From Lachnospiraceae bacterium (GTDB lineage Bacteria > Bacillota > Clostridia > Lachnospirales > Lachnospiraceae), in the NCBI GenBank assembly GCA_910573755.1, contig CAJTBO010000024.1:1-64000 (forward strand): a stretch of 64,000 bases of DNA. Direction: 5' to 3'. The number at the start of each line of letters is the position of its first letter. The stretch's first letter is position 1. The notes below the pieces were generated by a model. That model did no database searches. It was given only the letters and a program-made list of their open reading frames with translations, and was not told the DNA's origin. Shown in pieces: positions 1 to 64,000 of the stretch. Position numbers and translations under genes: made by a program.

Positions 1-120
1 GGCAGCACCGAAAAAGGGGTTGCTTAGACACCGCCTATAGGCGGTACCGAAAAATGCCCCGGAGGGGTTCATCCAAACCACCGGCAGAGCCGGTGGTCAA
101 GCCGTATGGCTGTGATTTAT
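1..120. repeat. Cluster of short-loop hairpins at the window edge
   Basis: Three successive inverted repeats are visible: ACCGCC-TATA-GGCGGT (30-45), CCCC-GGA-GGGG (57-67) and ACCACCGGC-AGA-GCCGGTGGT (77-97). The word ACCGAAAAA occurs twice (7-15 and 46-54). There is no open frame of note. The organisation resembles clusters near 1603, 5788, 24884 and 56910, so it may be one member of a dispersed structured-repeat family. It may continue left of the window. Function is unknown. Confidence 0.6.
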
Positions 121-154
121 AATCATATCCCATATATTGGACTCCCGCATTAAA

Positions 155-198
155 AAACCACCAATATGTATTTAATGATTTCTACATACTGGTGGTTT
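155..198 (-). terminator. Rho-independent terminator of the toxin-antitoxin pair
   Basis: A 16-bp stem (AAACCACCA... paired with ...GGTGGTTT, one wobble) is followed on the minus strand by a run of T. It lies about 50 bases beyond the stop codon of the ParE-like toxin gene and probably ends that transcript. Confidence 0.75.
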
Positions 199-247
199 GA
201 TCTATAATTATGTGAGGTTATCTTTTTACACATTAAGAATCTTTCTT

Positions 248-559
248 CTATATAAGATTCCTGTATTCCCTTCTACCGTCAACAATCGCATATATTGTAA
301 CAACCTTTTCATCCTCATTTACTTTGTAAAATACCAGATGTCTTTCAGCTATAAGGGCTCTATAACCCTGCTTACGTAGGATTGAATACCGTGGAATGCT
401 ACCGGACATAGGAAATTCTTCTAATCGTCTTATTGCCGTTTCAATCTTATCCAGATAATTCAAGGCAATATCCGTACTCCCGGAATCATCCGCAATATAG
501 AAGATAATCTCTCTTAGCTGCTCGTCTGCTTTATCTGTTCTGATAATTTTATACTTCAT
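248..559 (-). CDS. ParE/RelE-family toxin of a type II toxin-antitoxin pair
   Basis: The 103-residue protein has the length and pattern of the RelE/ParE superfamily: an N-terminal beta strand, a helical segment containing ALNYLDKIETAIRRLEEFP, a SGSIPRY turn, then strands with GYRALIAERHLVFYKV and a VTIYAIVDGRREY end. Members either cleave mRNA on the ribosome or poison gyrase. Pairing with a Phd/YefM-type antitoxin does not settle which, and the motif pattern (P.SGS.P, R.Y) leans to ParE. The gene overlaps the antitoxin by 11 bases, so the two are probably translationally coupled. Both genes look intact. Confidence 0.85.
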   Translation of the reverse strand: MKYKIIRTDKADEQLREIIFYIADDSGSTDIALNYLDKIETAIRRLEEFPMSGSIPRYSILRKQGYRALIAERHLVFYKVNEDEKVVTIYAIVDGRREYRNLI

Positions 560-830
560 GGGATTGCCTCTCTAAAAGTGACTTCCTTAGATCATCGAAT
601 GTATTTTGTATTGGGGCTATCCTGCCATTAGCAACATCCTCTTCCGCTTCTGCCAAAGTACGCAGCAATTCCAGTTCTGATTTCATCTGATAATAATCCT
701 GTAATCCCAAAATTGCTGTATCACCCCGACCATTTACTGTAATAATGACAGGATTTCGTTCATCATGGCATTGTTTGGATATTTCGTTGTAATGATTTCT
801 CAAATCTGAAGATGGTCTGATTGCTTCCAT
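549..830 (-). CDS. Phd/YefM-family antitoxin
   Basis: This 93-residue protein begins MEAIRPSSDLRNHYNEIS and continues with an ITVNGRGDTAILGLQDYYQM segment, the typical N-terminal DNA-binding half of Phd/YefM antitoxins. It is followed by an acidic helix (ELLRTLAEAEEDVANG) that would wrap around and neutralise the toxin. The start has an AAAGGA ribosome site 8 bases upstream. In this family the antitoxin represses its own operon, and the palindromic AT-rich promoter region just upstream fits that. It is the first gene of a two-gene operon with the downstream ParE-like toxin. Confidence 0.85.
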   Translation of the reverse strand: MEAIRPSSDLRNHYNEISKQCHDERNPVIITVNGRGDTAILGLQDYYQMKSELELLRTLAEAEEDVANGRIAPIQNTFDDLRKSLLERQSHEV

Positions 831-883
831 AATATATATCCTTTCTGCACATAAAAGATCGGCTAAACCAATAGTATAGTCAT

Positions 884-912
884 ATTATATCTTAATATGC
901 ATATATTCTCAA
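884..912 (-). promoter_or_regulatory. Sigma-A promoter and palindromic operator of the TA operon
   Basis: On the minus strand TTGAGA (907-912) and TATAAT (884-889) are separated by exactly 17 bases. The spacer contains the perfect palindrome ATATGCATAT, a plausible antitoxin/toxin operator. It lies about 55 bases upstream of the antitoxin start. Confidence 0.7.
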
Positions 913-1013
913 TGCTATTTTTTTACAAAATTAAAGTTCTCAGCAGGTCCATCTAAATAAATACCTATTTTTCAAGGTTTTCAGTCTATGGAAGTGCGAA
1001 AAATGGCTTGTTT

Positions 1014-1229
1014 TCATTGTTGTAAAATTCCTTTACAGAATTTCCATATGCCTCTATAGTTCTTTTTGATTTCCTGTCGAGATACATTTTTTGTTTGAAT
1101 TCTTTCACCATTTTTTCCATCAAAATACCCTCTCAGAATCTTTTTTGAGTTTTTCCTGATATATATTTCTATTTCTTTTTTGAGTTTTTGATCAATTTTC
1201 ATTGGATCACTTATAAAAAACTCAAACAA
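1014..1229 (-). CDS. Short basic ORF of unknown function
   Basis: The reading frame encodes up to 71 residues rich in Lys and Ile (for example KKEIEIYIRKNSKKILRG). The first codon would be TTG; an internal ATG at 1202 is an alternative. No clear ribosome site precedes either. I do not recognise it. It lies in an AT-rich stretch with other decayed genes, so it may be a fragment rather than an expressed gene. Confidence 0.25.
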   Translation of the reverse strand: MFEFFISDPMKIDQKLKKEIEIYIRKNSKKILRGYFDGKNGERIQTKNVSRQEIKKNYRGIWKFCKGILQQ

Positions 1230-1314
1230 ATTTCCATTATTTTGAGAAAATAAAAAAGAGCATTTCTGCCCTAACTCTCATATGTTTTCCAGTTATAGAG
1301 ATAATTGCACGAAA

Positions 1315-1354
1315 AAAGCACCATCAGATTATTTATCTCATCCGTTGGTGCTTT
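1315..1354 (-). terminator. Rho-independent terminator
   Basis: AAAGCACCA (1315-1323) pairs with TGGTGCTTT (1346-1354), and the minus-strand transcript continues into a run of six T. The upstream arm overlaps the region just after the stop of the decayed gene at 1333-1532, which suggests that gene was once a real transcription unit. Confidence 0.65.
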
Positions 1355-1532
1355 CCATAATTCCATATTTCCTCATCAATATTTTTTCCTCTCTCACCGG
1401 GAATAACAAAACTATCCCAATCGACAGGATCCTTTCTTACTTTCTTTTGCGGATAATCCAACAAAGTAACTATGACTTCCTTCTATATAATATGGACTGC
1501 CTATATTCCACACAGTCCACAAAATCCGCCAT
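1333..1532 (-). pseudogene. Frameshifted antitoxin-like small gene
   Basis: An ATG at 1532 opens MADFVDCVEYRQSILYRRKS and then stops. The next frame continues with about 49 codons including VIVTLLDYPQKKVRKDPVDW, then DSFVIPGERGKNIDEEIW, and stops at 1333 next to a good terminator. The C-terminal part resembles the tail of small AbrB/VapB-like antitoxins in Clostridia (a DPVDWD.FV pattern), from memory only. Coding-like sequence in two frames with an interrupting stop suggests a frameshifted remnant. No partner toxin is visible. Confidence 0.4.
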
Positions 1533-1602
1533 ATTATCTTTCAAGCCTCCTCATTTGTATGTCTGTCTTTATCGCTTAGGCATGGCTTAGATAAAGCATT
1601 AC

Positions 1603-1679
1603 GCGAGTAAACTCGCAATAGTGGTTTCCTTATGCCGGACTGGCGGTTTCCGCCAGCCCGGATATGCGGTTTCACCGCA
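1603..1679. repeat. Cluster of three short-loop hairpins
   Basis: Three perfect hairpins follow each other: GCGAGT-AA-ACTCGC (1603-1616), CTGGCGG-TTT-CCGCCAG (1640-1656) and TGCGGT-TTC-ACCGCA (1665-1679). Stems are 6-7 bp with very short loops. There is no T tract, so these are not ordinary terminators. It is similar in design to the clusters at 30, 5788, 24884 and 56910. Confidence 0.65.
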
Positions 1680-2194
1680 CAAGAATATTCATTGAGACAA
1701 GCGGGACTTTTCGCAATAGTACAGCATACATACAGAATTGATTACCAGTATTGCGGAATGATGTAAAGTTCATTGTATCGGCATCAAGCAAAGCGGAAAA
1801 AGCGGTTAAGTATATACTGAATGAAGCTGAAGTATGAGCGTAAAAAATGGGTGCAACCGATGGGATCAGAACGGCTACACCCTATTATAATGCTTATATT
1901 TATGTGTTTATATTATACGCCATTTATTGACGGTCTATTTTATGCTATATTATTATATCACGTTATGATTTTAGGGACAAATCAGGCTTATAATGGTATT
2001 TGTGATAATTTATAGCCTGATTGTCTGAATATGCTAAATGGGCTTAGAATCGTGATGTATGATAAGGATTATGGCTACATATGGCAGTAGTTCTGACCTG
2101 ATCAGGGGGAGGGACTGAAGGTATATCCCGGTAGGTTTACATCTTTTTTCTGAAACTTTAGTCTGAGAAAGCGCCTATCTAATCTATATATACG
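1680..2194. other. Intergenic stretch without a supported gene
   Basis: The 64-codon plus-strand frame at 1821-2015 has no ribosome site and a hydrophobic low-complexity translation, so I do not call it. A short coding-like tail (FIVSASSKAEKAVKYILNEA, stop near 1836) may be the end of a lost gene. No promoter, RNA or repeat was recognised. Confidence 0.4.
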
Positions 2195-2428
2195 TCACCT
2201 CAAAATTTCAATCCCTAATCCAACCTCTATTTCTCCATCATGTGTACAAGCCTGGACAAAACGTACTTTATTTTGTGCTTTCGGCGCTGATAAAACCACA
2301 AACTGATCCGGAGTAACAAACATATCCGCTAAATACTCCTCGACATCAATATCTCTAAAATCAATAAGCTCACTTTCTTGGTTTCTCAACATAAAACTTT
2401 GTTCTGGCTCTTCGGTTTTAAAAACCAC
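2195..2428 (-). pseudogene. Truncated hypothetical protein ending at a rearrangement junction
   Basis: The 77-residue frame contains ESELIDFRDIDVEEYLADM, VTPDQFVVLSAPKAQNKVRF and a GEIEVGLGIEIL end. It has no recognised family. Its open frame begins right after a stop codon at 2429-2431 with only a GTG available and no ribosome site, and the ATG-initiated DUF819 fragment begins 9 bases away on the other strand. This looks like the 3' part of a longer gene cut at a junction near 2430. Confidence 0.45.
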
Positions 2429-2436
2429 TTAACTCT

Positions 2437-3060
2437 ATGATTACCAATGGTTTTACCTACATTGCAGTGCTGATCTTTATTGCTGCAATGCCCGTGTGGC
2501 TGCAGAAGTATACGAAATCCAAATTTTTCGACTATGCGCCGCCCATCGTATTGCTCTATCTGCTTACGATGATTTTCTGCACACTGAAAGTGTGGGATAT
2601 GGAATCTACCAAGGCTGCATACTCCGCACTGAAAAACAACATTCTTTACGCCATGATCTTCCTGACTCTGCTTCGCTACGGCATCCGCAAGATCATGAAA
2701 CCCGGTCCCAAGATGCCGGGCGGCTTCTTCGCCGCATCCGTTTCCATCGGCATCGCTTTTATCGTTACCTTCGCGGTTATGAAAGGCGCTATCGGTGCGG
2801 AAGCATGGAAGCCTCCTGGCGCTTTATGCGGAATCTGGATGGGCGGCTCCGGCAATATGATCGCCGTACAGGCTGCTCCGGATATCGGGGAGACGGAAAT
2901 GGCATATGCCCTTGTGGTGGATTCCATCGACTACTCCATCCGGGTAATGTTCCTGCTCCGGGCAATCAACCCGGCGCCCTTGTTGATGGCACTGACGGGG
3001 TACGTCATCGGCACCGGCGGCGGTATTATCGTAGCACGTATTATGGGAATGTTTGCGTAG
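2437..3060 (+). pseudogene. DUF819-family membrane protein with internal deletion
   Basis: The protein (207 residues) starts MITNGFTYIAVLIFIAAMPV and carries the family's N-terminal half with several membrane segments and the LCGIWMGGSGNMIAVQ motif. At about residue 178 it passes directly into the family's C-terminal end (PLLMALTGYVIGTGGG). Family members are roughly 370-400 residues, so about half, the middle and later membrane segments, is missing while the frame is kept. There is no ribosome site before the ATG. It is unlikely to be functional as a transporter. Confidence 0.7.
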
Positions 3061-3190
3061 GCGGTGTCTGCCCGGGTCTATAACATATGTCCCTTTTAAG
3101 TAAAATATTGCTACGGCATAACATCGGCAGTTTCTGCAACACCAGTCTGAAAAGGGAATTACATATTAAAGAACAGACCGTAAAATAACA

Positions 3191-3228
3191 AATGCTCTGA
3201 GAGTTTTTATATTATCTCTCAGAGCATT
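3191..3228. terminator. Bidirectional terminator hairpin
   Basis: A perfect 13-bp stem, AATGCTCTGAGAG (3191-3203) with CTCTCAGAGCATT (3216-3228), has a T-rich stretch on the plus side and TTTGTTATTTT on the minus side. It sits between the DUF819 remnant and the convergent Ala-rich protein gene. Confidence 0.7.
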
Positions 3229-3323
3229 TTTACCGGATGGACAGCTCAAACGCATTCTCTTCCCGGGGGGTTTTTCCTCCGCGCCCTTTCCCACAACGCC
3301 TGCCGCCGCCCTTATGCCGTTTC

Positions 3324-4439
3324 TTATTCATAAGTTGTGCAGTAGCTGTTTCTGTCGCCGTTAAGGACATGCTGGTACATATGCACCCTTGTGAATTCTT
3401 CATAATCAGTAGAAGAATAACCACAGTTGCAATGGTAGTGTGCCACTTTCTGCTCTTCGCCACCCAGTACAAGTGTAGCCTCTTCGCCATATACGATACA
3501 TGAATCCATGTATTTCCCATCAGCCCATGACTGTTCAGCTACTGCCTGTTCTGCTGCCGCCTTCTCTGCCGCAAGTCTTTCGGCCTCCGCTTTCTCTGCT
3601 GCTGCCTTCTCTGCTGCTGCCTTCTCTGCCGCCGCCTGTTCTGCCGCTTTTTTCTCCGCTGCTGCCTTCTCTGCTGCTGCCTGTTCTGCCGCTTTTTTCT
3701 CCGCTGCTGCCTTCTCCGCTGCTGCCTTCTCTGCCGCTTTTTTCTCCGCTGCCGCCTGTTCTGCTGCTGCTTTCTCCGCTGCTTTTTTCTCCGCTGCCGC
3801 CTGTTCTGCTGCTGCTTTCTCCGCTGCTGCCTTCTCCGCCGCCGCTTTCTCTGCCGTTGCCTGTTCCGCCGCTGCTTTCTCCGCCGCCGCTTTCTCCGCC
3901 GTTGCCTGTTCCGTCGCCGCTTTCTCTACCGCATTACCGGACTTTCCGGAATCAGCGGGAGCCCCATTAGCGTTTACAGCAGTTTCCATTTTTTGGAACG
4001 CCGCTGCCGTACCCTTGCCCGTCTTGCTGCCTATGGATGCCGCATTGCCGGCGCCTGCCGCGTTATCGGTTTTGTCCGCGCTTACAACTTTTACATCGCC
4101 TGTCGTATCATCGGACTTTTGTCTATTATCAGCCCTCTGTTCGCTATCGGGCTTTTGTTTGTTATCAGACTTCTGTCCGTCGCCGGCAATATATTCAGAC
4201 TTTGCCGCTGCCTCTTCTACCGCATCGGCCTTTTCTGCCGCATCGGCTTCTTCCGCGATAACGCTTTCATCACCGATGTCCTCTGCGTCAGCGAATGTCT
4301 CTGTATCTTTATCAGCGATTACAGAAGTGTCAGCCGCATTCCGACCGGAGCTGACTGCTATCGGTACTCCAACTGCAAGAGTGGTTGTGGTCACTCCGGC
4401 TAAGATTTTTACTGCGATCTTTTTCATCATTGCTTTCAT
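3324..4439 (-). CDS. Secreted Ala/Glu/Lys-repeat protein with a Cys/His C-terminal domain
   Basis: The 371-residue protein has an N-terminal membrane/signal segment (MKKIAVKILAGVTTTTLAVG), then an acidic Ser/Ala/Asp-rich region, then about 150 residues of 5-6 residue repeats of the type AEKAAAEQAAAEKKA, likely a long single helix or coiled stalk. A compact end follows with HYHCNCGYSSTDYEEFT, RVHMYQHV and a final Cys, which could bind a metal (C.C ... H...H). The start at 4439 is preferred over 4454 because GGAG lies 9 bases upstream. I infer an exported rod with a C-terminal knob; function is unknown. The repeats make copy number prone to change. Confidence 0.75.
   Translation of the reverse strand: MKAMMKKIAVKILAGVTTTTLAVGVPIAVSSGRNAADTSVIADKDTETFADAEDIGDESVIAEEADAAEKADAVEEAAAKSEYIAGDGQKSDNKQKPDSEQRADNRQKSDDTTGDVKVVSADKTDNAAGAGNAASIGSKTGKGTAAAFQKMETAVNANGAPADSGKSGNAVEKAATEQATAEKAAAEKAAAEQATAEKAAAEKAAAEKAAAEQAAAEKKAAEKAAAEQAAAEKKAAEKAAAEKAAAEKKAAEQAAAEKAAAEKKAAEQAAAEKAAAEKAAAEKAEAERLAAEKAAAEQAVAEQSWADGKYMDSCIVYGEEATLVLGGEEQKVAHYHCNCGYSSTDYEEFTRVHMYQHVLNGDRNSYCTTYE
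3550..3925. repeat. Tandem low-complexity repeat inside the Ala-rich gene
   Basis: Short units of 15-18 bases built from GCTGCTGCCTTCTC-like sequence repeat about 25 times and encode the AEKAAAEQ helix on the minus strand. The same DNA is open in other frames, giving Ser/Ala- or Leu/Pro-rich phantom proteins that should be ignored. Confidence 0.8.
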
Positions 4440-4539
4440 AAGTTTTTTCTCCATTTCAAAAGTAGTTTTTATTGCTTACACACATAAAACGACTGAGGAA
4501 ACCGATCGGTTGCAGGTTTTCAAAAAAAATTTCATTTTC

Positions 4540-5067
4540 TTATGTCAGCCTGTTGATTTTGTTTTGGGTCAGGATCGTTTTCACAAGCTGATAAATAAAG
4601 GCGGGAACTCCGATGATAGCCGATAATACCGCCTTAACTCCTATATAAATAATCCAGAACCAAAATGTTCCAAATAATGAAACAGGAAAGAATGACTGCA
4701 GGTATGTTAAAAATTTCCAACCAAACGGAATGCAGAACGCAACAAAGAACAATCCCACATAATCGAGAAGATTGTCGTACGCATCCGGATGTGTAGCCTC
4801 CCACCATACAAAAAAGATGCCGACCAGAACGCCGATAACAGCGGTTTTTATAAACTCGCTGCGGGTGTCAATCAGAGCGTCCTTATATTTCTGCCTTCGC
4901 TGATCCTCTTTGTTTTGGGCCTGCTGCTTCTTCTCCTGCCGAGTCCTGGCGGCACAGGCATCACACATACAGGGCGTATACTTTTCAGCGCACTCTCTGC
5001 ACAATCCCTTTCCGCATTTCTGGCAGGTTGCGACAGCTTCTCTCTCGGTGTGATTAAAACATTTCAT
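4540..5067 (-). CDS. B-box-like zinc-finger membrane protein
   Basis: This 175-residue protein starts MKCFNHTEREAVATCQKCGK and has a B-box-like zinc finger (C..H ... C..C ... C..C ... C.C..C, residues 3-38). A charged helix (RTRQEKKQQAQNKEDQRRQK) and three or four hydrophobic segments follow (about 72-90, 103-120, 127-165). Such proteins are common in Clostridia and uncharacterised; the finger probably faces the cytoplasm. AAGGAG lies 10 bases before the ATG. It is followed by the Ala-rich secreted protein and preceded by a 49-residue gene in the same direction, so the three may share the regulated promoter at 5341-5369. Confidence 0.7.
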   Translation of the reverse strand: MKCFNHTEREAVATCQKCGKGLCRECAEKYTPCMCDACAARTRQEKKQQAQNKEDQRRQKYKDALIDTRSEFIKTAVIGVLVGIFFVWWEATHPDAYDNLLDYVGLFFVAFCIPFGWKFLTYLQSFFPVSLFGTFWFWIIYIGVKAVLSAIIGVPAFIYQLVKTILTQNKINRLT

Positions 5068-5157
5068 GATGGTAATTCTCCTTTTCTTTTATGTATAGCT
5101 GATATAACATTCAGGCACTCAATCAGAAATAACGATATCAGACACAGTTTTTCATAT

Positions 5158-5307
5158 CTATACAAGCTGCTTGTCCGCATTGCACTGCTTCTCGGAGATA
5201 CTCTGCTGTGCCAGGATCCCCATGATAAAAATCCTCACTTTTTCAATAGTGGTATCATCTTTGATTTTTTCAATGTCTTCTTTTAAATCCTGCTGCGCTT
5301 TCGTCAT
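5158..5307 (-). CDS. 49-residue protein divergent from the XRE regulator
   Basis: ATG at 5307 is preceded by AAAGGAGGAGAGATCG, an excellent ribosome site. The translation is 49 residues (starts MTKAQQDLKEDIEKIKDDTT, ends NADKQLV), a charged helix followed by FIMGILAQQSISEKQC. No family is recognised. The promoter upstream overlaps a perfect 16-bp palindrome, so the gene is probably the regulated target of the divergent XRE repressor. Its small size and regulator pairing recall small mobile-element or TA partners, but nothing more specific can be said. Confidence 0.65.
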   Translation of the reverse strand: MTKAQQDLKEDIEKIKDDTTIEKVRIFIMGILAQQSISEKQCNADKQLV

Positions 5308-5337
5308 CGATCTCTCCTCCTTTATGCTGTTTATAAC

Positions 5338-5353
5338 AACAATATATATTGTT
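5338..5353. promoter_or_regulatory. Palindromic operator AACAATATATATTGTT
   Basis: A perfect 16-bp palindrome covers the -10 hexamer of the minus-strand promoter. A degenerate copy (GCAATATATTTTG, about 5399-5411) lies in the spacer of the plus-strand promoter. The arrangement fits a repressor, most likely the adjacent XRE protein, controlling both directions. Confidence 0.6.
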
Positions 5354-5369
5354 TAATACAATTTGTCAA
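5341..5369 (-). promoter_or_regulatory. Sigma-A promoter for the 49-residue gene
   Basis: On the minus strand TTGACA (5364-5369) and TATATT (5341-5346) are 17 bases apart, about 35 bases upstream of the ATG at 5307. The -10 lies inside the palindromic operator. Confidence 0.75.
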
Positions 5370-5389
5370 GTGGTTTTCAATCCGCAATG

Positions 5390-5418
5390 TTGACATTTGC
5401 AATATATTTTGATATGCT
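5390..5418 (+). promoter_or_regulatory. Sigma-A promoter for the XRE regulator
   Basis: TTGACA (5390-5395) and TATGCT (5413-5418) are 17 bases apart, followed by a short leader to the start codon at 5437. The spacer holds a degenerate half of the operator palindrome, suggesting autoregulation. Confidence 0.75.
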
Positions 5419-5436
5419 TACTTCAGTGAGGTTATT

Positions 5437-5766
5437 GTGATGGTCCATGAACGATTAAAGATACTCTTGAAAGAACTCAATATATCCCAGCGCCAGTTTG
5501 CTATGAAAATACATCTCGACACCGGCTACTTTTCAAAGATCATACACGGCAAGGTAAATCCGCCCGACCGGATACTGCTGCTTATCGAAAATGTCTTTCA
5601 TGTAAACAAAGAATGGCTGGAAAACGGTCAGGGTGAAATATTTTCCGACCAGGATATGCCTCTGGCAAAAAAGCAGGTCCTGGAATCCATTGATTATTTG
5701 AGCGACGAACAGGTCAATGCCGTATCTTCTTTTATCAAATACTTAACCGAAAATCCCAAATTGTGA
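5437..5766 (+). CDS. XRE-family helix-turn-helix regulator
   Basis: This 109-residue protein has an N-terminal HTH_3-type domain: RLKILLKELNISQRQFAMKI, then HLDTGYFSKIIHGKVNPPDR as helix 3 and turn. A C-terminal helical part (QVLESIDYLSDEQVNAVSSF) likely dimerises. Translation can begin at GTG 5437 or ATG 5440; GAGG lies about 8 bases before. It probably represses itself and the divergent 49-residue gene through the AATATATATT-type palindrome. Confidence 0.85.
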   Translation: MMVHERLKILLKELNISQRQFAMKIHLDTGYFSKIIHGKVNPPDRILLLIENVFHVNKEWLENGQGEIFSDQDMPLAKKQVLESIDYLSDEQVNAVSSFIKYLTENPKL

Positions 5767-5787
5767 TACGGTAACAAAATGTGAATC

Positions 5788-5864
5788 GAGCAGGGGAAAT
5801 CTTTTCACCTGCTCCACGCGCCGGGCACCCGTCAGCTCTGCTGACATCCTTCCTTTGGGTGCCC
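5788..5864. repeat. Hairpin cluster downstream of the XRE gene
   Basis: GAGCAGG/CCTGCTC (5788-5814) is followed by an outer GGGCACCC/GGGTGCCC stem (5823-5864) enclosing GTCAGC-TCT-GCTGAC (5831-5845). It resembles the short-loop hairpin clusters elsewhere in the window and may also help end transcription of the XRE gene. Confidence 0.55.
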
Positions 5865-5874
5865 GTGTGCATAA

Positions 5875-5906
5875 AAAGGGTGTGTCTTTATCCGGACACA
5901 CCCTTT
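5875..5906 (-). terminator. Terminator of the sigma-factor fusion gene
   Basis: AAAGGGTGTGTC (5875-5886) pairs with GACACACCCTTT (5895-5906). On the minus strand the stem ends in TTTTT. It lies about 20 bases beyond the stop of the gene at 5929-8028. Confidence 0.8.
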
Positions 5907-5928
5907 CGCTGTTCCTTTTCGAAAATAT

Positions 5929-8028
5929 TCAGTCAAGGACATGAATATCTTCGGCGAGGGGCTGCCCCAGGGGAACCATCCAGTCGTTGGGCCAATAGGT
6001 AGTGGTCGGATCGATGCTGAACGTGATATGCCGGCCTTCATACTGCTCCATGCCATCAATGCCCTGGATATTTACCATCAGGACTTCGCCGTCGAAATAG
6101 CCATCTTCGCTGGTCCTGAGGCGCAAAGTCTGCGGCGTATCCAGTACGATCATGCGATAAAACTCACCTTCAAAAGACTCACGGGCAGATTCATACTGCT
6201 CATAATAAGGAGAGTTGGGGTCAAACCTTTTGAACAGCGAGAGCATCTCGTCATAATCGTATGTGCCGACAGTGCCGGTGAGGACGATGCGATCCCCGTC
6301 GGCAGGAAGCATACCATTGTCGGACGATCCGGGCGTCTGTGCCCCGCCTGAATCAGGCGTTGTCCAACTGTCCAGCGCAGACAGATCGTCGATCTCATAC
6401 CATTCGATCTCAATAAAAGCGATCGAATCGGGCATCTGGTCGATTCTGCCCTCCCAACAGGTTTCCCGCCTGAGGGAATCTCCGTCCAGTGTGATCCGGG
6501 TAACAGAACCTTCCCCGGTTCCGCCGCTAAATCCCATGGTCATCATTCCGTCTCCGTCCCCCGCCATGGAGAGTCCATCGCGAGTTCCGCCCGGAATCGC
6601 TTCGGCGGACTGACGCACGGTTTTTGTATCCGGATCATATTGAAAAACGAGTGTAGAGACTGCGAATGTCCATCCCCCTTCTTCCTTTTCCAACAGCAGC
6701 GTCGGAACCAGGTCATCCGGCTGCATCTGCACCAGTGCATACCGATAGCCGACTGTCTCCAGATCAGAAATGGTTTCATTATAATCATAACTGTCCGCCT
6801 GGCTGATGATGGTGCGGTACTGTTCCAAAGCCTCGTCGATGGGATCTGTCTCCTCCAAAACCTCAGATTCCTCCAAAGCCTCAGACTCCTTCTGCGACTC
6901 CTCCTCTTCCGATTTCTCAGCCCCCTCCGAACCCTCAGGCTCCTCCAGGCCGTCAACCTCTTCGGTGTCCCACGATTCCTGAGCCCCGTCGAAACGGGAG
7001 ACAGCCCAGACCGCTCCAAGGGCACCAACGCCGACAACCGCGGCTGCGGCAAGAGCGATGAGTCCGATCTTCAGCGCGCCGGAGCCGGCCGCTGCGGCTG
7101 TGCCGGCTGAAGCGGCGCCCGCCGCCGTCCCCGCCGTACCCGCTGCTTCGGCGTTTGCCGCTGTTCCTCCCATACCTGTCGCTTCGGCATCCGCCATTGC
7201 TCCAACCGTATCCGCCGCTCTTCCTGCTGTACCCACGCCCTGCGCGGCTCCCACGGACCGCGAAGCTAAGACAGCTTGAAGTATCCTGCCATCCGGCACT
7301 TCCGCCGCATATACCTTCTGGCTGCGGAAAAGCAGCAGCAGGAACGGGATCGGAGCCAGGCTGTAGAGTTTTGTGCCCTGCTTCTCCAGTTCCCGGACTT
7401 TCTTTTCGATCTTGCCCCGCCCATACATCAGCCGGCTCTTAACTGCACTCTCAGAAACGTCCATGGCGGCGGCAATCTCTTTCACTGACATCTCCTCATA
7501 GTAAAACATACCGATGACAGCGCGCTGATCTTCCGGCAATTCCTCGATGATCTCGCGGATCAGACGTTTTGTCTCCTTCTGATCGATAATCTGATCCGGA
7601 AGATTTTCGCTGCGCTCGTCCGGAAACAGTTCCTCCGCGGGAGTACCCTGCTCATCGCCGGAGCCCAGCTCCGTAAACAGCATGGGGCGCTTCTTTTTCA
7701 GCCAATCTCTGGCTGTGTTGGCAGCGATCTGCCGTACCCACGGCAAAAATTTCTCATCACCCTGAAAGCTGTCTAAGTGGGCGAATGCCTTTATGTAAGC
7801 GTCCTGTACAATGTCAAACACTACGTCCTCATCCCTGATCATGGACCTGACAGTGTAATAGACGCTGCTGTAAGTCTTTTCATATAAAGCGCCGACGGCA
7901 TCCTGACTGCCGGTGCGCGCCGCAGAAATCAGTTCGGCAAACGTACCGCTCCGGGGCACCGGCTTTCCGCAATACTGACAAAATACAGCATCATTTGCAA
8001 TTTGTTTTCCACAGGAAGTACAGTACAT
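5929..8028 (-). CDS. Zinc-ribbon / ECF sigma factor / transmembrane fusion
   Basis: The 699-residue protein joins three parts. Residues 1-25 are a zinc ribbon (CTSCGKQ ... CQYCGKP). Residues about 30-215 are an ECF-type sigma factor, with a region 2 (AVGALYEKTYSSVYYTVRSM, then VQDAYIKAFAHLDSFQG) and a region 4 (LPEDQRAVIGMFYYEEMSVK, then DVSESAVKSRLMYGRGKI). An Ala/Gly-rich linker leads to a membrane helix (IGLIALAAAAVVGVGALGAV, about 325-345), an acidic Glu/Ser linker and a C-terminal outer domain of about 300 residues. A membrane-held sigma factor carrying its own sensory domain would need release or would act at the membrane. A 50-residue gene precedes it by 3 bases. Confidence 0.8.
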   Translation of the reverse strand: MYCTSCGKQIANDAVFCQYCGKPVPRSGTFAELISAARTGSQDAVGALYEKTYSSVYYTVRSMIRDEDVVFDIVQDAYIKAFAHLDSFQGDEKFLPWVRQIAANTARDWLKKKRPMLFTELGSGDEQGTPAEELFPDERSENLPDQIIDQKETKRLIREIIEELPEDQRAVIGMFYYEEMSVKEIAAAMDVSESAVKSRLMYGRGKIEKKVRELEKQGTKLYSLAPIPFLLLLFRSQKVYAAEVPDGRILQAVLASRSVGAAQGVGTAGRAADTVGAMADAEATGMGGTAANAEAAGTAGTAAGAASAGTAAAAGSGALKIGLIALAAAAVVGVGALGAVWAVSRFDGAQESWDTEEVDGLEEPEGSEGAEKSEEEESQKESEALEESEVLEETDPIDEALEQYRTIISQADSYDYNETISDLETVGYRYALVQMQPDDLVPTLLLEKEEGGWTFAVSTLVFQYDPDTKTVRQSAEAIPGGTRDGLSMAGDGDGMMTMGFSGGTGEGSVTRITLDGDSLRRETCWEGRIDQMPDSIAFIEIEWYEIDDLSALDSWTTPDSGGAQTPGSSDNGMLPADGDRIVLTGTVGTYDYDEMLSLFKRFDPNSPYYEQYESARESFEGEFYRMIVLDTPQTLRLRTSEDGYFDGEVLMVNIQGIDGMEQYEGRHITFSIDPTTTYWPNDWMVPLGQPLAEDIHVLD

Positions 8029-8031
8029 ACT

Positions 8032-8184
8032 TTATTGATCCTCCTCTATCCCTTCCATGTCCGCGATCCTCCGCAGCATATCCGCTTTTTTCATCTCATC
8101 TGTCGGGGACGATTCGATGACCGCCCGGAGCATACGCCCGATGAAATCATCCAACATAGTCTCTTGTCCTTTCATCCTGTTCAT
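8032..8184 (-). CDS. 50-residue protein coupled to the sigma-factor fusion
   Basis: ATG at 8184 has GAGGATC 6 bases upstream; the frame (starts MNRMKGQETMLDDFIGRMLR, ends GIEEDQ) stops 3 bases before the sigma-fusion ATG, and its last codons contain that gene's GGAGGATC ribosome site. The protein is helical and charged with no recognised family. The tight coupling suggests a partner or regulator of the sigma fusion, perhaps an anti-sigma-like peptide, but this is only inference. Confidence 0.6.
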   Translation of the reverse strand: MNRMKGQETMLDDFIGRMLRAVIESSPTDEMKKADMLRRIADMEGIEEDQ

Positions 8185-8224
8185 GGTGTGATCCTCATAC
8201 CCATAGAACGAACAGAGGGGACTG

Positions 8225-8788
8225 TTGGTTGCAGATATTTCAATTATTTCTTTATTAATTCGGCATATACCTGAGCCTCATCATAAAATGACCCGTTATT
8301 ACGGCCTCTATGCCGGACATCGCGATAACGATAAAAAGCTCAGAAAAGCCATCCGCCGCTCCAAGCACAAATTCATTCTGCGTTATTCAAAATGGCGCAA
8401 TAACATAGCTGTCTCTTTTGGTTATGATCCGTTATGGTGTTCCAGGTACAGCGCCACTATGACTCTGACGGATCTGTATTTTAAGCACAAGCGGGTTTCT
8501 CTGGAAGAAATGTACGAAAGGTCCATGGCAAAAATCAAATGCCGTTCTAATCCCCCTGAAGGAATGACAGCAAAACCCGTTAAGAATATGTCGGATTCAG
8601 ACCTTTTGGACATGCACTATGTTCTAACTGAAGATGATGACCGGGACGGTGATAAAACGCAAGAAGGTTTCTATAATAGACCTCTTTCAGTAATCGCCTT
8701 GTTCGTGTGCCCGCTTTTATACGGGCTTTTTTTATCAGAATTCCTCCGTCAGAAGCAATTAAGAGTTTTAGCACGTATGGTAGTATAG
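8225..8788 (+). pseudogene. C-terminal fragment of an IS91-like (Y2) transposase
   Basis: Residues about 8-110 of this frame match the C-terminal end of IS91-family transposases as I know them: LLIRHIPEPHHKMTRYYGLY, AGHR, then FGYDPLWC and TLTDLYFKHKRVSLEEMYER. The N-terminal zinc-binding and catalytic tyrosine regions are absent, so it cannot transpose. The last 40 codons read through a terminator and are not part of the protein family. The fragment has no credible ribosome site. Confidence 0.7.
8709..8733 (+). terminator. Rho-independent terminator after the transposase remnant
   Basis: GCCCG (8709-8713) and CGGGC (8722-8726) form a short stem followed by seven T on the plus strand. Confidence 0.65.
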
Positions 8789-8835
8789 CACAGTAAACCG
8801 CAAAAGTAAATCGTTGAATTCCCATTTCCCGATAC

Positions 8836-9990
8836 CTAAAGCATATTGTGTATATAAAGCGCGATCTGGTACGGCAGGCGTTCCGCAGGTGTGGCAAGCT
8901 CCGTGCCCAGCAGTTTTTTAATATTGTTCATGCGGTAGATGATCGTATTCCGGTGCGTGAACATGCTCTGCGCCATCGCCTGTATACTCCCGTTAAACTC
9001 CAGGTAACACTGCAGCGTCTCCACATAGTTTGAGTTATGCCGCCTGTCATGCTCCTCCAGCACCGACAGCGTCTCCTGTTTCATCTGCGCAAGCAGGGCA
9101 GCATCCGTACAGCTGTACAGCAAACGGTAGATCCCCATCTCTTCAAACTGCAAAAGCGCAGTTTTTGTCCGCATCGCCATCCGTGCCGCCACCTCCGCCC
9201 TCCGGTAGCTGACCGAAAGGTTTTCGATATCCATCACCTGGCTTCCCACGCCTACATAGATCGGCCGATCCGGCATCCGCTTACGGGCCCGCTTTAACAT
9301 CCCCTCCCCCAGTCCAATGAATAGTTCCGGCGTTATCGCGTTCGCCACGAGCACAAAAAACGAATTGTAATAAAAGAAACTCCCGTTGTGCGTGATCTGC
9401 TCCAGATACACCTGCAGCCGGTAGGAGAGTTTTCTTCTGTCCACCGTATCCATCGAGTCCAGCCCTTCGCTGGCGATGACCATAACCTGAAAGGTTCCGT
9501 CCACATCAAAATGCGGCAGCAGCTTTTTCCGGTACGCCTCCTGATTGTCCGGCTGCTCCACCGCCGCGATCAGCGCGTTCACAACCTGTTCGTCCGTGCT
9601 GCCCTGCACAAAAATGCGGATGCTGAAATCCTTCATCATATCGGAGAGATGTATCTCCCAGGGCACGGTCAGAAGCGGCAGATCATTCTCCTCACAGTAT
9701 GCGAGCAGGCCATCCGGCAGCTTTTCTATGTAATTCCCGATATTGACGATCAGGCCTGCCGCATGGCGCTGCACCAGATGTCTGGCAAGTTCCATAAGCG
9801 CCTCCTTCGTCGGAAAGCCGAGCCCCGTCGTGACCGCAAGTTCCTTTCCCCAGAAATGCCGTATGATCGTCGTATCCTCGACCAGATGCACCCAGCTGAT
9901 CGAGTTGGACCAGCCGTTTTTTCCCGCCAGATACTTCATCCGGTAGCGTTCCTCCGAGGAGATCATCATATCCTGTATCGTAAAACCCAT
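8836..9990 (-). CDS. PucR-family transcriptional regulator
   Basis: The 384-residue protein starts MGFTIQDMMISSEERYRMKY. The frame is open further upstream, but ATG 9990 has GGAGG 8 bases before it. Residues 1-130 are the PucR N-terminal domain (LAVTTGLGFPTKEALMELAR, LIVNIGNYIEKLPDGLLAYC), the middle is a GGDEF-like degenerate region (YVGVGSQV, SYRRAEVAARMAM), and the C-terminus is the PucR helix-turn-helix (YLEFNGSIQAMAQSMFTHRN, TIIYRMNNIKKLLG). Relatives control purine, amino-acid or gamma-aminobutyrate use. The regulated genes normally lie next to it; here the divergent side holds only a 52-residue ORF, so the target may have been lost. Confidence 0.85.
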   Translation of the reverse strand: MGFTIQDMMISSEERYRMKYLAGKNGWSNSISWVHLVEDTTIIRHFWGKELAVTTGLGFPTKEALMELARHLVQRHAAGLIVNIGNYIEKLPDGLLAYCEENDLPLLTVPWEIHLSDMMKDFSIRIFVQGSTDEQVVNALIAAVEQPDNQEAYRKKLLPHFDVDGTFQVMVIASEGLDSMDTVDRRKLSYRLQVYLEQITHNGSFFYYNSFFVLVANAITPELFIGLGEGMLKRARKRMPDRPIYVGVGSQVMDIENLSVSYRRAEVAARMAMRTKTALLQFEEMGIYRLLYSCTDAALLAQMKQETLSVLEEHDRRHNSNYVETLQCYLEFNGSIQAMAQSMFTHRNTIIYRMNNIKKLLGTELATPAERLPYQIALYIHNML

Positions 9991-10168
9991 CCCTTCTGCC
10001 TCCTTTTCTATTGCGCCTGCCATGTCCATGAATATTATATCACTTTTCGTACTGTCAGTACATATTTCATTTCCATTTTTAGGTTTCAGAGCCATTGGAT
10101 TTTATTATTTTTATGTTATGATTATTTTAATAACAAACACACATAAAAAAATAAAGGAGGCGCATCTC

Positions 10169-10327
10169 ATGTTAACAATTTCAAACACACTTGTAACCAA
10201 CTACAGTTATACACCATCATGGATTAAGTCCGAGCGTTATCTGTACTGTGACAATTTTGCACGGGACCTTGCCGAAAGCAGACATGCGTCCTTCCTCGTA
10301 CTGATCCGGAAGCTGCTTCACAGATAA
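10169..10327 (+). CDS. 52-residue ORF divergent from the PucR regulator
   Basis: AAAGGAGG lies 8 bases before ATG 10169. The product (starts MLTISNTLVTNYSYTPSWIK, ends LVLIRKLLHR) has no recognised family and no signal peptide or membrane segment. It sits where a PucR target gene would be expected and is followed by a strong terminator. It may be a real small protein or the retained 5' end of a deleted target gene. Confidence 0.5.
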   Translation: MLTISNTLVTNYSYTPSWIKSERYLYCDNFARDLAESRHASFLVLIRKLLHR

Positions 10328-10370
10328 GTGAAGCCCGCTTTAACATAAGCATAAAAAATAATCTGAAAAT

Positions 10371-10435
10371 GATATGCTCCCTTGCGGGCGGACAGGTGAA
10401 ACAATAAAACCTGTCTGTCCGCAAGGGAGCATATC
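10371..10435. terminator. Long bidirectional terminator
   Basis: A 27-bp arm beginning GATATGCTCCCTTGCGG pairs with its complement ending at 10435, with two mismatches and an 11-base loop. It separates the convergent 52-residue ORF and rsgA. Confidence 0.8.
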
Positions 10436-10442
10436 GCTTTTC

Positions 10443-11321
10443 TCAATACTTTTTCCGTTCTTTCAATTCCTCATACAGCACCGTATAATTATGGTACCTT
10501 ACCTTGCTGATCCTCCCCTCCGCCAGCGCCGCTTTCACGCTGCACCCCGGCTCGCTCACATGCACGCAGCCGCGGAACCTGCAGCCGTCCTCATACTCCC
10601 TGAATTCCGGATAAAAATCCTTCAGTTCCTCTTTCTCCATGTCAAAAAGCTGCAGGGAGGAAAACCCCGGCGTATCCATAATATAACTTTCTCCATCCAA
10701 TGCAAACAACTCCGAATGGCGGGTGGTATGCCTGCCTCTGTCGATCTTTTCGCTGACGGCGCCGGTCTCCATCTCCGCCTGCGGATACAGACAGTTGATC
10801 AGAGAAGATTTTCCCACACCGCTTGGCCCCGCCACCGTGGTCGTTTTTCCCTGCAGGACCCGCCGCACTTCCCTAAGGCCCTCTTCCTCCTTTACGCTGA
10901 TAAAAAACACCTGATAGCCGCAGGTCTCATAGGCGCTCTGCAGATCCGCCCGATCCTGCGCGGAGGCAATATCGCTTTTATTAAAACAGATCACAGAGGG
11001 CAGCCCCTGCTGTTCCATCATGATCAGAAACCGGTCCAGCAGATTAAAATTCGGCTCCGGTTTCCGGATCGCAAAGATCACCAGCGCCTGATCGATATTT
11101 GCCACTGCGGGGCGGATCAGCCTGCTTCTGCGGGGCAGGATCTTCCTGATGTTTCCCTCTTTTTCCTGCTGATCCAGCACCTCCAGTTCCACATCGTCCC
11201 CCACCAGAGGCTTGATATTCTCCCGGCGGAAAATACCCCGGGCCCTGCACTCGTAGATCTGAAGGTCCTCCGCATGCACATAATAGAATCCGGCAATTCC
11301 CTTTACTATCTTTCCCCGCAT
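10443..11321 (-). CDS. rsgA: Ribosome small-subunit-dependent GTPase A
   Basis: RsgA checks late 30S ribosome assembly and hydrolyses GTP. The 292-residue protein has the N-terminal OB-fold (about 1-70), then circularly permuted GTPase motifs in the expected order: NKSD (G4, about 113), GPSGVGKSS (G1, about 165) and DTPG (G3, about 212). A zinc site C.4C.H.5C (CRFRGCVHVSEPGC) follows near residue 245. It is the last gene of the priA-to-rsgA block, 33 bases after the kinase gene, matching the usual Firmicutes order. Confidence 0.95.
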   Translation of the reverse strand: MRGKIVKGIAGFYYVHAEDLQIYECRARGIFRRENIKPLVGDDVELEVLDQQEKEGNIRKILPRRSRLIRPAVANIDQALVIFAIRKPEPNFNLLDRFLIMMEQQGLPSVICFNKSDIASAQDRADLQSAYETCGYQVFFISVKEEEGLREVRRVLQGKTTTVAGPSGVGKSSLINCLYPQAEMETGAVSEKIDRGRHTTRHSELFALDGESYIMDTPGFSSLQLFDMEKEELKDFYPEFREYEDGCRFRGCVHVSEPGCSVKAALAEGRISKVRYHNYTVLYEELKERKKY

Positions 11322-11354
11322 ATCGCATTTACTCTTTTCGGCATATCGGAACGG

Positions 11355-13448
11355 TTACCTCTCTTCTGTAAATTCAACTGTTCTTTCTATTGTCTTATCT
11401 GTCGTACTCCCCGGTGAGGTTTCGACTGTCTCTCCGGTCTCCGGATCTTTTGTCGTCACAGGTTCCGTTATATTTGTGTACCGGAAGGTGATCTTCCCCG
11501 TGGAAGATTTGATACCAGTATAATTCACCGCGATCGGGAAGGAAGCCGTCTCTGTATCCAAAAGCTTTGTACCGTCAGCCGTCACGATGGTCACTTTCAC
11601 CTTCGTACCGTCCTTGTACTCCGGATCTTCCGCCGCAGTGGGTCCTGTTATATTCCCGCTGTAACTGTAGGTCGCCGCCTTGCCGCCCATACTGATCTTA
11701 ATATCGATAGGCGTACCGGGATCTACAAAGGAGCCCACGGAATAACTCTGGTAGCATACCTGTCCCTCCGGGAAATCCTCGCTGTTCATCTCTCCTACCG
11801 TGCCGAGCTGCAGTCCTGCTTCGATCAGCATCGCCACAACCTCATCCTCCTCCCGTCCCATCAGATCCGGCACCCGGATCTTGGAATCCTCCGCTCCGGT
11901 GCTGACTACGATCGTCACCGCGGAGCCCTTCGGCGCCTTTGTGCCGCTCTCGGGATTCTGGGAGATCACGTAGCCTGTCTCCACCTCGGAAGAGGCGCTC
12001 TCGCTCCGGTTTACCACAAAACCCGCTTTTTCCAGCGTATTTTTTGCCTCCTCATAGGTGATCCCCGTGGCCTTCGGTACAGCTACACCCTCGGTACCGC
12101 TGCTGACGGTCAGCGTGATCGTCGTGCCGGGATCTACCATAATGCCTTCCTCCACCGATGCACTGATCACCTGATTCTGCGGATAGGCGGCGTTCTCCAC
12201 GTATTTCACTTCTGTTTTCAGCCCCTTCTTCTCCAGACGGTCCTGCGCGGTTTTCACCGCCATACCGATGACATCTATCATCTCTACCTGCTCGGTCTGC
12301 TCCTCCTGCTGCGTCTCGTCGTCCCTGCTGCCGCTTAAGTGGAACAACCCTAAAGCCCTGCCCACTAATACGATCACAATGCAGCCGATGATGATTGCCG
12401 CAACAATGGCAAGTATGGTCGTAATCTTTTCCATCCGGGGATCATAATCCTCTTCGTAATCTTCTTCCTCTTCCCCTTGGTCCGTATGTTTTACTCTGTT
12501 TAACCGCATGGACTCTTCCATATTGTCCTTTGCCGCGGAGACCTTTTTGATCCGCTCCATCTCCCGCTCCGTGATCATGCGGGTGGACGCCTTTCTGTCC
12601 GGCTCCATAACTTTCACAAAATCCTCATCGGGATTTAACAGGGACTGTTTCAGATCATCGATCAGTTCCGCCATGGACTGATACCTGCGGTCGGGGCTTT
12701 TCTGGCAGCATTTAAAAACGATCTGTTCCACGCTGACCGGAATTTCGGGCACATATTCCCGGGGCGAAGGCATCTCTTCCTGAATATGTTTAATGGCGAT
12801 CGCCACGGTCGTCTCCCCGTTAAAAGGCACCCTGCCCGTGAGCATTTCAAACATCGTGATGCCAAGGGAATAAATATCGCTCTTTTCGTCACTGTAGCCG
12901 CCCCTTGCCTGCTCCGGCGACGTATAATGGACCGATCCCATCACATTGGAAGTGATGGTATTGCTGGTGGCGGCTTTTGCAATGCCGAAGTCCGTCACCT
13001 TCACTTTCCCCTCTTTGGAGATCATGATATTCTGAGGCTTGATATCCCTGTGGATGATATGATTATTATGGGCAGCCTCGATACCCATGGAAACCTGAAT
13101 GGCAATGCTTATCGCCTCTTTTACGGAAAGTCTCGCCTTCTTTTCAATGTACTTTTTCAGTGTAATGCCCTCTACCATTTCCATGACGAAATAGTAAATG
13201 CCGTTTTCTTCCCCTACATCGTACACATTGACGATATTGGGATGCATCAGCCCTGCCGCCGCCTGGGCCTCCGTCCGAAACTTGGAAACAAAATTGGCGT
13301 TCTCGGAAAACTCCTGTTTTAATACCTTGATCGCCACAAACCTGTTGAGTTTATGGCATTTTGCTTTATAGACATCTGACATGCCGCCGGTTCCGATCTT
13401 CTCAAGAATCTCGTAGCGGTCTCCTATCATCATTCCGATCTTAATCAT
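11355..13448 (-). CDS. prkC: PASTA-domain Ser/Thr protein kinase (PrkC/PknB type)
   Basis: This membrane kinase senses muropeptides or cell-wall state and phosphorylates cytoplasmic targets. The 697-residue protein has a kinase domain (GTGGMSDVYKAK at about 19, VAIKVLK, HRDIKPQNIM, DFGIAKA), a juxtamembrane linker, one membrane helix (ITTILAIVAAIIIGCIVIVL) and at least three PASTA repeats ending near the C-terminus, plus a short extra domain. I chose ATG 13448 (MIKIGMMIGDRYEIL) because homologues begin just before the DRYEI strand; an upstream ATG overlapping the prpC stop is possible. It is coupled to the phosphatase gene upstream. Confidence 0.93.
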   Translation of the reverse strand: MIKIGMMIGDRYEILEKIGTGGMSDVYKAKCHKLNRFVAIKVLKQEFSENANFVSKFRTEAQAAAGLMHPNIVNVYDVGEENGIYYFVMEMVEGITLKKYIEKKARLSVKEAISIAIQVSMGIEAAHNNHIIHRDIKPQNIMISKEGKVKVTDFGIAKAATSNTITSNVMGSVHYTSPEQARGGYSDEKSDIYSLGITMFEMLTGRVPFNGETTVAIAIKHIQEEMPSPREYVPEIPVSVEQIVFKCCQKSPDRRYQSMAELIDDLKQSLLNPDEDFVKVMEPDRKASTRMITEREMERIKKVSAAKDNMEESMRLNRVKHTDQGEEEEDYEEDYDPRMEKITTILAIVAAIIIGCIVIVLVGRALGLFHLSGSRDDETQQEEQTEQVEMIDVIGMAVKTAQDRLEKKGLKTEVKYVENAAYPQNQVISASVEEGIMVDPGTTITLTVSSGTEGVAVPKATGITYEEAKNTLEKAGFVVNRSESASSEVETGYVISQNPESGTKAPKGSAVTIVVSTGAEDSKIRVPDLMGREEDEVVAMLIEAGLQLGTVGEMNSEDFPEGQVCYQSYSVGSFVDPGTPIDIKISMGGKAATYSYSGNITGPTAAEDPEYKDGTKVKVTIVTADGTKLLDTETASFPIAVNYTGIKSSTGKITFRYTNITEPVTTKDPETGETVETSPGSTTDKTIERTVEFTEER

Positions 13449-13498
13449 ACTTTTTCTTTTCTCCACATTCAAGCTTCGCTGCAAAAGCGAGGCATACA

Positions 13499-14227
13499 TC
13501 AAATATCCGGCTCGATCAGTATCAGGGATATATTATCCCTTCCGCCGTTCAGGTTTGCAACTCTCACAAGAGCCTCCGCTTTTTCCATGATGTCGCGCTG
13601 GGCATTTACGATCATTCTTATTTCTTCATCTTCCAGCATATTACTGAGTCCGTCAGAGCACAGCAGAACAATGTCCCCCTCCCGGAGCTGTACCTCATAA
13701 AAATCCGCCAGCACCGCATGGGTAACTCCTACCGCTCTTGTAATAATATTCTTATTAGGATGGGTCCTTGCGCTTTCCCTGTCAAGTCCGCCCATCCGGA
13801 TCATTTCCTCTACAAGGGAGTGGTCCGTCGTGATCTGCCGGATACTTTTTCCGTTCACGATATAAAGACGGCTGTCTCCCACATTGCCTACTTTCAGGCA
13901 GTTTCCGTAGATCGTCGCAACAACCACCGTAGTCCCCATGCCTTCCAGGTCACGGTTCCCATTGGAAAGTTCAAAAATACCGGCGTTCGCTTTATCGATC
14001 GCGCACTGCAGAATCTTCTCCGGACTCTCCTCCGGGGAATGCTCCGCCTCCTGACAAATGGTGTCCACCGCATAGCGGGAAGCATAATCCCCCGCTTTAT
14101 GGCCGCCCATACCGTCGGCAATCATAAACAGATTCGGCAGATTTCCCACCGGCAGTTCCGAGGAATACACCACATCCTGATTCAGTTGTCTTCGTTTCCC
14201 CTTATCCGATAAGGAGGCTGTCTTCAT
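13499..14227 (-). CDS. prpC: PP2C-family Ser/Thr phosphatase (PrpC/Stp)
   Basis: It removes phosphates added by the adjacent PASTA kinase. The 242-residue protein starts MKTASLSDKGKRRQLNQD and carries PP2C motifs: DKGKRRQLNQD, IADGMGGHKAGDYAS, GMGTTVVVA, GNVGDSRLYI, TTDHSLVEEM, LLCSDGLSNML and GGRDNISLILI, with metal-binding Asp residues present. The open frame extends 24 codons upstream but without family similarity. It precedes prkC, with the stop region abutting the kinase frame. Confidence 0.93.
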   Translation of the reverse strand: MKTASLSDKGKRRQLNQDVVYSSELPVGNLPNLFMIADGMGGHKAGDYASRYAVDTICQEAEHSPEESPEKILQCAIDKANAGIFELSNGNRDLEGMGTTVVVATIYGNCLKVGNVGDSRLYIVNGKSIRQITTDHSLVEEMIRMGGLDRESARTHPNKNIITRAVGVTHAVLADFYEVQLREGDIVLLCSDGLSNMLEDEEIRMIVNAQRDIMEKAEALVRVANLNGGRDNISLILIEPDI

Positions 14228-14411
14228 CAACGCCTTCTTCCCCCTGAAGTCTTTCCCGCCATCCTCCGGACGGCAGGCGTTTCTTTTGCTGCAAAACATA
14301 GTATCTACAAATTAAAATACTACCACATAAATGGCAAAGGGGCAAGAAAAATCCGATCCTGCCCTCTCTTTTTATCCCTTATTTTACCAACTCAGCCATA
14401 AAATATGTAAC

Positions 14412-15440
14412 CTATTTAAAATTCCTTCTGAGCTGTCCGCAGGCGCCGTCTATATCCCGTCCCATCTCCCTGCGCAGAGTGGCATTGACGCCCGCCTCCT
14501 CCAGCTTTTTCTGAAACATCCTGACCGTCTCCTTGCCGGAAGATACGTACCGCCTCTCTTTCACCGGATTGACCGGTATCAGGTTCACATGAGCGTGAAG
14601 CCGCTTTGCCAGCCGGATCAGCCCCTCTGCATCCTCATCCGCATCATTGACGCCGCCCGCCAGAGCATACTCAAAGGTGATGCGCCGCCCTGTCTTTTCA
14701 AAATAATACCCGCAGGCATCCATCAGTTCCGCGATACTGTACTTTTCCGCTACGGGCATCAGCTCCCTTCGCTTTTCATCCGTCACACCGTGAAGGGATA
14801 ACGCCAGCGTGATCTGCAGATTCTCCTCCGCCAGCTTTCTGATCTCCGGCACCAGCCCGCAGGTGGAAACCGTAATATTCCGCCGGCTCATATGCAGCCC
14901 TTCTTCATCCGTCAGCATCCGGATAAATTTCAGAAGGTTCTCCCCGTTATCCAGCGGTTCTCCGATGCCCATCACCACCACGTTGGAAACCCGCTCTCCG
15001 GTGTAACGGGTAACCGAATAGATCTGGTCCAGCATCTCCCCGGCGCTTAGATTCCGGACAAGGCCGCCCAGTGTGGAAGCGCAGAACCTGCAGCCCATCC
15101 TGCAGCCCACCTGTGAGGAAATGCAGACCGAATTCCCGTGACGGTATTTCATCCAGACGCTCTCCACCAGATTTCCGTCGGACAACGCAAACAGAAACTT
15201 TTTCGTGCCGTCCGTCCGCGATTCCTGCACCCTGACAGGCTCTAAAGCCGTCAGGTCAAACCGCTCCCCGCATTTTTCTCTCAATGAAAGTGACAGATTT
15301 GTCATTTCCGTAAAATCCCGTGCCAGCTTTACATGCATCCACTCATAAAGCTGCGCCGCCCGGAACTTTTTCTCCCCGATTCGCTCCATCTCCTGCTGCA
15401 GTTCTTCCGGAGATAAAGATTTTATATCTATCTTTTCCAT
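14412..15440 (-). CDS. rlmN: Dual-specificity 23S rRNA/tRNA adenine-C2 methyltransferase
   Basis: RlmN is a radical SAM enzyme that methylates C2 of A2503 in 23S rRNA and A37 in some tRNAs. The 342-residue protein has the CRMGCRFC cluster motif (about 113-120), a GIGEPLDN motif, NITVSTCG, and the C-terminal GRDIDGACGQLR with the second catalytic Cys. AAAAGG precedes the ATG. It lies between rsmB and prpC in the conserved block. Confidence 0.95.
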   Translation of the reverse strand: MEKIDIKSLSPEELQQEMERIGEKKFRAAQLYEWMHVKLARDFTEMTNLSLSLREKCGERFDLTALEPVRVQESRTDGTKKFLFALSDGNLVESVWMKYRHGNSVCISSQVGCRMGCRFCASTLGGLVRNLSAGEMLDQIYSVTRYTGERVSNVVVMGIGEPLDNGENLLKFIRMLTDEEGLHMSRRNITVSTCGLVPEIRKLAEENLQITLALSLHGVTDEKRRELMPVAEKYSIAELMDACGYYFEKTGRRITFEYALAGGVNDADEDAEGLIRLAKRLHAHVNLIPVNPVKERRYVSSGKETVRMFQKKLEEAGVNATLRREMGRDIDGACGQLRRNFK

Positions 15441-15636
15441 AAAATTTCCTTTTAATATGACAACAGCGGAGTGGCAGTCCTCCGCTTCCTCAACTGTTCT
15501 GTTTTCCTGTTTATCTTTTTCCTTACTGCCGGCACTGCTCTGGCTTTCAATCAGTTTTTGTACCGTCCATCTAAAATCATATCAAGCATCGTCCCGAACC
15601 GTTACATAATAATTACACAATAACCATGCCATACTG

Positions 15637-15686
15637 ATCTAATCTTTTGATTTTAAATCATATCTAATCTTTTGATTTTGAATCAT
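15637..15686. repeat. 25-bp tandem direct repeat upstream of rlmN
   Basis: ATCTAATCTTTTGATTTT.. occurs twice back to back (15637-15661 and 15662-15686) with one difference. It lies in the 290-base gap between rlmN and rsmB, which otherwise holds no gene. Any role is unknown. Confidence 0.7.
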
Positions 15687-15732
15687 GTTCTTACGGAACG
15701 CGCGGAAAATGCGCATTCCCGTCCCGTAAAAA

Positions 15733-17088
15733 TCAACCTTCTTTCCGCCTCAGCCGCGCCAGAAAGAAGCCGTCGCATTCATGAACCCCGGGCACAAGCT
15801 GCAGCATCCCGCTCTCCGCTTCCCCGCACTGCAGCTTCTTTGGCAGATACGGATTCAGACTCTCCGGCACAAGCGGAAACTCCCGGCACATCCACTGTAC
15901 CTGTTCTTCATTCTCCGCCCGGTGGACCGTACAGGTGCTGTACATGATAATCCCGCCCGGCTTCACATACCGCCAGCAGGTTTTTATAATCTCCCGCTGC
16001 AGCCCTGCCAGTTCCGCAAGGCTCTCTTTTGTCACATGATATTTGATATCTCTTTTCTTTCCGATAATCCCAAGCCCTGAACAGGGCAGATCCAGATACA
16101 GAACATCCGCCTTCCCCTCCGCCTCCGCGTCAAAAACACGGGCGTCCCGGACCTTTACATGCAGACGATCCGCCTTCATCCGCCCTGCGTTTTCCCGGAT
16201 CAGTTCCGCCTTTTCCTCCGACAGATCCCTCGCCTCCACCTGTCCCGTCTCCCCTGCTTTCAGGGAAGCATGCAGGCTCTTTCCGCCCGGCGCCGCACAG
16301 ATATCCAGCACAAAATCCCCCGCCTTTATCCCGGCGCACTCCGTCACAAGCATGGAACTGACATCCTGCACCGTCACAAGCCCCTCCGGAAAGCCCGGAA
16401 GCTTATGTAATCCTTCCAGATTCCGGCAGCGCCATGCATAAGGCAGATAGGGATCTCTTTCGCAGAGGACACCCTTTTCTTCCCATGCCGCGGCAAGCGC
16501 CTCCTGCTCACCCGGAGAAAGCGCTTCCGACATCCTGAGGCTCACCGGCTTCACTAAAAGGAAGGCTTTGCACATCCGCTCCGTCTGTTCCCTGCCATAG
16601 TCCTTTTCCCATAGCTTCACCAAAAACACCGGCATGGAATAACGGACGCTGACGCCCCTGAGCCAGTCCTTTTCCTTATCCGGATACACGATCTTTTCCT
16701 TATTTCTGGCTATATTGCGCAAAACGCCGTTCACAAATCCCTTCAGGGACTGAAAATGGCGTTTCTGCGCAAGGCGCACCGCCTCGTTGCAGACCGCGCT
16801 GTCCGGTATGGAATCCATATAAAAGAGCTGATACACACTCATCCGCATCAGCTGCCTGATCAGCGGCTTCATTTTAGGGACGGGAACGCCGGAGAACTGG
16901 TTCAGGATATGATCCAGTTCAATCCGGCGCTCCAGAGTCCCCTCCGTCACCCGTTTGATAAAGGCCTTTTCCCTGGCAGGCAGATAATCATATTTCTGAA
17001 GTACCTGCCTGACCAGTACATTGCTGAATCCTGCCTCCCTTTCCAGTTCCAGCAGGCTATCCAGCACGATCTCCCTTGTATTTTCCAT
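15733..17088 (-). CDS. rsmB: 16S rRNA m5C967 methyltransferase
   Basis: The 451-residue protein has an N-terminal NusB-like RNA-binding domain (REIVLDSLLELEREAGFSNV, about 1-130) and a C-terminal SAM-dependent methyltransferase domain: DICAAPGGKSLHAS (SAM binding), LDLPCSGLGIIGK and YSTCTVHRAENE with the two catalytic-region Cys residues. The start at 17088 is set by the family N-terminus and by TAATG overlap with the protease gene upstream; the longer open frame inside that gene is an artefact. Confidence 0.94.
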   Translation of the reverse strand: MENTREIVLDSLLELEREAGFSNVLVRQVLQKYDYLPAREKAFIKRVTEGTLERRIELDHILNQFSGVPVPKMKPLIRQLMRMSVYQLFYMDSIPDSAVCNEAVRLAQKRHFQSLKGFVNGVLRNIARNKEKIVYPDKEKDWLRGVSVRYSMPVFLVKLWEKDYGREQTERMCKAFLLVKPVSLRMSEALSPGEQEALAAAWEEKGVLCERDPYLPYAWRCRNLEGLHKLPGFPEGLVTVQDVSSMLVTECAGIKAGDFVLDICAAPGGKSLHASLKAGETGQVEARDLSEEKAELIRENAGRMKADRLHVKVRDARVFDAEAEGKADVLYLDLPCSGLGIIGKKRDIKYHVTKESLAELAGLQREIIKTCWRYVKPGGIIMYSTCTVHRAENEEQVQWMCREFPLVPESLNPYLPKKLQCGEAESGMLQLVPGVHECDGFFLARLRRKEG

Positions 17089-17810
17089 TAATCCCTGTCC
17101 CTTCCGCCTCTGTTTCCGAATAAAATGACAAGACGCAGAAGCTGCAGGATCGAAGACGCAGCAGCCGCCACATAAGTCAGCGCCGCCGCGCCCAACACTT
17201 TCCGCACATGCCCCACTTCCTGCTGCCCCAGTATCCCGTACTGTGTAAGCATATGCATGGCTCTGTTTGAGGCGTCGAATTCCACCGGCAGCGTCACGAT
17301 CTGAAACAGCACCGCAGCAGAAAAGACCCAGATGCCGATCTGCGCAAGAAGCGAGCCCGCCCCGCCGAAAATCACACCGAGTATCACGATCGGAAGTCCT
17401 ATCCGGCTGCCGATATTTGCCACGGGAACCAGAGCGGCACGGATCCTCAGCGGCGCATATCCCTTTTGATGCTGCACCGCATGTCCGCATTCATGGGCAG
17501 CCACACCGATGGCAGCCACCGAACTGCTGCCGTATACCGCATCCGATAAGCGCAGTACTTTGGAAGAGGGATCATAGTGGTCCGTCAGGCTTCCCCTGAT
17601 ATGCTCCACCCGGACATCGTAAATACCGTTTGCGTTTAAGATCCTCTGTGCCGCCTGCGCGCCTGTCATCCCGCTCATACTGCGCACTCTGGCATATTTA
17701 CTGTAGGTGCTGTTGACCTTCGCGCTTGCGGCCATGCAGAGCACCGCACCGATCAGAACCAGCACATAAGTCCAGTCCATATAAAACCCGTATCCATACC
17801 CGTATCCCAT
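17088..17810 (-). CDS. YugP-type zinc-dependent membrane protease
   Basis: The 240-residue protein starts MGYGYGYGFYMDWTYVLVLI with a membrane helix, followed by VRSMSGMTGAQAAQRILNAN, the zinc motif AAHECGHAVQHQ (HEXXH) and further hydrophobic segments (LPIVILGVIFGGAGSLLAQI). GGAG lies 8 bases upstream of ATG 17810. Members of this family (PF04298) are found in this operon in many Firmicutes; substrates are unknown. The stop overlaps the rsmB start (TAATG), implying coupled translation. Confidence 0.9.
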   Translation of the reverse strand: MGYGYGYGFYMDWTYVLVLIGAVLCMAASAKVNSTYSKYARVRSMSGMTGAQAAQRILNANGIYDVRVEHIRGSLTDHYDPSSKVLRLSDAVYGSSSVAAIGVAAHECGHAVQHQKGYAPLRIRAALVPVANIGSRIGLPIVILGVIFGGAGSLLAQIGIWVFSAAVLFQIVTLPVEFDASNRAMHMLTQYGILGQQEVGHVRKVLGAAALTYVAAAASSILQLLRLVILFGNRGGRDRD

Positions 17811-17930
17811 ATCAATCACTCCTTCCGCTTTGCCCCGGCACAAACGGCAGCGAAAAATTCCTCCGGATCTCCTGCCTGTTTTCGCCCTGCTGCACAGACC
17901 GAAGCATTTGCCCGGCTGCATCTACGCCGT

Positions 17931-18911
17931 TTATTCCAGCATTTCTCCTTCTTTTACCTGATACCCCAACAGAAAATCCCGAACGGGCATCCGTTTTTTT
18001 CCTTCCAGCTGCACTTCCTTCAACACAAGCACGCCTTTTCCGGTCTGTACATAGATACTGTCCTTTGTGACAAAAACAACCTCTCCCGGGCGAGGCGCGT
18101 TCTTTTCCGCGCCGTGGCGGAACAGGCCGCCGTGAAAGCTTTCCGCTTTCTGTTCCTCTCCCGAAACCTCCGACTGCCAGATCTTCAGACTTTTCTTTCT
18201 GAAGGTACAGTAAGCGCTGGGCCAGGGATTCATTCCCCGCACCAGACGTTCCAGAACCCCGGCATCCTTTTCCCAGTCTATTTTCCCCATATCCTTATTT
18301 AACATACGCACATGGACGGCATCCTCTTCCTGCTGCTTCACCGGAATGATATCTCCCGCCTCTATTCTCGGCAGTGTTTTCACCAGAAGTTCCGCACCGA
18401 GCCTGCTGAGTTTATCAAACAGGCTTCCGCCGGTGTCATCCTTTTCCACAGGAATCGCTTTCATCGTCAGAATATCCCCGGTGTCCAGCCCTTCATCCAT
18501 CTGCATGATGGTCACGCCGGTCATCTCGTCCCCGTTTAAGATGGCATACTGTATGGGCGCCGCGCCTCTGTATCTGGGCAGCAGCGAGGCATGGATGTTG
18601 ATACAGCCGTACTTCGGCATCTCCAGAATCTCCCTGGATAAGATCTGACCGAACGCAGCCACCACAAAAATATCCGCCTCATATTTTTTCAGCTCTTCCA
18701 CCGCCTCCGGCGCTTTGATCTTCACCGGCTGCAGCACGGTAAGCCCATGCGAAAGGGCGCACTCCTTGACCGGAGAAAACTGCACCTTCCGGTCCCGCCC
18801 TTTCTGTTTATCAGGCTGCGTTACCACCGCACTTACCTCATATCCCGCTTCCAACAGCGCCTCCAGCGCCCCCACCGCAAAATCCGGTGTTCCCATGAAA
18901 ATAATCTTCAT
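17931..18911 (-). CDS. fmt: Methionyl-tRNA formyltransferase
   Basis: Fmt formylates initiator Met-tRNA using 10-formyl-tetrahydrofolate. The 326-residue protein has MGTPDFA at its start, the catalytic triad region INIHASLLPRYRGAAPIQ plus the downstream Asp in MDEGLDTGD, and a C-terminal OB-like domain (RPGEVVFV, VLKEVQLEGKKRM). ATG 18911 is used, with AGGAAG 8 bases before; this ribosome site lies at the end of a dispersed repeat module. It pairs functionally with def upstream. Confidence 0.95.
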   Translation of the reverse strand: MKIIFMGTPDFAVGALEALLEAGYEVSAVVTQPDKQKGRDRKVQFSPVKECALSHGLTVLQPVKIKAPEAVEELKKYEADIFVVAAFGQILSREILEMPKYGCINIHASLLPRYRGAAPIQYAILNGDEMTGVTIMQMDEGLDTGDILTMKAIPVEKDDTGGSLFDKLSRLGAELLVKTLPRIEAGDIIPVKQQEEDAVHVRMLNKDMGKIDWEKDAGVLERLVRGMNPWPSAYCTFRKKSLKIWQSEVSGEEQKAESFHGGLFRHGAEKNAPRPGEVVFVTKDSIYVQTGKGVLVLKEVQLEGKKRMPVRDFLLGYQVKEGEMLE

Positions 18912-18924
18912 ATCCTGCACTTCC

Positions 18925-19160
18925 TATTCCAGTTCCGTAAATCCCCTTCCAGTACCTTGTGCGGCAGAAATATTTCCGGACATTTCATGTCCGCAAATTT
19001 TCTGGGCACTGTCCGGGCATTTACTGATTTTTTATTCCAGTTCCGTAAATCCCCTTCCAGTACCTTGTGCGGCAGAAATATTTCCGGACATTTCATGTCC
19101 GCAAATTTTCCGGGCACTGTACGGGCATTTACTGATTTTTTATTCCAGTTCCGTAAATCC
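18925..19160 (-). repeat. Modular SD-bearing repeat between def and fmt (108-bp units)
   Basis: TATTCCAGTTCCG begins at 18925, 19033 and 19141, giving two full 108-bp units differing at two bases and a partial third. Read on the minus strand each unit has AGTAAATGCCC, a CGGACAT/ATGTCCG hairpin, then GGGGATTTACGGAACTGG. The last copy runs into TAGGAAG, the fmt ribosome site. Related modules lie before secDF and blaI. Confidence 0.85.
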
Positions 19161-19164
19161 CGGT

Positions 19165-19650
19165 TTACGCTTCTTCCTCTTCTTCCAGTTCTTCCACGTC
19201 CATCAGTCTGCCTTCCACCTTCTCCACATACAGGTGGCCGTCAAGATGGTCGTATTCGTGGCAGATGGCTCTTGCCAGTAATTCTTCCGCTTCCAGCACA
19301 AAATATTCCATCTTTTCATTATAGGCTTCCACCTTCACATAATTCGGCCTTGTTACGATACCTGTTTTTCCGGGTACGCTCAGGCACCCCTCATGGCCGG
19401 TCTGTTCCCCAGACGTTTCCAGAATCCTTGGATTCACAAAAATATAGGGATCTTCCCCCGTCACATCCACCACAAAAATCCGTTTCAAAACCCCCACCTG
19501 CGCCGCCGCCAGTCCGACGCCGTTCGCTTCATACATGGTATCCAGCATATCCTCGATCAACTCTGCCGTTCTCGGTGTTATCTCTTTTACTTCCTTGCTG
19601 ATCTTTCCAAGAATCGTATCTCCCTGTTCCCTCACATTTCTCAGTGCCAT
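19165..19650 (-). CDS. def: Peptide deformylase
   Basis: Def removes the N-formyl group from new proteins. The 161-residue protein starts MALRNVREQGDTILGKISKE and shows all three metal-site motifs: GVGLAAAQVG, EGCLSVPG and HEYDHLDG. A GTG 14 codons upstream is an alternative start, but the family N-terminus supports 19650. The acidic C-terminal tail (EELEEEEEA) is short. It lies directly upstream of fmt, separated by the 108-bp repeat array, and downstream of priA. Confidence 0.94.
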   Translation of the reverse strand: MALRNVREQGDTILGKISKEVKEITPRTAELIEDMLDTMYEANGVGLAAAQVGVLKRIFVVDVTGEDPYIFVNPRILETSGEQTGHEGCLSVPGKTGIVTRPNYVKVEAYNEKMEYFVLEAEELLARAICHEYDHLDGHLYVEKVEGRLMDVEELEEEEEA

Positions 19651-19715
19651 TATCTGCTCTCGCTCCCTCTTTGTCCGTATTTCTGTTTCCACTGCAAAGG
19701 CCCCTTTACGATCTT

Positions 19716-21989
19716 TTAATATCCATGTATGGGGTCAACATCAAATTGTACCTGTTCTGAACGGTTTTGTAAAGTCTGTATATGATCTTCCATCTCATCC
19801 CGCAGCTTCGCCAGCACTTTTTCATCGCCGCTTTTCATATAAAATATATATCTGTAGCTGTCGTTTAACTTGGATAAAAAAGCCTCTCCCGGTCCAAGCA
19901 CCGACAGCCGGCTGCGCTCTTCCCTCCGCCTCGCCATATCCGCCAGTTCTTTTGCGAGGTTCTTTGCCGCCTCCTGCTCTTTTCCCGTCACAAGCACCGC
20001 CAGCATATGGGCAGCCGGCGGGTACAGGCCGATTTCCCGGTAAAGGATCTCTTCCTCATAAAATCCTTCATAATCCTGAGAAGAGGCATGGACGATACTG
20101 TAATGCTCCGGCTGATAGGTCTGGATCACCACCTCCCCCGGCATATCTCCCCGCCCGGCTCTTCCCGCCGCCTGGGTCAGAAGCTGGAAGGTCCGCTCCG
20201 CCGCCCGGTAATCCCCGGCAAACAGAGACATATCCGCCGCCAGAATCCCCACCAGCGTCACCGCCGGAAAGTCATGCCCTTTCACGATCATCTGGGTTCC
20301 CAGCAGAATATCCGCCTCCCCGTCCGCAAAGGCGGAAAGGATCTTTTCATAGCTGTCTTTCTTCTTGGTGGTATCGCCGTCCATCCGCAGGACCCGCGCC
20401 CCCGGATACATCTGATGAAGCTTTTCCTCCACCGCCTCCGTGCCCGCCTTAAAGCCCAGAATATAGCGGGAAGAGCAGACGGGACAGACCTTCACGGCGG
20501 GTTCCTCGTAACCGCAGTAGTGACAGACCAGTTTTCCGTTTTTATGCTCCGACAGAGAAACGCTGCAATGAGGACATTTCATCACATGCCCGCAGTTTCT
20601 GCAGGATACAAAGCCTGCCAGCCCACGGCGGTTTAAAAACAGCATGATCTGCTGTCCCTTTTCCAGTCTGTCCTCCATCAGTTCCTGCAGCCGCCTGCTG
20701 AATATGGAACGGTTTCCCTCTCTCAGTTCCCGACGCAGATCCACCGGATATACCTGCGGCAGCACATTGCCGGTCAGCCGCTCCCCCAGATAAAAAAAGC
20801 CGTACTCTCCCTGCTTTGCCCTGTAGTAGCTTTCCAGGGAAGGGGTCGCGGAGCCGAGCACCACGGACGCCCGATGGAGAGAGGCAAGATACACGGCAGT
20901 CTCTCTGGCATGATACTTCGGCATCGTCTCGCTCTTATAAGAAGGTTCATGCTCCTCGTCGATGATGATCAGCCCCACCCTCGCAAAGGGCGTAAACAGC
21001 GCGGAACGGGGGCCTATGATCACATCGATATCCCCGTTTTTCGCCCGCTCGCACTGGTCGTATTTCTCTCCTGCGGAAAGTCCTGAGTGGAGCACCGAAA
21101 CCCGATCCCCGAAGCGCCTCATAAACCGCACTACGGTCTGATAAGTCAGCGCGATCTCCGGGATCAGCACGATCGCCTGCCGCCCCCTCGCAAGGCAGCC
21201 TTCGATCAGGTTCATGTACACCTCCGTCTTGCCGCTTCCCGTGATGCCGTGTATCAGATAAGTTTTTCTGACACCTCTGTCATAATCCTGCAGCACACTC
21301 TCTACGATCTTCTGCTGATCCCGGCTGAGTACCGGCCGGTTTTTTCCGAAAGTATTTTTCTCTGCCGCCGCCCCCGCGGAATCCTTTACGGGATTTCTGT
21401 AGATCCGCAGTGTCTCCACCGAGATGGCGCCCTGCTTTTCCAGACTGTTTATCGTGGACGGGGAAATATGCAGTTTTTTTCTGACCAGTTCCATCGGCAG
21501 TCTCTCCTGCCCTGCCAAAGCCAGCAGCAGCCTTGCCATTGCCGGCCTTCTTTTTTCCGCGCACCGATCCGCCAGGGCTTTCGCCTCCTCCCCGGAAATC
21601 CGGCGGCAGATCTGCTTTTTTTCCAGATTCTGTTTTTTTTGTTTTGCCGGAAGCACCGTCTTCAGCGCCGCGATCATCGTGGAACCGTACTGCTGTCTGA
21701 TCCAGCCTGCCAGCCGCACTAAAATGGCATCCACCGCTGTGTCCGTCTCTGCGATATCCGCTATTTCCTTTACTTTACTCTCCTCAAAGGAAATGCTGTC
21801 CCGAAAGGCGGTCACATACCCCTGACGCAGCTTATCTCCTCTGCCGAAGGGGATCAGCACGCTCATCCCCGTCTCCAGTTTTCCCCGCAGTGCGTCAGGA
21901 ATACGGTAAGTAAAGGGACGATCCACGCTTTCATGGGATATATCGACGATGACGTCGGCATAGGAAACATCCTTGTTATCTCTCTTCAT
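19716..21989 (-). CDS. priA: Primosomal replication-restart helicase PriA
   Basis: PriA reloads the replisome at stalled forks. The 757-residue protein has the N-terminal 3'-DNA-binding domain, a winged-helix region, Walker A GITGSGKTEVYM, a DEEH box (IIDEEHEPSYKS), an eight-Cys double zinc site (CRNCGHVMKCPHC ... CHYCG ... CPVCSSR) and helicase C motifs (QAAGRAGR). It starts the housekeeping block with murE 20 bases upstream. Confidence 0.95.
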   Translation of the reverse strand: MKRDNKDVSYADVIVDISHESVDRPFTYRIPDALRGKLETGMSVLIPFGRGDKLRQGYVTAFRDSISFEESKVKEIADIAETDTAVDAILVRLAGWIRQQYGSTMIAALKTVLPAKQKKQNLEKKQICRRISGEEAKALADRCAEKRRPAMARLLLALAGQERLPMELVRKKLHISPSTINSLEKQGAISVETLRIYRNPVKDSAGAAAEKNTFGKNRPVLSRDQQKIVESVLQDYDRGVRKTYLIHGITGSGKTEVYMNLIEGCLARGRQAIVLIPEIALTYQTVVRFMRRFGDRVSVLHSGLSAGEKYDQCERAKNGDIDVIIGPRSALFTPFARVGLIIIDEEHEPSYKSETMPKYHARETAVYLASLHRASVVLGSATPSLESYYRAKQGEYGFFYLGERLTGNVLPQVYPVDLRRELREGNRSIFSRRLQELMEDRLEKGQQIMLFLNRRGLAGFVSCRNCGHVMKCPHCSVSLSEHKNGKLVCHYCGYEEPAVKVCPVCSSRYILGFKAGTEAVEEKLHQMYPGARVLRMDGDTTKKKDSYEKILSAFADGEADILLGTQMIVKGHDFPAVTLVGILAADMSLFAGDYRAAERTFQLLTQAAGRAGRGDMPGEVVIQTYQPEHYSIVHASSQDYEGFYEEEILYREIGLYPPAAHMLAVLVTGKEQEAAKNLAKELADMARRREERSRLSVLGPGEAFLSKLNDSYRYIFYMKSGDEKVLAKLRDEMEDHIQTLQNRSEQVQFDVDPIHGY

Positions 21990-22009
21990 GTTCTGTTTTC
22001 CCGTCTCAA

Positions 22010-23494
22010 TCAGGAAGAAATCTTGATTCCTTCCTCCTCCAGAATTTCCGCGATCAGCACCCGCTCATCCATAGGATACTGAACGCCCTTTATCTCCTGA
22101 TAGTCCTCATGTCCTTTTCCCGCAAGCACCACGATATCCCCGGGCTCGCCGTGGGTAATGGCATAGCGGATCGCCTCTTTCCTGTCCGGAATCTCGACGT
22201 AGGCGCCTTTTGTCTTATGCATGCCTGTCTTGATGTCTTCTATAATGGCAAGAGGTTCCTCAAACCGCGGATTGTCGGACGTGATGATCGTCAGATCCGC
22301 GAGATTCCCGCTGACCTCCCCCATCTCATAGCGGCGCAGCTTGGAACGGTTGCCGCCGCAGCCAAAGAGGCTCACCAGCCTGTGAGGCTCATATTCCCTG
22401 AGAGTCGTCAGAAGGCTCTCTAACGCCATGGCATTATGGGCGTAGTCGATCATCAGGGTAAAATCACCGGAGACCTTCACCATCTCGATACGCCCCTTCA
22501 CACGGGCCTTTTTCAGCGCCTCCTGAATATCCTTCTCCGATACCTTGAAATGCCGGCAGATAGCAATGGCACAGAGCGCGTTATATACACTGAACCGCCC
22601 CGGCGCAGGCACCCGGGCATGGAAATCCAGCAAACCCTTCACATCAAAAGCAACGCCCAGTTCGCCGGGCTTTTTCACCAGCGACAGATTTTCCGCCCGC
22701 AGGGATGCCTCCTCATGAAATCCATAGGTCTCCAATTCACAGGTATGATCCTTCAATACCTGTCCCCAGTGTTTATCGTCACCGTTTACGATACCGACGC
22801 GGCACTGCTTGAAAAGCAGCCCCTTACAGTAAGCGTAATCCTCAAAATCCTTATGTTCGTTGGGACCGATATGGTCCGGTTCCAGATTGGTAAAGATCCC
22901 CAGTTCAAAGGTAAATCCCTGCGTCCTGTGCAGCATCAGTCCCTGAGAGGAAACCTCCATCACGCAGACCTGACAGCCCGCATCCAGCATCTTTTTGAAA
23001 CTTTCCTGCAGCAGATAGGATTCCGGCGTTGTATTATGTGCCGGAATATGCTCCTCACCGATGATCATCTCGATCGTGCCGATCAGCCCCGTTTTATAGC
23101 CCGCATGCTCCAGAATGGATTTCACAAGATAGGTCGTTGTGGTTTTTCCCTTCGTCCCGGTCACGCCGATGACTTTCAGTGTATCCGCCGGGTAACCGAA
23201 CCAGGCGGCGGAAATAAACGCCATGGCATATCTGGTGCTCTCCACCTTGATCACCGTGATCTCTGCATCCTCCGGCAGTTCCACCTCTTTTTCCACAACC
23301 AGCACCGCCGCCTTTTTCTCCGCGGCTTCCGCCGCCTTGCTGTGGCCGTCGAAATTTGCACCGGCGATACAGATAAACATACAGCCCGGCGTGATCTTCC
23401 GGGAATCCATCTCCACCTTTGCCACCTCTGTATCCACACTGCCCTTTATACAGGTATATTCCAGTTTTTCTATTAAATCCTTACAATTTGCCAT
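22010..23494 (-). CDS. murE: UDP-MurNAc-tripeptide synthetase
   Basis: MurE adds the third residue of the peptidoglycan stem. The 494-residue protein has the ATP motif GVTGTKGKTTTTYLVK, the Mur middle-domain EVSSQGL and HIGPNEHKDFEDY motifs, and the C-terminal DNPR motif (TSDNPRFEEPL), which in this family marks selection of meso-diaminopimelate. GGGGGTG precedes the ATG. It lies upstream of priA and may be the first gene of the block; a strong terminator lies beyond its 5' side for the opposite unit. Confidence 0.94.
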   Translation of the reverse strand: MANCKDLIEKLEYTCIKGSVDTEVAKVEMDSRKITPGCMFICIAGANFDGHSKAAEAAEKKAAVLVVEKEVELPEDAEITVIKVESTRYAMAFISAAWFGYPADTLKVIGVTGTKGKTTTTYLVKSILEHAGYKTGLIGTIEMIIGEEHIPAHNTTPESYLLQESFKKMLDAGCQVCVMEVSSQGLMLHRTQGFTFELGIFTNLEPDHIGPNEHKDFEDYAYCKGLLFKQCRVGIVNGDDKHWGQVLKDHTCELETYGFHEEASLRAENLSLVKKPGELGVAFDVKGLLDFHARVPAPGRFSVYNALCAIAICRHFKVSEKDIQEALKKARVKGRIEMVKVSGDFTLMIDYAHNAMALESLLTTLREYEPHRLVSLFGCGGNRSKLRRYEMGEVSGNLADLTIITSDNPRFEEPLAIIEDIKTGMHKTKGAYVEIPDRKEAIRYAITHGEPGDIVVLAGKGHEDYQEIKGVQYPMDERVLIAEILEEEGIKISS

Positions 23495-23773
23495 ATTGCA
23501 CCCCCGTCTTTCTTTATCATATGCCGTCCGTTTTCTTTTGCCTCCCCGGCAAATACAAATGACCGGCCCTCTTTTCCCTGAATTCTAAAATATTTTACCA
23601 CATTCTTTTCTCCATGACAATTTCAGCCGGCTTTTCCGGCAAATTTTGTTTTTTATTTGCATTTTATTTCTTTCTTTTTCATTTTCCTCACAGAATTTTC
23701 ATCTGAAAAACACATTTTCGTCACATTTTCCCATTATAGTAAATAATGATAGTTGAAGCAATTCACTATCTCC

Positions 23774-23828
23774 CCCCTCATAAGTAAAAAACGCCTGACT
23801 TGTTCAGGCGTTTTTTACTTATGAGGGG
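23774..23828. terminator. Perfect 25-bp-stem bidirectional terminator
   Basis: CCCCTCATAAGTAAAAAACG... pairs perfectly with its complement across a 5-base loop (CTTGT), with runs of A and T inside the arms. It ends the Rpn gene on the minus strand and insulates murE. Confidence 0.85.
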
Positions 23829-23843
23829 ATTTATTTCTCCCCT

Positions 23844-24704
23844 TTACAATCTTTCCCTGTATTTCGTCCGCTCAGCCTCCGGGATCTTTAACGCTTCCAT
23901 CGCCTGTTCTTCTGTGAGTTTCAGTGTTTCCATCAGACTTTTTATGCTTTTCAAAATTCCGATTTCTATTCCCTTTTCAATTCCAATCGCCTTGCCATCC
24001 TCCAAAAGAATTTTATCATACAGTTCCTGATCAAATTCATAAATTCCCATTTCCACAATCTCCTCTCTGTTCTCCCTGAAAAAAACGGTAAGAATACCCT
24101 CGGAAATACATTCATCCACCGCCTGCCGCACTGCTTCTTCCAGCCGAAGCATGGATGCCTTTTTATCACGGACTTTATTAACGAAAGTCATATACCCTCT
24201 CAGACTCTCACATTTTCCCAACAGTTCCCCGTTGTAACCTGTATTGATATTGAAAACTGTTACCTTTAACTCCAGTTCAGGATCTTTCTCTTCCCTGTAA
24301 AACAGATCGGAAAGTCTGTAAACCTGTCTCTCCGGCTGTTTTGCCGTACCATTATAAAATACTACGAACTTCGGTGCCGGAATCTTTACTTTTGTCCTCT
24401 GATGAAGCCTGCCGGGAGGTGCAAGTTTCTTCAATTCCTCTGTGAGATAGTACAGATCTCTGAGCGGCATATTTGGATTAACGCTCGACTGTTGTTCATA
24501 TAGATTTAACCTTGAGTCAATCACAAAAGCCGCATCGTTTCTCATTTTCATGCAGATTGCTTCTTCCAGAGTCACTACTTCCAGTTCTTCTTCCTTCTCA
24601 TAAGAAGTTCCATTCATGGCGTTGTACAGCGAAAGCAGATTTTTTCTTTCTCTGTACAGCATGCAAAATACATTGTCCTTGTGGTTTCTCGTTACATTTG
24701 ACAT
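23844..24704 (-). CDS. Rpn-family PD-(D/E)XK nuclease/transposase-like protein
   Basis: The 286-residue protein starts MSNVTRNHKDNVFCMLYRER. Its core has DAAFVIDSRLNLYEQQSSVN and MPLRDLYYLTEEL, the D...ExQ nuclease pattern of the Rpn (recombination-promoting nuclease) family, then PKFVVFYNGTAKQPERQVYR. The C-terminal part is helical and regulatory-looking. AAGGAG sits 8 bases before ATG 24704. The protein is full-length for the group. A hairpin cluster lies about 180 bases upstream. A second, distant paralogue is at 45868-46743. Confidence 0.85.
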   Translation of the reverse strand: MSNVTRNHKDNVFCMLYRERKNLLSLYNAMNGTSYEKEEELEVVTLEEAICMKMRNDAAFVIDSRLNLYEQQSSVNPNMPLRDLYYLTEELKKLAPPGRLHQRTKVKIPAPKFVVFYNGTAKQPERQVYRLSDLFYREEKDPELELKVTVFNINTGYNGELLGKCESLRGYMTFVNKVRDKKASMLRLEEAVRQAVDECISEGILTVFFRENREEIVEMGIYEFDQELYDKILLEDGKAIGIEKGIEIGILKSIKSLMETLKLTEEQAMEALKIPEAERTKYRERL

Positions 24705-24883
24705 ATTACTTTCTCCTTTTCCGCAGGAGAAAGCATCCTGATACGCTTTCACATGACAGCACTTCGCAGTGCACACCTGCTCCGTCCGATGCCGGCCGCC
24801 TGTGCATAACCGGCTCCTTTCTCCTGCTCTTTTCTATAATGTGTTTTGGGTTTCAAAGCAGGAAATGAGCCATGGTGGTGCAG

Positions 24884-24969
24884 GCAAATGGCAATGCATT
24901 TGCGAGTCTCTACGCCTTTTGGCATGACGCGGCGAAACGCCGTCTGATCGAAGTCTGACTATAAAGACT
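24884..24969. repeat. Hairpin cluster upstream of the Rpn gene
   Basis: GCAAATG-GCAATG-CATTTGC (24884-24903), GCGGCG-AAA-CGCCGT (24929-24943) and AGTCT/AGACT (24952-24969) follow each other. The 280-base gap between the Rpn gene and recJ holds nothing else I recognise. Confidence 0.55.
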
Positions 24970-25055
24970 TTATTTATGAAAATAATCTGCTTTTCCTGAC
25001 TATAGCATGTCCGGAAAAAATATGCAAGAAAATATTGACAGCCCGGCAGGAAAAC

Positions 25056-27059
25056 TCAGCAATAATTCGTTATCACAAACTCAAGGTTCCGCTCTCCTCT
25101 GAATTCGTTTATGCCCGGATAATAGGTGATCGTCAGGGGCAGTTCGGCCTTGCCGCCTGAAAACAACCTGTCCGCCGCCGCGCCGTATTTTCCCCTCAGG
25201 AAATCCTCCAGCGACTCCACGTCTCCGAAGCGCACCAGCGTATAACGCCTTCCCTCCGCATCCGCCGCCTGAAACTTTGCCACGTTTCTGTTTTTTCCAA
25301 AAATCCTTCCGGAAAGCAGCCTCACGTCTTTCTGCGCGAAAACCGGCTTCGGGTTTCCCGTTCCGAAGGGCGCAAGAAGTTCCAGTTCCTGTATGAAATT
25401 CTCTGATACATAAGAAAAAGGCAAGGCGATATCGATATGTACTTTCGGCACAAAATCCTCCTCCGTCAGCGTACAGTTTTCATTCAGCCGCCTGCGCAGC
25501 CCGGGCAGATTTTCTTTCGCAAGGGAAAGCCCTGCCGCCATCTTATGCCCTCCGAACTTATCAAACAGTTCCTTACAGGCAGAAAGTTCCGCAAACATAT
25601 CATAGCCCTCTATAGAGCGCCCCGATCCTTTCACACCTTCCTCCGCATCCGTCAGAACGATCGACGGCTTATGGTATTTTTCCCTGATCCGCCCGGCAAT
25701 GATGCCTGCAAGGCTTTCATGGCAGTCCGGCAGATATAGGATCAATACCTTGTCCTTCCGGTCTGAACTGAGTTCCTCCCATTCTCTTTTCTGCACCACG
25801 CCGCTCTCCGCATCTGTCGTCTGAGCAGAGGCGCTTTCTGACTTTTCATCCTCCCCGGGGGGCACCGCCCCGCTTTTTGCCCCTTCCTCCGCCTTCTGCG
25901 CTGCTACCTTTATCTTCTGCTCTTCCTCCGCCTTCTGCGCCTCTTCCTTTGTCTTCTGTGCCTCTTCCCCCGCCTTCTGTGCCTCTTCTTCTGTCTTCTG
26001 CGCCGTTTCGCCTGCCGCCCCGCGCTCCAGCAGCTTCACCGCCTGCTTCACGCCGGCCTCCGTCATCTCCTTGCGGCTGTCGTTTAAGTTCTTCAGTTCC
26101 GCCGCCATGGGCACCGCCTTCTGATAATCCTCTTCCAGCCAGAGCTGCAGGGAAAGAGACGCGCTCTCCAGTCGCCCCGACGCGTTGACGCAGGGCCCCA
26201 GGACAAAGCCGATATGATAGGCATCTATTTTCTCTTTTTCCAGTTTATTTACTTCGATCAGCGCCCGCAGCCCCGGATGCGCAGTGCGGCGCATCCGCCT
26301 CAGCCCTTCTTTTACAATGATGCGGTTTTCATCCTTCAACTCCATCACATCTCCGACCGTAGCAAAGGCAGCCATTTCCAGCAGGGCATACAGAAGTTCC
26401 TGCTTTGTCCCAAGCGCCTCTGCCAGCTTATATGCCACCACCGCGCCGCAGATGCCCGGAAAAGGATAACTCTCCCCCGGCTGTTTCGGATCTACCACCG
26501 CTTCCGCCGGCGGCAGGTGATACACCCTCTCCCCCGATCGGATATCTTCCGTAAAAGGCACTTCATGGTGATCCGTCACCACCACCTGCATCCCCAATCG
26601 GTGCGCCAGCTCTATCTGCGGCGTCGCCGCGATCCCGTTATCGCAGGTGACGATCAGCTCCACCCCTTCCGCCGCCGCCTGCTCGATCAGATGGTCGTTC
26701 AGCCCATAACCGTCCCGGATACGGTGGGGGATCGCCATATCCGCTTTGGCGCCGAGAGACCTGAATGCCCGCACAAGGATCGCGGTGGCACAGACACCGT
26801 CAATATCATAGTCCCCGATCACCCTGATCTTTTGCCCTTTGGAAATCGCCTCCCGGATCACCGAGACTGCCCTGTCCATATCTTTCAGCAATCCGGGCTC
26901 ATACAGATCCCCGATATCCCCCAGCAGATATTTCCGGATCTCCTCCGTCCCGCAGACGTCCCTGTTACGGATCAGCCTCGCCAACACCGGCGATATCCGG
27001 AACTCCTCCGCTATCCTATTAAAATCCGCCTTCTTGGCAGCTACAAACCAATTTCCCAT
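25056..27059 (-). CDS. recJ: Single-strand-specific exonuclease RecJ with coiled insertion
   Basis: RecJ degrades single-stranded DNA 5' to 3' in repair. The 667-residue protein has DHH-domain motifs VIGDYDIDGVCAT and VVTDHHEVPF, GICGAVVAYKL, the DHHA1 part (SGRSIEGYDMFAELSACKEL, FGGHKMAAGLSL) and the C-terminal OB domain. Unusual is an inserted stretch at about residues 350-425 built from AQKTEEE-type heptads and a Ser/Asp-rich linker, between the first DHH part and LILYLPDCHESLAGIIAGR. The insert is probably a solvent-exposed coiled loop and should not remove catalytic residues. The ribosome site is weak. Confidence 0.92.
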   Translation of the reverse strand: MGNWFVAAKKADFNRIAEEFRISPVLARLIRNRDVCGTEEIRKYLLGDIGDLYEPGLLKDMDRAVSVIREAISKGQKIRVIGDYDIDGVCATAILVRAFRSLGAKADMAIPHRIRDGYGLNDHLIEQAAAEGVELIVTCDNGIAATPQIELAHRLGMQVVVTDHHEVPFTEDIRSGERVYHLPPAEAVVDPKQPGESYPFPGICGAVVAYKLAEALGTKQELLYALLEMAAFATVGDVMELKDENRIIVKEGLRRMRRTAHPGLRALIEVNKLEKEKIDAYHIGFVLGPCVNASGRLESASLSLQLWLEEDYQKAVPMAAELKNLNDSRKEMTEAGVKQAVKLLERGAAGETAQKTEEEAQKAGEEAQKTKEEAQKAEEEQKIKVAAQKAEEGAKSGAVPPGEDEKSESASAQTTDAESGVVQKREWEELSSDRKDKVLILYLPDCHESLAGIIAGRIREKYHKPSIVLTDAEEGVKGSGRSIEGYDMFAELSACKELFDKFGGHKMAAGLSLAKENLPGLRRRLNENCTLTEEDFVPKVHIDIALPFSYVSENFIQELELLAPFGTGNPKPVFAQKDVRLLSGRIFGKNRNVAKFQAADAEGRRYTLVRFGDVESLEDFLRGKYGAAADRLFSGGKAELPLTITYYPGINEFRGERNLEFVITNYC

Positions 27060-27223
27060 TTTTCATACCCATTCCATAGATATACAGTCACCGCTGTCTT
27101 TCAATAGCCATCCAAAAATCTATATTTTCGCTGTCTAATACGCCTAACACTTCACAAACAGCTTTCCCTTCATACAAACAGGACAGAGCCACTTTCCGCC
27201 CTGCCCTGATATCTTTCATACAT

Positions 27224-27631
27224 TCAACAAATATATGAATAAAGTAATTCCCAACTGTCGCTCCACAGACAATCAATAAAATGCCCGAACATAAATTGCT
27301 CATTTGACAAACAGCAGCCTGTCGTCTTATTATCTGCACACAGTACAAAACTATCCACCACTAATTGTCGGCACATTTCAGCAGGCGATACGGCCAAACC
27401 CTTGTCAATGCCCGGGAAGTTATAAAACTCCGGCTTAAATGCCTGCTGTACCAACATATCCATGTTTTCAGACATATAGCTCAGTCTCTTCCAGTATTCC
27501 TGAATATCTATATCGCTTATTGTTTCATCCTCTTCCGCCCAGATATAATAACCGCACGGATCACTGAAAGGAAACGAAAATCTCGAGTTTCCCCCTGTGA
27601 TGTCCATTACCTTAACAGCATCCACATCCAT
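27224..27631 (-). CDS. Hypothetical protein, possibly frameshifted
   Basis: The 135-residue frame starts MDVDAVKVMDITGGNSRFSF with AGGAG upstream and contains YYIWAEEDETISDIDIQEYW and GHFIDCLWSDSWELLYSYIC at its end. I do not recognise the family. Immediately downstream another frame continues with MKDIRAGRKVALSCLYEGKA and a LGVLDSENIDFWMAIERQR end at 27088. It may be one protein of about 178 residues broken by a single-base shift near 27230, or two overlapping short genes. It lies between recJ and secDF, where no conserved gene is expected. Confidence 0.5.
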   Translation of the reverse strand: MDVDAVKVMDITGGNSRFSFPFSDPCGYYIWAEEDETISDIDIQEYWKRLSYMSENMDMLVQQAFKPEFYNFPGIDKGLAVSPAEMCRQLVVDSFVLCADNKTTGCCLSNEQFMFGHFIDCLWSDSWELLYSYIC

Positions 27632-27672
27632 TACTCTGCACTCCTAAGATCAAATTCCGCATCCGCAACAGT

Positions 27673-29841
27673 TTATTTTGCTTCCTCTTTCTGCTTTATC
27701 TTCGTCCGCAGCACATACCACAGCGCCCCCGTAATACATACGGAAGAGTAGGTACCGCAGAGGATACCCGCCATCAGCGGCAGCGCGAATTCACGGATGC
27801 TCGAAACGCCGAATACATACAGCGCCGTCACCATGATAAAGGTTGTCAGAGAAGTAAAGATACTTCTCGAAAGCGTCTGTGTAATGGAATGGTTTACCAT
27901 CTCCTGCAGATCATCCTTCCTTGTCATGCTGCGCATATTCTCACGGACACGGTCGAAGATAACGATGGTCGCATTAATAGAATAACCTACGATCGTCAGC
28001 ATGCAGGCGATAAATGTCGAGCCTACGGAAACCCTTGTCACCGCATAGAATGCCAGTACCACCAGTACGTCATGGATCAGCGCGATCACCGCGCTTGCGC
28101 CGAAACGGATATCCTTAAACCTGAACCAGATATAAAGCAGCATGCAGACCGTCGCAATCGCCACCGCCACAACAGCGTCTGTCTGTGCTTCGGAACTGAT
28201 CGTTGAACTGATAGTCTCCGCTGTGATCGGATATGCGTCATCCAGTTCAAAGTTCTCCTCCAGCATACTGTCCAGGGCTTCTCTTTCTTCCACTTCCAGC
28301 GTTCTTGTCTTGAAGATGACCTGATTGCTGCCTGCCACCTTCTGCACCTGAACATTGGCATCCCCTGTGATATCCTCGATACCCGGCACCACTTCGGCAT
28401 CCAGCCTCTCAATCGAATAATCTTCCGCAAAAGTAACCGTAGTCTGGGTGCCGCCCATGAAATCCAGAGAATAATTCAGCGCGCCGCTTCCGCTTCCCTT
28501 CTGTACACCCATTACCACAAAGCCCACAAGGATGACCGCAACAGAGATGCCGAAGAAAAAGTGCTTTTTGCCCAGGAAATTGATGGATTTCTTTTCCTTT
28601 GCCACACCGAAGAGTTTCACGGAATCCAGCCCAAGGCCGATCAGCGCATTTAAAATGATGCGGGTGATAAATACCGCCGTAAACATGGACAGGATAATAC
28701 CCAGCGCCAGCGTCTGCGCAAAACCTTTGATCGGGCCTGTGCCCCGAAGTCCCAGCACGATCGCTGCGATCAGGGTTGTGATATTACCGTCAATGATAGC
28801 GGAGAGAGCCTTGTTAAAACCGATCTTTACGGAAGAAGCCACTGTCTTTCCGGTCGCCAGTTCCTCACGGATTCTGGCAAAGATGATCACGTTGGCATCC
28901 ACCGCCATACCGATGCCCAGAATGATACCTGCAATACCCGGCAAAGTTAACGTTATACCGAAAGATCCCAGCAGGATCACCACCAGTTCCACATACATAC
29001 CGAGCGCCAGCACAGCCGCAAAGCCCGGCAGGAAATAAACCGCAATCATAAATACCGCGATGATGGCAAAGCCCACCGCTCCTGCGATCAGCGCCGTCCG
29101 GATCGCGTCAGAACCAAGCTGCGCGCCCACCACATTGCTCCGGAGTTCTTCCAGCGTCAGTGTCAGTCCGCCGATACGGATCGTGGAAGCCAGATTCTCC
29201 GCCGCCTCAAAAGATTCCATATTGGTGATCACACAGTTTCCGTCCGTGATCTGCTGCTGTACCGCAGGGTAACTGATGATCGCATTATCATATACAATAA
29301 AGATCGGGTCATGGTTCGGCGCCGCCGCTTTGGTGGCTTCGGAGAACTTCTCCGCCCCTTCATCCGTCAGCGTAAGCCTTACCTCATAGTCAACATTTCC
29401 CATGTCATTTTGTCTGCTGCCTGCCTGTGCATCCACCACGTCGGTTCCTTCCAGCACCAGTTCCCCGTTGACATCATAAAATTCCAGAGATCCGGGGCGC
29501 CCCAGTTCCGACAGGATCTCGTTGGCGTCTGCCACACCGGGGATCTCAATACTGATACGGTCGCTTCCCTCCTGATAAACCTGTGCTTCCGTGCTATAGC
29601 CTTCCACACGCTTCTGCAGCTTGTAGATCGTATCGCTCATATCCGCCGCGCTGGGCTCTTCCTCTCCCACTACCTGGTAAGTGATGCTGACACCGCCTTC
29701 CAGATCAAGTCCCAGTTTGATATCTTCCCCGGAACCCGACTTTGTTTCTCCCCAGCCAAATGCCGCAGTGTAGCCGAACAGCGCCAGAAGCGCCAGCAGT
29801 ATCACCAGTACAATGGCTGATTTTGTTTTGCTCTGTTTCAT
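27673..29841 (-). CDS. secDF: Fused protein translocase subunit SecDF
   Basis: SecDF uses the proton gradient to pull exported proteins out of the SecYEG channel. The 722-residue polypeptide contains SecD (N-terminal helix, KLGLDLEGGVSITYQV, periplasmic domain, then a five-helix membrane block with IAGIILGIGMAVDANVIIFA) and, from about residue 425, SecF (HFFFGISVAVILVGFVVMGV, LDFMGGTQTTVTF, TIVGYSINATIVIFDRVREN). The single fused chain is usual in Bacillus and many Clostridia. Its ribosome site AATAGGAG is supplied by the dispersed repeat module at 29854-29944. Confidence 0.94.
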   Translation of the reverse strand: MKQSKTKSAIVLVILLALLALFGYTAAFGWGETKSGSGEDIKLGLDLEGGVSITYQVVGEEEPSAADMSDTIYKLQKRVEGYSTEAQVYQEGSDRISIEIPGVADANEILSELGRPGSLEFYDVNGELVLEGTDVVDAQAGSRQNDMGNVDYEVRLTLTDEGAEKFSEATKAAAPNHDPIFIVYDNAIISYPAVQQQITDGNCVITNMESFEAAENLASTIRIGGLTLTLEELRSNVVGAQLGSDAIRTALIAGAVGFAIIAVFMIAVYFLPGFAAVLALGMYVELVVILLGSFGITLTLPGIAGIILGIGMAVDANVIIFARIREELATGKTVASSVKIGFNKALSAIIDGNITTLIAAIVLGLRGTGPIKGFAQTLALGIILSMFTAVFITRIILNALIGLGLDSVKLFGVAKEKKSINFLGKKHFFFGISVAVILVGFVVMGVQKGSGSGALNYSLDFMGGTQTTVTFAEDYSIERLDAEVVPGIEDITGDANVQVQKVAGSNQVIFKTRTLEVEEREALDSMLEENFELDDAYPITAETISSTISSEAQTDAVVAVAIATVCMLLYIWFRFKDIRFGASAVIALIHDVLVVLAFYAVTRVSVGSTFIACMLTIVGYSINATIVIFDRVRENMRSMTRKDDLQEMVNHSITQTLSRSIFTSLTTFIMVTALYVFGVSSIREFALPLMAGILCGTYSSVCITGALWYVLRTKIKQKEEAK

Positions 29842-29853
29842 CTTTTACTCTCC

Positions 29854-29944
29854 TATTCCAGTTCCGCAAAACCCCCTTCAGCACAGGGGCTTTGCTGTTT
29901 TTCCAGTTCCGCCGCCCCCATTTCGGCACAGGGGCTTTGCTGTT
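29854..29944 (-). repeat. Modular SD-bearing repeat upstream of secDF (about 46-bp units)
   Basis: Two units, each read on the minus strand as AACAGCAAAGCCCC, a loop, GGGGG..., then CGGAACTGGAA. The copy nearest secDF ends in TAGGAG, its ribosome site. Arms GCAAAGCCCC and GGGGTTTTGC can form a hairpin. It starts directly at the stop of scfB. The module is shared with fmt and blaI. Confidence 0.8.
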
Positions 29945-29945
29945 T

Positions 29946-31409
29946 TTAATTCAAATCCGCCGATGCGGCTTTTAACATGATCGCACACTCTATCCGTTTT
30001 CTCTGCATCTTGCAGCCGACCTCATAAACACTTGTAATATTCCCGTGGAAATGCCGGGAGTTTGCCGCGCAGCCGCCGCTGCAGTAAAATTTTGCGAAAC
30101 AGTCTCTGCATTCTTTTTTTGCATATACATTGCACTCTTTAAAGCTGTCCCTGATATCCGTCCGGAGAATGCCCTCATCCACATTGCCCATCAGGAATTC
30201 TTCCTGCCCCACAAACTGATGGCAGGGATAAAAATCCCCCCAGGGAGTGACCGCCAGATACTCCGTACCGCTGCCGCAGCCCGACAGCCGCTTTGCCACG
30301 CAGGGACCGCCTTCTAAGTCTATCATAAAATGGAAAAAGTTGAAACCTTTTCCTTCTTTTCTGTAACGGAGAATTTCCTTTGCCAGCCTGTCGTATTCCT
30401 CCAGTATTACCGGAATATCCTCCTCGCGGATGGCATACGCTTCCGATTTTTCATCCGCCACGACAGGCTCCACGGAAATCTGCTGAAAGCCCAGATCCGC
30501 CAGATGCAGCACATCCTTCGAAAAATCAAGGTTGTTTCTTGTAAAGGTGCCGCGCACATAATAATTCATCTGGCCGCGGCTTTCCGCAGTCTGCTTAAAC
30601 TTCGGCACCACCGTATCATAACTGCCCTGTCCGCCCCGGAAAGGACGCATCAGGTCATGAACCGCCTTCCGCCCGTCTATGGAGAGGACGATGTTTGCCA
30701 TCTCCCTATTGCAGAATTCCAGTATTTCGTCGTTCAAAAGCACGCCGTTAGTCGTCAGCGTAAAGCGGAATTTCTTATGAAAAGGCTCCTCCAGGCTCCG
30801 TCCGTAAGCCACCAGATCCTTCACCACCTGCCAGTTAAGGAGCGGCTCCCCTCCGAAAAAGTCCACCTCCAGATTGATCCGCTTTCCGGAATTTGCCACC
30901 AGAAAATCCAACGCCTTCTTTCCCACCTCAAAGGACATCAACGCCCGTCTGCCGTGGTATTCCCCTTCTTCTGCAAAACAATATTTACAGGCAAGATTAC
31001 AGTCATGGGCAATATGCAGACAGAGCGCCTTTACCACAGTCTGCCTGTTTTTAAAATCAAAAATATAGTTTTCGTAGATATCCTCTGTGTAGAGCTGCTC
31101 CATCTGAGCCAGCGTAAACAACTCTTCGGCGATCTCCCTCTTTTCTTCTGCCGGACAGGAAAGTTCCCGCAGGGCTTTTACCGCCTCTTCCAGAAGGGCA
31201 TCCGCAATACCCTCCGCCTCTTTCCGCTCTTCTTCCGGATATGTTCCGGGATTACCGCTTTTTCCTGCTTTTTCCTGCTCCCGCCATGCTTTCCAGACAG
31301 GTTCTAAGAGCGGCACCGCCTGATAACTCAGCTCGTCCATCACATGGACGCTGCCGCTGTTGACATCCAGCACGATCGGATATCCGTTATTGATATACTG
31401 ATGTATCAT
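29946..31409 (-). CDS. scfB: SCIFF peptide radical SAM maturase
   Basis: The enzyme forms thioether crosslinks in the SCIFF peptide encoded just upstream. The 487-residue protein has an N-terminal peptide-recognition region, the radical SAM motif CNLACKYC (about 138-145), YFGGEPLL-like DFFGGEPLLNW, and a C-terminal SPASM domain rich in Cys (CGSGTEYLAVTPWGDFYPCH, CRDCFAKFYCSGGCAANS) for auxiliary clusters. AAAAGG precedes the ATG. Length and order match the family. Confidence 0.95.
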   Translation of the reverse strand: MIHQYINNGYPIVLDVNSGSVHVMDELSYQAVPLLEPVWKAWREQEKAGKSGNPGTYPEEERKEAEGIADALLEEAVKALRELSCPAEEKREIAEELFTLAQMEQLYTEDIYENYIFDFKNRQTVVKALCLHIAHDCNLACKYCFAEEGEYHGRRALMSFEVGKKALDFLVANSGKRINLEVDFFGGEPLLNWQVVKDLVAYGRSLEEPFHKKFRFTLTTNGVLLNDEILEFCNREMANIVLSIDGRKAVHDLMRPFRGGQGSYDTVVPKFKQTAESRGQMNYYVRGTFTRNNLDFSKDVLHLADLGFQQISVEPVVADEKSEAYAIREEDIPVILEEYDRLAKEILRYRKEGKGFNFFHFMIDLEGGPCVAKRLSGCGSGTEYLAVTPWGDFYPCHQFVGQEEFLMGNVDEGILRTDIRDSFKECNVYAKKECRDCFAKFYCSGGCAANSRHFHGNITSVYEVGCKMQRKRIECAIMLKAASADLN

Positions 31410-31479
31410 ACCATGATCCTTTTCGCTTCGTCATTACTGATAATACTTGACTACTCTCTTCCTTTCACATCACAAAGAA

Positions 31480-31501
31480 GCAGCGAGAGATTTCCCGCTG
31501 C
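31480..31501 (-). promoter_or_regulatory. Hairpin between scfA and scfB (possible attenuator)
   Basis: GCAGCG and CGCTGC form a 6-bp stem with a 10-base loop; the minus-strand transcript continues into TTCTTTG. It lies in the 144-base gap between the SCIFF peptide and its maturase and could reduce maturase expression relative to the precursor. Confidence 0.4.
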
Positions 31502-31553
31502 CTAAAACCTGACAAATCTGCTTCCTGTTTTGATATTTCTGTTGCTCAAGTAC

Positions 31554-31700
31554 TTATTTCTGAACTTTTTCACAACTCTGATTACCAACCGTACAGGAAG
31601 TCTTGCATGCTGACTGGCAGGATGTCTGGCACTCGCCGCAGCCGCCTTTCTTCATGGATTCCTTAAAATCTCTGGTTGTCAATGTCTTAATATGTTTCAT
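31554..31700 (-). CDS. scfA: SCIFF ranthipeptide precursor
   Basis: The 48-residue peptide starts MKHIKTLTTRDFKESMKKGG followed by a core with six Cys (positions 21, 24, 28, 32, 36 and 43; CGECQTSCQSACKTSC). This is the near-universal clostridial SCIFF (six Cys in forty-five residues) pattern. GGAGG lies 7 bases upstream of ATG 31700. It is followed by scfB. The mature product and role remain uncertain in the family; quorum-type signalling has been proposed for ranthipeptides. Confidence 0.95.
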   Translation of the reverse strand: MKHIKTLTTRDFKESMKKGGCGECQTSCQSACKTSCTVGNQSCEKVQK

Positions 31701-31780
31701 CACAGAACCTCCTGGCTTATTGTATCGACTTTCTTTTGCCCGCGGTTGCACACCTGCGGACACATTATTTAGGAGTATAG

Positions 31781-31824
31781 CATAAAAATTTCCGCATGAA
31801 AAGAGGGAGATGGAAATTTTTATG
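31781..31824. promoter_or_regulatory. 13-bp inverted repeat at the scfA promoter
   Basis: CATAAAAATTTCC (31781-31793) and GGAAATTTTTATG (31812-31824) are perfect complements. On the minus strand a TGC-extended TATACT -10 lies at the downstream arm, so the repeat overlaps the probable scfA promoter. It may be an operator or a terminator of the metY remnant. Confidence 0.45.
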
Positions 31825-31882
31825 TTTTATTGCAGCAGTTCAGCCTTTTGCTTTACTGTTACGTTTTATTGCATCATGCAAT

Positions 31883-32146
31883 TTATCTCACTGCCTCGAA
31901 TGCCGCATCCAATGCCGCAATCAGGTCTTCCGCCTTCTCAATGCCGATGGAGAGCCTGATCGTGTTTTCTTTGATGCCCTGCTCTCTCAGTTCCTCCGCC
32001 GTGCACTGGCTGTGGGTCGTGGTAGCCGGATGGACCACAAGGGATTTCACGTCCGCCACGTTTGCCAGCAGGGAAAAGATCGCCAGATTGTCGATAAAAG
32101 CCTGTGCCGTTAGATCGGCACCGCTCTGCGGCCGGCTGCCGTCCAA
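31883..32146 (-). pseudogene. 3' fragment of O-acetylhomoserine sulfhydrylase (MetY)
   Basis: About 75 residues match the C-terminal end of PLP-dependent O-acetylhomoserine sulfhydrylases as I know them: FIDNLAIFSLLANVADVKSL, VVHPATTTHSQ, IRLSIGIEKAEDLIAALDAA. The whole N-terminal PLP-binding part is missing, so the fragment is inactive. It lies between scfA and the alpha-glucosidase gene, next to a palindrome at 32166. Confidence 0.75.
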
Positions 32147-32165
32147 TACGCAAAAAGGATATCCG

Positions 32166-32186
32166 GCTATAGGTTATCCCTATAGC
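32166..32186. promoter_or_regulatory. Palindrome GCTATAGG-N5-CCTATAGC
   Basis: Perfect 8-bp arms flank TTATC. The size and AT/GC pattern fit a LysR-type regulator site, which often controls sulfur genes such as metY, and it sits just upstream of the metY remnant. This assignment is inference only. Confidence 0.35.
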
Positions 32187-32290
32187 TGTGCCATTTCAGC
32201 AGCCGGAATATGTTTCGGTCAATGTCATTTTCGGTTATAGATACAAATACCACAGAAAGATTCAGGCCCTCAAAGCTTTCCCGTGAGAAA

Positions 32291-33952
32291 CTATCTCCCC
32301 ACCGCAACCGCCTCATAAGGCCGCAGCGCCATCTCTCCCTTCAGCTCCGCATCCGCATAATTTCCGATCAGAATTTCTCCTGCCGGAAACTCCGCCGGCA
32401 TCTCAAAGAAAACTTCCCTGTCCGTAAAATTGCAGGCTACCAGAATCTTCTCTTCCCCCAGCGTCCTTGTATAAACATAAAGTTCCTTCGACTCCGGCAG
32501 CAGAAGATCATAGGTTCCGTATACGATCACTTCCTTTTCCTTCCGCAGGCGGATCAGATTACGGAAATAATGAAATACAGAAGTCTCTCTGACAAGCTGT
32601 TCCGCGGCGTTTATCTCCTTATAATTCGGATTCACCATGATCCAGGGCGTTCCTGTTGTAAAACCCGCGTTTTCCTCCGCACTCCACTGAAACGGCGTTC
32701 TCGCGTTATCCCTGCTCTTATACCTTAAATACCGCATCATTTCCTCTTTTGTAAACGCACCGTTTTCCGTCAGTTCATGATAGGCGTTTATACTCTCTAA
32801 ATCCCGGAAATCTTCAATGCGCTCAAACGGTACATTGGTCATCCCCAGCTCCTGTCCCTGATAAATATAAGGCGTTCCCTGCATCATATACAGGCAGGTT
32901 GCCAGCATTTTCGCAGAAGTCTCCCGGTACTTTCCGTCATTTCCGAATCTGGACACGCTGCGGGGCTGGTCATGGTTCTCCCAGAAAAGGCTGTTCCATG
33001 CTGCGCCTTCAAGCCCCTTCTGCCATCTGGTCATCACCTCTTTTAAATCCCGCAGATCCGCCTTCTTATCCGACCATTTGCTGTTCTCCCCCGCGTCCAC
33101 GTCCATATGTTCAAACTGAAATACCATATTCAGTTCCTTTTCATCGCTGCGGGCATACTTTTTCGCCTCTTCCACCGTCACCCCGGAACACTCTCCCACC
33201 GTGATCGTGTCAGCCCGGTTCAAAACCTTTTCCCGCATCTCCTGCAGATAGGCATGGACATGGGGCCCGTTGGCCGCCTCATCAAAGCCCGCGTATCCGC
33301 TGATGCCGGGAACACCGTCCGAAAACTTTGCCGGTTTGGAGATCAGGCTGATCACATCCATCCGGAAGCCGTCTACGCCCTTATCGATCCACCAGTTCAT
33401 CATCCGGAACACTTCCTCCCGCACTACAGGATTATCCCAGTTCAGATCCGGCTGTTTTCTGGAAAACAGATGCAGATAATACATATCCGTCGCCGCATCA
33501 TATTCCCACGCAGGTCCGGAAAAGCAGGACCCCCAGTTATTGGGCGCGCCGCCGTCCTTTCCCTGCCGCCAGATATAATAATCCCGGTAAGGGTTATCCA
33601 AAGATTTCCGGCTCTCCACAAACCAGGCATGTTCATCCGAAGTATGGTTCACCACCAGATCCATCACCAGCCGGATTCCCCGCTCATGGGCCGCCGAAAG
33701 CATCTCATCAAAATCCTCCATCGTGCCAAACTCTTCCATGATCGCCTGATAATCGCTGATATCATAGCCGTTGTCGTCATTGGGCGACTGATAAACCGGA
33801 GAGAGCCAGACCACATCGATCCCCAGCTCCTTCAGATAATCCATCTTTGAAGTGATTCCCCTGATATCACCGATCCCGTCTCCGTTGCTGTCGCAAAAAC
33901 TCCTCGGGTAGATCTGATATACCACACATTCCTTCCACCATCTTTTTTCCAT
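32291..33952 (-). CDS. malL: Oligo-1,6-glucosidase/alpha-glucosidase (GH13)
   Basis: A cytoplasmic GH13 enzyme that releases glucose from isomaltose-, sucrose- or maltose-type oligosaccharides. The 553-residue protein starts WWKECVVYQIYPRSFCDSNG and has the conserved regions DLVVNHTSDEH, the nucleophile in GFRMDVISLI, the acid/base Glu in TVGECSGV and the third Asp in WENHDQPRS. It has no signal peptide. GGAGG precedes the ATG. It stands alone, without transporter or regulator next to it. Exact substrate cannot be read from sequence. Confidence 0.88.
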   Translation of the reverse strand: MEKRWWKECVVYQIYPRSFCDSNGDGIGDIRGITSKMDYLKELGIDVVWLSPVYQSPNDDNGYDISDYQAIMEEFGTMEDFDEMLSAAHERGIRLVMDLVVNHTSDEHAWFVESRKSLDNPYRDYYIWRQGKDGGAPNNWGSCFSGPAWEYDAATDMYYLHLFSRKQPDLNWDNPVVREEVFRMMNWWIDKGVDGFRMDVISLISKPAKFSDGVPGISGYAGFDEAANGPHVHAYLQEMREKVLNRADTITVGECSGVTVEEAKKYARSDEKELNMVFQFEHMDVDAGENSKWSDKKADLRDLKEVMTRWQKGLEGAAWNSLFWENHDQPRSVSRFGNDGKYRETSAKMLATCLYMMQGTPYIYQGQELGMTNVPFERIEDFRDLESINAYHELTENGAFTKEEMMRYLRYKSRDNARTPFQWSAEENAGFTTGTPWIMVNPNYKEINAAEQLVRETSVFHYFRNLIRLRKEKEVIVYGTYDLLLPESKELYVYTRTLGEEKILVACNFTDREVFFEMPAEFPAGEILIGNYADAELKGEMALRPYEAVAVGR

Positions 33953-33988
33953 GCCGCGTCCTCCGTTTTTTATGTATGATTCTTCGTT

Positions 33989-34204
33989 CTACTTTCTTGC
34001 TTCCGCCTGATATTTCGCATCTTTCCAATTACGGTTCATAATCTCCAATATCTCATCCGCCGTATATAGCGTTCCTCCCGGATACTCGCAGAAGATTCTC
34101 TCTCCGTTATAATCCGGGTGCAGTCTTTTATAGAATGCGGAATACGGGTCCGATAATTCAGGCCATTTCATGTTTTCGAATATTCTATCGGAAAAATTTG
34201 ACAT
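33989..34204 (-). CDS. 71-residue hypothetical protein
   Basis: The frame encodes a soluble acidic/aromatic protein (FSDRIFENMKWPELSDPYSA, then FYKRLHPDYNGERIFCEYPG) ending in a charged helix. No family is recognised. There is no clear ribosome site before the ATG; it may be expressed weakly or be the remnant of a longer gene. It lies 36 bases upstream of malL in the same direction. Confidence 0.45.
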   Translation of the reverse strand: MSNFSDRIFENMKWPELSDPYSAFYKRLHPDYNGERIFCEYPGGTLYTADEILEIMNRNWKDAKYQAEARK

Positions 34205-34370
34205 TTATTTATAGGTTTGTATATTCAGGTTTATGAAGCAGCTCCATCCGGATCCGTTTTTATCTCATTACCAAAACTTCTGAGATATTTATACCCCTTT
34301 CAAAAGTTCACAGCTGCTGCCATCACTGCTTATCAAATGCTATCATAAAATCTGCAGACAAAAAGTCTGG

Positions 34371-34400
34371 TTGTAATAACAGCGCCTGATAGGATATAAT
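34371..34400 (+). promoter_or_regulatory. Sigma-A promoter for the two-component genes
   Basis: TTGTAA (34371-34376) and TATAAT (34395-34400) are 18 bases apart, about 63 bases upstream of the response-regulator ATG. Confidence 0.6.
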
Positions 34401-34463
34401 ACCGAACAGGATAAAAAAATCCTCAGTTCTAAAAAAAACAGGAAACTCAGAAAGGAAAAACCC

Positions 34464-35156
34464 ATGCATAAAATCCTGATCATAGACGACGACAAAGACC
34501 TCTGCGCCCTGATCCGCAGGCGCATCCTCTCCGAAAACATAGAAGCGGACTGCTGCCACACCGGAACAGCCGGCCTTGACAAACTGTCAGAGCAGACCTA
34601 TCAGCTTGTCATACTCGATGTGATGATGTCCGGGATGGACGGCTTTGAGACACTCGAATATATCAGAAAGGAAAGCAATCTGCCCATCCTGATGCTGACT
34701 TCCAAAGACGACAGCGCTTCCAAAGTCCGGGGACTGCGCGCCGGGGCGGACGATTACCTGACAAAGCCCTTTCACATGGATGAACTGACTGCCCGCATCC
34801 TGTCCCTGATCCGCCGCTATACCCGCTTTAACGGCCACGACGAGGATCTGCAGCCTCTTGTATTCGACGGCCTGCGCATCGATCCCGAGACCCGCTGTGT
34901 CACTTCTATCAACGGCACCTTTGAACTTCCGCCAAAGGAATTCGATCTGCTCTGGTTATTCGCGGAACATCAGGGAAAGATCCTGACCAAGCAGCGGCTC
35001 TATGAAGAAGTCTGGAAAGAGCCCTATGTGTATGACGACAACAACATCATGGCGGTGATCAGCCGCGTCCGCAAAAAAATCGAGAAAGACCCGGGCAGCC
35101 CGAAATATATCCAGACCATAAAAGGCATCGGCTACCGCTTCAGCAAGGAGGTATGA
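34464..35156 (+). CDS. OmpR-family response regulator
   Basis: The 230-residue protein has a receiver domain (IIDDDKDLCALIRRRI, phospho-acceptor Asp in LVILDVMMSGMDG, LTKPFHMDELTARIL) and a winged-helix output domain (LPPKEFDLLWLFAEHQGKIL, then VISRVRKKIEKDPGSPKYIQ). AAAGGA precedes the ATG. The sensor kinase gene begins 4 bases after its stop, and an ABC exporter follows, whose promoter carries four 11-bp direct repeats suitable for an OmpR-type dimer array. Confidence 0.92.
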   Translation: MHKILIIDDDKDLCALIRRRILSENIEADCCHTGTAGLDKLSEQTYQLVILDVMMSGMDGFETLEYIRKESNLPILMLTSKDDSASKVRGLRAGADDYLTKPFHMDELTARILSLIRRYTRFNGHDEDLQPLVFDGLRIDPETRCVTSINGTFELPPKEFDLLWLFAEHQGKILTKQRLYEEVWKEPYVYDDNNIMAVISRVRKKIEKDPGSPKYIQTIKGIGYRFSKEV

Positions 35157-35160
35157 TGCC

Positions 35161-36075
35161 ATGATACCTCTTATCTTCCTGTTATCCTGCATCGCCCTGT
35201 TTTCCGCAGCCTATGCCATTCTCACGATCCGCCGGACAAAGAAGCAGATCGCCGAGATGACAGAAGCCCTTGCCGATATCCGAAACGGAAACGGGAACCG
35301 GCGTATCCTTGCCCTCCCCCATGAGCTCACCGCCCCGCTCGTCTATGAGATCAACGATATCATTGTCTCCTATGAGGAGCGGCTATCCGCCTTTTATCAG
35401 ATGGAAGAAGCCAACAAACAGCTTATGACAAGCCTCTCCCACGACGTCCGGACGCCGCTCACCACGCTGATCGGCTATCTGGACGCACTGTGCAGAGAGC
35501 CTGCCGCCGACGGGGAACAGACAGAATATCTGGAAAACGCCCGCAGAAAAGCCCGCGACCTGAAAGAATATATTGACGTATTGTTCGACTGGTTTAAACT
35601 GACCTCCAACGAGTTCACCCTGAACCCCCAAACCGCCGAACTGGCGGAACTGACCAGAACGATCCTGATCGACTGGATTCCCGTGCTGGAAGAGAACAAA
35701 CTGGAATATGTGATCTCAGTACCCGATGCACCCTTCCCGGTACTTTTTGACGCGGACTGTTATACCCGGATTCTGGGCAACCTGATGCAGAACGTGATCC
35801 TCCACAGCCGGGCAACGCGGATAGAACTATCCCTCACTTCTTCGGAGGGATGCGCTCTGCTCGAACTTTCCGACAACGGTGTCGGTATTGAAAAAGAAGA
35901 CCTGAAACATATCTTTGACCGGCTGTATAAATGCGACAAAGGCAGAACGGCAAAAGGCAGCGGCCTCGGGCTCTCCATCGCCTGTCAGCTCACCGAAAAA
36001 ATGGGCGGTAAGATCACGGCAAAAAGCGCGCCCGGGAGGGGATGCGCCTTCACGCTCTCTTTTCCTCTCGCATAA
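35161..36075 (+). CDS. Sensor histidine kinase
   Basis: The 304-residue kinase has one N-terminal membrane helix (IPLIFLLSCIALFSAAYAIL), almost no outer domain, a short HAMP-like linker, the H-box SLSHDVRTPLTTLIGYLDAL and ATPase motifs (NLMQNVILHS, DNGVGIEKEDLKHIF, GSGLGLSIACQL). The single-helix, intramembrane-sensing layout is typical of kinases that govern lantibiotic/bacitracin-type exporters. It overlaps functionally with the response regulator upstream and ABC genes downstream. Confidence 0.9.
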   Translation: MIPLIFLLSCIALFSAAYAILTIRRTKKQIAEMTEALADIRNGNGNRRILALPHELTAPLVYEINDIIVSYEERLSAFYQMEEANKQLMTSLSHDVRTPLTTLIGYLDALCREPAADGEQTEYLENARRKARDLKEYIDVLFDWFKLTSNEFTLNPQTAELAELTRTILIDWIPVLEENKLEYVISVPDAPFPVLFDADCYTRILGNLMQNVILHSRATRIELSLTSSEGCALLELSDNGVGIEKEDLKHIFDRLYKCDKGRTAKGSGLGLSIACQLTEKMGGKITAKSAPGRGCAFTLSFPLA

Positions 36076-36164
36076 AACGGCAGTTTTCACAGCGCTGTCC
36101 GGAAATCCGGACAGCCTTCCTCCGTCTGAGCGCCTTATGCGCCTCTTTCCCTGTACGGGAAAAG

Positions 36165-36208
36165 AACACAAGGTTAACACAAGGTTCCTGTAAGGCTGCC
36201 GCAAGGTT
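36165..36208 (+). promoter_or_regulatory. Four tandem 11-bp repeats before the ABC exporter
   Basis: Consecutive 11-mers AACACAAGGTT, AACACAAGGTT, CCTGTAAGGCT and GCCGCAAGGTT share .....AAGG.T. A possible -10 (TAAAAT, 36216-36221) follows 7 bases later. Head-to-tail repeats with 11-bp spacing are the usual form of OmpR/PhoB-family binding sites, so the upstream response regulator is the likely activator. Confidence 0.7.
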
Positions 36209-36276
36209 TCGGCGCTAAAATACTAATATACGGCATGCCGGACTAAAATATCTCAAATCTGAAACGGAGGTTATCC

Positions 36277-37200
36277 ATGAACGACTATATTGTGGAAACA
36301 AAAAATCTTACCAAACAATACGGCGCTCAGAAAAGCGTTGCAAATCTGAATATCCATGTCCGAAAAGGGCGGATCTACGGCTTGCTCGGCAGAAACGGCG
36401 CCGGCAAGACCACCACCATGAAAATGCTGCTGGGACTCACAAAGCCCACTTCCGGCGAAGTGATGATCTGGGGGCAGCCGCTGCCCGGAAACGAAAAAAA
36501 GCTGCTTTCCCGGATCGGCTCCCTGATCGAATCCCCGGGCTTTTATCCCAACCTTACAGCAACCGAAAACCTGCAGATCTTTGCTTCCCTGCGGGGCGTC
36601 CCGAACCGCCATGCGATCCGCGACGCGCTGGATCTGGTCTCTCTGCCCTACAAAGACAAAAAACTGTTCTCCCAGTATTCTCTCGGTATGAAACAGCGGC
36701 TCGCCATCGCCCTTGCGGTGATGCATGATCCCGAACTTCTGATCCTGGACGAGCCGATCAACGGCCTTGATCCTATCGGTATCGCAGAAGTGCGCTCTTT
36801 TATCCGGGAACTGTGCGACGTAAAGGGAAAAACCATTCTGATCTCCAGCCATATTCTCTCCGAGATCGCCCTGCTCGCCGACGATATCGGCATTATCGAC
36901 AAGGGCGTGCTGTTGGAGGAGGAAACCCTTGCGGAACTGGAAGCAAAAAGCAGCAGACACATCCGCTTTACCGTCTCGGATACAGCCCAGGCGGCAAGGA
37001 TACTGGAACATACCTTCCGTGAATACCATTTTACCGTGCTTGACGACCACCGCCTGCAGCTTGGCAATATGGATCTGTCTGTGGGCAGGATCGTGACAGC
37101 TTTTGTCGCAAACGGCCTGGAAGTCTCGGAAGCGGCGGCTTTTGAGGAAAGTCTGGAAAGCTATTTCAAACGGGTGACGGGAGGTGAGGGCATTGCTTAA
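36277..37200 (+). CDS. ABC transporter ATP-binding protein
   Basis: The 307-residue ATPase has Walker A GRNGAGKTTTMKMLLGL, Q-loop region, signature YSLGMKQRLAIALA, Walker B LLILDEPINGLDP and the switch His in ILISSHILSEI. The C-terminal extension of about 80 residues is common in BcrA-type ATPases of bacteriocin/bacitracin exporters. CGGAGG sits 6 bases before ATG. Its end overlaps the start region of the first permease. Confidence 0.92.
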   Translation: MNDYIVETKNLTKQYGAQKSVANLNIHVRKGRIYGLLGRNGAGKTTTMKMLLGLTKPTSGEVMIWGQPLPGNEKKLLSRIGSLIESPGFYPNLTATENLQIFASLRGVPNRHAIRDALDLVSLPYKDKKLFSQYSLGMKQRLAIALAVMHDPELLILDEPINGLDPIGIAEVRSFIRELCDVKGKTILISSHILSEIALLADDIGIIDKGVLLEEETLAELEAKSSRHIRFTVSDTAQAARILEHTFREYHFTVLDDHRLQLGNMDLSVGRIVTAFVANGLEVSEAAAFEESLESYFKRVTGGEGIA

Positions 37201-37972
37201 TCTGATCATAGCCGAATTCCGGAAGTTAAAACGGAAAAAATCATTCCGGATCATGTTTCTCACCACCTTTATCATGCCCCTTTTTTACATCCTGCTGCTG
37301 CAGGACGCCAGTCTGGATGACCTTATGAGCGTTGTGCAGGAAGAGAACGGATTTCTGCTCCTGATCCCTTTCTCCGTTATCATAGCCGCCAATCTGTTTT
37401 TTGAAGAACAGGACTATGACACCCTGAAAAACCTGATGTGCATTCCCGTCACCAAAAGCAGCCTTGCCGCGGCAAAGCTTTTTGTCGTCCTGCTTTTTGA
37501 CCTTGCCTATGAACTGGCGGGATACGGATTTTCCATTCTGCTCGCGCTTTTTCTGGATATTCCGCTTTTTCGCGCCGGGCAGCAGTTTTTCCTGACATTG
37601 TGCAGCGGCGTTTTGCTCTGGATGGCGGCTATGCCCTGCCTGCTCCTTGTGATCTGGTGCAACAGATCCTATATCATCTCGGTCATTATCGCGTTCGCCT
37701 ACACGGTTTTCGGCTATATCCTGCATATCAGTGACGCCGTCCTGCGGGTGCCTCTGGGACTGAATATTTCCACCTTTCTTCCCGTTCCGATCATTTTCCG
37801 GTGGCGTTATCAGTTTCATTCGCTCGAAAACGCCGGTACGATCATGACAGAGTTTTATGAAGGCTTCAGCCCCTACTTTGTGCCGACCCCGGCTGTTTTC
37901 GCCATACTGGCGGCAGAGGCTGTCCTGTGCATGACGCTTATGATTAAAATCTATCAGAAACAGAACGTATAA
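37193..37972 (+). CDS. ABC-2-type permease, first subunit
   Basis: The 259-residue membrane protein starts LNLIIAEFRKLKRKKSFRIM with about six membrane segments (for example LLIPFSVIIAANLFF, YIISVIIAFAYTVFGYIL). I place the start at TTG 37193 because GGAGG lies about 8 bases upstream; GTG 37184 is an alternative. It resembles the permeases of bacteriocin/lantibiotic self-protection exporters (BcrB/LanE-type). It overlaps the ATPase gene by a few bases. Confidence 0.8.
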   Translation: MLNLIIAEFRKLKRKKSFRIMFLTTFIMPLFYILLLQDASLDDLMSVVQEENGFLLLIPFSVIIAANLFFEEQDYDTLKNLMCIPVTKSSLAAAKLFVVLLFDLAYELAGYGFSILLALFLDIPLFRAGQQFFLTLCSGVLLWMAAMPCLLLVIWCNRSYIISVIIAFAYTVFGYILHISDAVLRVPLGLNISTFLPVPIIFRWRYQFHSLENAGTIMTEFYEGFSPYFVPTPAVFAILAAEAVLCMTLMIKIYQKQNV

Positions 37973-37987
37973 GGAGGGAAACAGACT

Positions 37988-38818
37988 ATGTTTGCAATCA
38001 TCAAAACTGAATTTCTGAAAATAAAGAGATATCATATCCTGCTGATCGGACTGATCGGTATGTTCTGCTCGCCGCTTCTTCAGCTTTTCTCCCAGATGGC
38101 GATGAATGAAGAACTGAGAAATCCCGATTACAATTTTGCCGCTCTGACAGACTCAGTGATCTGGGGCAATACGCAGATCTTTATGCCGGTTTTATTCACA
38201 CTGACCGGCGGATATCTGATCAACCGGGAGTATACGGACGATACGCTCAAAAACATACTGACCGTTCCTATCTCCTTCCGGAAATTTCTCGCCGGAAAAC
38301 TGACAGCCATCGGTATCCTGTCCGTCCTTTTCGGAATATACAGCCTGATCGTTACACTCGTTGTCAGTTTCTTCGCAGGTCTTCCCGGCATCAACGCCCC
38401 GGATTTTTTTTACGGCCTGCTGCGGGTCATCCCGCTCTCTGCTCTGATCTACATTATCGTCCTTCCGGTCATCACTTTATGCAGCCGGAAGCCCGGGCTG
38501 TTTATGACAGGTTCCATGATCTCTTTTCTGGCGGGATACAGTGTTCTGTTTTTCAAGCGGGGACTGCTCCGGCATCTCTATCCTTTTTCGGCGGCGCTGA
38601 CCCTTATCGGCTTTGATACTTCTTCCTATACAAGAGCGCCGGAGAAAGGAAGCCTGCCGCTGGCGATACTATCGCTCAGTTTCATGCTGCTGGCTGCCGT
38701 ACTGCTTGTGTGCACTTCCAAAGTGCCTGAAGCGGCGGGAAAACAAAAAAGAGCAAAAAAGCATGCTTCCCTCCGCCCGGCACAGCGGGAACACCTTCTG
38801 CGCTCCGCCCGGCAATGA
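37988..38818 (+). CDS. ABC-2-type permease, second subunit
   Basis: The 276-residue protein starts MFAIIKTEFLKIKRYHILLI and has about six membrane segments, with an EYTDDTLKNILTVPISFRKF cytoplasmic loop similar to that in the first permease, so the two probably form a heterodimer. The C-terminal tail is basic. AAGGAGG precedes the ATG. It is the last gene of the two-component/ABC group. Confidence 0.85.
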   Translation: MFAIIKTEFLKIKRYHILLIGLIGMFCSPLLQLFSQMAMNEELRNPDYNFAALTDSVIWGNTQIFMPVLFTLTGGYLINREYTDDTLKNILTVPISFRKFLAGKLTAIGILSVLFGIYSLIVTLVVSFFAGLPGINAPDFFYGLLRVIPLSALIYIIVLPVITLCSRKPGLFMTGSMISFLAGYSVLFFKRGLLRHLYPFSAALTLIGFDTSSYTRAPEKGSLPLAILSLSFMLLAAVLLVCTSKVPEAAGKQKRAKKHASLRPAQREHLLRSARQ

Positions 38819-38867
38819 ATTTTGTCTGCCGCTGTACAGGATATTTCCCGTACAGCGGTTTTTCCGA

Positions 38868-41078
38868 TTACGGCCGATACCATTCCGACAGGCTTACCAC
38901 TTCTCCGTCCTCCAGTTCCGCACCCCAGAGCATCGGAAATTCCGTTTCCCTAAAATATCGTTCAAAAGCCTCTCTGTCTACCTCCACACCGGGACCGCTA
39001 TGGTTTTCCAGAATCGTATAAGTACAGTCGCCGCGGACCGGATATGCGGCATCCGCGCCCTCCAGATCCACCACTTGAAATCCCGCCTCCGCATCGTACT
39101 CCGGTTTCCAGCCTTCGCTCTCCGGCGTCAGCCAATCCTGCAGGTCTATGGTGACCAACCCCTCCTCAAACTCCGTGATATATCCCAGAATCTGTCTGCT
39201 GCTCTCCGTTACCTCCGCAAACGTATCCGCGATTACCGAAAGCTCCTGTTCCCAGCCCTCTTCCATTTCTTCCGGATAACAGTACTCCACACACCAGAGC
39301 GCATCCTCCGATTCATACAGCCTGGCTTTATAACGAACTCCAGACTCCTGTTTCACCATACCTTCTTCCTCCGGCACATAACCGTCATCCTCCAAAGTCT
39401 GCCCGACCGGATAATCTTTTGTAAAACCCGACACCCATATCCTGACATTCCCGTTTACTGCTGCCTGCCAGGTATCCGCCTCCGTCTTCTGCCATTCCCC
39501 CACAGGCAGATAAAGGGCGTATTCTTTTCCTGTCAGAACGCCTCTTTCCACAACAAGCTGCGCCTGCTTTTCCTCCGGTATGCCTTCTTTCATGATCGTA
39601 AGCGTTATCATATCTTCCGCTGTGATCTCATTCCCGGAAGCATCAGCACCAGATACCTCTTCCGCCCGCACGCTGCGCACCCAGTAGACATCCTCTTCAT
39701 GCCAGTTCATCAGAATATATTCCGTGCTGCCGTCGTTTTCGTATGCCAGTGTGAGGATCTCTTTTTCCGCGCTGTTTTCCTCATAGGGTTCTATCTCCAC
39801 AGTGACCGCGCCGTCTCTCACCTCGCACTGTCCGGTTCCGCCGACGCCGATGCCTATGTAATAGCTGAATTCTCCTGTTCCGGATATCTCCATCCCATCC
39901 CCGAAGGATATCCCCGTGCCCCAGAGCATGGGATCTGTCCTGTCAAAATCGATCATCCAGCTTCCTGCCATGTTGATAAACGCCCCATCACCTGACAGGT
40001 TTTCCTCCAGCCTGCCGGATTCCTCCCCGGGCGCGCTTCCCTCTTTTTCCTTCACAGCAGAACACCCCACCAGCGTCCCCATGCAGACTGTCAAAGTTAC
40101 AGCACAGACTAAAACGAGCGCGCCGTTTTTCTTTCCGGTTTTCCGCAGTATATTCCGAAAGCGCTTTTTCATGATCTGCTTTCCGCCGTAAAATCCCGTT
40201 GACAGAACGATGCTTTTTCCGCACCCTTTATGAAGCGTGGATAAAAGCGTTTCCGTATATGCTTTTTTCATCTCAAGGCCCGCTCCCTGCGTCACCCTTT
40301 CATCGCAGGATAACTCCATATCCATAGCCGCTTCCTTCTGCATGATCCAGATCAGCGGATTAAACCAGTGCACACCGTTCACCGTCATAAACAGCAGCTT
40401 CCAGTATACATCCCCCCGCTTTACATGAACCAGTTCATGTTTCAGAATAAAATACAGCTCTTTTTCACTGTATTCCCCCTCCGGCAGCACTAATACAGGA
40501 CGGAAAAATCCCAGCACCATCGGGCTCGCCGCTCCGGAAAATTCTATGAGCGGTATGGTATGCCTGATATGCAGTTCTCTTTTTATTTTCAGAAACTGCT
40601 GCAAAGCCGCAGTCTCTTTTACAAGCCTCCCGTTTTTCATCACCTGTTTTTTATAATGCAGATAAATGATTATATGCACAGATATATAAAGCAGGCTTCC
40701 TGCCAGCCAGATCAGGCAGCCGATATCCAGCAGCGTAATATTTCTTTTTACCGGCATTTCAAGAGGCGTTGTCATCTGTACCGGAATTTCCACAACCACC
40801 CGCCTTGAAACGGCTTCTGCCGGTACCATGTCTTCCCCGCTTTGTTCCGCTTTCGGCATTGTACGGCCTTTCCATTGCACCAGCATATCGGCAGCAGACC
40901 TTCCGTCCGCCCCGCTAACCGGAACAAGAAGCCTCACCGCAAGAAATATCCAGATCAGATACTTCCACTTTGCGGCATAGCGCCTGTTTAAGAAGGGGGA
41001 AACCAACAACAGAAAAACAATGACCAGACTGACTGATACCGAAATTTCCAGAACAGTAAGAAACAGATCTGTCATCAT
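38868..41078 (-). CDS. BlaR1-type M56 membrane protease sensor
   Basis: The 736-residue protein has four membrane helices, an M56 zinc protease domain with HELVH (LKHELVHVKRGDVYWKLL) and a further helix/lipobox-like LVLVCAVTLTVCMGTLVGC near residue 330, followed by a long acidic outer domain of about 380 residues. In BlaR1 that outer part is a penicillin-binding domain; I see no SxxK/KTG signature here, so the ligand is probably different. ATGA overlap with the repressor gene upstream shows coupling. Signal binding would activate the protease and lead to repressor loss. Confidence 0.82.
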   Translation of the reverse strand: MMTDLFLTVLEISVSVSLVIVFLLLVSPFLNRRYAAKWKYLIWIFLAVRLLVPVSGADGRSAADMLVQWKGRTMPKAEQSGEDMVPAEAVSRRVVVEIPVQMTTPLEMPVKRNITLLDIGCLIWLAGSLLYISVHIIIYLHYKKQVMKNGRLVKETAALQQFLKIKRELHIRHTIPLIEFSGAASPMVLGFFRPVLVLPEGEYSEKELYFILKHELVHVKRGDVYWKLLFMTVNGVHWFNPLIWIMQKEAAMDMELSCDERVTQGAGLEMKKAYTETLLSTLHKGCGKSIVLSTGFYGGKQIMKKRFRNILRKTGKKNGALVLVCAVTLTVCMGTLVGCSAVKEKEGSAPGEESGRLEENLSGDGAFINMAGSWMIDFDRTDPMLWGTGISFGDGMEISGTGEFSYYIGIGVGGTGQCEVRDGAVTVEIEPYEENSAEKEILTLAYENDGSTEYILMNWHEEDVYWVRSVRAEEVSGADASGNEITAEDMITLTIMKEGIPEEKQAQLVVERGVLTGKEYALYLPVGEWQKTEADTWQAAVNGNVRIWVSGFTKDYPVGQTLEDDGYVPEEEGMVKQESGVRYKARLYESEDALWCVEYCYPEEMEEGWEQELSVIADTFAEVTESSRQILGYITEFEEGLVTIDLQDWLTPESEGWKPEYDAEAGFQVVDLEGADAAYPVRGDCTYTILENHSGPGVEVDREAFERYFRETEFPMLWGAELEDGEVVSLSEWYRP

Positions 41079-41479
41079 GCGTCCTCCTCCCCGGAAGCTT
41101 CCTCCTCCAGTTTATTCAGAAAATCTTTCAGTTCCTCCACATCGGAACTTTTGATCGCTTTGGAACTGTACAGAGAGGCGATCATATTCTGTATGGAGTT
41201 GTTATACAGTTTTTCCAGAAAATTTTTGCTCGCTCCTGTTTTATATTCATTCTCCGAGATAACCCAGCTATACAGGTTGCTTCCCGTGGTACGGTCGCAC
41301 CTCACAAATCCTTTATCCGCCAGCCGGGTGAGAGAAGTCATCAAAGTGGAAAGCTGCCACTTCCTGCGTCCGTGCAGTTCTTTTAATATGTAGTTAGATG
41401 TGACGGAAGCCTCGCTGTTCCAGATCACCTGCATAATCTCCAGTTCGGCTTCTCCCAGTTTTTTTATCGTATCTGACAT
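41075..41479 (-). CDS. blaI: BlaI/MecI-family repressor
   Basis: The 134-residue protein starts MSDTIKKLGEAELEIMQVIW and has the winged-helix domain (NYILKELHGRRKWQLSTLMT, SLTRLADKGFVRCDR) and a helical dimerisation tail. ATG 41479 has AGGAG directly upstream, within the CGGAACTGGAATAGGAG repeat module. It is transcribed from the promoter at 41583-41611 and is coupled to the BlaR1-type sensor. The longer open frame upstream translates the repeat and is not protein-coding. Confidence 0.9.
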   Translation of the reverse strand: MSDTIKKLGEAELEIMQVIWNSEASVTSNYILKELHGRRKWQLSTLMTSLTRLADKGFVRCDRTTGSNLYSWVISENEYKTGASKNFLEKLYNNSIQNMIASLYSSKAIKSSDVEELKDFLNKLEEEASGEEDA

Positions 41480-41490
41480 GTTTGTTCTCC

Positions 41491-41535
41491 TATTCCAGTT
41501 CCGCACAGAAACCGGAAGTGCTGTTTTCAGTTCCG
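41491..41535 (-). repeat. Modular SD-bearing repeat upstream of blaI
   Basis: TATTCCAGTTCCG (41491-41503) and a degenerate copy TTTTCAGTTCCG (41524-41535) flank a GTGC/GCAC hairpin arm pair. On the minus strand the module ends CGGAACTGGAATAGGAG, the blaI ribosome site, matching the modules before fmt and secDF. Confidence 0.75.
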
Positions 41536-41562
41536 CTCTGCAATCTTCAGTACACATTCTTG

Positions 41563-41578
41563 TTATACTGCTGTATAA
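41563..41578. promoter_or_regulatory. BlaI-like operator dyad TTATAC-TGCT-GTATAA
   Basis: Perfect 6-bp arms lie just downstream of the -10 of the blaI promoter. The core TACTGCTGTA differs by one base from the TACAnnTGTA dyad known for BlaI/MecI, so autorepression is likely. Confidence 0.6.
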
Positions 41579-41582
41579 TGAT

Positions 41583-41611
41583 ATTATGCGCTTGTGTAAC
41601 AGTTTTGTCAA
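41583..41611 (-). promoter_or_regulatory. Sigma-A promoter of the blaI-blaR1-like operon
   Basis: On the minus strand TTGACA (41606-41611) and CATAAT (41583-41588) are 17 bases apart, about 105 bases before the repressor start. Confidence 0.75.
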
Positions 41612-41701
41612 GATGCATTTACAATAGTCCCTTTTCGGAATTGCATACCTGTTAAAAATAAATTATAATTACGCTAGCAAACCGGAAGTGGGAGACATGT
41701 A

Positions 41702-42043
41702 ATGACAGGAATATATTTTAGTGGTACAGGGAACACAAAATTTTGTGTTGATAAATTCTTGAAAGAATATGATTATAGTAAAAACTCATTTTCTATTGAA
41801 GATAATGAAGCTTTGGAGAAAATAAAAAATGACAATGAAATCGTGATAGGCCATCCAGTAAAATGCATTGGTTGTGGTTCATGTGAAAAGCTATGTCCTA
41901 TGGGTAACATTACAGTAAAAAACGGAATTGCTGTATCAAGCGATAAATGTACAATGTGCTATCGCTGCATTAATAAATGTCCAACACAGGCAATCACATT
42001 GTTAGGTAAAAAAGTTATTGAACAAAATGATTTTTTCCCTTAA
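41702..42043 (+). pseudogene. EFR1-type ferredoxin with internal deletion
   Basis: The 113-residue product joins the flavodoxin-like N-terminus of EFR1-family proteins (MTGIYFSGTGNTKFCVDKFL, to NEIVIGHPV) directly to the C-terminal two [4Fe-4S] ferredoxin domain (CIGCGSCEKLCP and CTMCYRCINKCP). Family members are about 250 residues, so roughly 130 residues, most of the flavodoxin fold, are missing, with the frame intact. GGAAGTGGGAGA precedes the ATG. Both iron-sulfur motifs are complete, so a small ferredoxin could still be made, but decay is more likely. Confidence 0.65.
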
Positions 42044-42067
42044 ATCAACTGATTAACCGCATACTGA

Positions 42068-43198
42068 TTAGAGCTCACTGTTTTTGTCTTGTTCTTCATC
42101 AAGCCATTCTTTTAACTTTCGTTGTAATACTTTTTTGTCAGGCAGATATAATTCGTATTCTTTTGCATAAATATTGGCATCTTCTGGCAATGTCAAATCA
42201 ACCAGTGCTTCATCACTCTTTTTGCAAAGCAAAATGCCAATTGTTGGATTTTCTCCTTCGATTCTTTCATAACGATCATAATAATTGACATACATTTGCA
42301 TCTGTCCTAGATCCTGATGAGTAAGCTCATCTGCCTTAAAATCAATAAGCACATAGCACCGCAACAGACGGTTATATAGAATCAAATCAACATAAAAATT
42401 TTTGTCGTGGAACGTAAAGCGCTTCTGACGCTGTTCAAACAAAAAACCTTTGCCCAATTCCAACAAAAATTTCTGCATTTTATCAATAACTGCCGATTCC
42501 AAATCACTTTCATGGTAAGATGCCATGTCCTCCAATCCGGCAAACTCAAGAACATATGGCGTATGTAAAATATCCTCCGGCTTTTGCGGTATTGCGCCCT
42601 CATTTGCCAATCGCAGTACATCATCTTTATTCCTGCTTAAAGCAAGCCTTTCATAAAGGCTGGAATGATATTGTCTTTTCAAAGTAGACACATTCCAGCC
42701 GGAACGTATCGCTTCTTTTTCATAAAAATCTCTCTCGTCTTTATCTTCAATGCGCATAAGTACCTGATAATGCGTCCAACTCAGTCTAAATGGCAATTTA
42801 GAATATACTATGTTCAATTGTCCAATTCCCGATTGGATAATTCCGATTTCCTGCCCCAATTGTCCAATTTGCGATTGGATAATTTCATTTTCTCTGTCCT
42901 TATAAGTCAAGTAGAACTGTCTCATTCCCGCAACATTACTTCTGGAAAATCCTCTTCCGTATTCTTTTGTAAGATATGCAGATAGAGAATCAATGACCTT
43001 TGAGCCATATTTTGCGCGTTCCTGTCCCTGCTGTTCCTGTTCGACAATATAATGTCCTAACAAAAAACTTGTAATGACTGTAATGGTATTTGCCATCTGT
43101 CCCATATTACTTCGGGCATTGTCAATCAATTTTTTTGATTTTTGAAATAAAGAAGTAAATTCCATATCGTTTATTATGTCCGTTTTTTTATTATTCAC
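42068..43198 (-). CDS. YhcG-type PDDEXK nuclease (DUF1016)
   Basis: The 376-residue protein has the DUF1016 N-terminal helical domain (about 13-160; TVITSFLLGHYIVEQEQQGQ, YGRGFSRSNVAGMRQFY) and a C-terminal PD-(D/E)XK nuclease domain with YVDLILYNRLLRCYVLIDFK and LTHQDLGQMQMYVNYYD. The start is GTG 43198 with GGAGG 7 bases upstream. A central IGQLGQEIGIIQSGIGQL stretch is repetitive. Such proteins often sit near restriction-modification genes; none is visible here. It appears full-length. Confidence 0.88.
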   Translation of the reverse strand: MNNKKTDIINDMEFTSLFQKSKKLIDNARSNMGQMANTITVITSFLLGHYIVEQEQQGQERAKYGSKVIDSLSAYLTKEYGRGFSRSNVAGMRQFYLTYKDRENEIIQSQIGQLGQEIGIIQSGIGQLNIVYSKLPFRLSWTHYQVLMRIEDKDERDFYEKEAIRSGWNVSTLKRQYHSSLYERLALSRNKDDVLRLANEGAIPQKPEDILHTPYVLEFAGLEDMASYHESDLESAVIDKMQKFLLELGKGFLFEQRQKRFTFHDKNFYVDLILYNRLLRCYVLIDFKADELTHQDLGQMQMYVNYYDRYERIEGENPTIGILLCKKSDEALVDLTLPEDANIYAKEYELYLPDKKVLQRKLKEWLDEEQDKNSEL

Positions 43199-43251
43199 AA
43201 ATCCGCCTCCAATGGTAACTTTTGCAATAATTTATGTGTGTTCTTCTCACT

Positions 43252-43404
43252 CTATTTGAGTATCTTACCAATTAAAATATCACCTTTGTTCTCCGTCTTT
43301 ATCCATTGAGAAAAATATGAATCAACACCTGTCGTATGATCATCAATTACGATTAATGTTCTATCTTTTCCTCTAATTTCATTAAGATATCTTATTCGAA
43401 ATAT
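43252..43404 (-). pseudogene. C-terminal gene fragment
   Basis: Fifty open codons contain RYLNEIRGKDRTLIVIDDHT and SYFSQWIKTENKGDILIGKI before a TAG stop. There is no start codon context. It is in frame with the truncated precursor ORF upstream, separated by one TAG. I do not recognise the family. It is probably the tail of a lost gene. Confidence 0.4.
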
Positions 43405-43590
43405 CTAAAACTGTAGCAACACACGAATTTTTATTTCCAAACCTGTGAAAGGCACCAATGCGGTCATGAAACCCGTCCCGGTCTTTCGCTGTTTTGTATT
43501 TCCTGATATAGTTTTCCTATAAGACTGACACACTACAGAACACGCAATTGCACCAAACATCTTTGCATATTCTACATTATTTGCACTCAT
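43405..43590 (-). pseudogene. Truncated second Cys-rich precursor-like ORF
   Basis: The 61-residue frame starts MSANNVEYAKMFGAIACSVV. Its first 14 residues match the leader of the upstream peptide (N-V-x-x-Y-x-K-M-x-G pattern), but after the second Cys it runs into unrelated basic sequence. GGAGG at the end of the upstream gene serves as ribosome site. It is most likely a paralogous precursor whose Cys-rich core was deleted. Confidence 0.5.
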
Positions 43591-43592
43591 TT

Positions 43593-43760
43593 TTACATCT
43601 CCTCCCAATCTACATCTGCAATAATTCCACCTGAACAAGAGCAACGGCAATTACACATACAACCTGTACACTGTGAGATACAAGAAGCAGCACTTGCGAT
43701 TTTCTTCTCAGTAATGTTTCCAAGCATCTTTCCATAAGAATCAACGTTGTAACTGATCAT
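43593..43760 (-). CDS. Cys-rich RiPP-like precursor peptide
   Basis: ATG 43760 follows GAGGAGGCAATTTTA. The 55-residue peptide starts MISYNVDSYGKMLGNITEKK and has a dense Cys core (CISQCTGCMCNCRCSC) ending GGIIADVDWEEM. A leader-plus-Cys-core layout with a second homologous leader directly downstream recalls radical-SAM-modified peptide precursors. No maturase or transporter is present nearby, only a C-terminal gene fragment, so this may be the orphaned start of a lost cluster. Confidence 0.6.
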   Translation of the reverse strand: MISYNVDSYGKMLGNITEKKIASAASCISQCTGCMCNCRCSCSGGIIADVDWEEM

Positions 43761-44056
43761 TAAAATTGCCTCCTCGTATAGTTCAATATTTATATACTAT
43801 TATACATAATTTTCCACGTCAATATTATACTAATTATATTGCTTTTACTTCTTCCCCAATCCACTATATATAGTATATTATGGTCTTATAGTATATGTAA
43901 AAAATAATTAATTTTCACTAACAATTACTTCATCGAAATATTTTACAATGTCTTTATTCTTCATCATGCATCTCCACAACTTCTGGTTTGTGAAGCAGTT
44001 AATGGGAACACTTTTCCGAAAAAGGAGTTACAATATTGCCCACTAGGAAACACAAT
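43761..44056. other. AT-rich intergenic region upstream of the Cys-rich peptides
   Basis: The stretch is very AT-rich with TATA-like runs that could hold the peptide promoter (for example TATACTAT near 43795). A 19-codon frame (MKNKDIVKYFDEVIVSE) with weak GGAG occurs on the minus strand but is too short to call. Nothing else is recognised. Confidence 0.35.
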
Positions 44057-44107
44057 GCGGCATACCGAAACAGAAAGCCTCTTGCACTTCCTGTTTCGGT
44101 ATGCCGC
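44057..44107. terminator. 17-bp stem-loop downstream of the GNAT/YoaP gene
   Basis: GCGGCATACCGAAACAG (44057-44073) pairs perfectly with CTGTTTCGGTATGCCGC (44091-44107). No long T tract follows, but its position about 70 bases past the stop codon suggests transcription termination or mRNA stabilisation. Confidence 0.5.
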
Positions 44108-44178
44108 CTGTTATGGACAGAAGTTATCTGATTTTCCGTTGGCTGTAATCCGCAGGCGGATAGTACAGCGCGGCAAAA

Positions 44179-44925
44179 TCACTTTTCTAATAATTTCAAA
44201 AATCTCCTGTCATTCATCTGCTCATTTGTAATATAGCTGCCGTCTAAAAATAAGGCATAAGTTGTAATCGGTGTCGGAGCATTTTGTGCGTCCTCTTTAT
44301 TCTGCAGATGAATCGCCTTAAATTTAACAGATCTCTCTTTTGCAATGTTTTCAATGACGGGAACATATTTTGCGTTAAACGGGCACTGACTGGTGTAATA
44401 CAGGACATATCCCGTCTCATCAATATGAGGATGTTTCGCACATTCTTTGAACTTCGGTGCCAAAGCGTTTTCGGTAAAAGACAAATGCCATAACAAAATA
44501 CCGTTATCCGCTTCATCACTAACGGTAAAACCTTTGTATTTCAGGAATTCAGGATCAGCCAGAAACGGTTTTTTCTTTGCCGCAGCCAAAATGCACAGTC
44601 CTTTTTTTCCTTTGTTTTTGCTGTCTTCCATGCAGATATTCAGCAGTTCCGTTGAATAACCATGTCCTTTGAGGGAGCCCGCCACCCATAAACAATCAAT
44701 ATACATATAGCCGTCAGCGGCAATGGGATTCCACGCGTTTTCAGCAGGTATATATTCAATAAAACACTTTCCCCGCTGCTTGCTCTTTAAAAAAACCAGA
44801 CCGTCCTCAAAACGTTCTCTCAGCCAGTTCTTTTTTGACGATACCTGAAGATCATTATTGTTTGAAATTGCACAACATATATGTTCTTTTTCTATATTCT
44901 CATTTGTTACCCTGATATACTCCAT
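44179..44925 (-). CDS. GNAT acetyltransferase with YoaP-like C-terminal domain
   Basis: The 248-residue protein has an N-terminal GNAT fold (YMYIDCLWVAGSLKGHGYST, ELLNICMEDSKNKGKKG) carrying the acetyl-CoA loop, and a C-terminal thioredoxin-like YoaP segment (GYVLYYTSQCPFNAKYVPVI, ITTYALFLDGSYITNEQMND). The substrate is unknown. GGAGG sits 6 bases before ATG 44925. It appears complete. Confidence 0.82.
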   Translation of the reverse strand: MEYIRVTNENIEKEHICCAISNNNDLQVSSKKNWLRERFEDGLVFLKSKQRGKCFIEYIPAENAWNPIAADGYMYIDCLWVAGSLKGHGYSTELLNICMEDSKNKGKKGLCILAAAKKKPFLADPEFLKYKGFTVSDEADNGILLWHLSFTENALAPKFKECAKHPHIDETGYVLYYTSQCPFNAKYVPVIENIAKERSVKFKAIHLQNKEDAQNAPTPITTYALFLDGSYITNEQMNDRRFLKLLEK

Positions 44926-44960
44926 AGTATGCCTCCATAAATTACTGATTTGTCATTGCT

Positions 44961-45162
44961 TTACTGCAGCTCTCTGTTTTTCCAGCGTTTCAGCGTCGGA
45001 AACCACTCAAGCATGATTTTTTCGGCTTCTTCTTCACTCATACCGGGATTGGCTGCAATATTCCTCATTTTTGCTGCCGTCGGCATTTGTTCCGCAGAGT
45101 TCATCCGTATCTCCCATAGGCATACCGCAGCACTGACAAAATTTCTGATTCATTTCATTCAT
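44961..45162 (-). pseudogene. Zinc-ribbon protein with internal deletion and frameshift
   Basis: ATG 45162 (ribosome site GAGGG) starts MNEMNQKFCQCCGMPMGDTD and LCGTNADGSKNEEYC, the N-terminus of the putative zinc-ribbon family. The frame then stops, while another frame carries the family C-terminus (NPGMSEEEAEKIMLEWFPTL, KRWK). The middle, including further Cys and an amphipathic helix, is missing. The gene is broken. Confidence 0.65.
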
Positions 45163-45349
45163 ATTCTTTCCCTCTTTCTTTCAAATGTATTTAAAGTTTA
45201 CGCATAGCCTTACTGCTATGGCACTTAATATAACACACATAACCTGACACCTTTTATCAGGGTTTATTTTTTTAAATTGTCTGTGCCGCTAAAATATCTT
45301 CTGAATACCTTGCATTATATTCCCGGAACTTTTTTATTAATATCCCTTT

Positions 45350-45766
45350 TTACTGTCTACGACTCTTCTCCTGCCATTCCATAAGAGCGCTGTAAAAAAG
45401 CGGATATTCCTTATGCAGCCGCACCGGAGAGCCCTGTTCATTTAAAAAACAATGCTCCGACCATGCTTCGCACACAAGATCCCCTTTTTCATTTTTCATC
45501 ACATATTTCAGCTTTAACCTCACTCCCTTAAACTCTTCAACAAGCACCTCGATATCAATCGTATCCGGAAACGTTGTTGACTGCCTGTACTTACACTCCA
45601 CTGCCGTCACAGGAGAAACAATGCCTTCCTCCTCCAGTTTCGCATAACTCCAGCCGGTCTTTTCCAGAAAATCCACCCTGGCTTCCTCCATCCACCTGAT
45701 ATAATTTGAATGGTGCGTAATGCCCATTTTGTCCGTCTCATAATACTGCACAATATGCTGATACAT
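45350..45766 (-). CDS. Hotdog-fold acyl-CoA thioesterase (YbgC/FadM type)
   Basis: The 138-residue protein starts MYQHIVQYYETDKMGITHHS and contains the family signature YETDKMGITHHSNYIRWMEE with the catalytic Asp, then the long helix and strands (DIEVLVEEFKGVRLKLKYVM). ATG 45766 has GGAGG 10 bases upstream; the longer open frame adds unrelated residues. It hydrolyses acyl-CoA thioesters; the acyl chain is unknown. It stands alone between decayed and Rpn genes. Confidence 0.88.
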   Translation of the reverse strand: MYQHIVQYYETDKMGITHHSNYIRWMEEARVDFLEKTGWSYAKLEEEGIVSPVTAVECKYRQSTTFPDTIDIEVLVEEFKGVRLKLKYVMKNEKGDLVCEAWSEHCFLNEQGSPVRLHKEYPLFYSALMEWQEKSRRQ

Positions 45767-45867
45767 TTCAGATTTTCCTCCTCCTGAACACAAAAAAGAC
45801 GCATGGTCTGCATTAACTGTTCCATGCACCTTTATACTGCTATTTTAATATTAAATTGCTTTACCGG

Positions 45868-46743
45868 CTAAGCCAACTGCGCAATCTCTTCCTCAAGTTC
45901 TCTTAATTCATCAAAAGACAATGACGGAATACATTCCGCAATATCCTCAAGAGTCATTTTCCCTTTTTTAATCAATCTTTCCGCCGTTTCTCTGTCTGCA
46001 TCATGTCTTTCGCTTCTGATAAATGATCTCATAATCTGTTCTTCATCAAACAAACTCATCATAATTGTCACAACCTCCTTTTCCCTGTCAAGCAGATATT
46101 CTCTTAAAACATTCCTGTCCTTGCATATACGGATTGTTTCTGTAACCGCCTTTTGCGTCATCCCATGTTGTTTTGTCTGCTCATTAAAAACCTTACAGAA
46201 AATAATATACTGATTGATGATGTCATCTGTATCACTTTCATAAATAACCTTTGCTTTTACTTCAATATCAATATCCGCGCCTTCAAAAAATTCTTTAGAC
46301 AGAGATATTTTTTCCGGTTTCCGCCCTTTGTTTCCTGTAAAAATCACATAGAGTTCAGGCTTTGGCATTTTCACTTTTCTGCTTGCGTAATAGTTTTGGC
46401 TGGTGCGCTGAAAATATTCGTGATAACTTTGAGCCAGATACAGCAAAACTCTTACTAAAATATTCATTGTCCAGGTAGATTGTGCTTCTATGAGGATCAT
46501 CAGTTTATTACCCACAATAAAGCCTAAGTCATTATACAGATTATCCGTCAGCACATTCTCTATCGTTACATCAGTCAATGAGTCCTCTGTTGCTGCGGTG
46601 TCTTCTGGATGGAGCGTTTTATACAGCTTTAGAAGATAACTTTTATTTTGAAAAAGGTCAACGAATACACTGTTTTTTGCGGTACGTTTTGCCATATGGC
46701 GCATCGCTTTGACTTCCTGTGTCAGCTTTGTATCGTCCTGCAC
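45868..46743 (-). CDS. Rpn-family nuclease/transposase-like protein, second copy
   Basis: The 291-residue protein has NSVFVDLFQNKSYLLKLYKT, the ENVLTDNLYNDLGFIVGNKL strand, LMILIEAQSTWTMNILVRVL (ExQ) and LPELYVIFTGNKG-like PKPELYVIFTGNKGRKPEKI, the PD-(D/E)XK pattern of Rpn proteins. The tail has EEVVTIMMSLFDEEQIM-type regulatory helices. The start is GTG 46743 with TTGAGGTG upstream. It is a different subgroup from the copy at 23844. Confidence 0.85.
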   Translation of the reverse strand: MQDDTKLTQEVKAMRHMAKRTAKNSVFVDLFQNKSYLLKLYKTLHPEDTAATEDSLTDVTIENVLTDNLYNDLGFIVGNKLMILIEAQSTWTMNILVRVLLYLAQSYHEYFQRTSQNYYASRKVKMPKPELYVIFTGNKGRKPEKISLSKEFFEGADIDIEVKAKVIYESDTDDIINQYIIFCKVFNEQTKQHGMTQKAVTETIRICKDRNVLREYLLDREKEVVTIMMSLFDEEQIMRSFIRSERHDADRETAERLIKKGKMTLEDIAECIPSLSFDELRELEEEIAQLA

Positions 46744-47005
46744 TTTATCACCTCAATTTCTAAAATCTGCGGCATAAGATACAATACAGCCTGCTCCTGC
46801 CACACTTCAATTATACAAAAAAGCATCCGCCTTTACAATAAAATTCACATTAAATTTCGTCCTCCCTTTTGTATTTATTTTAATTAAGAGGTCCTCTATA
46901 ATTTATAACTCCCGCCGCCAGTATCCATATTGTTTCCCCCCGGAATTTCTGCTACTATTAATATCATACATGCGCCAGAAAGCCGCATGTAAAAGGAGTT
47001 ATATC

Positions 47006-47905
47006 ATGTGCAGACGTTTATCCATCTATTTTAAAGAAATGTACCCAATCCTGCCGCGGTTCGCTTTAGGGCTGATCATATTCGGGGAAATTCATTTTAT
47101 CATCCTGTTAAATGCAGGCATCCGGGATTTCAGGCTCGGCATACAGGAACTGATCGGCGGTTTCACCGTGTTCAGCTTTCTCCTATGGCTCAGAATCGCC
47201 GACGATTTCAAGGATTACGAACTGGACTGCCGCCTGTTCGCGGACAGGCCCCTTCCCTCGGGGCGGGTACATAAAAAAGACCTTGCCATCTTTGTGACCG
47301 CTCTGATCGCCGTTACTGTGCTGCTGAACCTTTTTTTCATGAATAATTTCGGATTTTTCCTGTTTCTGTATATTTACGGAACACTGATGTCTCTCTGGTT
47401 TTTCAGCAAGAAAAAGATCCAAAAAAGCCTTCCTTTAGCGCTTATCACCCACAATCCGGTGCAGATGATCATGAATATCTATATCATCTCCTTCACCTGC
47501 TTTAAATACGAACTGCCGCTTTTCACCTTTGTCAATTTCCTCGCCGCCTGGACGCTCTATTTTCCGGCGCTGATCTGGGAAATCGCAAGGAAGATCCGCG
47601 CGCCGAAGGATGAAACGGAATATGTGACCTACTCCAGACTGTTCGGATACAAAAAAGCGACTCGGTTTATCCTGATCATCACCTGGGTGGATATCATCAC
47701 AAACTTCCTGCTTGTATGGCATTTAAATAAACTCACGGTTCTGGCGCTGTTTCTGGATGTGTCATGGATGAGTATAAAATTTTTACAGTTTATGAAAGAT
47801 CCGACGAGATTCAAGATCGTTGAAAAAGTGGAACGCTATACCTATATTCAGGAATCGCTGATGCTGCTGACAATACCGGTTTATCTGATTTTCGGCGCCA
47901 TATAA
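47006..47905 (+). CDS. UbiA-family membrane prenyltransferase-like protein
   Basis: The 299-residue protein starts MCRRLSIYFKEMYPILPRFA and has about eight membrane helices. The loop LRIADDFKDYELDCRLFADR contains the Asp-rich D-D-x-x-D-x-x-x-D motif of UbiA enzymes, but the second Asp motif is weak (APKDETEYVTYSRLFG). AAAAGGAG precedes ATG 47006. The substrate (quinone, lipid or other) cannot be told; it has no pathway neighbours. Hairpin-forming GC-rich sequence follows the stop (GCCGG/CCGGC). Confidence 0.72.
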   Translation: MCRRLSIYFKEMYPILPRFALGLIIFGEIHFIILLNAGIRDFRLGIQELIGGFTVFSFLLWLRIADDFKDYELDCRLFADRPLPSGRVHKKDLAIFVTALIAVTVLLNLFFMNNFGFFLFLYIYGTLMSLWFFSKKKIQKSLPLALITHNPVQMIMNIYIISFTCFKYELPLFTFVNFLAAWTLYFPALIWEIARKIRAPKDETEYVTYSRLFGYKKATRFILIITWVDIITNFLLVWHLNKLTVLALFLDVSWMSIKFLQFMKDPTRFKIVEKVERYTYIQESLMLLTIPVYLIFGAI

Positions 47906-48045
47906 AGGCGCCGGTCCGCTCCGGCGGAAAGCGGATCATGCGTCACCATTAAAATAGCCGCTTTCTCCTGTTCGTTTCATTCCGTCAGCAATGCCGGCAA
48001 CTGTCCGGCAGACACAGAATCCAAAGCCCCTGCCGGTTCTCCTCA

Positions 48046-48786
48046 TTAACCAAATACCAGACTGCACACCAGCATACTCACCGGCTGGTGGATCAGATAA
48101 ATCCAGATCGTCCTGCTCCCAATAACAGATAAGACCGGAACCTTAAACCGGGCCGCAGCTTTCCATGTGTCATGCTCCCTGAATATTCCATTGAAAAAAT
48201 AACCGCACAGGTACAGAAACATCCACGGGATCATCGGAAAATAGTCGCTTGACTTAAAACCGGGAAAAGGAAAACCAAACGGTGTCAGAATCTTTATGGA
48301 ATAGAATACTGCCGGAACCTGTATACCGCCCCCAATCCCGATATAGCCATGCTGTATCTGCCTGCAAAGGATAAACAGCACAAAACAGATTCCCAAGCCA
48401 AAGGCCGGAGAGACTTTCTTTACCAGCTTCCGGAGCGGGAACATCAGCAGAACCGCACATCCCATAAAATTCAATATCCCGAACCATATGGTTTCCGACG
48501 GGATGACGATAAGGGTGACAAGCGAAATAATAAAGCCATACAGATTAAAACGCAGGCCGCGCCGCAGGTTCCCCTCCATCCCCCACTGCCATACAAATCC
48601 CGAAATGAAAATAAAGGTCTGGCAGATCATCTGCTGCCAGATGCGGATTGCAGGAAGTCCATACCAAAGCGGGTCCTTCCCATAGACAATAAATACATCA
48701 TACAAAAAATGAAATACCGCCATGTTGACAATGGCAGCACCCCTGATACCGTCAACCAGATAATACCGTTTTTTCTGCGCCTCCAT
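48046..48786 (-). CDS. DUF1624/HGSNAT-like membrane acyltransferase
   Basis: The 246-residue protein starts MEAQKKRYYLVDGIRGAAIV and has the heparan-N-acetyltransferase catalytic-domain pattern: YYLVDGIRGAAIVNMAVFHF, IFISGFVWQWGMEGN, SDYFPMIPWMFLYLCGYFFN and a WIYLIHQP end, across about seven membrane helices. GGAG lies 8 bases upstream of ATG 48786. Relatives modify cell-surface sugars; the target is unknown. It is next to the agr-type genes on the same strand. Confidence 0.82.
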   Translation of the reverse strand: MEAQKKRYYLVDGIRGAAIVNMAVFHFLYDVFIVYGKDPLWYGLPAIRIWQQMICQTFIFISGFVWQWGMEGNLRRGLRFNLYGFIISLVTLIVIPSETIWFGILNFMGCAVLLMFPLRKLVKKVSPAFGLGICFVLFILCRQIQHGYIGIGGGIQVPAVFYSIKILTPFGFPFPGFKSSDYFPMIPWMFLYLCGYFFNGIFREHDTWKAAARFKVPVLSVIGSRTIWIYLIHQPVSMLVCSLVFG

Positions 48787-48947
48787 AAACATTACTCCTC
48801 TCCAGACATGATTCATGTTTTCAGCATAGCAGATAGTTCCCTCCATGACGGCACCTTGTAAAAATGAAACGTTTGCAGGTAAAAAATAAGAAGTCCGGAA
48901 TATTCTGCCGGACTCCCTGCTCGCTATATATCGCATATAAAAGAAAA

Positions 48948-50033
48948 TCATTCTGTATCTGCATCTTCCAAAAACAGGAGGACATTTGCCTGGAACTCCC
49001 CATCCCGGACCTCTGCCGTCAGGCTTCCATGATACTTCTCCGCAATCCTCCGGATATTTTTCAGCCCAAACCCATGCTCCTTGGAAGCCCCGGATGTCTG
49101 CCCTTTCCCGGAACAATTATTCCGCGTGCTGATGCAGAGGATGCCCCGGTCATATTTCATCATGATGTGGAATGCCGGTTCCGTTACATCCGTCAGGGCA
49201 TTCATGGCATTTTCAAACAGGTTGCTTAAGATCACATTGATGTCAAAAACAGGGATTCCCAGATGCTCCGGAATCCGGATTTTCCAGGAGACATCAACGC
49301 CTGAATTCTTTGCTTTTGAGATCATGTAATTCAGAATACTGTCAATCTTTTCGTTCCCGGTGGCGACATATTCCCCGCTGTTCTCCATAAACGCCCCCAT
49401 AGACGCAAGGTACTTGAGCGCCTCTTCGTTTTCCCCTCCGGACACCATATCCGTGAGCATTTTTATGTGATGCTTCATATCGTGCTTCAAGGCGCGGATA
49501 TTATGCTGCGACTGCCTTATGATGTCGAACTGGTTCTCATAGATGCGGACCTCCTGCTCCAGCAGTTCGCGCTCCCGTTCCTGCCGGGATTTCCCCGCTT
49601 TCTCCAGAATCATCTCAAAAGCAAAAAACAAACTGACCGAAATGGATGTAACGATGAAATACCGGCGGCTGTCAGCAACCGTTTTAAAAAGAACAGACGC
49701 AATGCTCCATTTCCCGATCCAGTATACCGCGGGGAGGATAACCGCCATCAGCAGACGCCGTGCCGCTTTGCCCTGGTAACAGAAAGACATTGCTGATAAA
49801 AACGGAATCTCTGCCAGCAAAAAGAACAGGTCCATCACGGCAATTCCCTGCCCGATATAGGAAACGCTTATGAGAAAGCCCTCAAATATCCACAGCACTG
49901 TAAAGAGGGCTGTCACAATTTTCCTGGAAACCCTGCACTTTCCAATGCAGGCGGAAAAACAGCGCATATAAAGGCAGATACGGACTGCCGCCAGTATGAT
50001 GACAAGACTTTTCACGACAGACACCTGCCTCAC
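48948..50033 (-). CDS. GHKL sensor histidine kinase (AgrC/ComD-like)
   Basis: The 361-residue kinase has five or six N-terminal membrane helices, a coiled segment (RQERERELLEQEVRIYENQF), the conserved H-box SQHNIRALKHDMKHHIKMLT and a GHKL ATPase domain (NVILSNLFENAMNALTD, GFGLKNIRRIAEKYHGSL). Such kinases pair with LytTR response regulators and often sense peptides. It directly follows the 5'-deleted regulator gene (stop/start overlap). No peptide precursor or processing protease is seen nearby. Confidence 0.88.
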   Translation of the reverse strand: MRQVSVVKSLVIILAAVRICLYMRCFSACIGKCRVSRKIVTALFTVLWIFEGFLISVSYIGQGIAVMDLFFLLAEIPFLSAMSFCYQGKAARRLLMAVILPAVYWIGKWSIASVLFKTVADSRRYFIVTSISVSLFFAFEMILEKAGKSRQERERELLEQEVRIYENQFDIIRQSQHNIRALKHDMKHHIKMLTDMVSGGENEEALKYLASMGAFMENSGEYVATGNEKIDSILNYMISKAKNSGVDVSWKIRIPEHLGIPVFDINVILSNLFENAMNALTDVTEPAFHIMMKYDRGILCISTRNNCSGKGQTSGASKEHGFGLKNIRRIAEKYHGSLTAEVRDGEFQANVLLFLEDADTE

Positions 50034-50696
50034 CCCCTTTGATACCTTTCCGTTAAATTTTCTTTCATTGCCTTCCGGTACTTCTGGCTGATCGGCAGGC
50101 GCGTGCCGTCCGTCATCTGAACAAAGTCATAATGATAAACCGAAACAAACGCTGTGTTTACGATATAGGATTTATGGATGATCCAGAAGCCTTTTCCCTC
50201 CACCTGCTCCCATACCTCCCGCATGGCACCGTAAAATTCCTTCTGTCCCGAACCGGTATATATTTCAATTTTCCTGCCATTGCAGGCAAAGTAATGTATC
50301 TCGTCCAGATACAGCCTGCAGACCGATTTCCCCGCATGATAATAAAATTCATTTTTATTGGCTTCGCTCAGCCGTATGAACTGCTCCAATACCGCATCCA
50401 CTTTCTCTTTGGTGAGCGGCTTGATCAGGAAGTCCAGAGGACGCACCTGGAACAGGCTCATAGCATAGGTTTCTTTAGAAGAAATATAAACAATGCTGAT
50501 CTTATCGTTTCCAAGCTGCTCCCTGATCTGCCTGCCGACCTGCACGCCATCCATCTCCAAAAGCTGGATATCCAGAAAACACAAGTCATACAGGCACTGC
50601 TCCTGAATGGAACGGTAAAATGCCTCCCCGGAATAGAAGACTTCCGTTTCAGTTCTGCCACCTCTTTCCTTTTTCTGCCCTTAAACATTCATACAT
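50030..50696 (-). pseudogene. LytTR response regulator with deleted 5' end
   Basis: Residues from EVFYSGEAFYRSIQEQ onward match a LytTR response regulator: LCFLDIQLLEMDGVQ with the phospho-acceptor Asp, then the DNA-binding domain (CNGRKIEIYTGSGQKEFYGA, YDFVQMTDGTRLPISQKYRK). The ribosome site and ATG at 50696 survive, but after a few codons the frame is wrong, and the first 30 or so residues with the acidic Asp pair are absent. The coding frame has a stop just upstream and no start except a late TTG. The regulator is probably non-functional while its sensor is intact. Confidence 0.7.
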
Positions 50697-51138
50697 TTTT
50701 CGTTTCCTCCTTTAATTGTTCGGATAAAATATCACATTATAAGCAGCGCAGGCTTTATCTGAAGCATTGTGGTATGCGTGGGAAATATCAGCCCCAAACT
50801 TCCACATTCCTTACCGGTTCAAATGGGAACAACGGATAAGCCCTCATTTCAGGCCGCCGGATGCAATCAAACCAAAAAAGAATCATCCTGTTCGCAGATG
50901 CACGTGCTATAATGCACATATACGGTATCTATGTACCAATCCATCGGGAACTAAATTCCCCTGCAAACATTCATGCGAAAGGATGATTCTATGAACACTA
51001 TTTTAGAACAGTTCCATGACAAAATCAATGATACTTTTTCTTTTTTAACAGAATGATCATCAAAGGGCACATCCGCCGAAGGCTCAAAGTAAAGAACATC
51101 GGGAAGCCAAAGACGCAGGATATATGCAGGATATATCA
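50697..51138. other. Intergenic region with a decayed gene start
   Basis: About 440 bases separate the broken regulator from the operon promoter. A frame with AAAGGA upstream (ATG 50991) encodes MNTILEQFHDKINDTFSFLT and stops; shifting one base in the run of six T lets it continue as FNRMIIKGHIRR for a short way. It looks like the start of a gene broken in the T run and then truncated. No stable RNA is recognised. Confidence 0.4.
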
Positions 51139-51167
51139 TTGTGATCCGGCCGGTTGTGTGCTATAAT
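51139..51167 (+). promoter_or_regulatory. Sigma-A promoter of the ATP-grasp/ligase/GNAT operon
   Basis: TTGTGA (51139-51144) and TATAAT (51162-51167) are 17 bases apart and 90 bases upstream of the first start codon. No operator or riboswitch was recognised in the leader. Confidence 0.7.
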
Positions 51168-51256
51168 TTCAGCATTGCTGACAATGACAAATCAGTCAGA
51201 TCAAAACTATTTCCGAGGCAGCTACTATTTCACCCCATTTTAACGGAGAGCCGTCC

Positions 51257-53743
51257 ATGATCCTGACGCCGGAAAATTACAGAACAACCGAATTAAGTAC
51301 AAAAGCCGCAAATCTGTTTCTGCTCGCAGAAGCAGGTTTCAGCGTGCCGCCATTTTTCTGTGTTGATGAAACCTTCTCAGAGGAGGAAGTCCTCTCATAC
51401 CTTGCGCGGCATTTTCCGGATACCCTCTTGTTTTCCGTCCGCTCCTGCGCCTCTCTGGAAGATTCCGCAGACCGCTCCTTCGCGGGAGCGTTCCGCACCT
51501 TTCTGCGGGTGCCGAAGGAAGAAGTCTGCGCCCGCATCCGGGATGTGCTCTCCAATGCAAAACACCCGGAAAATATCTCCTACTGTCTGGCCCATCACCT
51601 TGATCCCGCCTCCCTGCGGATGCATGTGATCATACAGGAAATGATCGAATCCGATCTCTCCGGCGTCCTGTTTACTGCCAATCCGCAGGGGCCCCTGAAC
51701 GAATCCGTTATCGTCTGCGGAGCAGGAACCGGCGATCTTGTTGTGGAGGACAAAACAGATACCACAACTTACTACTACCATCTTACCGACAAAGTTTTTT
51801 ATTATGAACAGACCGGTTCCTCTCCGCTTTTATCCAATGGACAGGTAGATGAACTGATCCGTTTATCCCGGAAAATAAAAGAACAGATACGCTCATCCGC
51901 AGCCCCCGCCTCGCAGCCCCGAAAATCCGGAACGGTTTCCCGGCGGATAAAAAAGCGCTCTCCCTGCAAAAGCAGCGGCAAACTCCCCCCGGAGTTCGAC
52001 ATTGAATTTGCGGTAAAGGAAGATACTCTTTACATCCTGCAGGCGCGTCCGATCACTGCCTTACATTATGACGCACCTGTCATTATTTTGGACAACAGCA
52101 ATATCGTGGAAAGCTATCCCGGCGTCACCCTGCCGCTGACTAAGAGTTTCATTCAGGAAGCCTACTATCAGGTTTTTAAAAACCTGCTGCTCCGTCTCAC
52201 CGGCGAACCGGGCAGCGTCGGCAAGATCGACGACACTCTGCGGCATATGGTGGATGCGGCAAACGGACGCATTTATTACCGCATCAGCAACTGGTACGAC
52301 GTACTGCTCTTTCTGCCTTTCTGCAGCCGCCTGATTCCGATCTGGCAGGAGATGATGGGAATAAAAGACAGGACTGTCAGTTCCGGTATGGAAGGAGGAA
52401 TCCGCCGGAGCACACGGCTGAAAACAGCCCTCTCTTTCTTCCGTCTTCTGCGCACCTGCCCGAAGGAAATGGATAAACTGGATCTGTACTTTCAAAAGAT
52501 CATCGGGCGCTTCGACGCACTGGATCTGGACACGGAAGATAACCGGGTACTGCTTTCGCACTACCGTTCCCTGCAGGATATGACCGTAAAACGCTGGGAC
52601 ATGACCCTTGTCAACGATATGTACGGTTTTCTGTTCACCGGACTTTTAAAAGCCCGGCTGAAGGCAAAACATGTTCCCGATCATGAGCTGGCGGCAAACC
52701 GCGCCATCTCCGGCATTCAGAAACTGGAGAGCATGCGCCCGGTACAGGAACTTCAAAAACTGGCTCTGCAGGCAAAAGGGGAAGGCATGCTTGCGGAATT
52801 ACAGGCGATCGACAGCAATGAAGCGTATTTTCAGTATGTCGGGAATAACAGCCCTTTTTCCCTGCGCATGCAGGAGTATATCCGAAACTTCGGGGATCGG
52901 AATGTGGAAGAGCTGAAACTGGAAAGCAAAACCTTCCGCACAGATCCGGTACTGCTGATCCGGTGTATTTTGCAGTATGCCGAAACGCTTTCCGCGCCGC
53001 CCGGCCATTCCCCGGAAAACGCCGCGCTCCCGCACCTTACCGGCCTTTCCGCCTTTTTTGCCAAAAAGGCGGCCGCAGGCATCCGCAACCGGGAAAAATC
53101 CCGCTTAAACCGGAGCCGTCTCTACGGTATGATGCGCACTCTTGCCCTGCGGATGGGAGAAAACCTCTGCAGACAGAAAAGGCTCGCGCAGCCGGAGGAT
53201 ATCTTCTGGCTCTACTGCGAAGAAATAGAAGCCGCCTCTTTTGATCCGGCTTTCTGCCCCGCGGACATCATTGCCGGACGCAAAGAAGAATACAGGGGTT
53301 TTTCCGCTCTCCCCGCCTACTCCAGACTGATCTTCTCCGAAAAGATCACGGATAAACACCCGAAACAGAGCGGCAGAAAATGTTATGGTGCGGCAGAGGG
53401 CGCCTATACGGGCACCGCCTGCTCCTTCGGCGTTGCGGAAGGCGAAGTGCTGCTCGTCGATACCCCTTCCCTGCAGCTTGACACAAAGGGAAAGATCCTT
53501 GTCACAAAAATGACTGATCCCGGCTGGGTGTTCCTGATCGCGCCGGCTAAAGCCATTGTTTCAGAAAAGGGCTCTCTCTTGTCCCATACGGCGATCATCT
53601 CAAGGGAACTCGGGAAACCTGCCGTGACAGGCGTTGAGCATATTACGGAATATCTGAAAACAGGAGACCGGGTTCGGGTGGACGGAAATACGGGAACCGT
53701 AACGCTTCTGCCCGCCGCGCCGCCTCCGCCCTGCCATAAATAA
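51257..53743 (+). CDS. PEP-synthase / rifampin-phosphotransferase-like enzyme
   Basis: The 828-residue protein has an N-terminal ATP-grasp half (NYRTTELSTKAANLFLLAEA, SVRSCASLEDSADRSFAGAF, VIIQEMIESDLSGVLFTANP, YILQARPIT) and a C-terminal swivelling His domain (VTKMTDPGWVFLIAPAKAIV, then GSLLSHTAIISRELGKPAVT with the phospho-His), separated by about 430 residues of helical substrate-binding region. That order matches rifampin phosphotransferases rather than classical PEP synthase, which has a C-terminal PEP-binding barrel. An odd basic insertion (SRRIKKRSPCKSSGK) sits before the DIEFAV strand. It probably transfers a phosphate from ATP to an unknown small molecule. Confidence 0.8.
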   Translation: MILTPENYRTTELSTKAANLFLLAEAGFSVPPFFCVDETFSEEEVLSYLARHFPDTLLFSVRSCASLEDSADRSFAGAFRTFLRVPKEEVCARIRDVLSNAKHPENISYCLAHHLDPASLRMHVIIQEMIESDLSGVLFTANPQGPLNESVIVCGAGTGDLVVEDKTDTTTYYYHLTDKVFYYEQTGSSPLLSNGQVDELIRLSRKIKEQIRSSAAPASQPRKSGTVSRRIKKRSPCKSSGKLPPEFDIEFAVKEDTLYILQARPITALHYDAPVIILDNSNIVESYPGVTLPLTKSFIQEAYYQVFKNLLLRLTGEPGSVGKIDDTLRHMVDAANGRIYYRISNWYDVLLFLPFCSRLIPIWQEMMGIKDRTVSSGMEGGIRRSTRLKTALSFFRLLRTCPKEMDKLDLYFQKIIGRFDALDLDTEDNRVLLSHYRSLQDMTVKRWDMTLVNDMYGFLFTGLLKARLKAKHVPDHELAANRAISGIQKLESMRPVQELQKLALQAKGEGMLAELQAIDSNEAYFQYVGNNSPFSLRMQEYIRNFGDRNVEELKLESKTFRTDPVLLIRCILQYAETLSAPPGHSPENAALPHLTGLSAFFAKKAAAGIRNREKSRLNRSRLYGMMRTLALRMGENLCRQKRLAQPEDIFWLYCEEIEAASFDPAFCPADIIAGRKEEYRGFSALPAYSRLIFSEKITDKHPKQSGRKCYGAAEGAYTGTACSFGVAEGEVLLVDTPSLQLDTKGKILVTKMTDPGWVFLIAPAKAIVSEKGSLLSHTAIISRELGKPAVTGVEHITEYLKTGDRVRVDGNTGTVTLLPAAPPPPCHK

Positions 53744-53776
53744 CATAACCGTCTCAAATCAACCGGAAAGGAATCT

Positions 53777-55213
53777 GTGATCATAATGAAATGCATCTGT
53801 GAATATCTGGAAGAAGACTACATAAAATGGGCGGACCGCCCCTATATCAGCACAAAGGAAAACGGAACCTGGCACTCCCGCACCTTCCGGGAGACCATCG
53901 ATGATATCCGGAATCTCTCGAAAGCCCTTCTGGAAAGAGGGTTTGAGGATAAGAACCTGATGCTCTGTTCCGAAAATTCCCGGGAATGGATTCTTTTATA
54001 CTTTGCCGTCATGGGGTATGTGGGCACCTGCGTACCCGTGGACAGGGAATGGACTGCCTATGACATCCAAAATACCTTATCAGCCATTCCGGTTTCCGCC
54101 GTTTTTTATTCCCGTTCCCGGAAAGAAAGGTTTCTGTCTCTGCAAAAGCAGTATCCCGATATCTCCCTGTTCTGCATAGAGGATATTTTATCTGATCTGA
54201 TACAGGAGGGAAAAGCTTCTCCTCTTCCCCTGCCCGGCAGAACCCGCCCGGATGAAACCGCCATGATCCTGTTTACCTCGGGCACCACCAATATTCCGAA
54301 AGCGATCCCGCTGACACAGGAAAACCTGTTTGCCAACTGGGACACACTGTACCGGCGCACCCCCATGACCGAACAGGATATCTCCTATGTATTCCTGCCC
54401 TTCCATCATGTCTATACCGGCGTGGCAAATATCCTGTATACCATTGTCTCCGGCATGCAGCTCTTTCTCTGCTCCGGCTTAACATACCTGATCCCGGAAC
54501 TGATGGAAGTACGCCCCACCGTTGTCTGTATGGTTCCGCTGTTTTTATACCGGATACAGGAAGCCGTAAACGACGATCTTATGGACGTACTGCGAAACAT
54601 CCGTTTTCTCTACTGCGGCGGCAGTTTTACAGATCCTGCGGTCAAAAAATATTTTATCGATCAGGGTGTCTGCCTCTTGGAAGCCTACGGCACCACGGAG
54701 ACTTCCTCTGTGATCGCCCTCGCCCTTCCCGGCGATCCTGACCTCGCCGCAAACGGCGTCGTCTTTGAAAACCTGAAGGTACAGATTCTTGATCCGGATG
54801 AAAACGGCGTGGGAGAGATCGTTGTTGCCGGAAATAGCGTTTCCGCCGGCTATTTAAACCGGAATGACCGCTACTCCGAATTTGACGCGGACGGATACCA
54901 TACCGGAGATCTGGGCGTTCTCTCCCCGGACGGACATTTGTATCTGAAGGGCAGAAAAAAACGGATGATCCTGACTGCCAACGGCAAAAATGTCTATGTG
55001 GATGAACTCGAAGCACTGCTTATGCAGCATCCCCGGATCAGGGCGGCTGTGGTCTTTGAGGAAGACCATCACCCCGCCGCCTCCCTCACCTGCAATTTAA
55101 CAGAAGATGAAATGCAGGATTACCTCGCTCAGGTCAACGACAGGCTGCCCGGCTATAAACAGATCCGCCGATTTTATATAAAACCTGATATTCCCGGAGG
55201 ACGTATTAAATGA
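53777..55213 (+). CDS. AMP-binding adenylate-forming enzyme
   Basis: The 478-residue protein belongs to the acyl-CoA synthetase/adenylation superfamily: A3 motif LFTSGTTNIPKAIPLT, A5 EAYGTTETSS, A7 DADGYHTGDLG, A8 LKGRKKRMILTANGKNVYVD. The usual catalytic Lys of A10 (SGK) appears as GGRIK at the very C-terminus, with Arg in the Lys position. The start can be GTG 53777 or ATG 53786. It is 33 bases after the ATP-grasp gene and overlaps the GNAT gene by ATGA. It would activate a carboxylic acid; the acid and the acceptor are unknown. Confidence 0.85.
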   Translation: MIIMKCICEYLEEDYIKWADRPYISTKENGTWHSRTFRETIDDIRNLSKALLERGFEDKNLMLCSENSREWILLYFAVMGYVGTCVPVDREWTAYDIQNTLSAIPVSAVFYSRSRKERFLSLQKQYPDISLFCIEDILSDLIQEGKASPLPLPGRTRPDETAMILFTSGTTNIPKAIPLTQENLFANWDTLYRRTPMTEQDISYVFLPFHHVYTGVANILYTIVSGMQLFLCSGLTYLIPELMEVRPTVVCMVPLFLYRIQEAVNDDLMDVLRNIRFLYCGGSFTDPAVKKYFIDQGVCLLEAYGTTETSSVIALALPGDPDLAANGVVFENLKVQILDPDENGVGEIVVAGNSVSAGYLNRNDRYSEFDADGYHTGDLGVLSPDGHLYLKGRKKRMILTANGKNVYVDELEALLMQHPRIRAAVVFEEDHHPAASLTCNLTEDEMQDYLAQVNDRLPGYKQIRRFYIKPDIPGGRIK

Positions 55214-56286
55214 ACTATAAAGCGATCACCTTTTCCTGTCAGGATAAAGATTCCGTTCAGAAGTTTCTGGAACTTCCCGGGCGGCTCTATTCCAAAAAAG
55301 AACTCATGCAGCAGCCTGAGGAAGAACGGAAAATTCTGGAAGGCACTCATGTATTGAGCCATTATTTCACTGTTTTTCCGCTGCTTGTCCTTAACGAACA
55401 AAACGTCCCCGTAAGCCGTGCGGCCCTGACTGTCTATCCGGAAGATACAGACGCTTATCTGGGCTTTTTTGAGAGCGAAAACGATCCAAAAGCCGCTTCT
55501 CTTCTGATAAAAGAAGCCGAAAAGATCGCCGTAAGCCAAAACTGCACAAAGATCACCGGTCCCATCGACGCTTCTTTCTGGATTCGCTATCGCTTTAAAA
55601 GAAACTGTTTTGACCATTCCTACACCGGGGAACCTTACAACAAGGACTACTACGCCGCCTTATGGCAGAAGGCAGGCTTTGAAATCGCGGAGCGCTACTA
55701 CTCCAACCACTACCGGAAAGTAAAGCCTTCTGACAAAAACAGCCTCTTTTCCGCCAGACTTGCCCAAAAGCGGCAGGAAGGCTACCGGATTGAAAGCCCT
55801 TCCAAAGATACCTTTGATAAAACCCTGATCGAAGTTTACGAACTCCTGATCGAGTTATACCAGAGTTTCCCAGCCTATAAACGCATCAGCAGGGACGAGT
55901 TTGTCTCTCTTTACAGTTACCTGAAACTGCTGATCCGGTATCCCATGGTGAAGATGGCTTATTATCAGGGTAAGGCTGTGGGCTTTTTTATCAGCATTCC
56001 CGATTACGGAAACGCTGTTTACGGAAAGCTGTCCCTTCCTGATTACCTGCGCATTCTCCGTATCCGCACCATGCCAAAATCCTATGTCATGCTCTATATG
56101 GGCATCGACGCCGCCCATCACGGACTTGGAAAAGCCCTGGCGGAATCCATTAAGGAAGAACTCCAGACTGCGGGCGTTCCTTCTGTCGGCGCCCTGATCC
56201 GCCACGGAAATATCAACAAGGATTATTTCCATGAACTGATCGATTATGAGTATGAGTATGTGCTGCTCCGCAAGTCTCTCGTATGA
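55210..56286 (+). CDS. GNAT-superfamily protein of the unknown-product operon
   Basis: The 358-residue protein has a first half with SRAALTVYPEDTDAYLGFFE and AEKIAVSQNCTKITGPIDAS, and a second half with AVGFFISIPDYGN, MLYMGIDAAHHGLGKALAES (acetyl-CoA-binding-loop-like) and a YEYEYVLLRKSLV end, the layout of long GNAT proteins seen near fatty acyl or peptide-like pathways. GGAGG precedes the ATG, which overlaps the ligase stop. It probably transfers the acyl group made by the ligase, or acts on its product. Confidence 0.75.
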   Translation: MNYKAITFSCQDKDSVQKFLELPGRLYSKKELMQQPEEERKILEGTHVLSHYFTVFPLLVLNEQNVPVSRAALTVYPEDTDAYLGFFESENDPKAASLLIKEAEKIAVSQNCTKITGPIDASFWIRYRFKRNCFDHSYTGEPYNKDYYAALWQKAGFEIAERYYSNHYRKVKPSDKNSLFSARLAQKRQEGYRIESPSKDTFDKTLIEVYELLIELYQSFPAYKRISRDEFVSLYSYLKLLIRYPMVKMAYYQGKAVGFFISIPDYGNAVYGKLSLPDYLRILRIRTMPKSYVMLYMGIDAAHHGLGKALAESIKEELQTAGVPSVGALIRHGNINKDYFHELIDYEYEYVLLRKSLV

Positions 56287-56413
56287 GGAAGCATTCTGTC
56301 TCTGGAATTCCTCCCGTTTTCTTTTCGCAGTTCTTAAAGCCTGCCGGGATAAAAGTATCCCGGCAGCACCTGCAAAACGCCCGCACTGCAGTCAATATGA
56401 ACCGGCACGGGCA

Positions 56414-56788
56414 TCAGCTCAGCATGCCACCCAGCATGCCGCCGCCCGTGCACAGCAGGATCGTTGTGATAAAGTCCGAGGAAAGCTGGGGAAAAGAACG
56501 GTTTACGATAACAGATACCATAAACAGCACCGCAAAATATAAAGCCCCCATTGCCGCTCCCCAGAAAAATTTCCGTTTCCCTTTCTTTTTCCCTGTGATA
56601 AATCCGGCAAAGAAGGATGTTGCGATATAGATCAGGATCATACAGACATTCACGACTTTTTCCGACAGATGCAGCCTGTAGAGCAGAAATGCCAAAAGCA
56701 ATAAGAGCCCTCCTGTCAGGATATACGAAAACAACAAACACTTTAACGTAAACAAGATCTGCGGCATATATTTTTTTGTGACAGACAT
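56414..56788 (-). CDS. TIGR04086-family membrane protein
   Basis: The 124-residue protein starts MSVTKKYMPQILFTLKCLLF and has four membrane helices with Gly-rich turns (AGFITGKKKGKRKFFWGAAM and TTILLCTGGGMLGGMLS). This is the pattern of a small Clostridia membrane family of unknown function. AGGGGG lies 4 bases before ATG 56788; the longer frame upstream is not family-like. It is convergent with the GNAT gene and its end lies about 130 bases from it. Confidence 0.75.
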   Translation of the reverse strand: MSVTKKYMPQILFTLKCLLFSYILTGGLLLLLAFLLYRLHLSEKVVNVCMILIYIATSFFAGFITGKKKGKRKFFWGAAMGALYFAVLFMVSVIVNRSFPQLSSDFITTILLCTGGGMLGGMLS

Positions 56789-56909
56789 ATTACCCCCTTC
56801 GGGAATGAACCCCTGATAAAAACTTTGTAATATTTTCCTTAAAGAAATATATGCTTCTTGACAACACAGTATTCTATTTATAGAATATATCTTATTCAGA
56901 GACAAGCAG

Positions 56910-57005
56910 ATTCGTATCATATACCGCGATGAGCGCCTGCGCTCATGAGCAGAATATGATACGGATTTATCTGGCGGATATGCCATAGAAAATGCGCGGC
57001 ATTTT
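56910..57005. repeat. Cruciform and hairpin cluster before the CorC/HlyC gene
   Basis: A 13-bp outer stem (ATTCGTATCATAT with ATATGATACGGAT, one wobble) encloses ATGAGCG-CCTG-CGCTCAT (56929-56946). A further hairpin, AAAATGC-GCG-GCATTTT (56989-57005), follows. It lies between divergent genes and resembles the other short-loop hairpin clusters. Confidence 0.65.
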
Positions 57006-57056
57006 CCTGCCTGTCTTCCTTATAAGTAAATTATGCTTTAAAAGAAAGGAACCCTC

Positions 57057-58343
57057 ATGGATACCATTGGTGTCATACAACTTCTTATCTTATTCGTTCT
57101 TCTGATTTTATCCGGCTTTTTTTCTTCCGCCGAAACGGCGCTGACCTGTGCCAATAAAGTCCGCATCCGCTCGCTTGCCGAGGACGGCAATAAAAAGGCT
57201 CTCCGTGTTCAGTCTATTTTAGAATCCTACAGCAAAATGCTCAGCACGATACTGATCGGCAACAATATCGTTAACATCGGCGCATCTTCCCTTGCCACCA
57301 CTTTGACGATCCGTCTTTTAGGCAATCAGTTTGTAGGTATATGCACCGGGCTTCTGACTTTTCTGGTGCTGATCTTCGGCGAGATCGTACCCAAGACATG
57401 GGCCGGTTCCCATGCCGATAAGATCGCCCTTGCCTACAGCGGCATTATCTGCGCTCTGATGGTCCTTCTGACGCCCGCCATCTGGGTTGTGGACAATATC
57501 GCCCAGGGCATTATCTGCCTTTTTCATCTGGGCGCTGATCCGGCGGAAGGCAGCATCACGGAAGACGAACTGCGCACTTATGTGGACGTAAGCCATGAGG
57601 AAGGCGTGATCGAATCCGAAGAGCGGGAATACATCCATAATGTATTTGATTTTTCCGACTCCACCGCCTCCGAGATCATGATCCCGCGGATCGATATGGC
57701 TGCCATCTCCTCCACCGCCGCCTATGAGGATATCTTCGCGCTGTTTAAAAAGACCATGTATACCAGGATTCCTGTCTACGAAGAGGAAAATCCCGATAAC
57801 ATCATCGGTTTTGTCCATATGAAAGACTTCCTTCTGACAAAGGATTCTCCCCGGTTCAAAGTCGGCAAGATACTGCGCAAGGTCTACTACACCTATGAGC
57901 GCAAAAAAACCTCCGACTTACTGGTGGAACTGCGTGAGAAAGCCACAAGCCTTGCCATTGTGCTGGATGAATACGGCTCGGCTGTCGGCATGATCACAAT
58001 GGAGGACCTGCTGGAAGAGATCGTAGGTGAGATAAGGGATGAATACGACGCGGACGAAGCGGAACTGATCAAACAGATCGATGAGCGTACATATCTTATC
58101 GAGGCTGGAATGAAGCTGGACGATGTGAATAACGCCCTGGATCTTTCTCTGCAATCGGAGGATTTTGATTCCCTCGGCGGCATTATGATCGATAAGCTGG
58201 ACCGCCTGCCGAAAAATAACGAGATCATTACTTTGGAGGACGGCTCCACGCTTCAGGCAAGGGGCATCTCCCAGAACCGGATCCGGAAAGTGCTGATGAA
58301 GCTGCCCCTCTTGCCCGTGGAAGAAACGGAGACGGAGGATTGA
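57057..58343 (+). CDS. CNNM/CorC-HlyC-type ion transporter or hemolysin-family protein
   Basis: The 428-residue protein has a DUF21 (CNNM) membrane domain of about 180 residues (LSGFFSSAETALTCANKVRI, VLIFGEIVPKTWA), a pair of CBS domains (about 205-320; IMIPRIDMAAISS, VLDEYGSAVGMITMEDLLEE) and a C-terminal CorC_HlyC domain (IEAGMKLDDVNNALDLS). Relatives move magnesium or cobalt or respond to them; the old hemolysin name is misleading. AAAGGA precedes the ATG. It is followed by a terminator at 58393. Confidence 0.9.
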   Translation: MDTIGVIQLLILFVLLILSGFFSSAETALTCANKVRIRSLAEDGNKKALRVQSILESYSKMLSTILIGNNIVNIGASSLATTLTIRLLGNQFVGICTGLLTFLVLIFGEIVPKTWAGSHADKIALAYSGIICALMVLLTPAIWVVDNIAQGIICLFHLGADPAEGSITEDELRTYVDVSHEEGVIESEEREYIHNVFDFSDSTASEIMIPRIDMAAISSTAAYEDIFALFKKTMYTRIPVYEEENPDNIIGFVHMKDFLLTKDSPRFKVGKILRKVYYTYERKKTSDLLVELREKATSLAIVLDEYGSAVGMITMEDLLEEIVGEIRDEYDADEAELIKQIDERTYLIEAGMKLDDVNNALDLSLQSEDFDSLGGIMIDKLDRLPKNNEIITLEDGSTLQARGISQNRIRKVLMKLPLLPVEETETED

Positions 58344-58392
58344 CCTTTTCGCACTTTTGCTGTTGCCCGTAACGGAATATTGCATATCCCCT

Positions 58393-58449
58393 CCTGCCTG
58401 CGGTAATCTGCCGCGGATGCCCTTACCGCACAGGCGGGTTTATTTTTCT
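58393..58449 (+). terminator. Terminator of the CorC/HlyC-type gene
   Basis: CCTGCCTGCGGTAA pairs with TTACCGCACAGGCGGG (two-base bulge) and is followed by TTTATTTTTC. Confidence 0.65.
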
Positions 58450-58771
58450 TTCTGTATTTTTTCATATGAACTTTTCACCTTCTGCCACACTTTTTCTGAC
58501 GAACCTCTCTTATCATTCCTCATTCTTTCTGACGAACTTTTCCTTAATAATGATCTTTGTGCCCGGATGAGGAAACGGAAGTAGGCAGCTTATCCGGGGT
58601 TAAATAAATTTCATTTCCCCTGTCCGCACATTTTGGCTGTCCGGTCCGTTAAACATTATGTCGGCAGGAAAACAGCCGCAGGGATATAATGACCAAAGAA
58701 AAAACAAGCGCGCAGGATCGCTGTATGTTGTTTATGCCGGCTGACAGACACTGCCGCAAGGAGCAAAAGAC
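58450..58771. other. Intergenic region with a weak 33-bp tandem repeat
   Basis: TTTCTGACGAAC occurs at 58493 and 58526, with a related TTTCATATGAAC at 58460, giving three loosely conserved 33-bp units. A TATAAT at about 58694 could be a -10 for the sigma-factor operon but no good -35 is seen. No gene with a ribosome site is supported here. Confidence 0.4.
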
Positions 58772-59230
58772 ATGTCCGTGGATATCGAGGAACAGTACGA
58801 GAAGATCTACCGCTACTGCTATTTCAAACTGAAAAACCGGGAGAGCGCCGAAGATATCACGCAGGAAGCGTTCCTGCGCTATCTGGAACGCTACCGCTTT
58901 GCCTCTTCGGAGACGGCGCTGAAGTATTTATACACGATCGCAAGAAACCTATGCATCGATGAATACCGTAAGCCCGCCGCCCTGCCTCTGCCGGAAGACA
59001 TCCCGGAGCCCTCCGGGGAAGATGCCCGGCTTACAAACCTTGCGCTCCATCAGGCGCTGCTGGAAATGCCGCCCGGTCAGCAGGAGTTGTTACTGCTCCG
59101 GTATGTCAACGAAGTACCGGTTTCCGTGATTGCAAAACTCTACGGCATCTCCCGGTTTGCCCTGCGCCGCAGGCTCCTTGCGGCATCCGAAATACTAAGC
59201 CAAAAACTCGGAAAGGAGGATTTTTTATGA
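58772..59230 (+). CDS. ECF-type RNA polymerase sigma factor
   Basis: The 152-residue protein has sigma region 2 (YRYCYFKLKNRESAEDITQE, AFLRYLERY; then YLYTIARNLCIDEYRK) and region 4 (LLEMPPGQQELLLLRYVNEV, PVSVIAKLYGISRFALRRRL). AAGGAG precedes the ATG. It overlaps the next gene by four bases, and a membrane protein and ABC exporter follow, so it probably controls its own operon, possibly held in check by the membrane protein. Confidence 0.88.
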   Translation: MSVDIEEQYEKIYRYCYFKLKNRESAEDITQEAFLRYLERYRFASSETALKYLYTIARNLCIDEYRKPAALPLPEDIPEPSGEDARLTNLALHQALLEMPPGQQELLLLRYVNEVPVSVIAKLYGISRFALRRRLLAASEILSQKLGKEDFL

Positions 59231-59940
59231 ATCACACATTGCAGGAAGAACTGAAAAAAATATATGAAGCCCCCGCGCCTTTGCGCAAAGCGGAATTTCT
59301 CCGTTCCATAGAGCCGGCTTCTTTTCGCTATACCGGTCTTTTTCCTGTACAGGCAAGATATATCCGCAAACGGATCTGGTGTATCTCCGCCCTTATCTTT
59401 CTCGTTTCGCTCTTTGGCAGCCTTGTGCTCTCTGCCGACATGCTCTGGATGATCTCCGCTCTTATGCCGCTGCTGGCGCTTACAACAGCGGCGGAGATGG
59501 GACGCTCCGATCATTACAGGATGGCTGAACTGGAAATGGCGGCACGGTTTTCTTTAAAAAGCGTGATCCTGATGCGCCTTGCCATACTGGGACTGAGCAA
59601 TCTGCTGCTTTTTGGCATTTTATTCCCGATCAGTCTCAGGAACAGCCAGATGCCCCCTCTGCAGGCAGGCTTTTATATCCTGACGCCTTTTTTGCTGACA
59701 ACCTTTCTCTGTCTGTATATTGTCCGCAGACGGCGGGAGGCGGACGGCATTTACCTGTGTGCAGGTATTTCCGCCTGTATCGGCCTTTTTCTCTATCCGC
59801 TCAGACTCTCGGTCCCGTGGCTGTATGAGGAAAGTTCACTCGGCATCTGGATCTTTGCCTCCGCCGCCCTTTGCATCGGCGTTATCAAACAATATCAAAA
59901 TCTTATCACACAGGAGGAATTGACATGGAACTTATCATAG
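59227..59940 (+). CDS. Polytopic membrane protein of the sigma/ABC operon
   Basis: The 237-residue protein has a soluble N-terminus of about 50 residues (LQEELKKIYEAPAPLRKAEF) and about six membrane helices. The N-terminal part could contact the sigma factor, making this a candidate anti-sigma factor; there is no zinc-binding Cys/His pattern of ZAS type. ATGA-type overlap with the sigma gene and a small overlap with the ATPase frame show operon structure. Confidence 0.7.
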   Translation: MNHTLQEELKKIYEAPAPLRKAEFLRSIEPASFRYTGLFPVQARYIRKRIWCISALIFLVSLFGSLVLSADMLWMISALMPLLALTTAAEMGRSDHYRMAELEMAARFSLKSVILMRLAILGLSNLLLFGILFPISLRNSQMPPLQAGFYILTPFLLTTFLCLYIVRRRREADGIYLCAGISACIGLFLYPLRLSVPWLYEESSLGIWIFASAALCIGVIKQYQNLITQEELTWNLS

Positions 59941-60626
59941 ATCGTGTGTCCAGGCAATATAAAAACAAGATTGCCGTAGACCGGATATCCTTAAAACTCC
60001 ATAAAGGAGTCCACGGTCTGCTGGGTGCCAACGGCGCCGGAAAAACCACCCTTATGAGAATGCTCTGCGGCATACTGAAACCCACAGGAGGCACTATCAC
60101 CTTTGACGGTATCGATGTCAGCGAGGAATCATATCGCGCCATTTTAGGCTACCTGCCTCAGGATTTCGGTTACTACCCGGAGTTCTCCGCAGCGGACTTT
60201 CTGCTCTACCTCGCCGCCCTCAAGGGTATCCCCAAGGACAGGGCAAAGCGAAAGACAAGGGAACTGCTGGAACTGGTCTCCCTCTCCGATGTATCCCGTA
60301 AAAAGATCAAAACCTTTTCCGGCGGTATGAAGCAGAGGCTCGGTATTGCGCAGGCTCTGCTGAACGATCCCAAGCTCCTGATCCTGGATGAACCCACTGC
60401 AGGACTGGACCCCAAAGAGCGGGTGCGCTTCCGCAATCTGATTGAAGAACTCGGCAAAGACAATATCGTTCTGCTGTCCACCCATATCGTCTCTGATATC
60501 GAGCATATTGCGGATCAGGTACTGATCATGAAAGACGGCCAGCTTATCTATCAGGGAAAGTGGGAGGAAACCCGGGAAGATCTGGAAACATTTTATTTAA
60601 ATCAATTTGAAACAAAACAGGAATGA
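59925..60626 (+). CDS. ABC transporter ATP-binding protein
   Basis: The 233-residue ATPase has Walker A GANGAGKTTLMRMLCGI, signature FSGGMKQRLGIAQA, Walker B LLILDEPTAGLDP and switch His in LLSTHIVSDIEH. CAGGAGG lies directly upstream of ATG 59925, the start chosen over the longer frame. It pairs with the following permease. Confidence 0.93.
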   Translation: MELIIDRVSRQYKNKIAVDRISLKLHKGVHGLLGANGAGKTTLMRMLCGILKPTGGTITFDGIDVSEESYRAILGYLPQDFGYYPEFSAADFLLYLAALKGIPKDRAKRKTRELLELVSLSDVSRKKIKTFSGGMKQRLGIAQALLNDPKLLILDEPTAGLDPKERVRFRNLIEELGKDNIVLLSTHIVSDIEHIADQVLIMKDGQLIYQGKWEETREDLETFYLNQFETKQE

Positions 60627-60669
60627 ACAGGAAATGCTCATCTGTTTAACAGAAAATGGAGACTGACTT

Positions 60670-61881
60670 ATGAATAATCTGAACATACTCTATCGATACG
60701 AACTGAAAAAAATCACCGGAAGAAAACTCTTCTGGATCACCTTACTTCTCTGCCTTCTCACCATCATCTCCGTCCCGGCATTGTCGTTGACCGGTAAATA
60801 TTATGTAGACGGAGTGTTTGCCGACACCCACTATCATATGTTTCTGGTGGATCAGGCCTACGAAAAAGCACTGTCCGGCAGAGCCATTGATCAGACTTTA
60901 CTGAAAGAAACCTTAACAGCCTATCGGAAAATTCAGGATCCGGAAGGCAGATATACTCTTACCGATGAATATCAGACTTATGCCCGTCCTTACTCTGCGA
61001 TCTATCAAATACTCTGCTGGTGGGGCAACAAAGATTCTTTGAAAGATGTCATCGCCTGGGCGCCGGACGAAACCGCCTTTTATGAGGCGAGAGAAGATTC
61101 TTTAAAAGCCTATTGGCAAAGCTATTTTCTGACAGAAACCGAAAAAACATTCTGGGAAGAGAAAGAAGCCGGGATACAGACGCCTTTTACCTATTTTTAC
61201 CATGAAGGCTATAGTATGCTGACAAAATCTTTTAACACCCTGAATATATTGATGCCTCTTTTTATCATGATAAGCCTATCCGGCGTATTTACCATAGAAC
61301 ACACAAGGCGGACGGACCAGCTGGTACTTACCAGTTCCAACGGAAAAAACACGGTTTATTTTGCAAAAATTCTGGCAGGCGTCACCGTTTCTTTCCTCTG
61401 CTGCGCCCTTATGATACTTGCCTCTGCCGTATTTTCCCTGAGCTTCTACGGCACCGAAGGATATTCCATGCAGATACAGGTCACACCCTACCCTGTTTCC
61501 TATCCCATGACGATAGGAGCAAGCTGCCTTATTATGTGCGGGATCGCACTGATCCTCTCCGTTTTGATCAGCATTATGATCATGATCCTGTCCGAGATCC
61601 TGCGCAGCCGCACAGCCGCCATGGCACTCTCTACCGCTGCCATAATCGCCGCTATGATCTGCAATGTACCGCCACAATACCGAACAGCCTCACAGATATG
61701 GGACTGGCTCCCGTTTTCCTTCCTGAATATCTGGAATGTCTTTGACGTGAGAACCGTCCCCATATTCGGACACTGTCTGGTCTCCTGGCAGATCATGCCG
61801 GTGATCTATCTTCTGTTCGCTGTCCTGATCACAGCAGGCGGGAAACACGTTTATCAGAAATATCAGGTATCGGGGAGATAG
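60670..61881 (+). CDS. ABC-2-type permease
   Basis: The 403-residue membrane protein has one N-terminal helix (KLFWITLLLCLLTIISVPAL), a large outer loop of about 150 residues (residues 35-185) and five C-terminal helices with the FTIEHTRRTDQLVLTSSNGK loop typical of ABC-2 permeases that handle peptides or lipids. GGAG precedes the ATG. The large outer loop is unusual compared with the compact permeases at 37193-38818. Confidence 0.85.
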   Translation: MNNLNILYRYELKKITGRKLFWITLLLCLLTIISVPALSLTGKYYVDGVFADTHYHMFLVDQAYEKALSGRAIDQTLLKETLTAYRKIQDPEGRYTLTDEYQTYARPYSAIYQILCWWGNKDSLKDVIAWAPDETAFYEAREDSLKAYWQSYFLTETEKTFWEEKEAGIQTPFTYFYHEGYSMLTKSFNTLNILMPLFIMISLSGVFTIEHTRRTDQLVLTSSNGKNTVYFAKILAGVTVSFLCCALMILASAVFSLSFYGTEGYSMQIQVTPYPVSYPMTIGASCLIMCGIALILSVLISIMIMILSEILRSRTAAMALSTAAIIAAMICNVPPQYRTASQIWDWLPFSFLNIWNVFDVRTVPIFGHCLVSWQIMPVIYLLFAVLITAGGKHVYQKYQVSGR

Positions 61882-61918
61882 GCTGTTGTGCCAAAATGCT
61901 TTCTTTCCTGACGGTATC

Positions 61919-62482
61919 CTATTTTGCCCTGTGCTCCGCAAGCAGCCGGTCCCTTACCTCCGTCAGCGCAAATCCCAGCAGATTGGTTCCCCGCCATTTC
62001 AGCGGGCATTCGGCGTCCGGATTAGCCTTTCCCATACCGATCCCCCAGATCCGGTCCCTCGGGCTTGCCTCCACCAGTATCCTGTTTTTTGTCCCCAGAA
62101 GAAAATCCAACAGGTCCGGATTCTGGGAAAACTTTGCCATATTTCCCTTTTTGACGATCTCATAGCAGGCCCCGTCCCAGACTTCCTTATCAAACCCTGA
62201 CACTGCCCGTCCGAAGCTTTTCATCTCCTTCGGATGGGAAGCCTTCATGATTTCCGCAAGCATTGTCTCATCCCCGAACATTCTTGCCTTCTCCGCCATC
62301 ATAAACTGCTCCGCACAGCTGTATTCCACATCCTCCACCCTGAAACCGCATTTCCACCACTGGCTGAAACACGCCTCATTGATATGACCGTCCGCCGCCG
62401 GCGTATGCCCCCAGAAAAACAGGAATTTAAAGTGTTCCCCCGCATTGTAAGCTTTTTTCAGATCCTCCAGATTGTAAATCAT
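61919..62482 (-). CDS. NADAR-family N-glycosidase-like protein
   Basis: The 187-residue protein starts MIYNLEDLKKAYNAGEHFKF and has the NADAR/YbiA signature: FWGHTPAADGHINEACFSQW, VEYSCAEQFMMAEKARMFGD, SPRDRIWGIGMG. Relatives hydrolyse riboflavin-pathway intermediates or remove ADP-ribose; this one shows the usual active-site residues of the family as I know it. AAAGGAG precedes ATG 62482. It is convergent with the ABC permease. Confidence 0.88.
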   Translation of the reverse strand: MIYNLEDLKKAYNAGEHFKFLFFWGHTPAADGHINEACFSQWWKCGFRVEDVEYSCAEQFMMAEKARMFGDETMLAEIMKASHPKEMKSFGRAVSGFDKEVWDGACYEIVKKGNMAKFSQNPDLLDFLLGTKNRILVEASPRDRIWGIGMGKANPDAECPLKWRGTNLLGFALTEVRDRLLAEHRAK

Positions 62483-62801
62483 AAGCGCTCCTTTCTTTCC
62501 CGCATTGTACAACGATCTTCCGGCTTCCCGCGGTCCGGATCGTGCCATGCTCTTTTATTCCTTATGTTATATTATATATTTTTGTTCTCCGTGCAAATCC
62601 GTCCCGCTCTTATATTTATCATTTTGATATTATCATTTTGGATATATTATATAAAAGACACTGCTGTTTGTCAATACGGTATTTCCAAAGATATTATCAG
62701 AGGGGATATGCGTTTTTTGATTTTCATGAGGACAAACGCTTCTGGACAAGTGCGCTTTGTTCGTGTTAGTATAGGGAAAATGACAGGACGGTAATGGGAA
62801 T
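62483..62801. other. Intergenic region before the second two-component system
   Basis: AT-rich sequence with a short direct repeat (TATCATTTTGATAT and TATCATTTTGGATAT, about 62616-62645). A promoter for the downstream response regulator is likely within it, but no unambiguous -35/-10 pair is seen. No gene is supported. Confidence 0.4.
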
Positions 62802-63470
62802 ATGCTTAAAATCATGATAATCGAAGATGACCCGGCTATCCGGGAGGAATTGACACTGCTCCTGAAAAACGAGGGGTATACGCCTCTGGCAATCACGGAG
62901 TTTACAGATATACCGGGGCAGGCAGCGCGTGAACGCCCGGACCTTATTCTTTTGGACATCGGCCTGCCCGGACGGGATGGCTTTTCACTGTGCGGCGCGC
63001 TGCGGAAAGCGGCTCCCTCGCCGGTGATCTTTGTCACCAGCCGGGATGCCGGTGCAGACGAGGTGCGGGCGCTGAGTCTGGGCGGGGATGACTACATCAC
63101 CAAGCCATACAGTGTACCCGTTCTGCTGGCCCGGATCAAAGCGGTTCTGCGCCGGGGCGGCGGCGGATCGGAGCAGACTGATTTGCTGGAGGCCGGTGGA
63201 CTGCGATTGAGCCTGACAAAAGGGGTTGTGTCGTCCGGCGAAAAAGCCGTAGAACTCAGCCGGAATGAACTGCAAATTCTGGCCGGCCTGATGGTTCATA
63301 CCGGACAAATCGTTTCCCGGGCCGATCTGATCGACGCCCTGTGGGACAACCAAATCTACATTGACGACAACACCCTCAGCGTGAATATGACCCGGCTGCG
63401 GGGAAAGCTGGCGGAGATCGGCCTGCCTGATGCCATCAGGACCCGGCGTGGAATGGGGTATCAGCTATGA
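62802..63470 (+). CDS. OmpR-family response regulator
   Basis: The 222-residue protein has a receiver domain (IIEDDPAIREELTLLLKNEG, Asp in LILLDIGLPGRDG, ITKPYSVPVLLARIKAV) and a winged helix (ELSRNELQILAGLMVHTGQI, RGMGYQL end). Codons are more GC-ending than in neighbouring genes. It overlaps the following kinase gene by ATGA. Confidence 0.9.
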   Translation: MLKIMIIEDDPAIREELTLLLKNEGYTPLAITEFTDIPGQAARERPDLILLDIGLPGRDGFSLCGALRKAAPSPVIFVTSRDAGADEVRALSLGGDDYITKPYSVPVLLARIKAVLRRGGGGSEQTDLLEAGGLRLSLTKGVVSSGEKAVELSRNELQILAGLMVHTGQIVSRADLIDALWDNQIYIDDNTLSVNMTRLRGKLAEIGLPDAIRTRRGMGYQL

Positions 63471-64000
63471 CACTGCGTGAATTTTTGTCAGACCGGCTGG
63501 GGCGTATTGCACTCTGGATGATTTGCGCCGGACTGGCGGCTGTGTTCCTCTGTGCCACCGGAACACAGCCGGGGATTCTGGCGATTTTGCTGATTGTGTT
63601 TCTGATGGTTTTCCTGACCGTGAATTTGTTTGATTTCTTTCAGCAGCGCGCCCGCCTTCTGGAATTGAAATCTATTCTGGACGGCCTGGACCGTAAATAC
63701 CTGTTTACGGAGTGCGTTCCGCAGCCAAAAGGACTTTATGAACGGCGGCTCTTTGACCTGGTCCGCAGAGCCGGCCGCGCTATGAACGGCGCGGTATCCG
63801 ACGCCCGGGCATCCCAGCGGGAGTACCGGGAATATGTGGAACGCTGGGTGCATGAGATCAAGGCTCCCATCACCGCTTCCCGCCTCATCTGCCGGGAGTT
63901 GGACGGGGACATCCGCCGGAAACTCACAGCGGAACTCAGTCAAATCGAAGCCCATGTAGAGCGGGCCCTGTTCTATGCGCGGGCGGAAAACCCGGAGCAA
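63467..64000 (+). CDS. Sensor histidine kinase, cut by the window edge
   Basis: The frame is open to the last base (178 codons seen). It starts MTLREFLSDRLGRIALWMIC, has two close membrane helices (about 14-33 and 38-60) with almost no outer loop, and an H-box region REYVERWVHEIKAPITASRL. The short-loop layout is that of BceS-type kinases, which usually take their signal from an ABC transporter; that transporter may lie beyond the window. Confidence 0.85.
   Translation, partial: MTLREFLSDRLGRIALWMICAGLAAVFLCATGTQPGILAILLIVFLMVFLTVNLFDFFQQRARLLELKSILDGLDRKYLFTECVPQPKGLYERRLFDLVRRAGRAMNGAVSDARASQREYREYVERWVHEIKAPITASRLICRELDGDIRRKLTAELSQIEAHVERALFYARAENPEQ

Follow-up and report, generated by a model that had tools for sequence, protein, structure and literature searches.

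A UbiA–dikinase–ligase–acyltransferase gene set in a Lachnospiraceae genome as a candidate core of a lipid-biosynthesis cassette

What might be made by a dikinase, an acid-activating ligase and an acyltransferase-like protein encoded together? The question is raised by three rightwards-transcribed (+ strand) genes within a 64,000-nucleotide stretch of Lachnospiraceae DNA, analysed as a whole and referred to here as the window. None of the papers listed in literature searches describes the cassette in its title or abstract; the sequence-only reading likewise knew of no characterised pathway with this set. From gene content, gene order, co-occurrence and the conservation of active-site residues we think it somewhat probable that these genes form the downstream end of UbiA-PEPS-AMPL-GNAT, the four-gene core of a lipid-biosynthesis cassette; that the product is a lipid, which acceptors are used and how the steps follow one another we infer from the same observations.

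Organization of the locus

The first gene, PEPS (51257–53743; 828 aa), codes for a predicted dikinase of the rifampin phosphotransferase (RPH) type, with ATP-grasp, substrate and C-terminal phospho-histidine swivel domains, and is followed by AMPL (53777–55213; 478 aa), a putative acyl-adenylating ligase, and by a GNAT-like acyltransferase gene (55210–56286; 358 aa). All three reading frames are intact, with 33 bases between the PEPS stop (53743) and the AMPL GTG (53777) and an ATGA overlap of AMPL and GNAT (55210–55213), so the packed three-gene row described earlier stands, with coordinates that are too narrow and miss a UbiA gene. The likelier AMPL start is the ATG at 53786, which would leave a 42-base gap after PEPS, since sister proteins start at the equivalent of AMPL residue 4. 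The one good promoter claimed for the operon is present as a sigma-70-like site with an extended -10 (51139–51167, + strand; TTGTGA-17-TATAAT with TG ahead of the -10; 10 of 12 matches), but the consensus scan picked out 20 such sites across 10.5 kb where shuffled sequence would yield 14.5, so it is a consensus match only.

The UbiA-superfamily membrane protein gene (47006–47905, + strand; 299 aa), a core gene of the cassette, is parted from PEPS here by three genes on the opposite strand (48046–50584) that lie outside the system. They code for a putative acyltransferase-like membrane protein (48046–49116), a GHKL histidine kinase and a LytTR response regulator. In five sister loci (L019–L023) none of them lies between UbiA and PEPS, and UbiA is directly upstream of PEPS; UbiA thus belongs to the PEPS-AMPL-GNAT set and is displaced in the window genome. 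Nine genomes of the genus were searched, and the PEPS-AMPL-GNAT order is the same in all six that carry the genes, so the arrangement is not due to chance, and the neighbourhood check proposed in the sequence-only reading comes out in favour of conserved gene order.

The dikinase and its partner proteins

PEPS is matched by Pfam PPDK_N (residues 45–271) and PEP-utilizers (744–813 of 828), with no match to PEP-utilizers_C or another third domain in the Pfam scan. The catalytic phospho-histidine, His777 (53585–53587), is 51 residues from the C-terminus. In an alignment of 76 rows (the window and 75 loci whose PEPS ORF is 650 aa or longer, shorter ORFs being dropped), R62, E250, R612, E613, R616 and K16 are present in every row, H777 is His in 75 with a gap in the other, and T81 is nearly invariant across 41 rows. 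These residues are the equivalents of Lys22, Arg117, Thr136, Glu297, Arg666-Glu667, Lys670 and His825 of RPH-Lm, with Arg at the position of Lys670, and K16 paired through a GxK motif because the alignment stops short of it. The Arg612-Glu613...Arg616 segment (53090–53104) aligns with RPH Arg666-Glu667...Lys670 (PDB 5fbs), residues that act in phosphoryl transfer according to the passages of PMC4844700 that treat them.

By domain order and catalytic residues PEPS belongs to the RPH-type dikinase superfamily, which also includes HpeHI, CreHI and PpsAB, and its expected chemistry is the conversion of ATP to AMP and Pi. It departs from RPH itself in its coupling to UbiA and in its own signature, DNSNIVESYP (residues 279–288; 52091–52120), which opens the substrate domain. 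Within the signature D279, S281, N282, I283 and E285–P288 are identical in 76/76 rows, and three proteins of a homologous branch (type B, below) read DNSNI[VA]ESY; the opening stretch of that domain (residues ~275–490) has no match in the PDB.

Annotation as a housekeeping enzyme fits poorly. PEPS has ATP-grasp and phospho-histidine domains in common with PEP synthase and PPDK but differs in its C-terminal placement of the histidine domain, and a role as pyruvate, water dikinase was rejected on that ground together with the missing C-terminal barrel domain match and a score of 143 bits against the TIGR01418 cut-off of 739.75. NCBIfam PRK06241.2-3 (cut-off 850) gives 748 bits for the window protein and 930 for a Pseudobacteroides copy, so the family sits in the database as "phosphoenolpyruvate synthase", very probably a misannotation. 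In the PEPS tree the UbiA-linked proteins of both cassette branches form one clade (support 95/96), and a second PEP-synthase-like protein of the window genome falls at its base on a very long branch with low support (80/73). PEPS does not group with the presumed PPDK of its genome, a placement that long branches make weak; firm clustering with housekeeping PEP synthases, which the sequence-only reading named as a refuting outcome, is thus not seen.

The UbiA-family protein reaches 449 bits with NCBIfam PRK13592 ("prenyltransferase"; cut-off 443) and 30.1 bits with Pfam UbiA, under the cut-off of 34.2, and the family is marked by the motifs RIADDFKDYExD and ExxRKx[RK][AS]P. Like other members of the superfamily (PRK13592, chlorophyll synthase, DGGGP synthase) it keeps DDxxDxxxD followed by RPLPSG; the first Asp motif, (N/D)DxxDxxxD, reads D66-D67-F-K-D70-Y-E-x-D74 in 79/79 type-A rows, and D67 is replaced by E in the three type-B proteins. 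It differs in having R195-K196-x-R/K198 with E203 for the second Asp motif, DxxxD: the ND of chlorophyll synthase aligns with R195-K196 in 79/79 rows, in a weak alignment (E about 4e-4) of uncertain register. With RK in this place, prenyl transfer is not assured.

AMPL is matched by Pfam AMP-binding (E 3e-52), and in 24/24 rows (the window and 23 loci in which the ORF reaches 430 aa) it has both the P-loop [TS]SGT[TS] and, at or beside the C-terminus, a Lys that is probably the A10 catalytic Lys of ANL enzymes; these features point to an acyl-adenylating (ANL) enzyme. The AMPL of locus L113 matches the type-B ligases at E 0.002–0.08 only, so the AMPL resemblance between the branches may reflect nothing closer than common superfamily membership. 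The GNAT-like protein is recognised weakly by Pfam Acetyltransf_1 (E 0.0079; 16.9 bits, under the 20.7 cut-off), and its profile matches among structures a designed protein at chance level (E 0.6). The motif GP[IVL]xxSxW...EP is conserved across 70 rows, as are G305 and G307 (70/70) of GLGK at residues 305–308; a link to bacterial ceramide synthase (a double-GNAT protein) and to gut fatty-acid-amide clusters is conceivable. The domain calls of the sequence-only reading are thus borne out for PEPS and AMPL and weakly for GNAT, and the chemistries that it named, phosphorylation, activation of an acid and transfer of an acyl group, are the likely ones.

Cassette composition among relatives

The best 80 of 370 loci with UbiA relatives, chosen by UbiA, contain by tblastn, with approximate counts, PEPS in 79, GNAT in 72, a CarS-like CDP-lipid synthase in 67, DgkA in 61, PSD (PS decarboxylase) in 39, a PssA-like gene in 29 and AMPL in 24. 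ORF-based counts (DgkA 47, CarS 58, PSD 39) missed genes under over-long ORFs, such as the CarS of L142, and gave 31 for PssA-like; the identities of CarS, CDP-OH-PT, PSD and DgkA were confirmed by Pfam on chosen members, and other neighbours were grouped by clustering without individual names. Within these best 80 of 370, PEPS is the next cassette gene after UbiA in 75, AMPL is missing beside 56, and 23 are organized as DgkA-CarS-UbiA-PEPS-GNAT with neither PssA nor PSD nearby. UbiA and PEPS stand alone in two, and are accompanied by GNAT with no CarS, DgkA, PssA or PSD nearby in 11, nine of which also have AMPL.

Of 98 relative genomes, 10 have UbiA matches, and exactly these 10 have PEPS matches longer than 400 residues; cassette relatives include records named Ruminococcus, Roseburia, Oribacterium and Acetatifactor. 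In a phylum-wide sample only the window's own genome is found (1/398; E 1e-8), so the cassette is patchy. Pairwise distances of the cassette proteins correlate at r 0.70–0.94 in 27 of 28 comparisons, partly reflecting species relationships, and at r 0.46 in the CDPOH/AMPL comparison (6 loci). DgkA (61 loci) and a second dikinase, PEPS2 (6 loci), never occur together in the best 80 of 370. Functional replacement was first suspected, but the five PEPS2 loci with a full PEPS are all in one six-row clade of the tree, so the exclusion may go back to a single event instead of recurring independently. The remaining row of that clade, L133, lacks both genes, and the sixth PEPS2 locus, L141, is at a contig end.

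The activities of the CDP-alcohol phospholipid pathway (DgkA, CdsA/CarS, PssA and PSD) are thus encoded together in many relatives, but ordered with UbiA-PEPS-GNAT and with a CarS-type CTP enzyme on top of CdsA. All 12 cassette genomes tested have CdsA, and 11 also carry CarS in the cassette, which therefore looks dedicated to another lipid. In four of nine non-genus genomes (G083, Roseburia inulinivorans, Streptococcus ferus and Lachnoanaerobaculum orale) the cassette PSD is the only PSD found and may serve there for ordinary PE, whereas in G097 and in G102, an Oribacterium genome, the PSD lies outside the cassette. These modules are absent beside the window operon: CarS is missing from its genome, its clade has neither CarS nor DgkA as a neighbour, and there is no adjacent head-group gene, so its lipid link runs through relatives only. 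A PssA-PSD pair is present on the window contig, apart from the operon.

Proposed pathway and alternative readings

In the pathway that we propose, AMPL would activate a fatty acid and GNAT would move the acyl group onto an amine or hydroxyl, while PEPS would use ATP, by way of phospho-His777, to phosphorylate or possibly pyrophosphorylate a hydroxyl group on a lipid or its precursor. The joining of the parts, inside the membrane, would fall to UbiA, which most likely uses or feeds the product of PEPS. The resulting lipid alcohol would, in most relatives, be phosphorylated by DgkA, or perhaps by PEPS2, before CDP activation by CarS; in many, the PssA-like protein would add serine and PSD would decarboxylate it to give a phosphoethanolamine lipid. 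The homologous type-B branch may instead employ DUF3419, the family of the betaine-lipid head-group enzyme BtaA, and a putative CTP-lipid-kinase-like protein. Tentatively, then, and as a possibility that goes further than the four-gene core itself, UbiA-PEPS-GNAT(-AMPL) could be the core for an undescribed class of membrane lipid, with an RPH-type dikinase making the (pyro)phosphorylated substrate of a UbiA with an altered donor site, and exchangeable modules capping the lipid alcohol with phosphoethanolamine (gut Clostridia and a streptococcus) or a homoserine-type group (other relatives and an alphaproteobacterium).

The sequence-only reading had suggested a modified metabolite, here narrowed to a lipid as a specific proposal, or inactivation of an antibiotic, with PEPS phosphorylating a toxic small molecule as RPH does and GNAT or AMPL modifying it further. 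The common domain order and catalytic residues agree with inactivation, but we consider it very improbable given the score of 166 bits with the RPH equivalog NF041857 (cut-off 999), on which PEPS was rejected as a rifampin-inactivating enzyme, the lipid-synthesis neighbours across the best 80 of 370 loci, and the coupling to an integral-membrane protein. The portions of PMC4844700 on distant RPH relatives describe retention of the Arg-Glu pair with loss of most rifampin-contacting blocks, and one C. difficile relative that conferred no resistance. Defence models matched none of PEPS, AMPL and GNAT, and an anti-phage role was likewise set aside. We also think it unlikely that PEPS is a PigC/RedH-like ligase that phosphorylates and then condenses partners into a non-lipid secondary metabolite, with phospholipid genes adjacent for another reason. 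Its PigC and RedH scores (160 and 140 bits) are about level with the RPH score, those of the L113 PEPS reach 218 and 217, and a condensation-domain protein is encoded between UbiA and PEPS in type-B locus L062; the scores are nevertheless far under the cut-offs of 1300 and 1350, and adjacency to DgkA and CarS is widespread.

Two further readings accept lipid synthesis in other forms. That the cassette is an ordinary DgkA-CdsA-PssA-PSD locus for PS and PE, with UbiA, PEPS and GNAT as unrelated passengers or central-metabolism genes, would agree with the genomes whose sole PSD is in the cassette and with the separate PssA-PSD pair in the window genome. We doubt it, as no other pair is as constant as UbiA-PEPS, which also turns up where phospholipid genes are missing nearby (the 11 of the best 80 of 370), PEPS lacks the domain order of PEP synthase, CarS is additional to CdsA in 11/11 genomes, and the DUF3419 branch retains UbiA-PEPS-GNAT-AMPL with none of these phospholipid genes alongside. 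Isoprenoid ether lipids of archaeal type, with UbiA as DGGGP synthase followed by CarS, archaetidylserine synthase and a decarboxylase, are suggested by matches of the CarS-like protein to PF01864 and to the CDP-archaeol model (74 bits), by the L113 PssA-like protein, whose score of 69.9 for archaetidylserine synthase (cut-off 240) exceeds its 60.9 for pssA (cut-off 107), and by a weak UbiA profile match to DGGGP synthase 6m31. We consider this route very improbable: the archaeal NCBIfam models are below cut-off (148 for CDP-archaeol), UbiA has no second Asp motif, and a full GGGP synthase (PF01884) is found in 0/17 genomes, two having partial matches of 46–51 of 226 positions, which in one case come up to the cut-off once in-frame neighbours are added. 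The archaeal route is not known to include a dikinase, GNAT or AMPL.

If the proposed pathway is correct, a gut-bacterial family annotated as central metabolism would be a lipid kinase, RPH-like dikinases lacking a substrate would gain a substrate class, and the CarS-type enzyme besides CdsA would be explained; carriers would make a membrane lipid so far without assigned genes. Public models label the constant pair just "prenyltransferase" and "phosphoenolpyruvate synthase".

The type-B cassettes (L028, L062 and L170) come from two genomes of the order to which the window genome belongs and from a plasmid of an alphaproteobacterium. They share the BtaA domain family, DUF3419, but have it beside UbiA, PEPS and a putative kinase as an alternative module, with GNAT and AMPL also present in L028 and L170. 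The 12 annotated features of L170 do not include BtaB, and reading the kinase-like protein as a VTE5-VTE6 fusion was dropped as it had no Pfam support. Among 146 relatives of G084, type-B UbiA is strong in G084 and G074 only, with four more matches that are type-A or weak, and one record of the plasmid collection carries the cassette.

Organization of the operon and its UbiA gene

The three forward-strand genes are arranged as the sequence-only reading described, coding for an RPH-type dikinase (PEPS; 51257-53743, 828 aa; RPH, rifampin phosphotransferase), an acyl-adenylating ligase of the AMP-binding enzyme type (AMPL; 53777-55213, 478 aa), and a GNAT protein (55210-56286, 358 aa) that is weakly recognized by Pfam. 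They are tightly packed, with a gap of 33 bases between PEPS and AMPL (42 from the likelier ATG start) and an ATGA overlap between AMPL and GNAT. PEPS has a PPDK_N (ATP-grasp) domain at aa 45-271 and a C-terminal phospho-His domain at aa 744-813. The promoter proposed upstream is a good consensus match, but one of 20 such matches in 10.5 kb, where 14.5 are expected by chance; and although the three genes are real, the set is larger than claimed, as a UbiA gene (47006-47905, forward strand) is also a member.

PEPS has matches longer than 400 residues in 10 of 98 relatives searched, the rest of the 48 genomes counted having shorter matches only, which mainly fall on the widespread His or ATP domain. 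A UbiA protein query identifies exactly the same 10 of 98, including the window at 47006-47902. GNAT matches are found in 12, among them weak ones in G047 and G093, genomes without the UbiA. The core genes are absent from three of nine genus genomes searched (assemblies 85-95% complete). In G093 the distant GNAT relative lies within a gene cluster (locus L027, 4842-12347), no UbiA of the cassette family being found in that genome; judging from sequence alone, we take the surrounding proteins to be radical-SAM/B12-like.

In five sister genomes (L019-L023) the UbiA gene is directly 5' of PEPS. Of the six genomes compared, only the window's has a spacer here (48046-50584), made up of three minus-strand genes coding for a putative membrane acyltransferase, a GHKL sensor kinase, and a LytTR regulator. 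DNA similarity to the sisters stops at the UbiA stop codon and restarts some 16 bases upstream of PEPS; the spacer itself is therefore unconserved, and the UbiA-PEPS set has been split by either an insertion or a rearrangement.

A wider cassette and its second branch

Comparison of a UbiA alignment with 84,980 species genomes yielded 370 stretches that tblastn confirmed (E up to 1e-3); of these, the 80 best were read with flanks of up to 10 kb. Counts over these 80 loci, which are approximate because of contig ends and a redundancy filter, are PEPS 79, GNAT 72, a CarS-like CDP-lipid synthase 67, DgkA 61, PS decarboxylase (PSD) 39, PssA-like 29, AMPL 24, and a second dikinase (PEPS2) 6; domain identities were Pfam-confirmed on chosen members. 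The commonest order is DgkA-CarS-UbiA-PEPS-GNAT (n=23), followed by DgkA-CarS-PssA-PSD-UbiA-PEPS-GNAT (n=15); UbiA-PEPS-AMPL-GNAT (n=9) corresponds to the clade of the window's sisters, and an additional locus (L180) has CarS-UbiA-PEPS-GNAT. PEPS is the next cassette gene after UbiA in 75 of the 80, the exceptions being L101, L139, L143, and L144, where it is upstream, and L141, where the contig ends. PEPS2 adjoins CarS where DgkA is absent, but in the tree of these loci such cases are confined to one clade. Pairwise distances between cassette proteins correlate (r 0.70-0.94 in 27 of 28 comparisons, and 0.46 in the remaining one, with 6 loci), which shows joint inheritance, but species history contributes too. 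The Roseburia inulinivorans DSM 16841 draft (L129, 10905-13020) has PEPS as three separate ORFs, which may reflect either a genuine lesion or an error in sequencing.

A second branch of the cassette combines homologues of the four core proteins with DUF3419, presumably the BtaA domain, and a membrane protein. It is found in two genomes of the window's order (L028; L062 with L026) and on the Roseinatronobacter plasmid NZ_CP121116.1. The membrane protein has no significant Pfam match; from its motifs we assume a likeness to phytol/dolichol kinases. The six genes share one order on the plasmid and in L028, and in the L062/L026 genome GNAT and AMPL are together some 35 kb away. With search-space size set by hand, BLAST E-values of the window proteins against this branch are 1e-77 to 1e-94 for PEPS, 1e-8 to 1e-12 for both UbiA and GNAT, and 1e-5 to 1e-10 for AMPL; the AMPL of the Pseudobacteroides copy (L113) gives just 0.002-0.08. 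A tree built from 30 dikinases unites the UbiA-linked PEPS of the two branches in a single clade (support 95/96) and places PEPS2 apart from it (100/100). In L062 a protein with an NRPS-type condensation domain (PF00668, E 6e-13; 12277-13608) is encoded between UbiA and PEPS.

Predicted chemistry of PEPS and UbiA

The closest solved structure to PEPS is Listeria RPH (5fbs; profile search, 275 bits), matching in two stretches: one is the ATP-grasp domain, the other the last part of the substrate domain together with the His domain. For the earlier half of the substrate domain, sequence comparison reveals no solved relative. RPH residues reported as important for function (PMC4844700) have equivalents in PEPS: Arg117/Thr136/Glu297 are R62/T81/E250, Arg666-Glu667 are R612-E613, Lys670 is R616, and His825 is H777 (conservation was read over 76 rows, omitting loci with a PEPS ORF under 650 aa). 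For distant relatives keeping the Arg-Glu pair, the same source anticipates general phosphotransferase activity on other substrates.

Inactivation of an antibiotic, as had been suggested, is not borne out, PEPS scoring 166 bits against an RPH cut-off of 999. PEPS also falls below the PEP-synthase cut-off (143 bits against 740). The nearest database family, PRK06241.2-3 (748 bits against a cut-off of 850; 930 for the L113 copy), is named phosphoenolpyruvate synthase, very probably a misannotation. In the tree, placement of the genome's presumed PPDK is unsure. A second, highly diverged PEP-synthase-like protein (about 780 aa), distinct from that PPDK (G000:C12, another contig of the window's genome, about 88763-91102; L030 6764-9103), attaches next to the UbiA-linked clade with weak support (80/73) and a branch of 5.65.

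One PEPS (L025, 9853-11493) has kept its His domain without an ATP-grasp domain and stands beside a complete PEPS2, so that it may be fed in trans; a precedent is found in two-component dikinases of the PEPS/RPH family, which are reported to phosphorylate phenols (PMC12167813). Another dikinase with a new role has also been reported (PMC13400623).

UbiA retains an intact first Asp motif, with R[PA]LPSG after it. The second motif appears replaced by R195-K196, with E203, in an alignment whose register is uncertain because solved UbiA structures are matched only weakly; the replacement may point to an unusual donor or to an anionic partner.

A proposed lipid pathway

Taken together, DgkA, CarS, PssA, and PSD supply every step needed to convert a lipid alcohol into a phosphoethanolamine lipid, and the product is therefore taken to be a lipid. 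An ordinary CdsA is present in all 12 cassette genomes tested, 11 of which also have CarS in the cassette, and CarS on top of CdsA argues for a lipid other than the standard one; the twelfth is the window's genome, where a search for CarS found none. We lean towards the operon making the core of an unassigned lipid, and within this lipid reading we infer, as its best-supported element, that UbiA and PEPS act in consecutive steps.

The open-access literature searched has no description of the cassette by title or abstract, although absence there is no proof. One report describes UbiA and GNAT lipid neighbourhoods other than this one (PMC12419801), and work on archaeal-type lipid genes in FCB bacteria assumes another function for bacterial UbiA homologues of DGGGP synthase (PMC7852524).

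Among nine non-genus genomes searched, PSD is solely inside the cassette in four (G083, Roseburia inulinivorans, Streptococcus ferus, and Lachnoanaerobaculum orale), both inside and elsewhere in Pseudobacteroides (one each), and outside only in G097 and Oribacterium G102; none was found in the two genomes of the DUF3419 branch. Within the genus, PSD is present in five of six cassette-bearing genomes versus none of three without the cassette. On the window's contig a PssA-like and PSD pair lies about 8 kb past the window end (G000:C24, about 72218-73692; L165 10219-11693), adjoined by a gene that we take to code for a probable DedA-type membrane protein.
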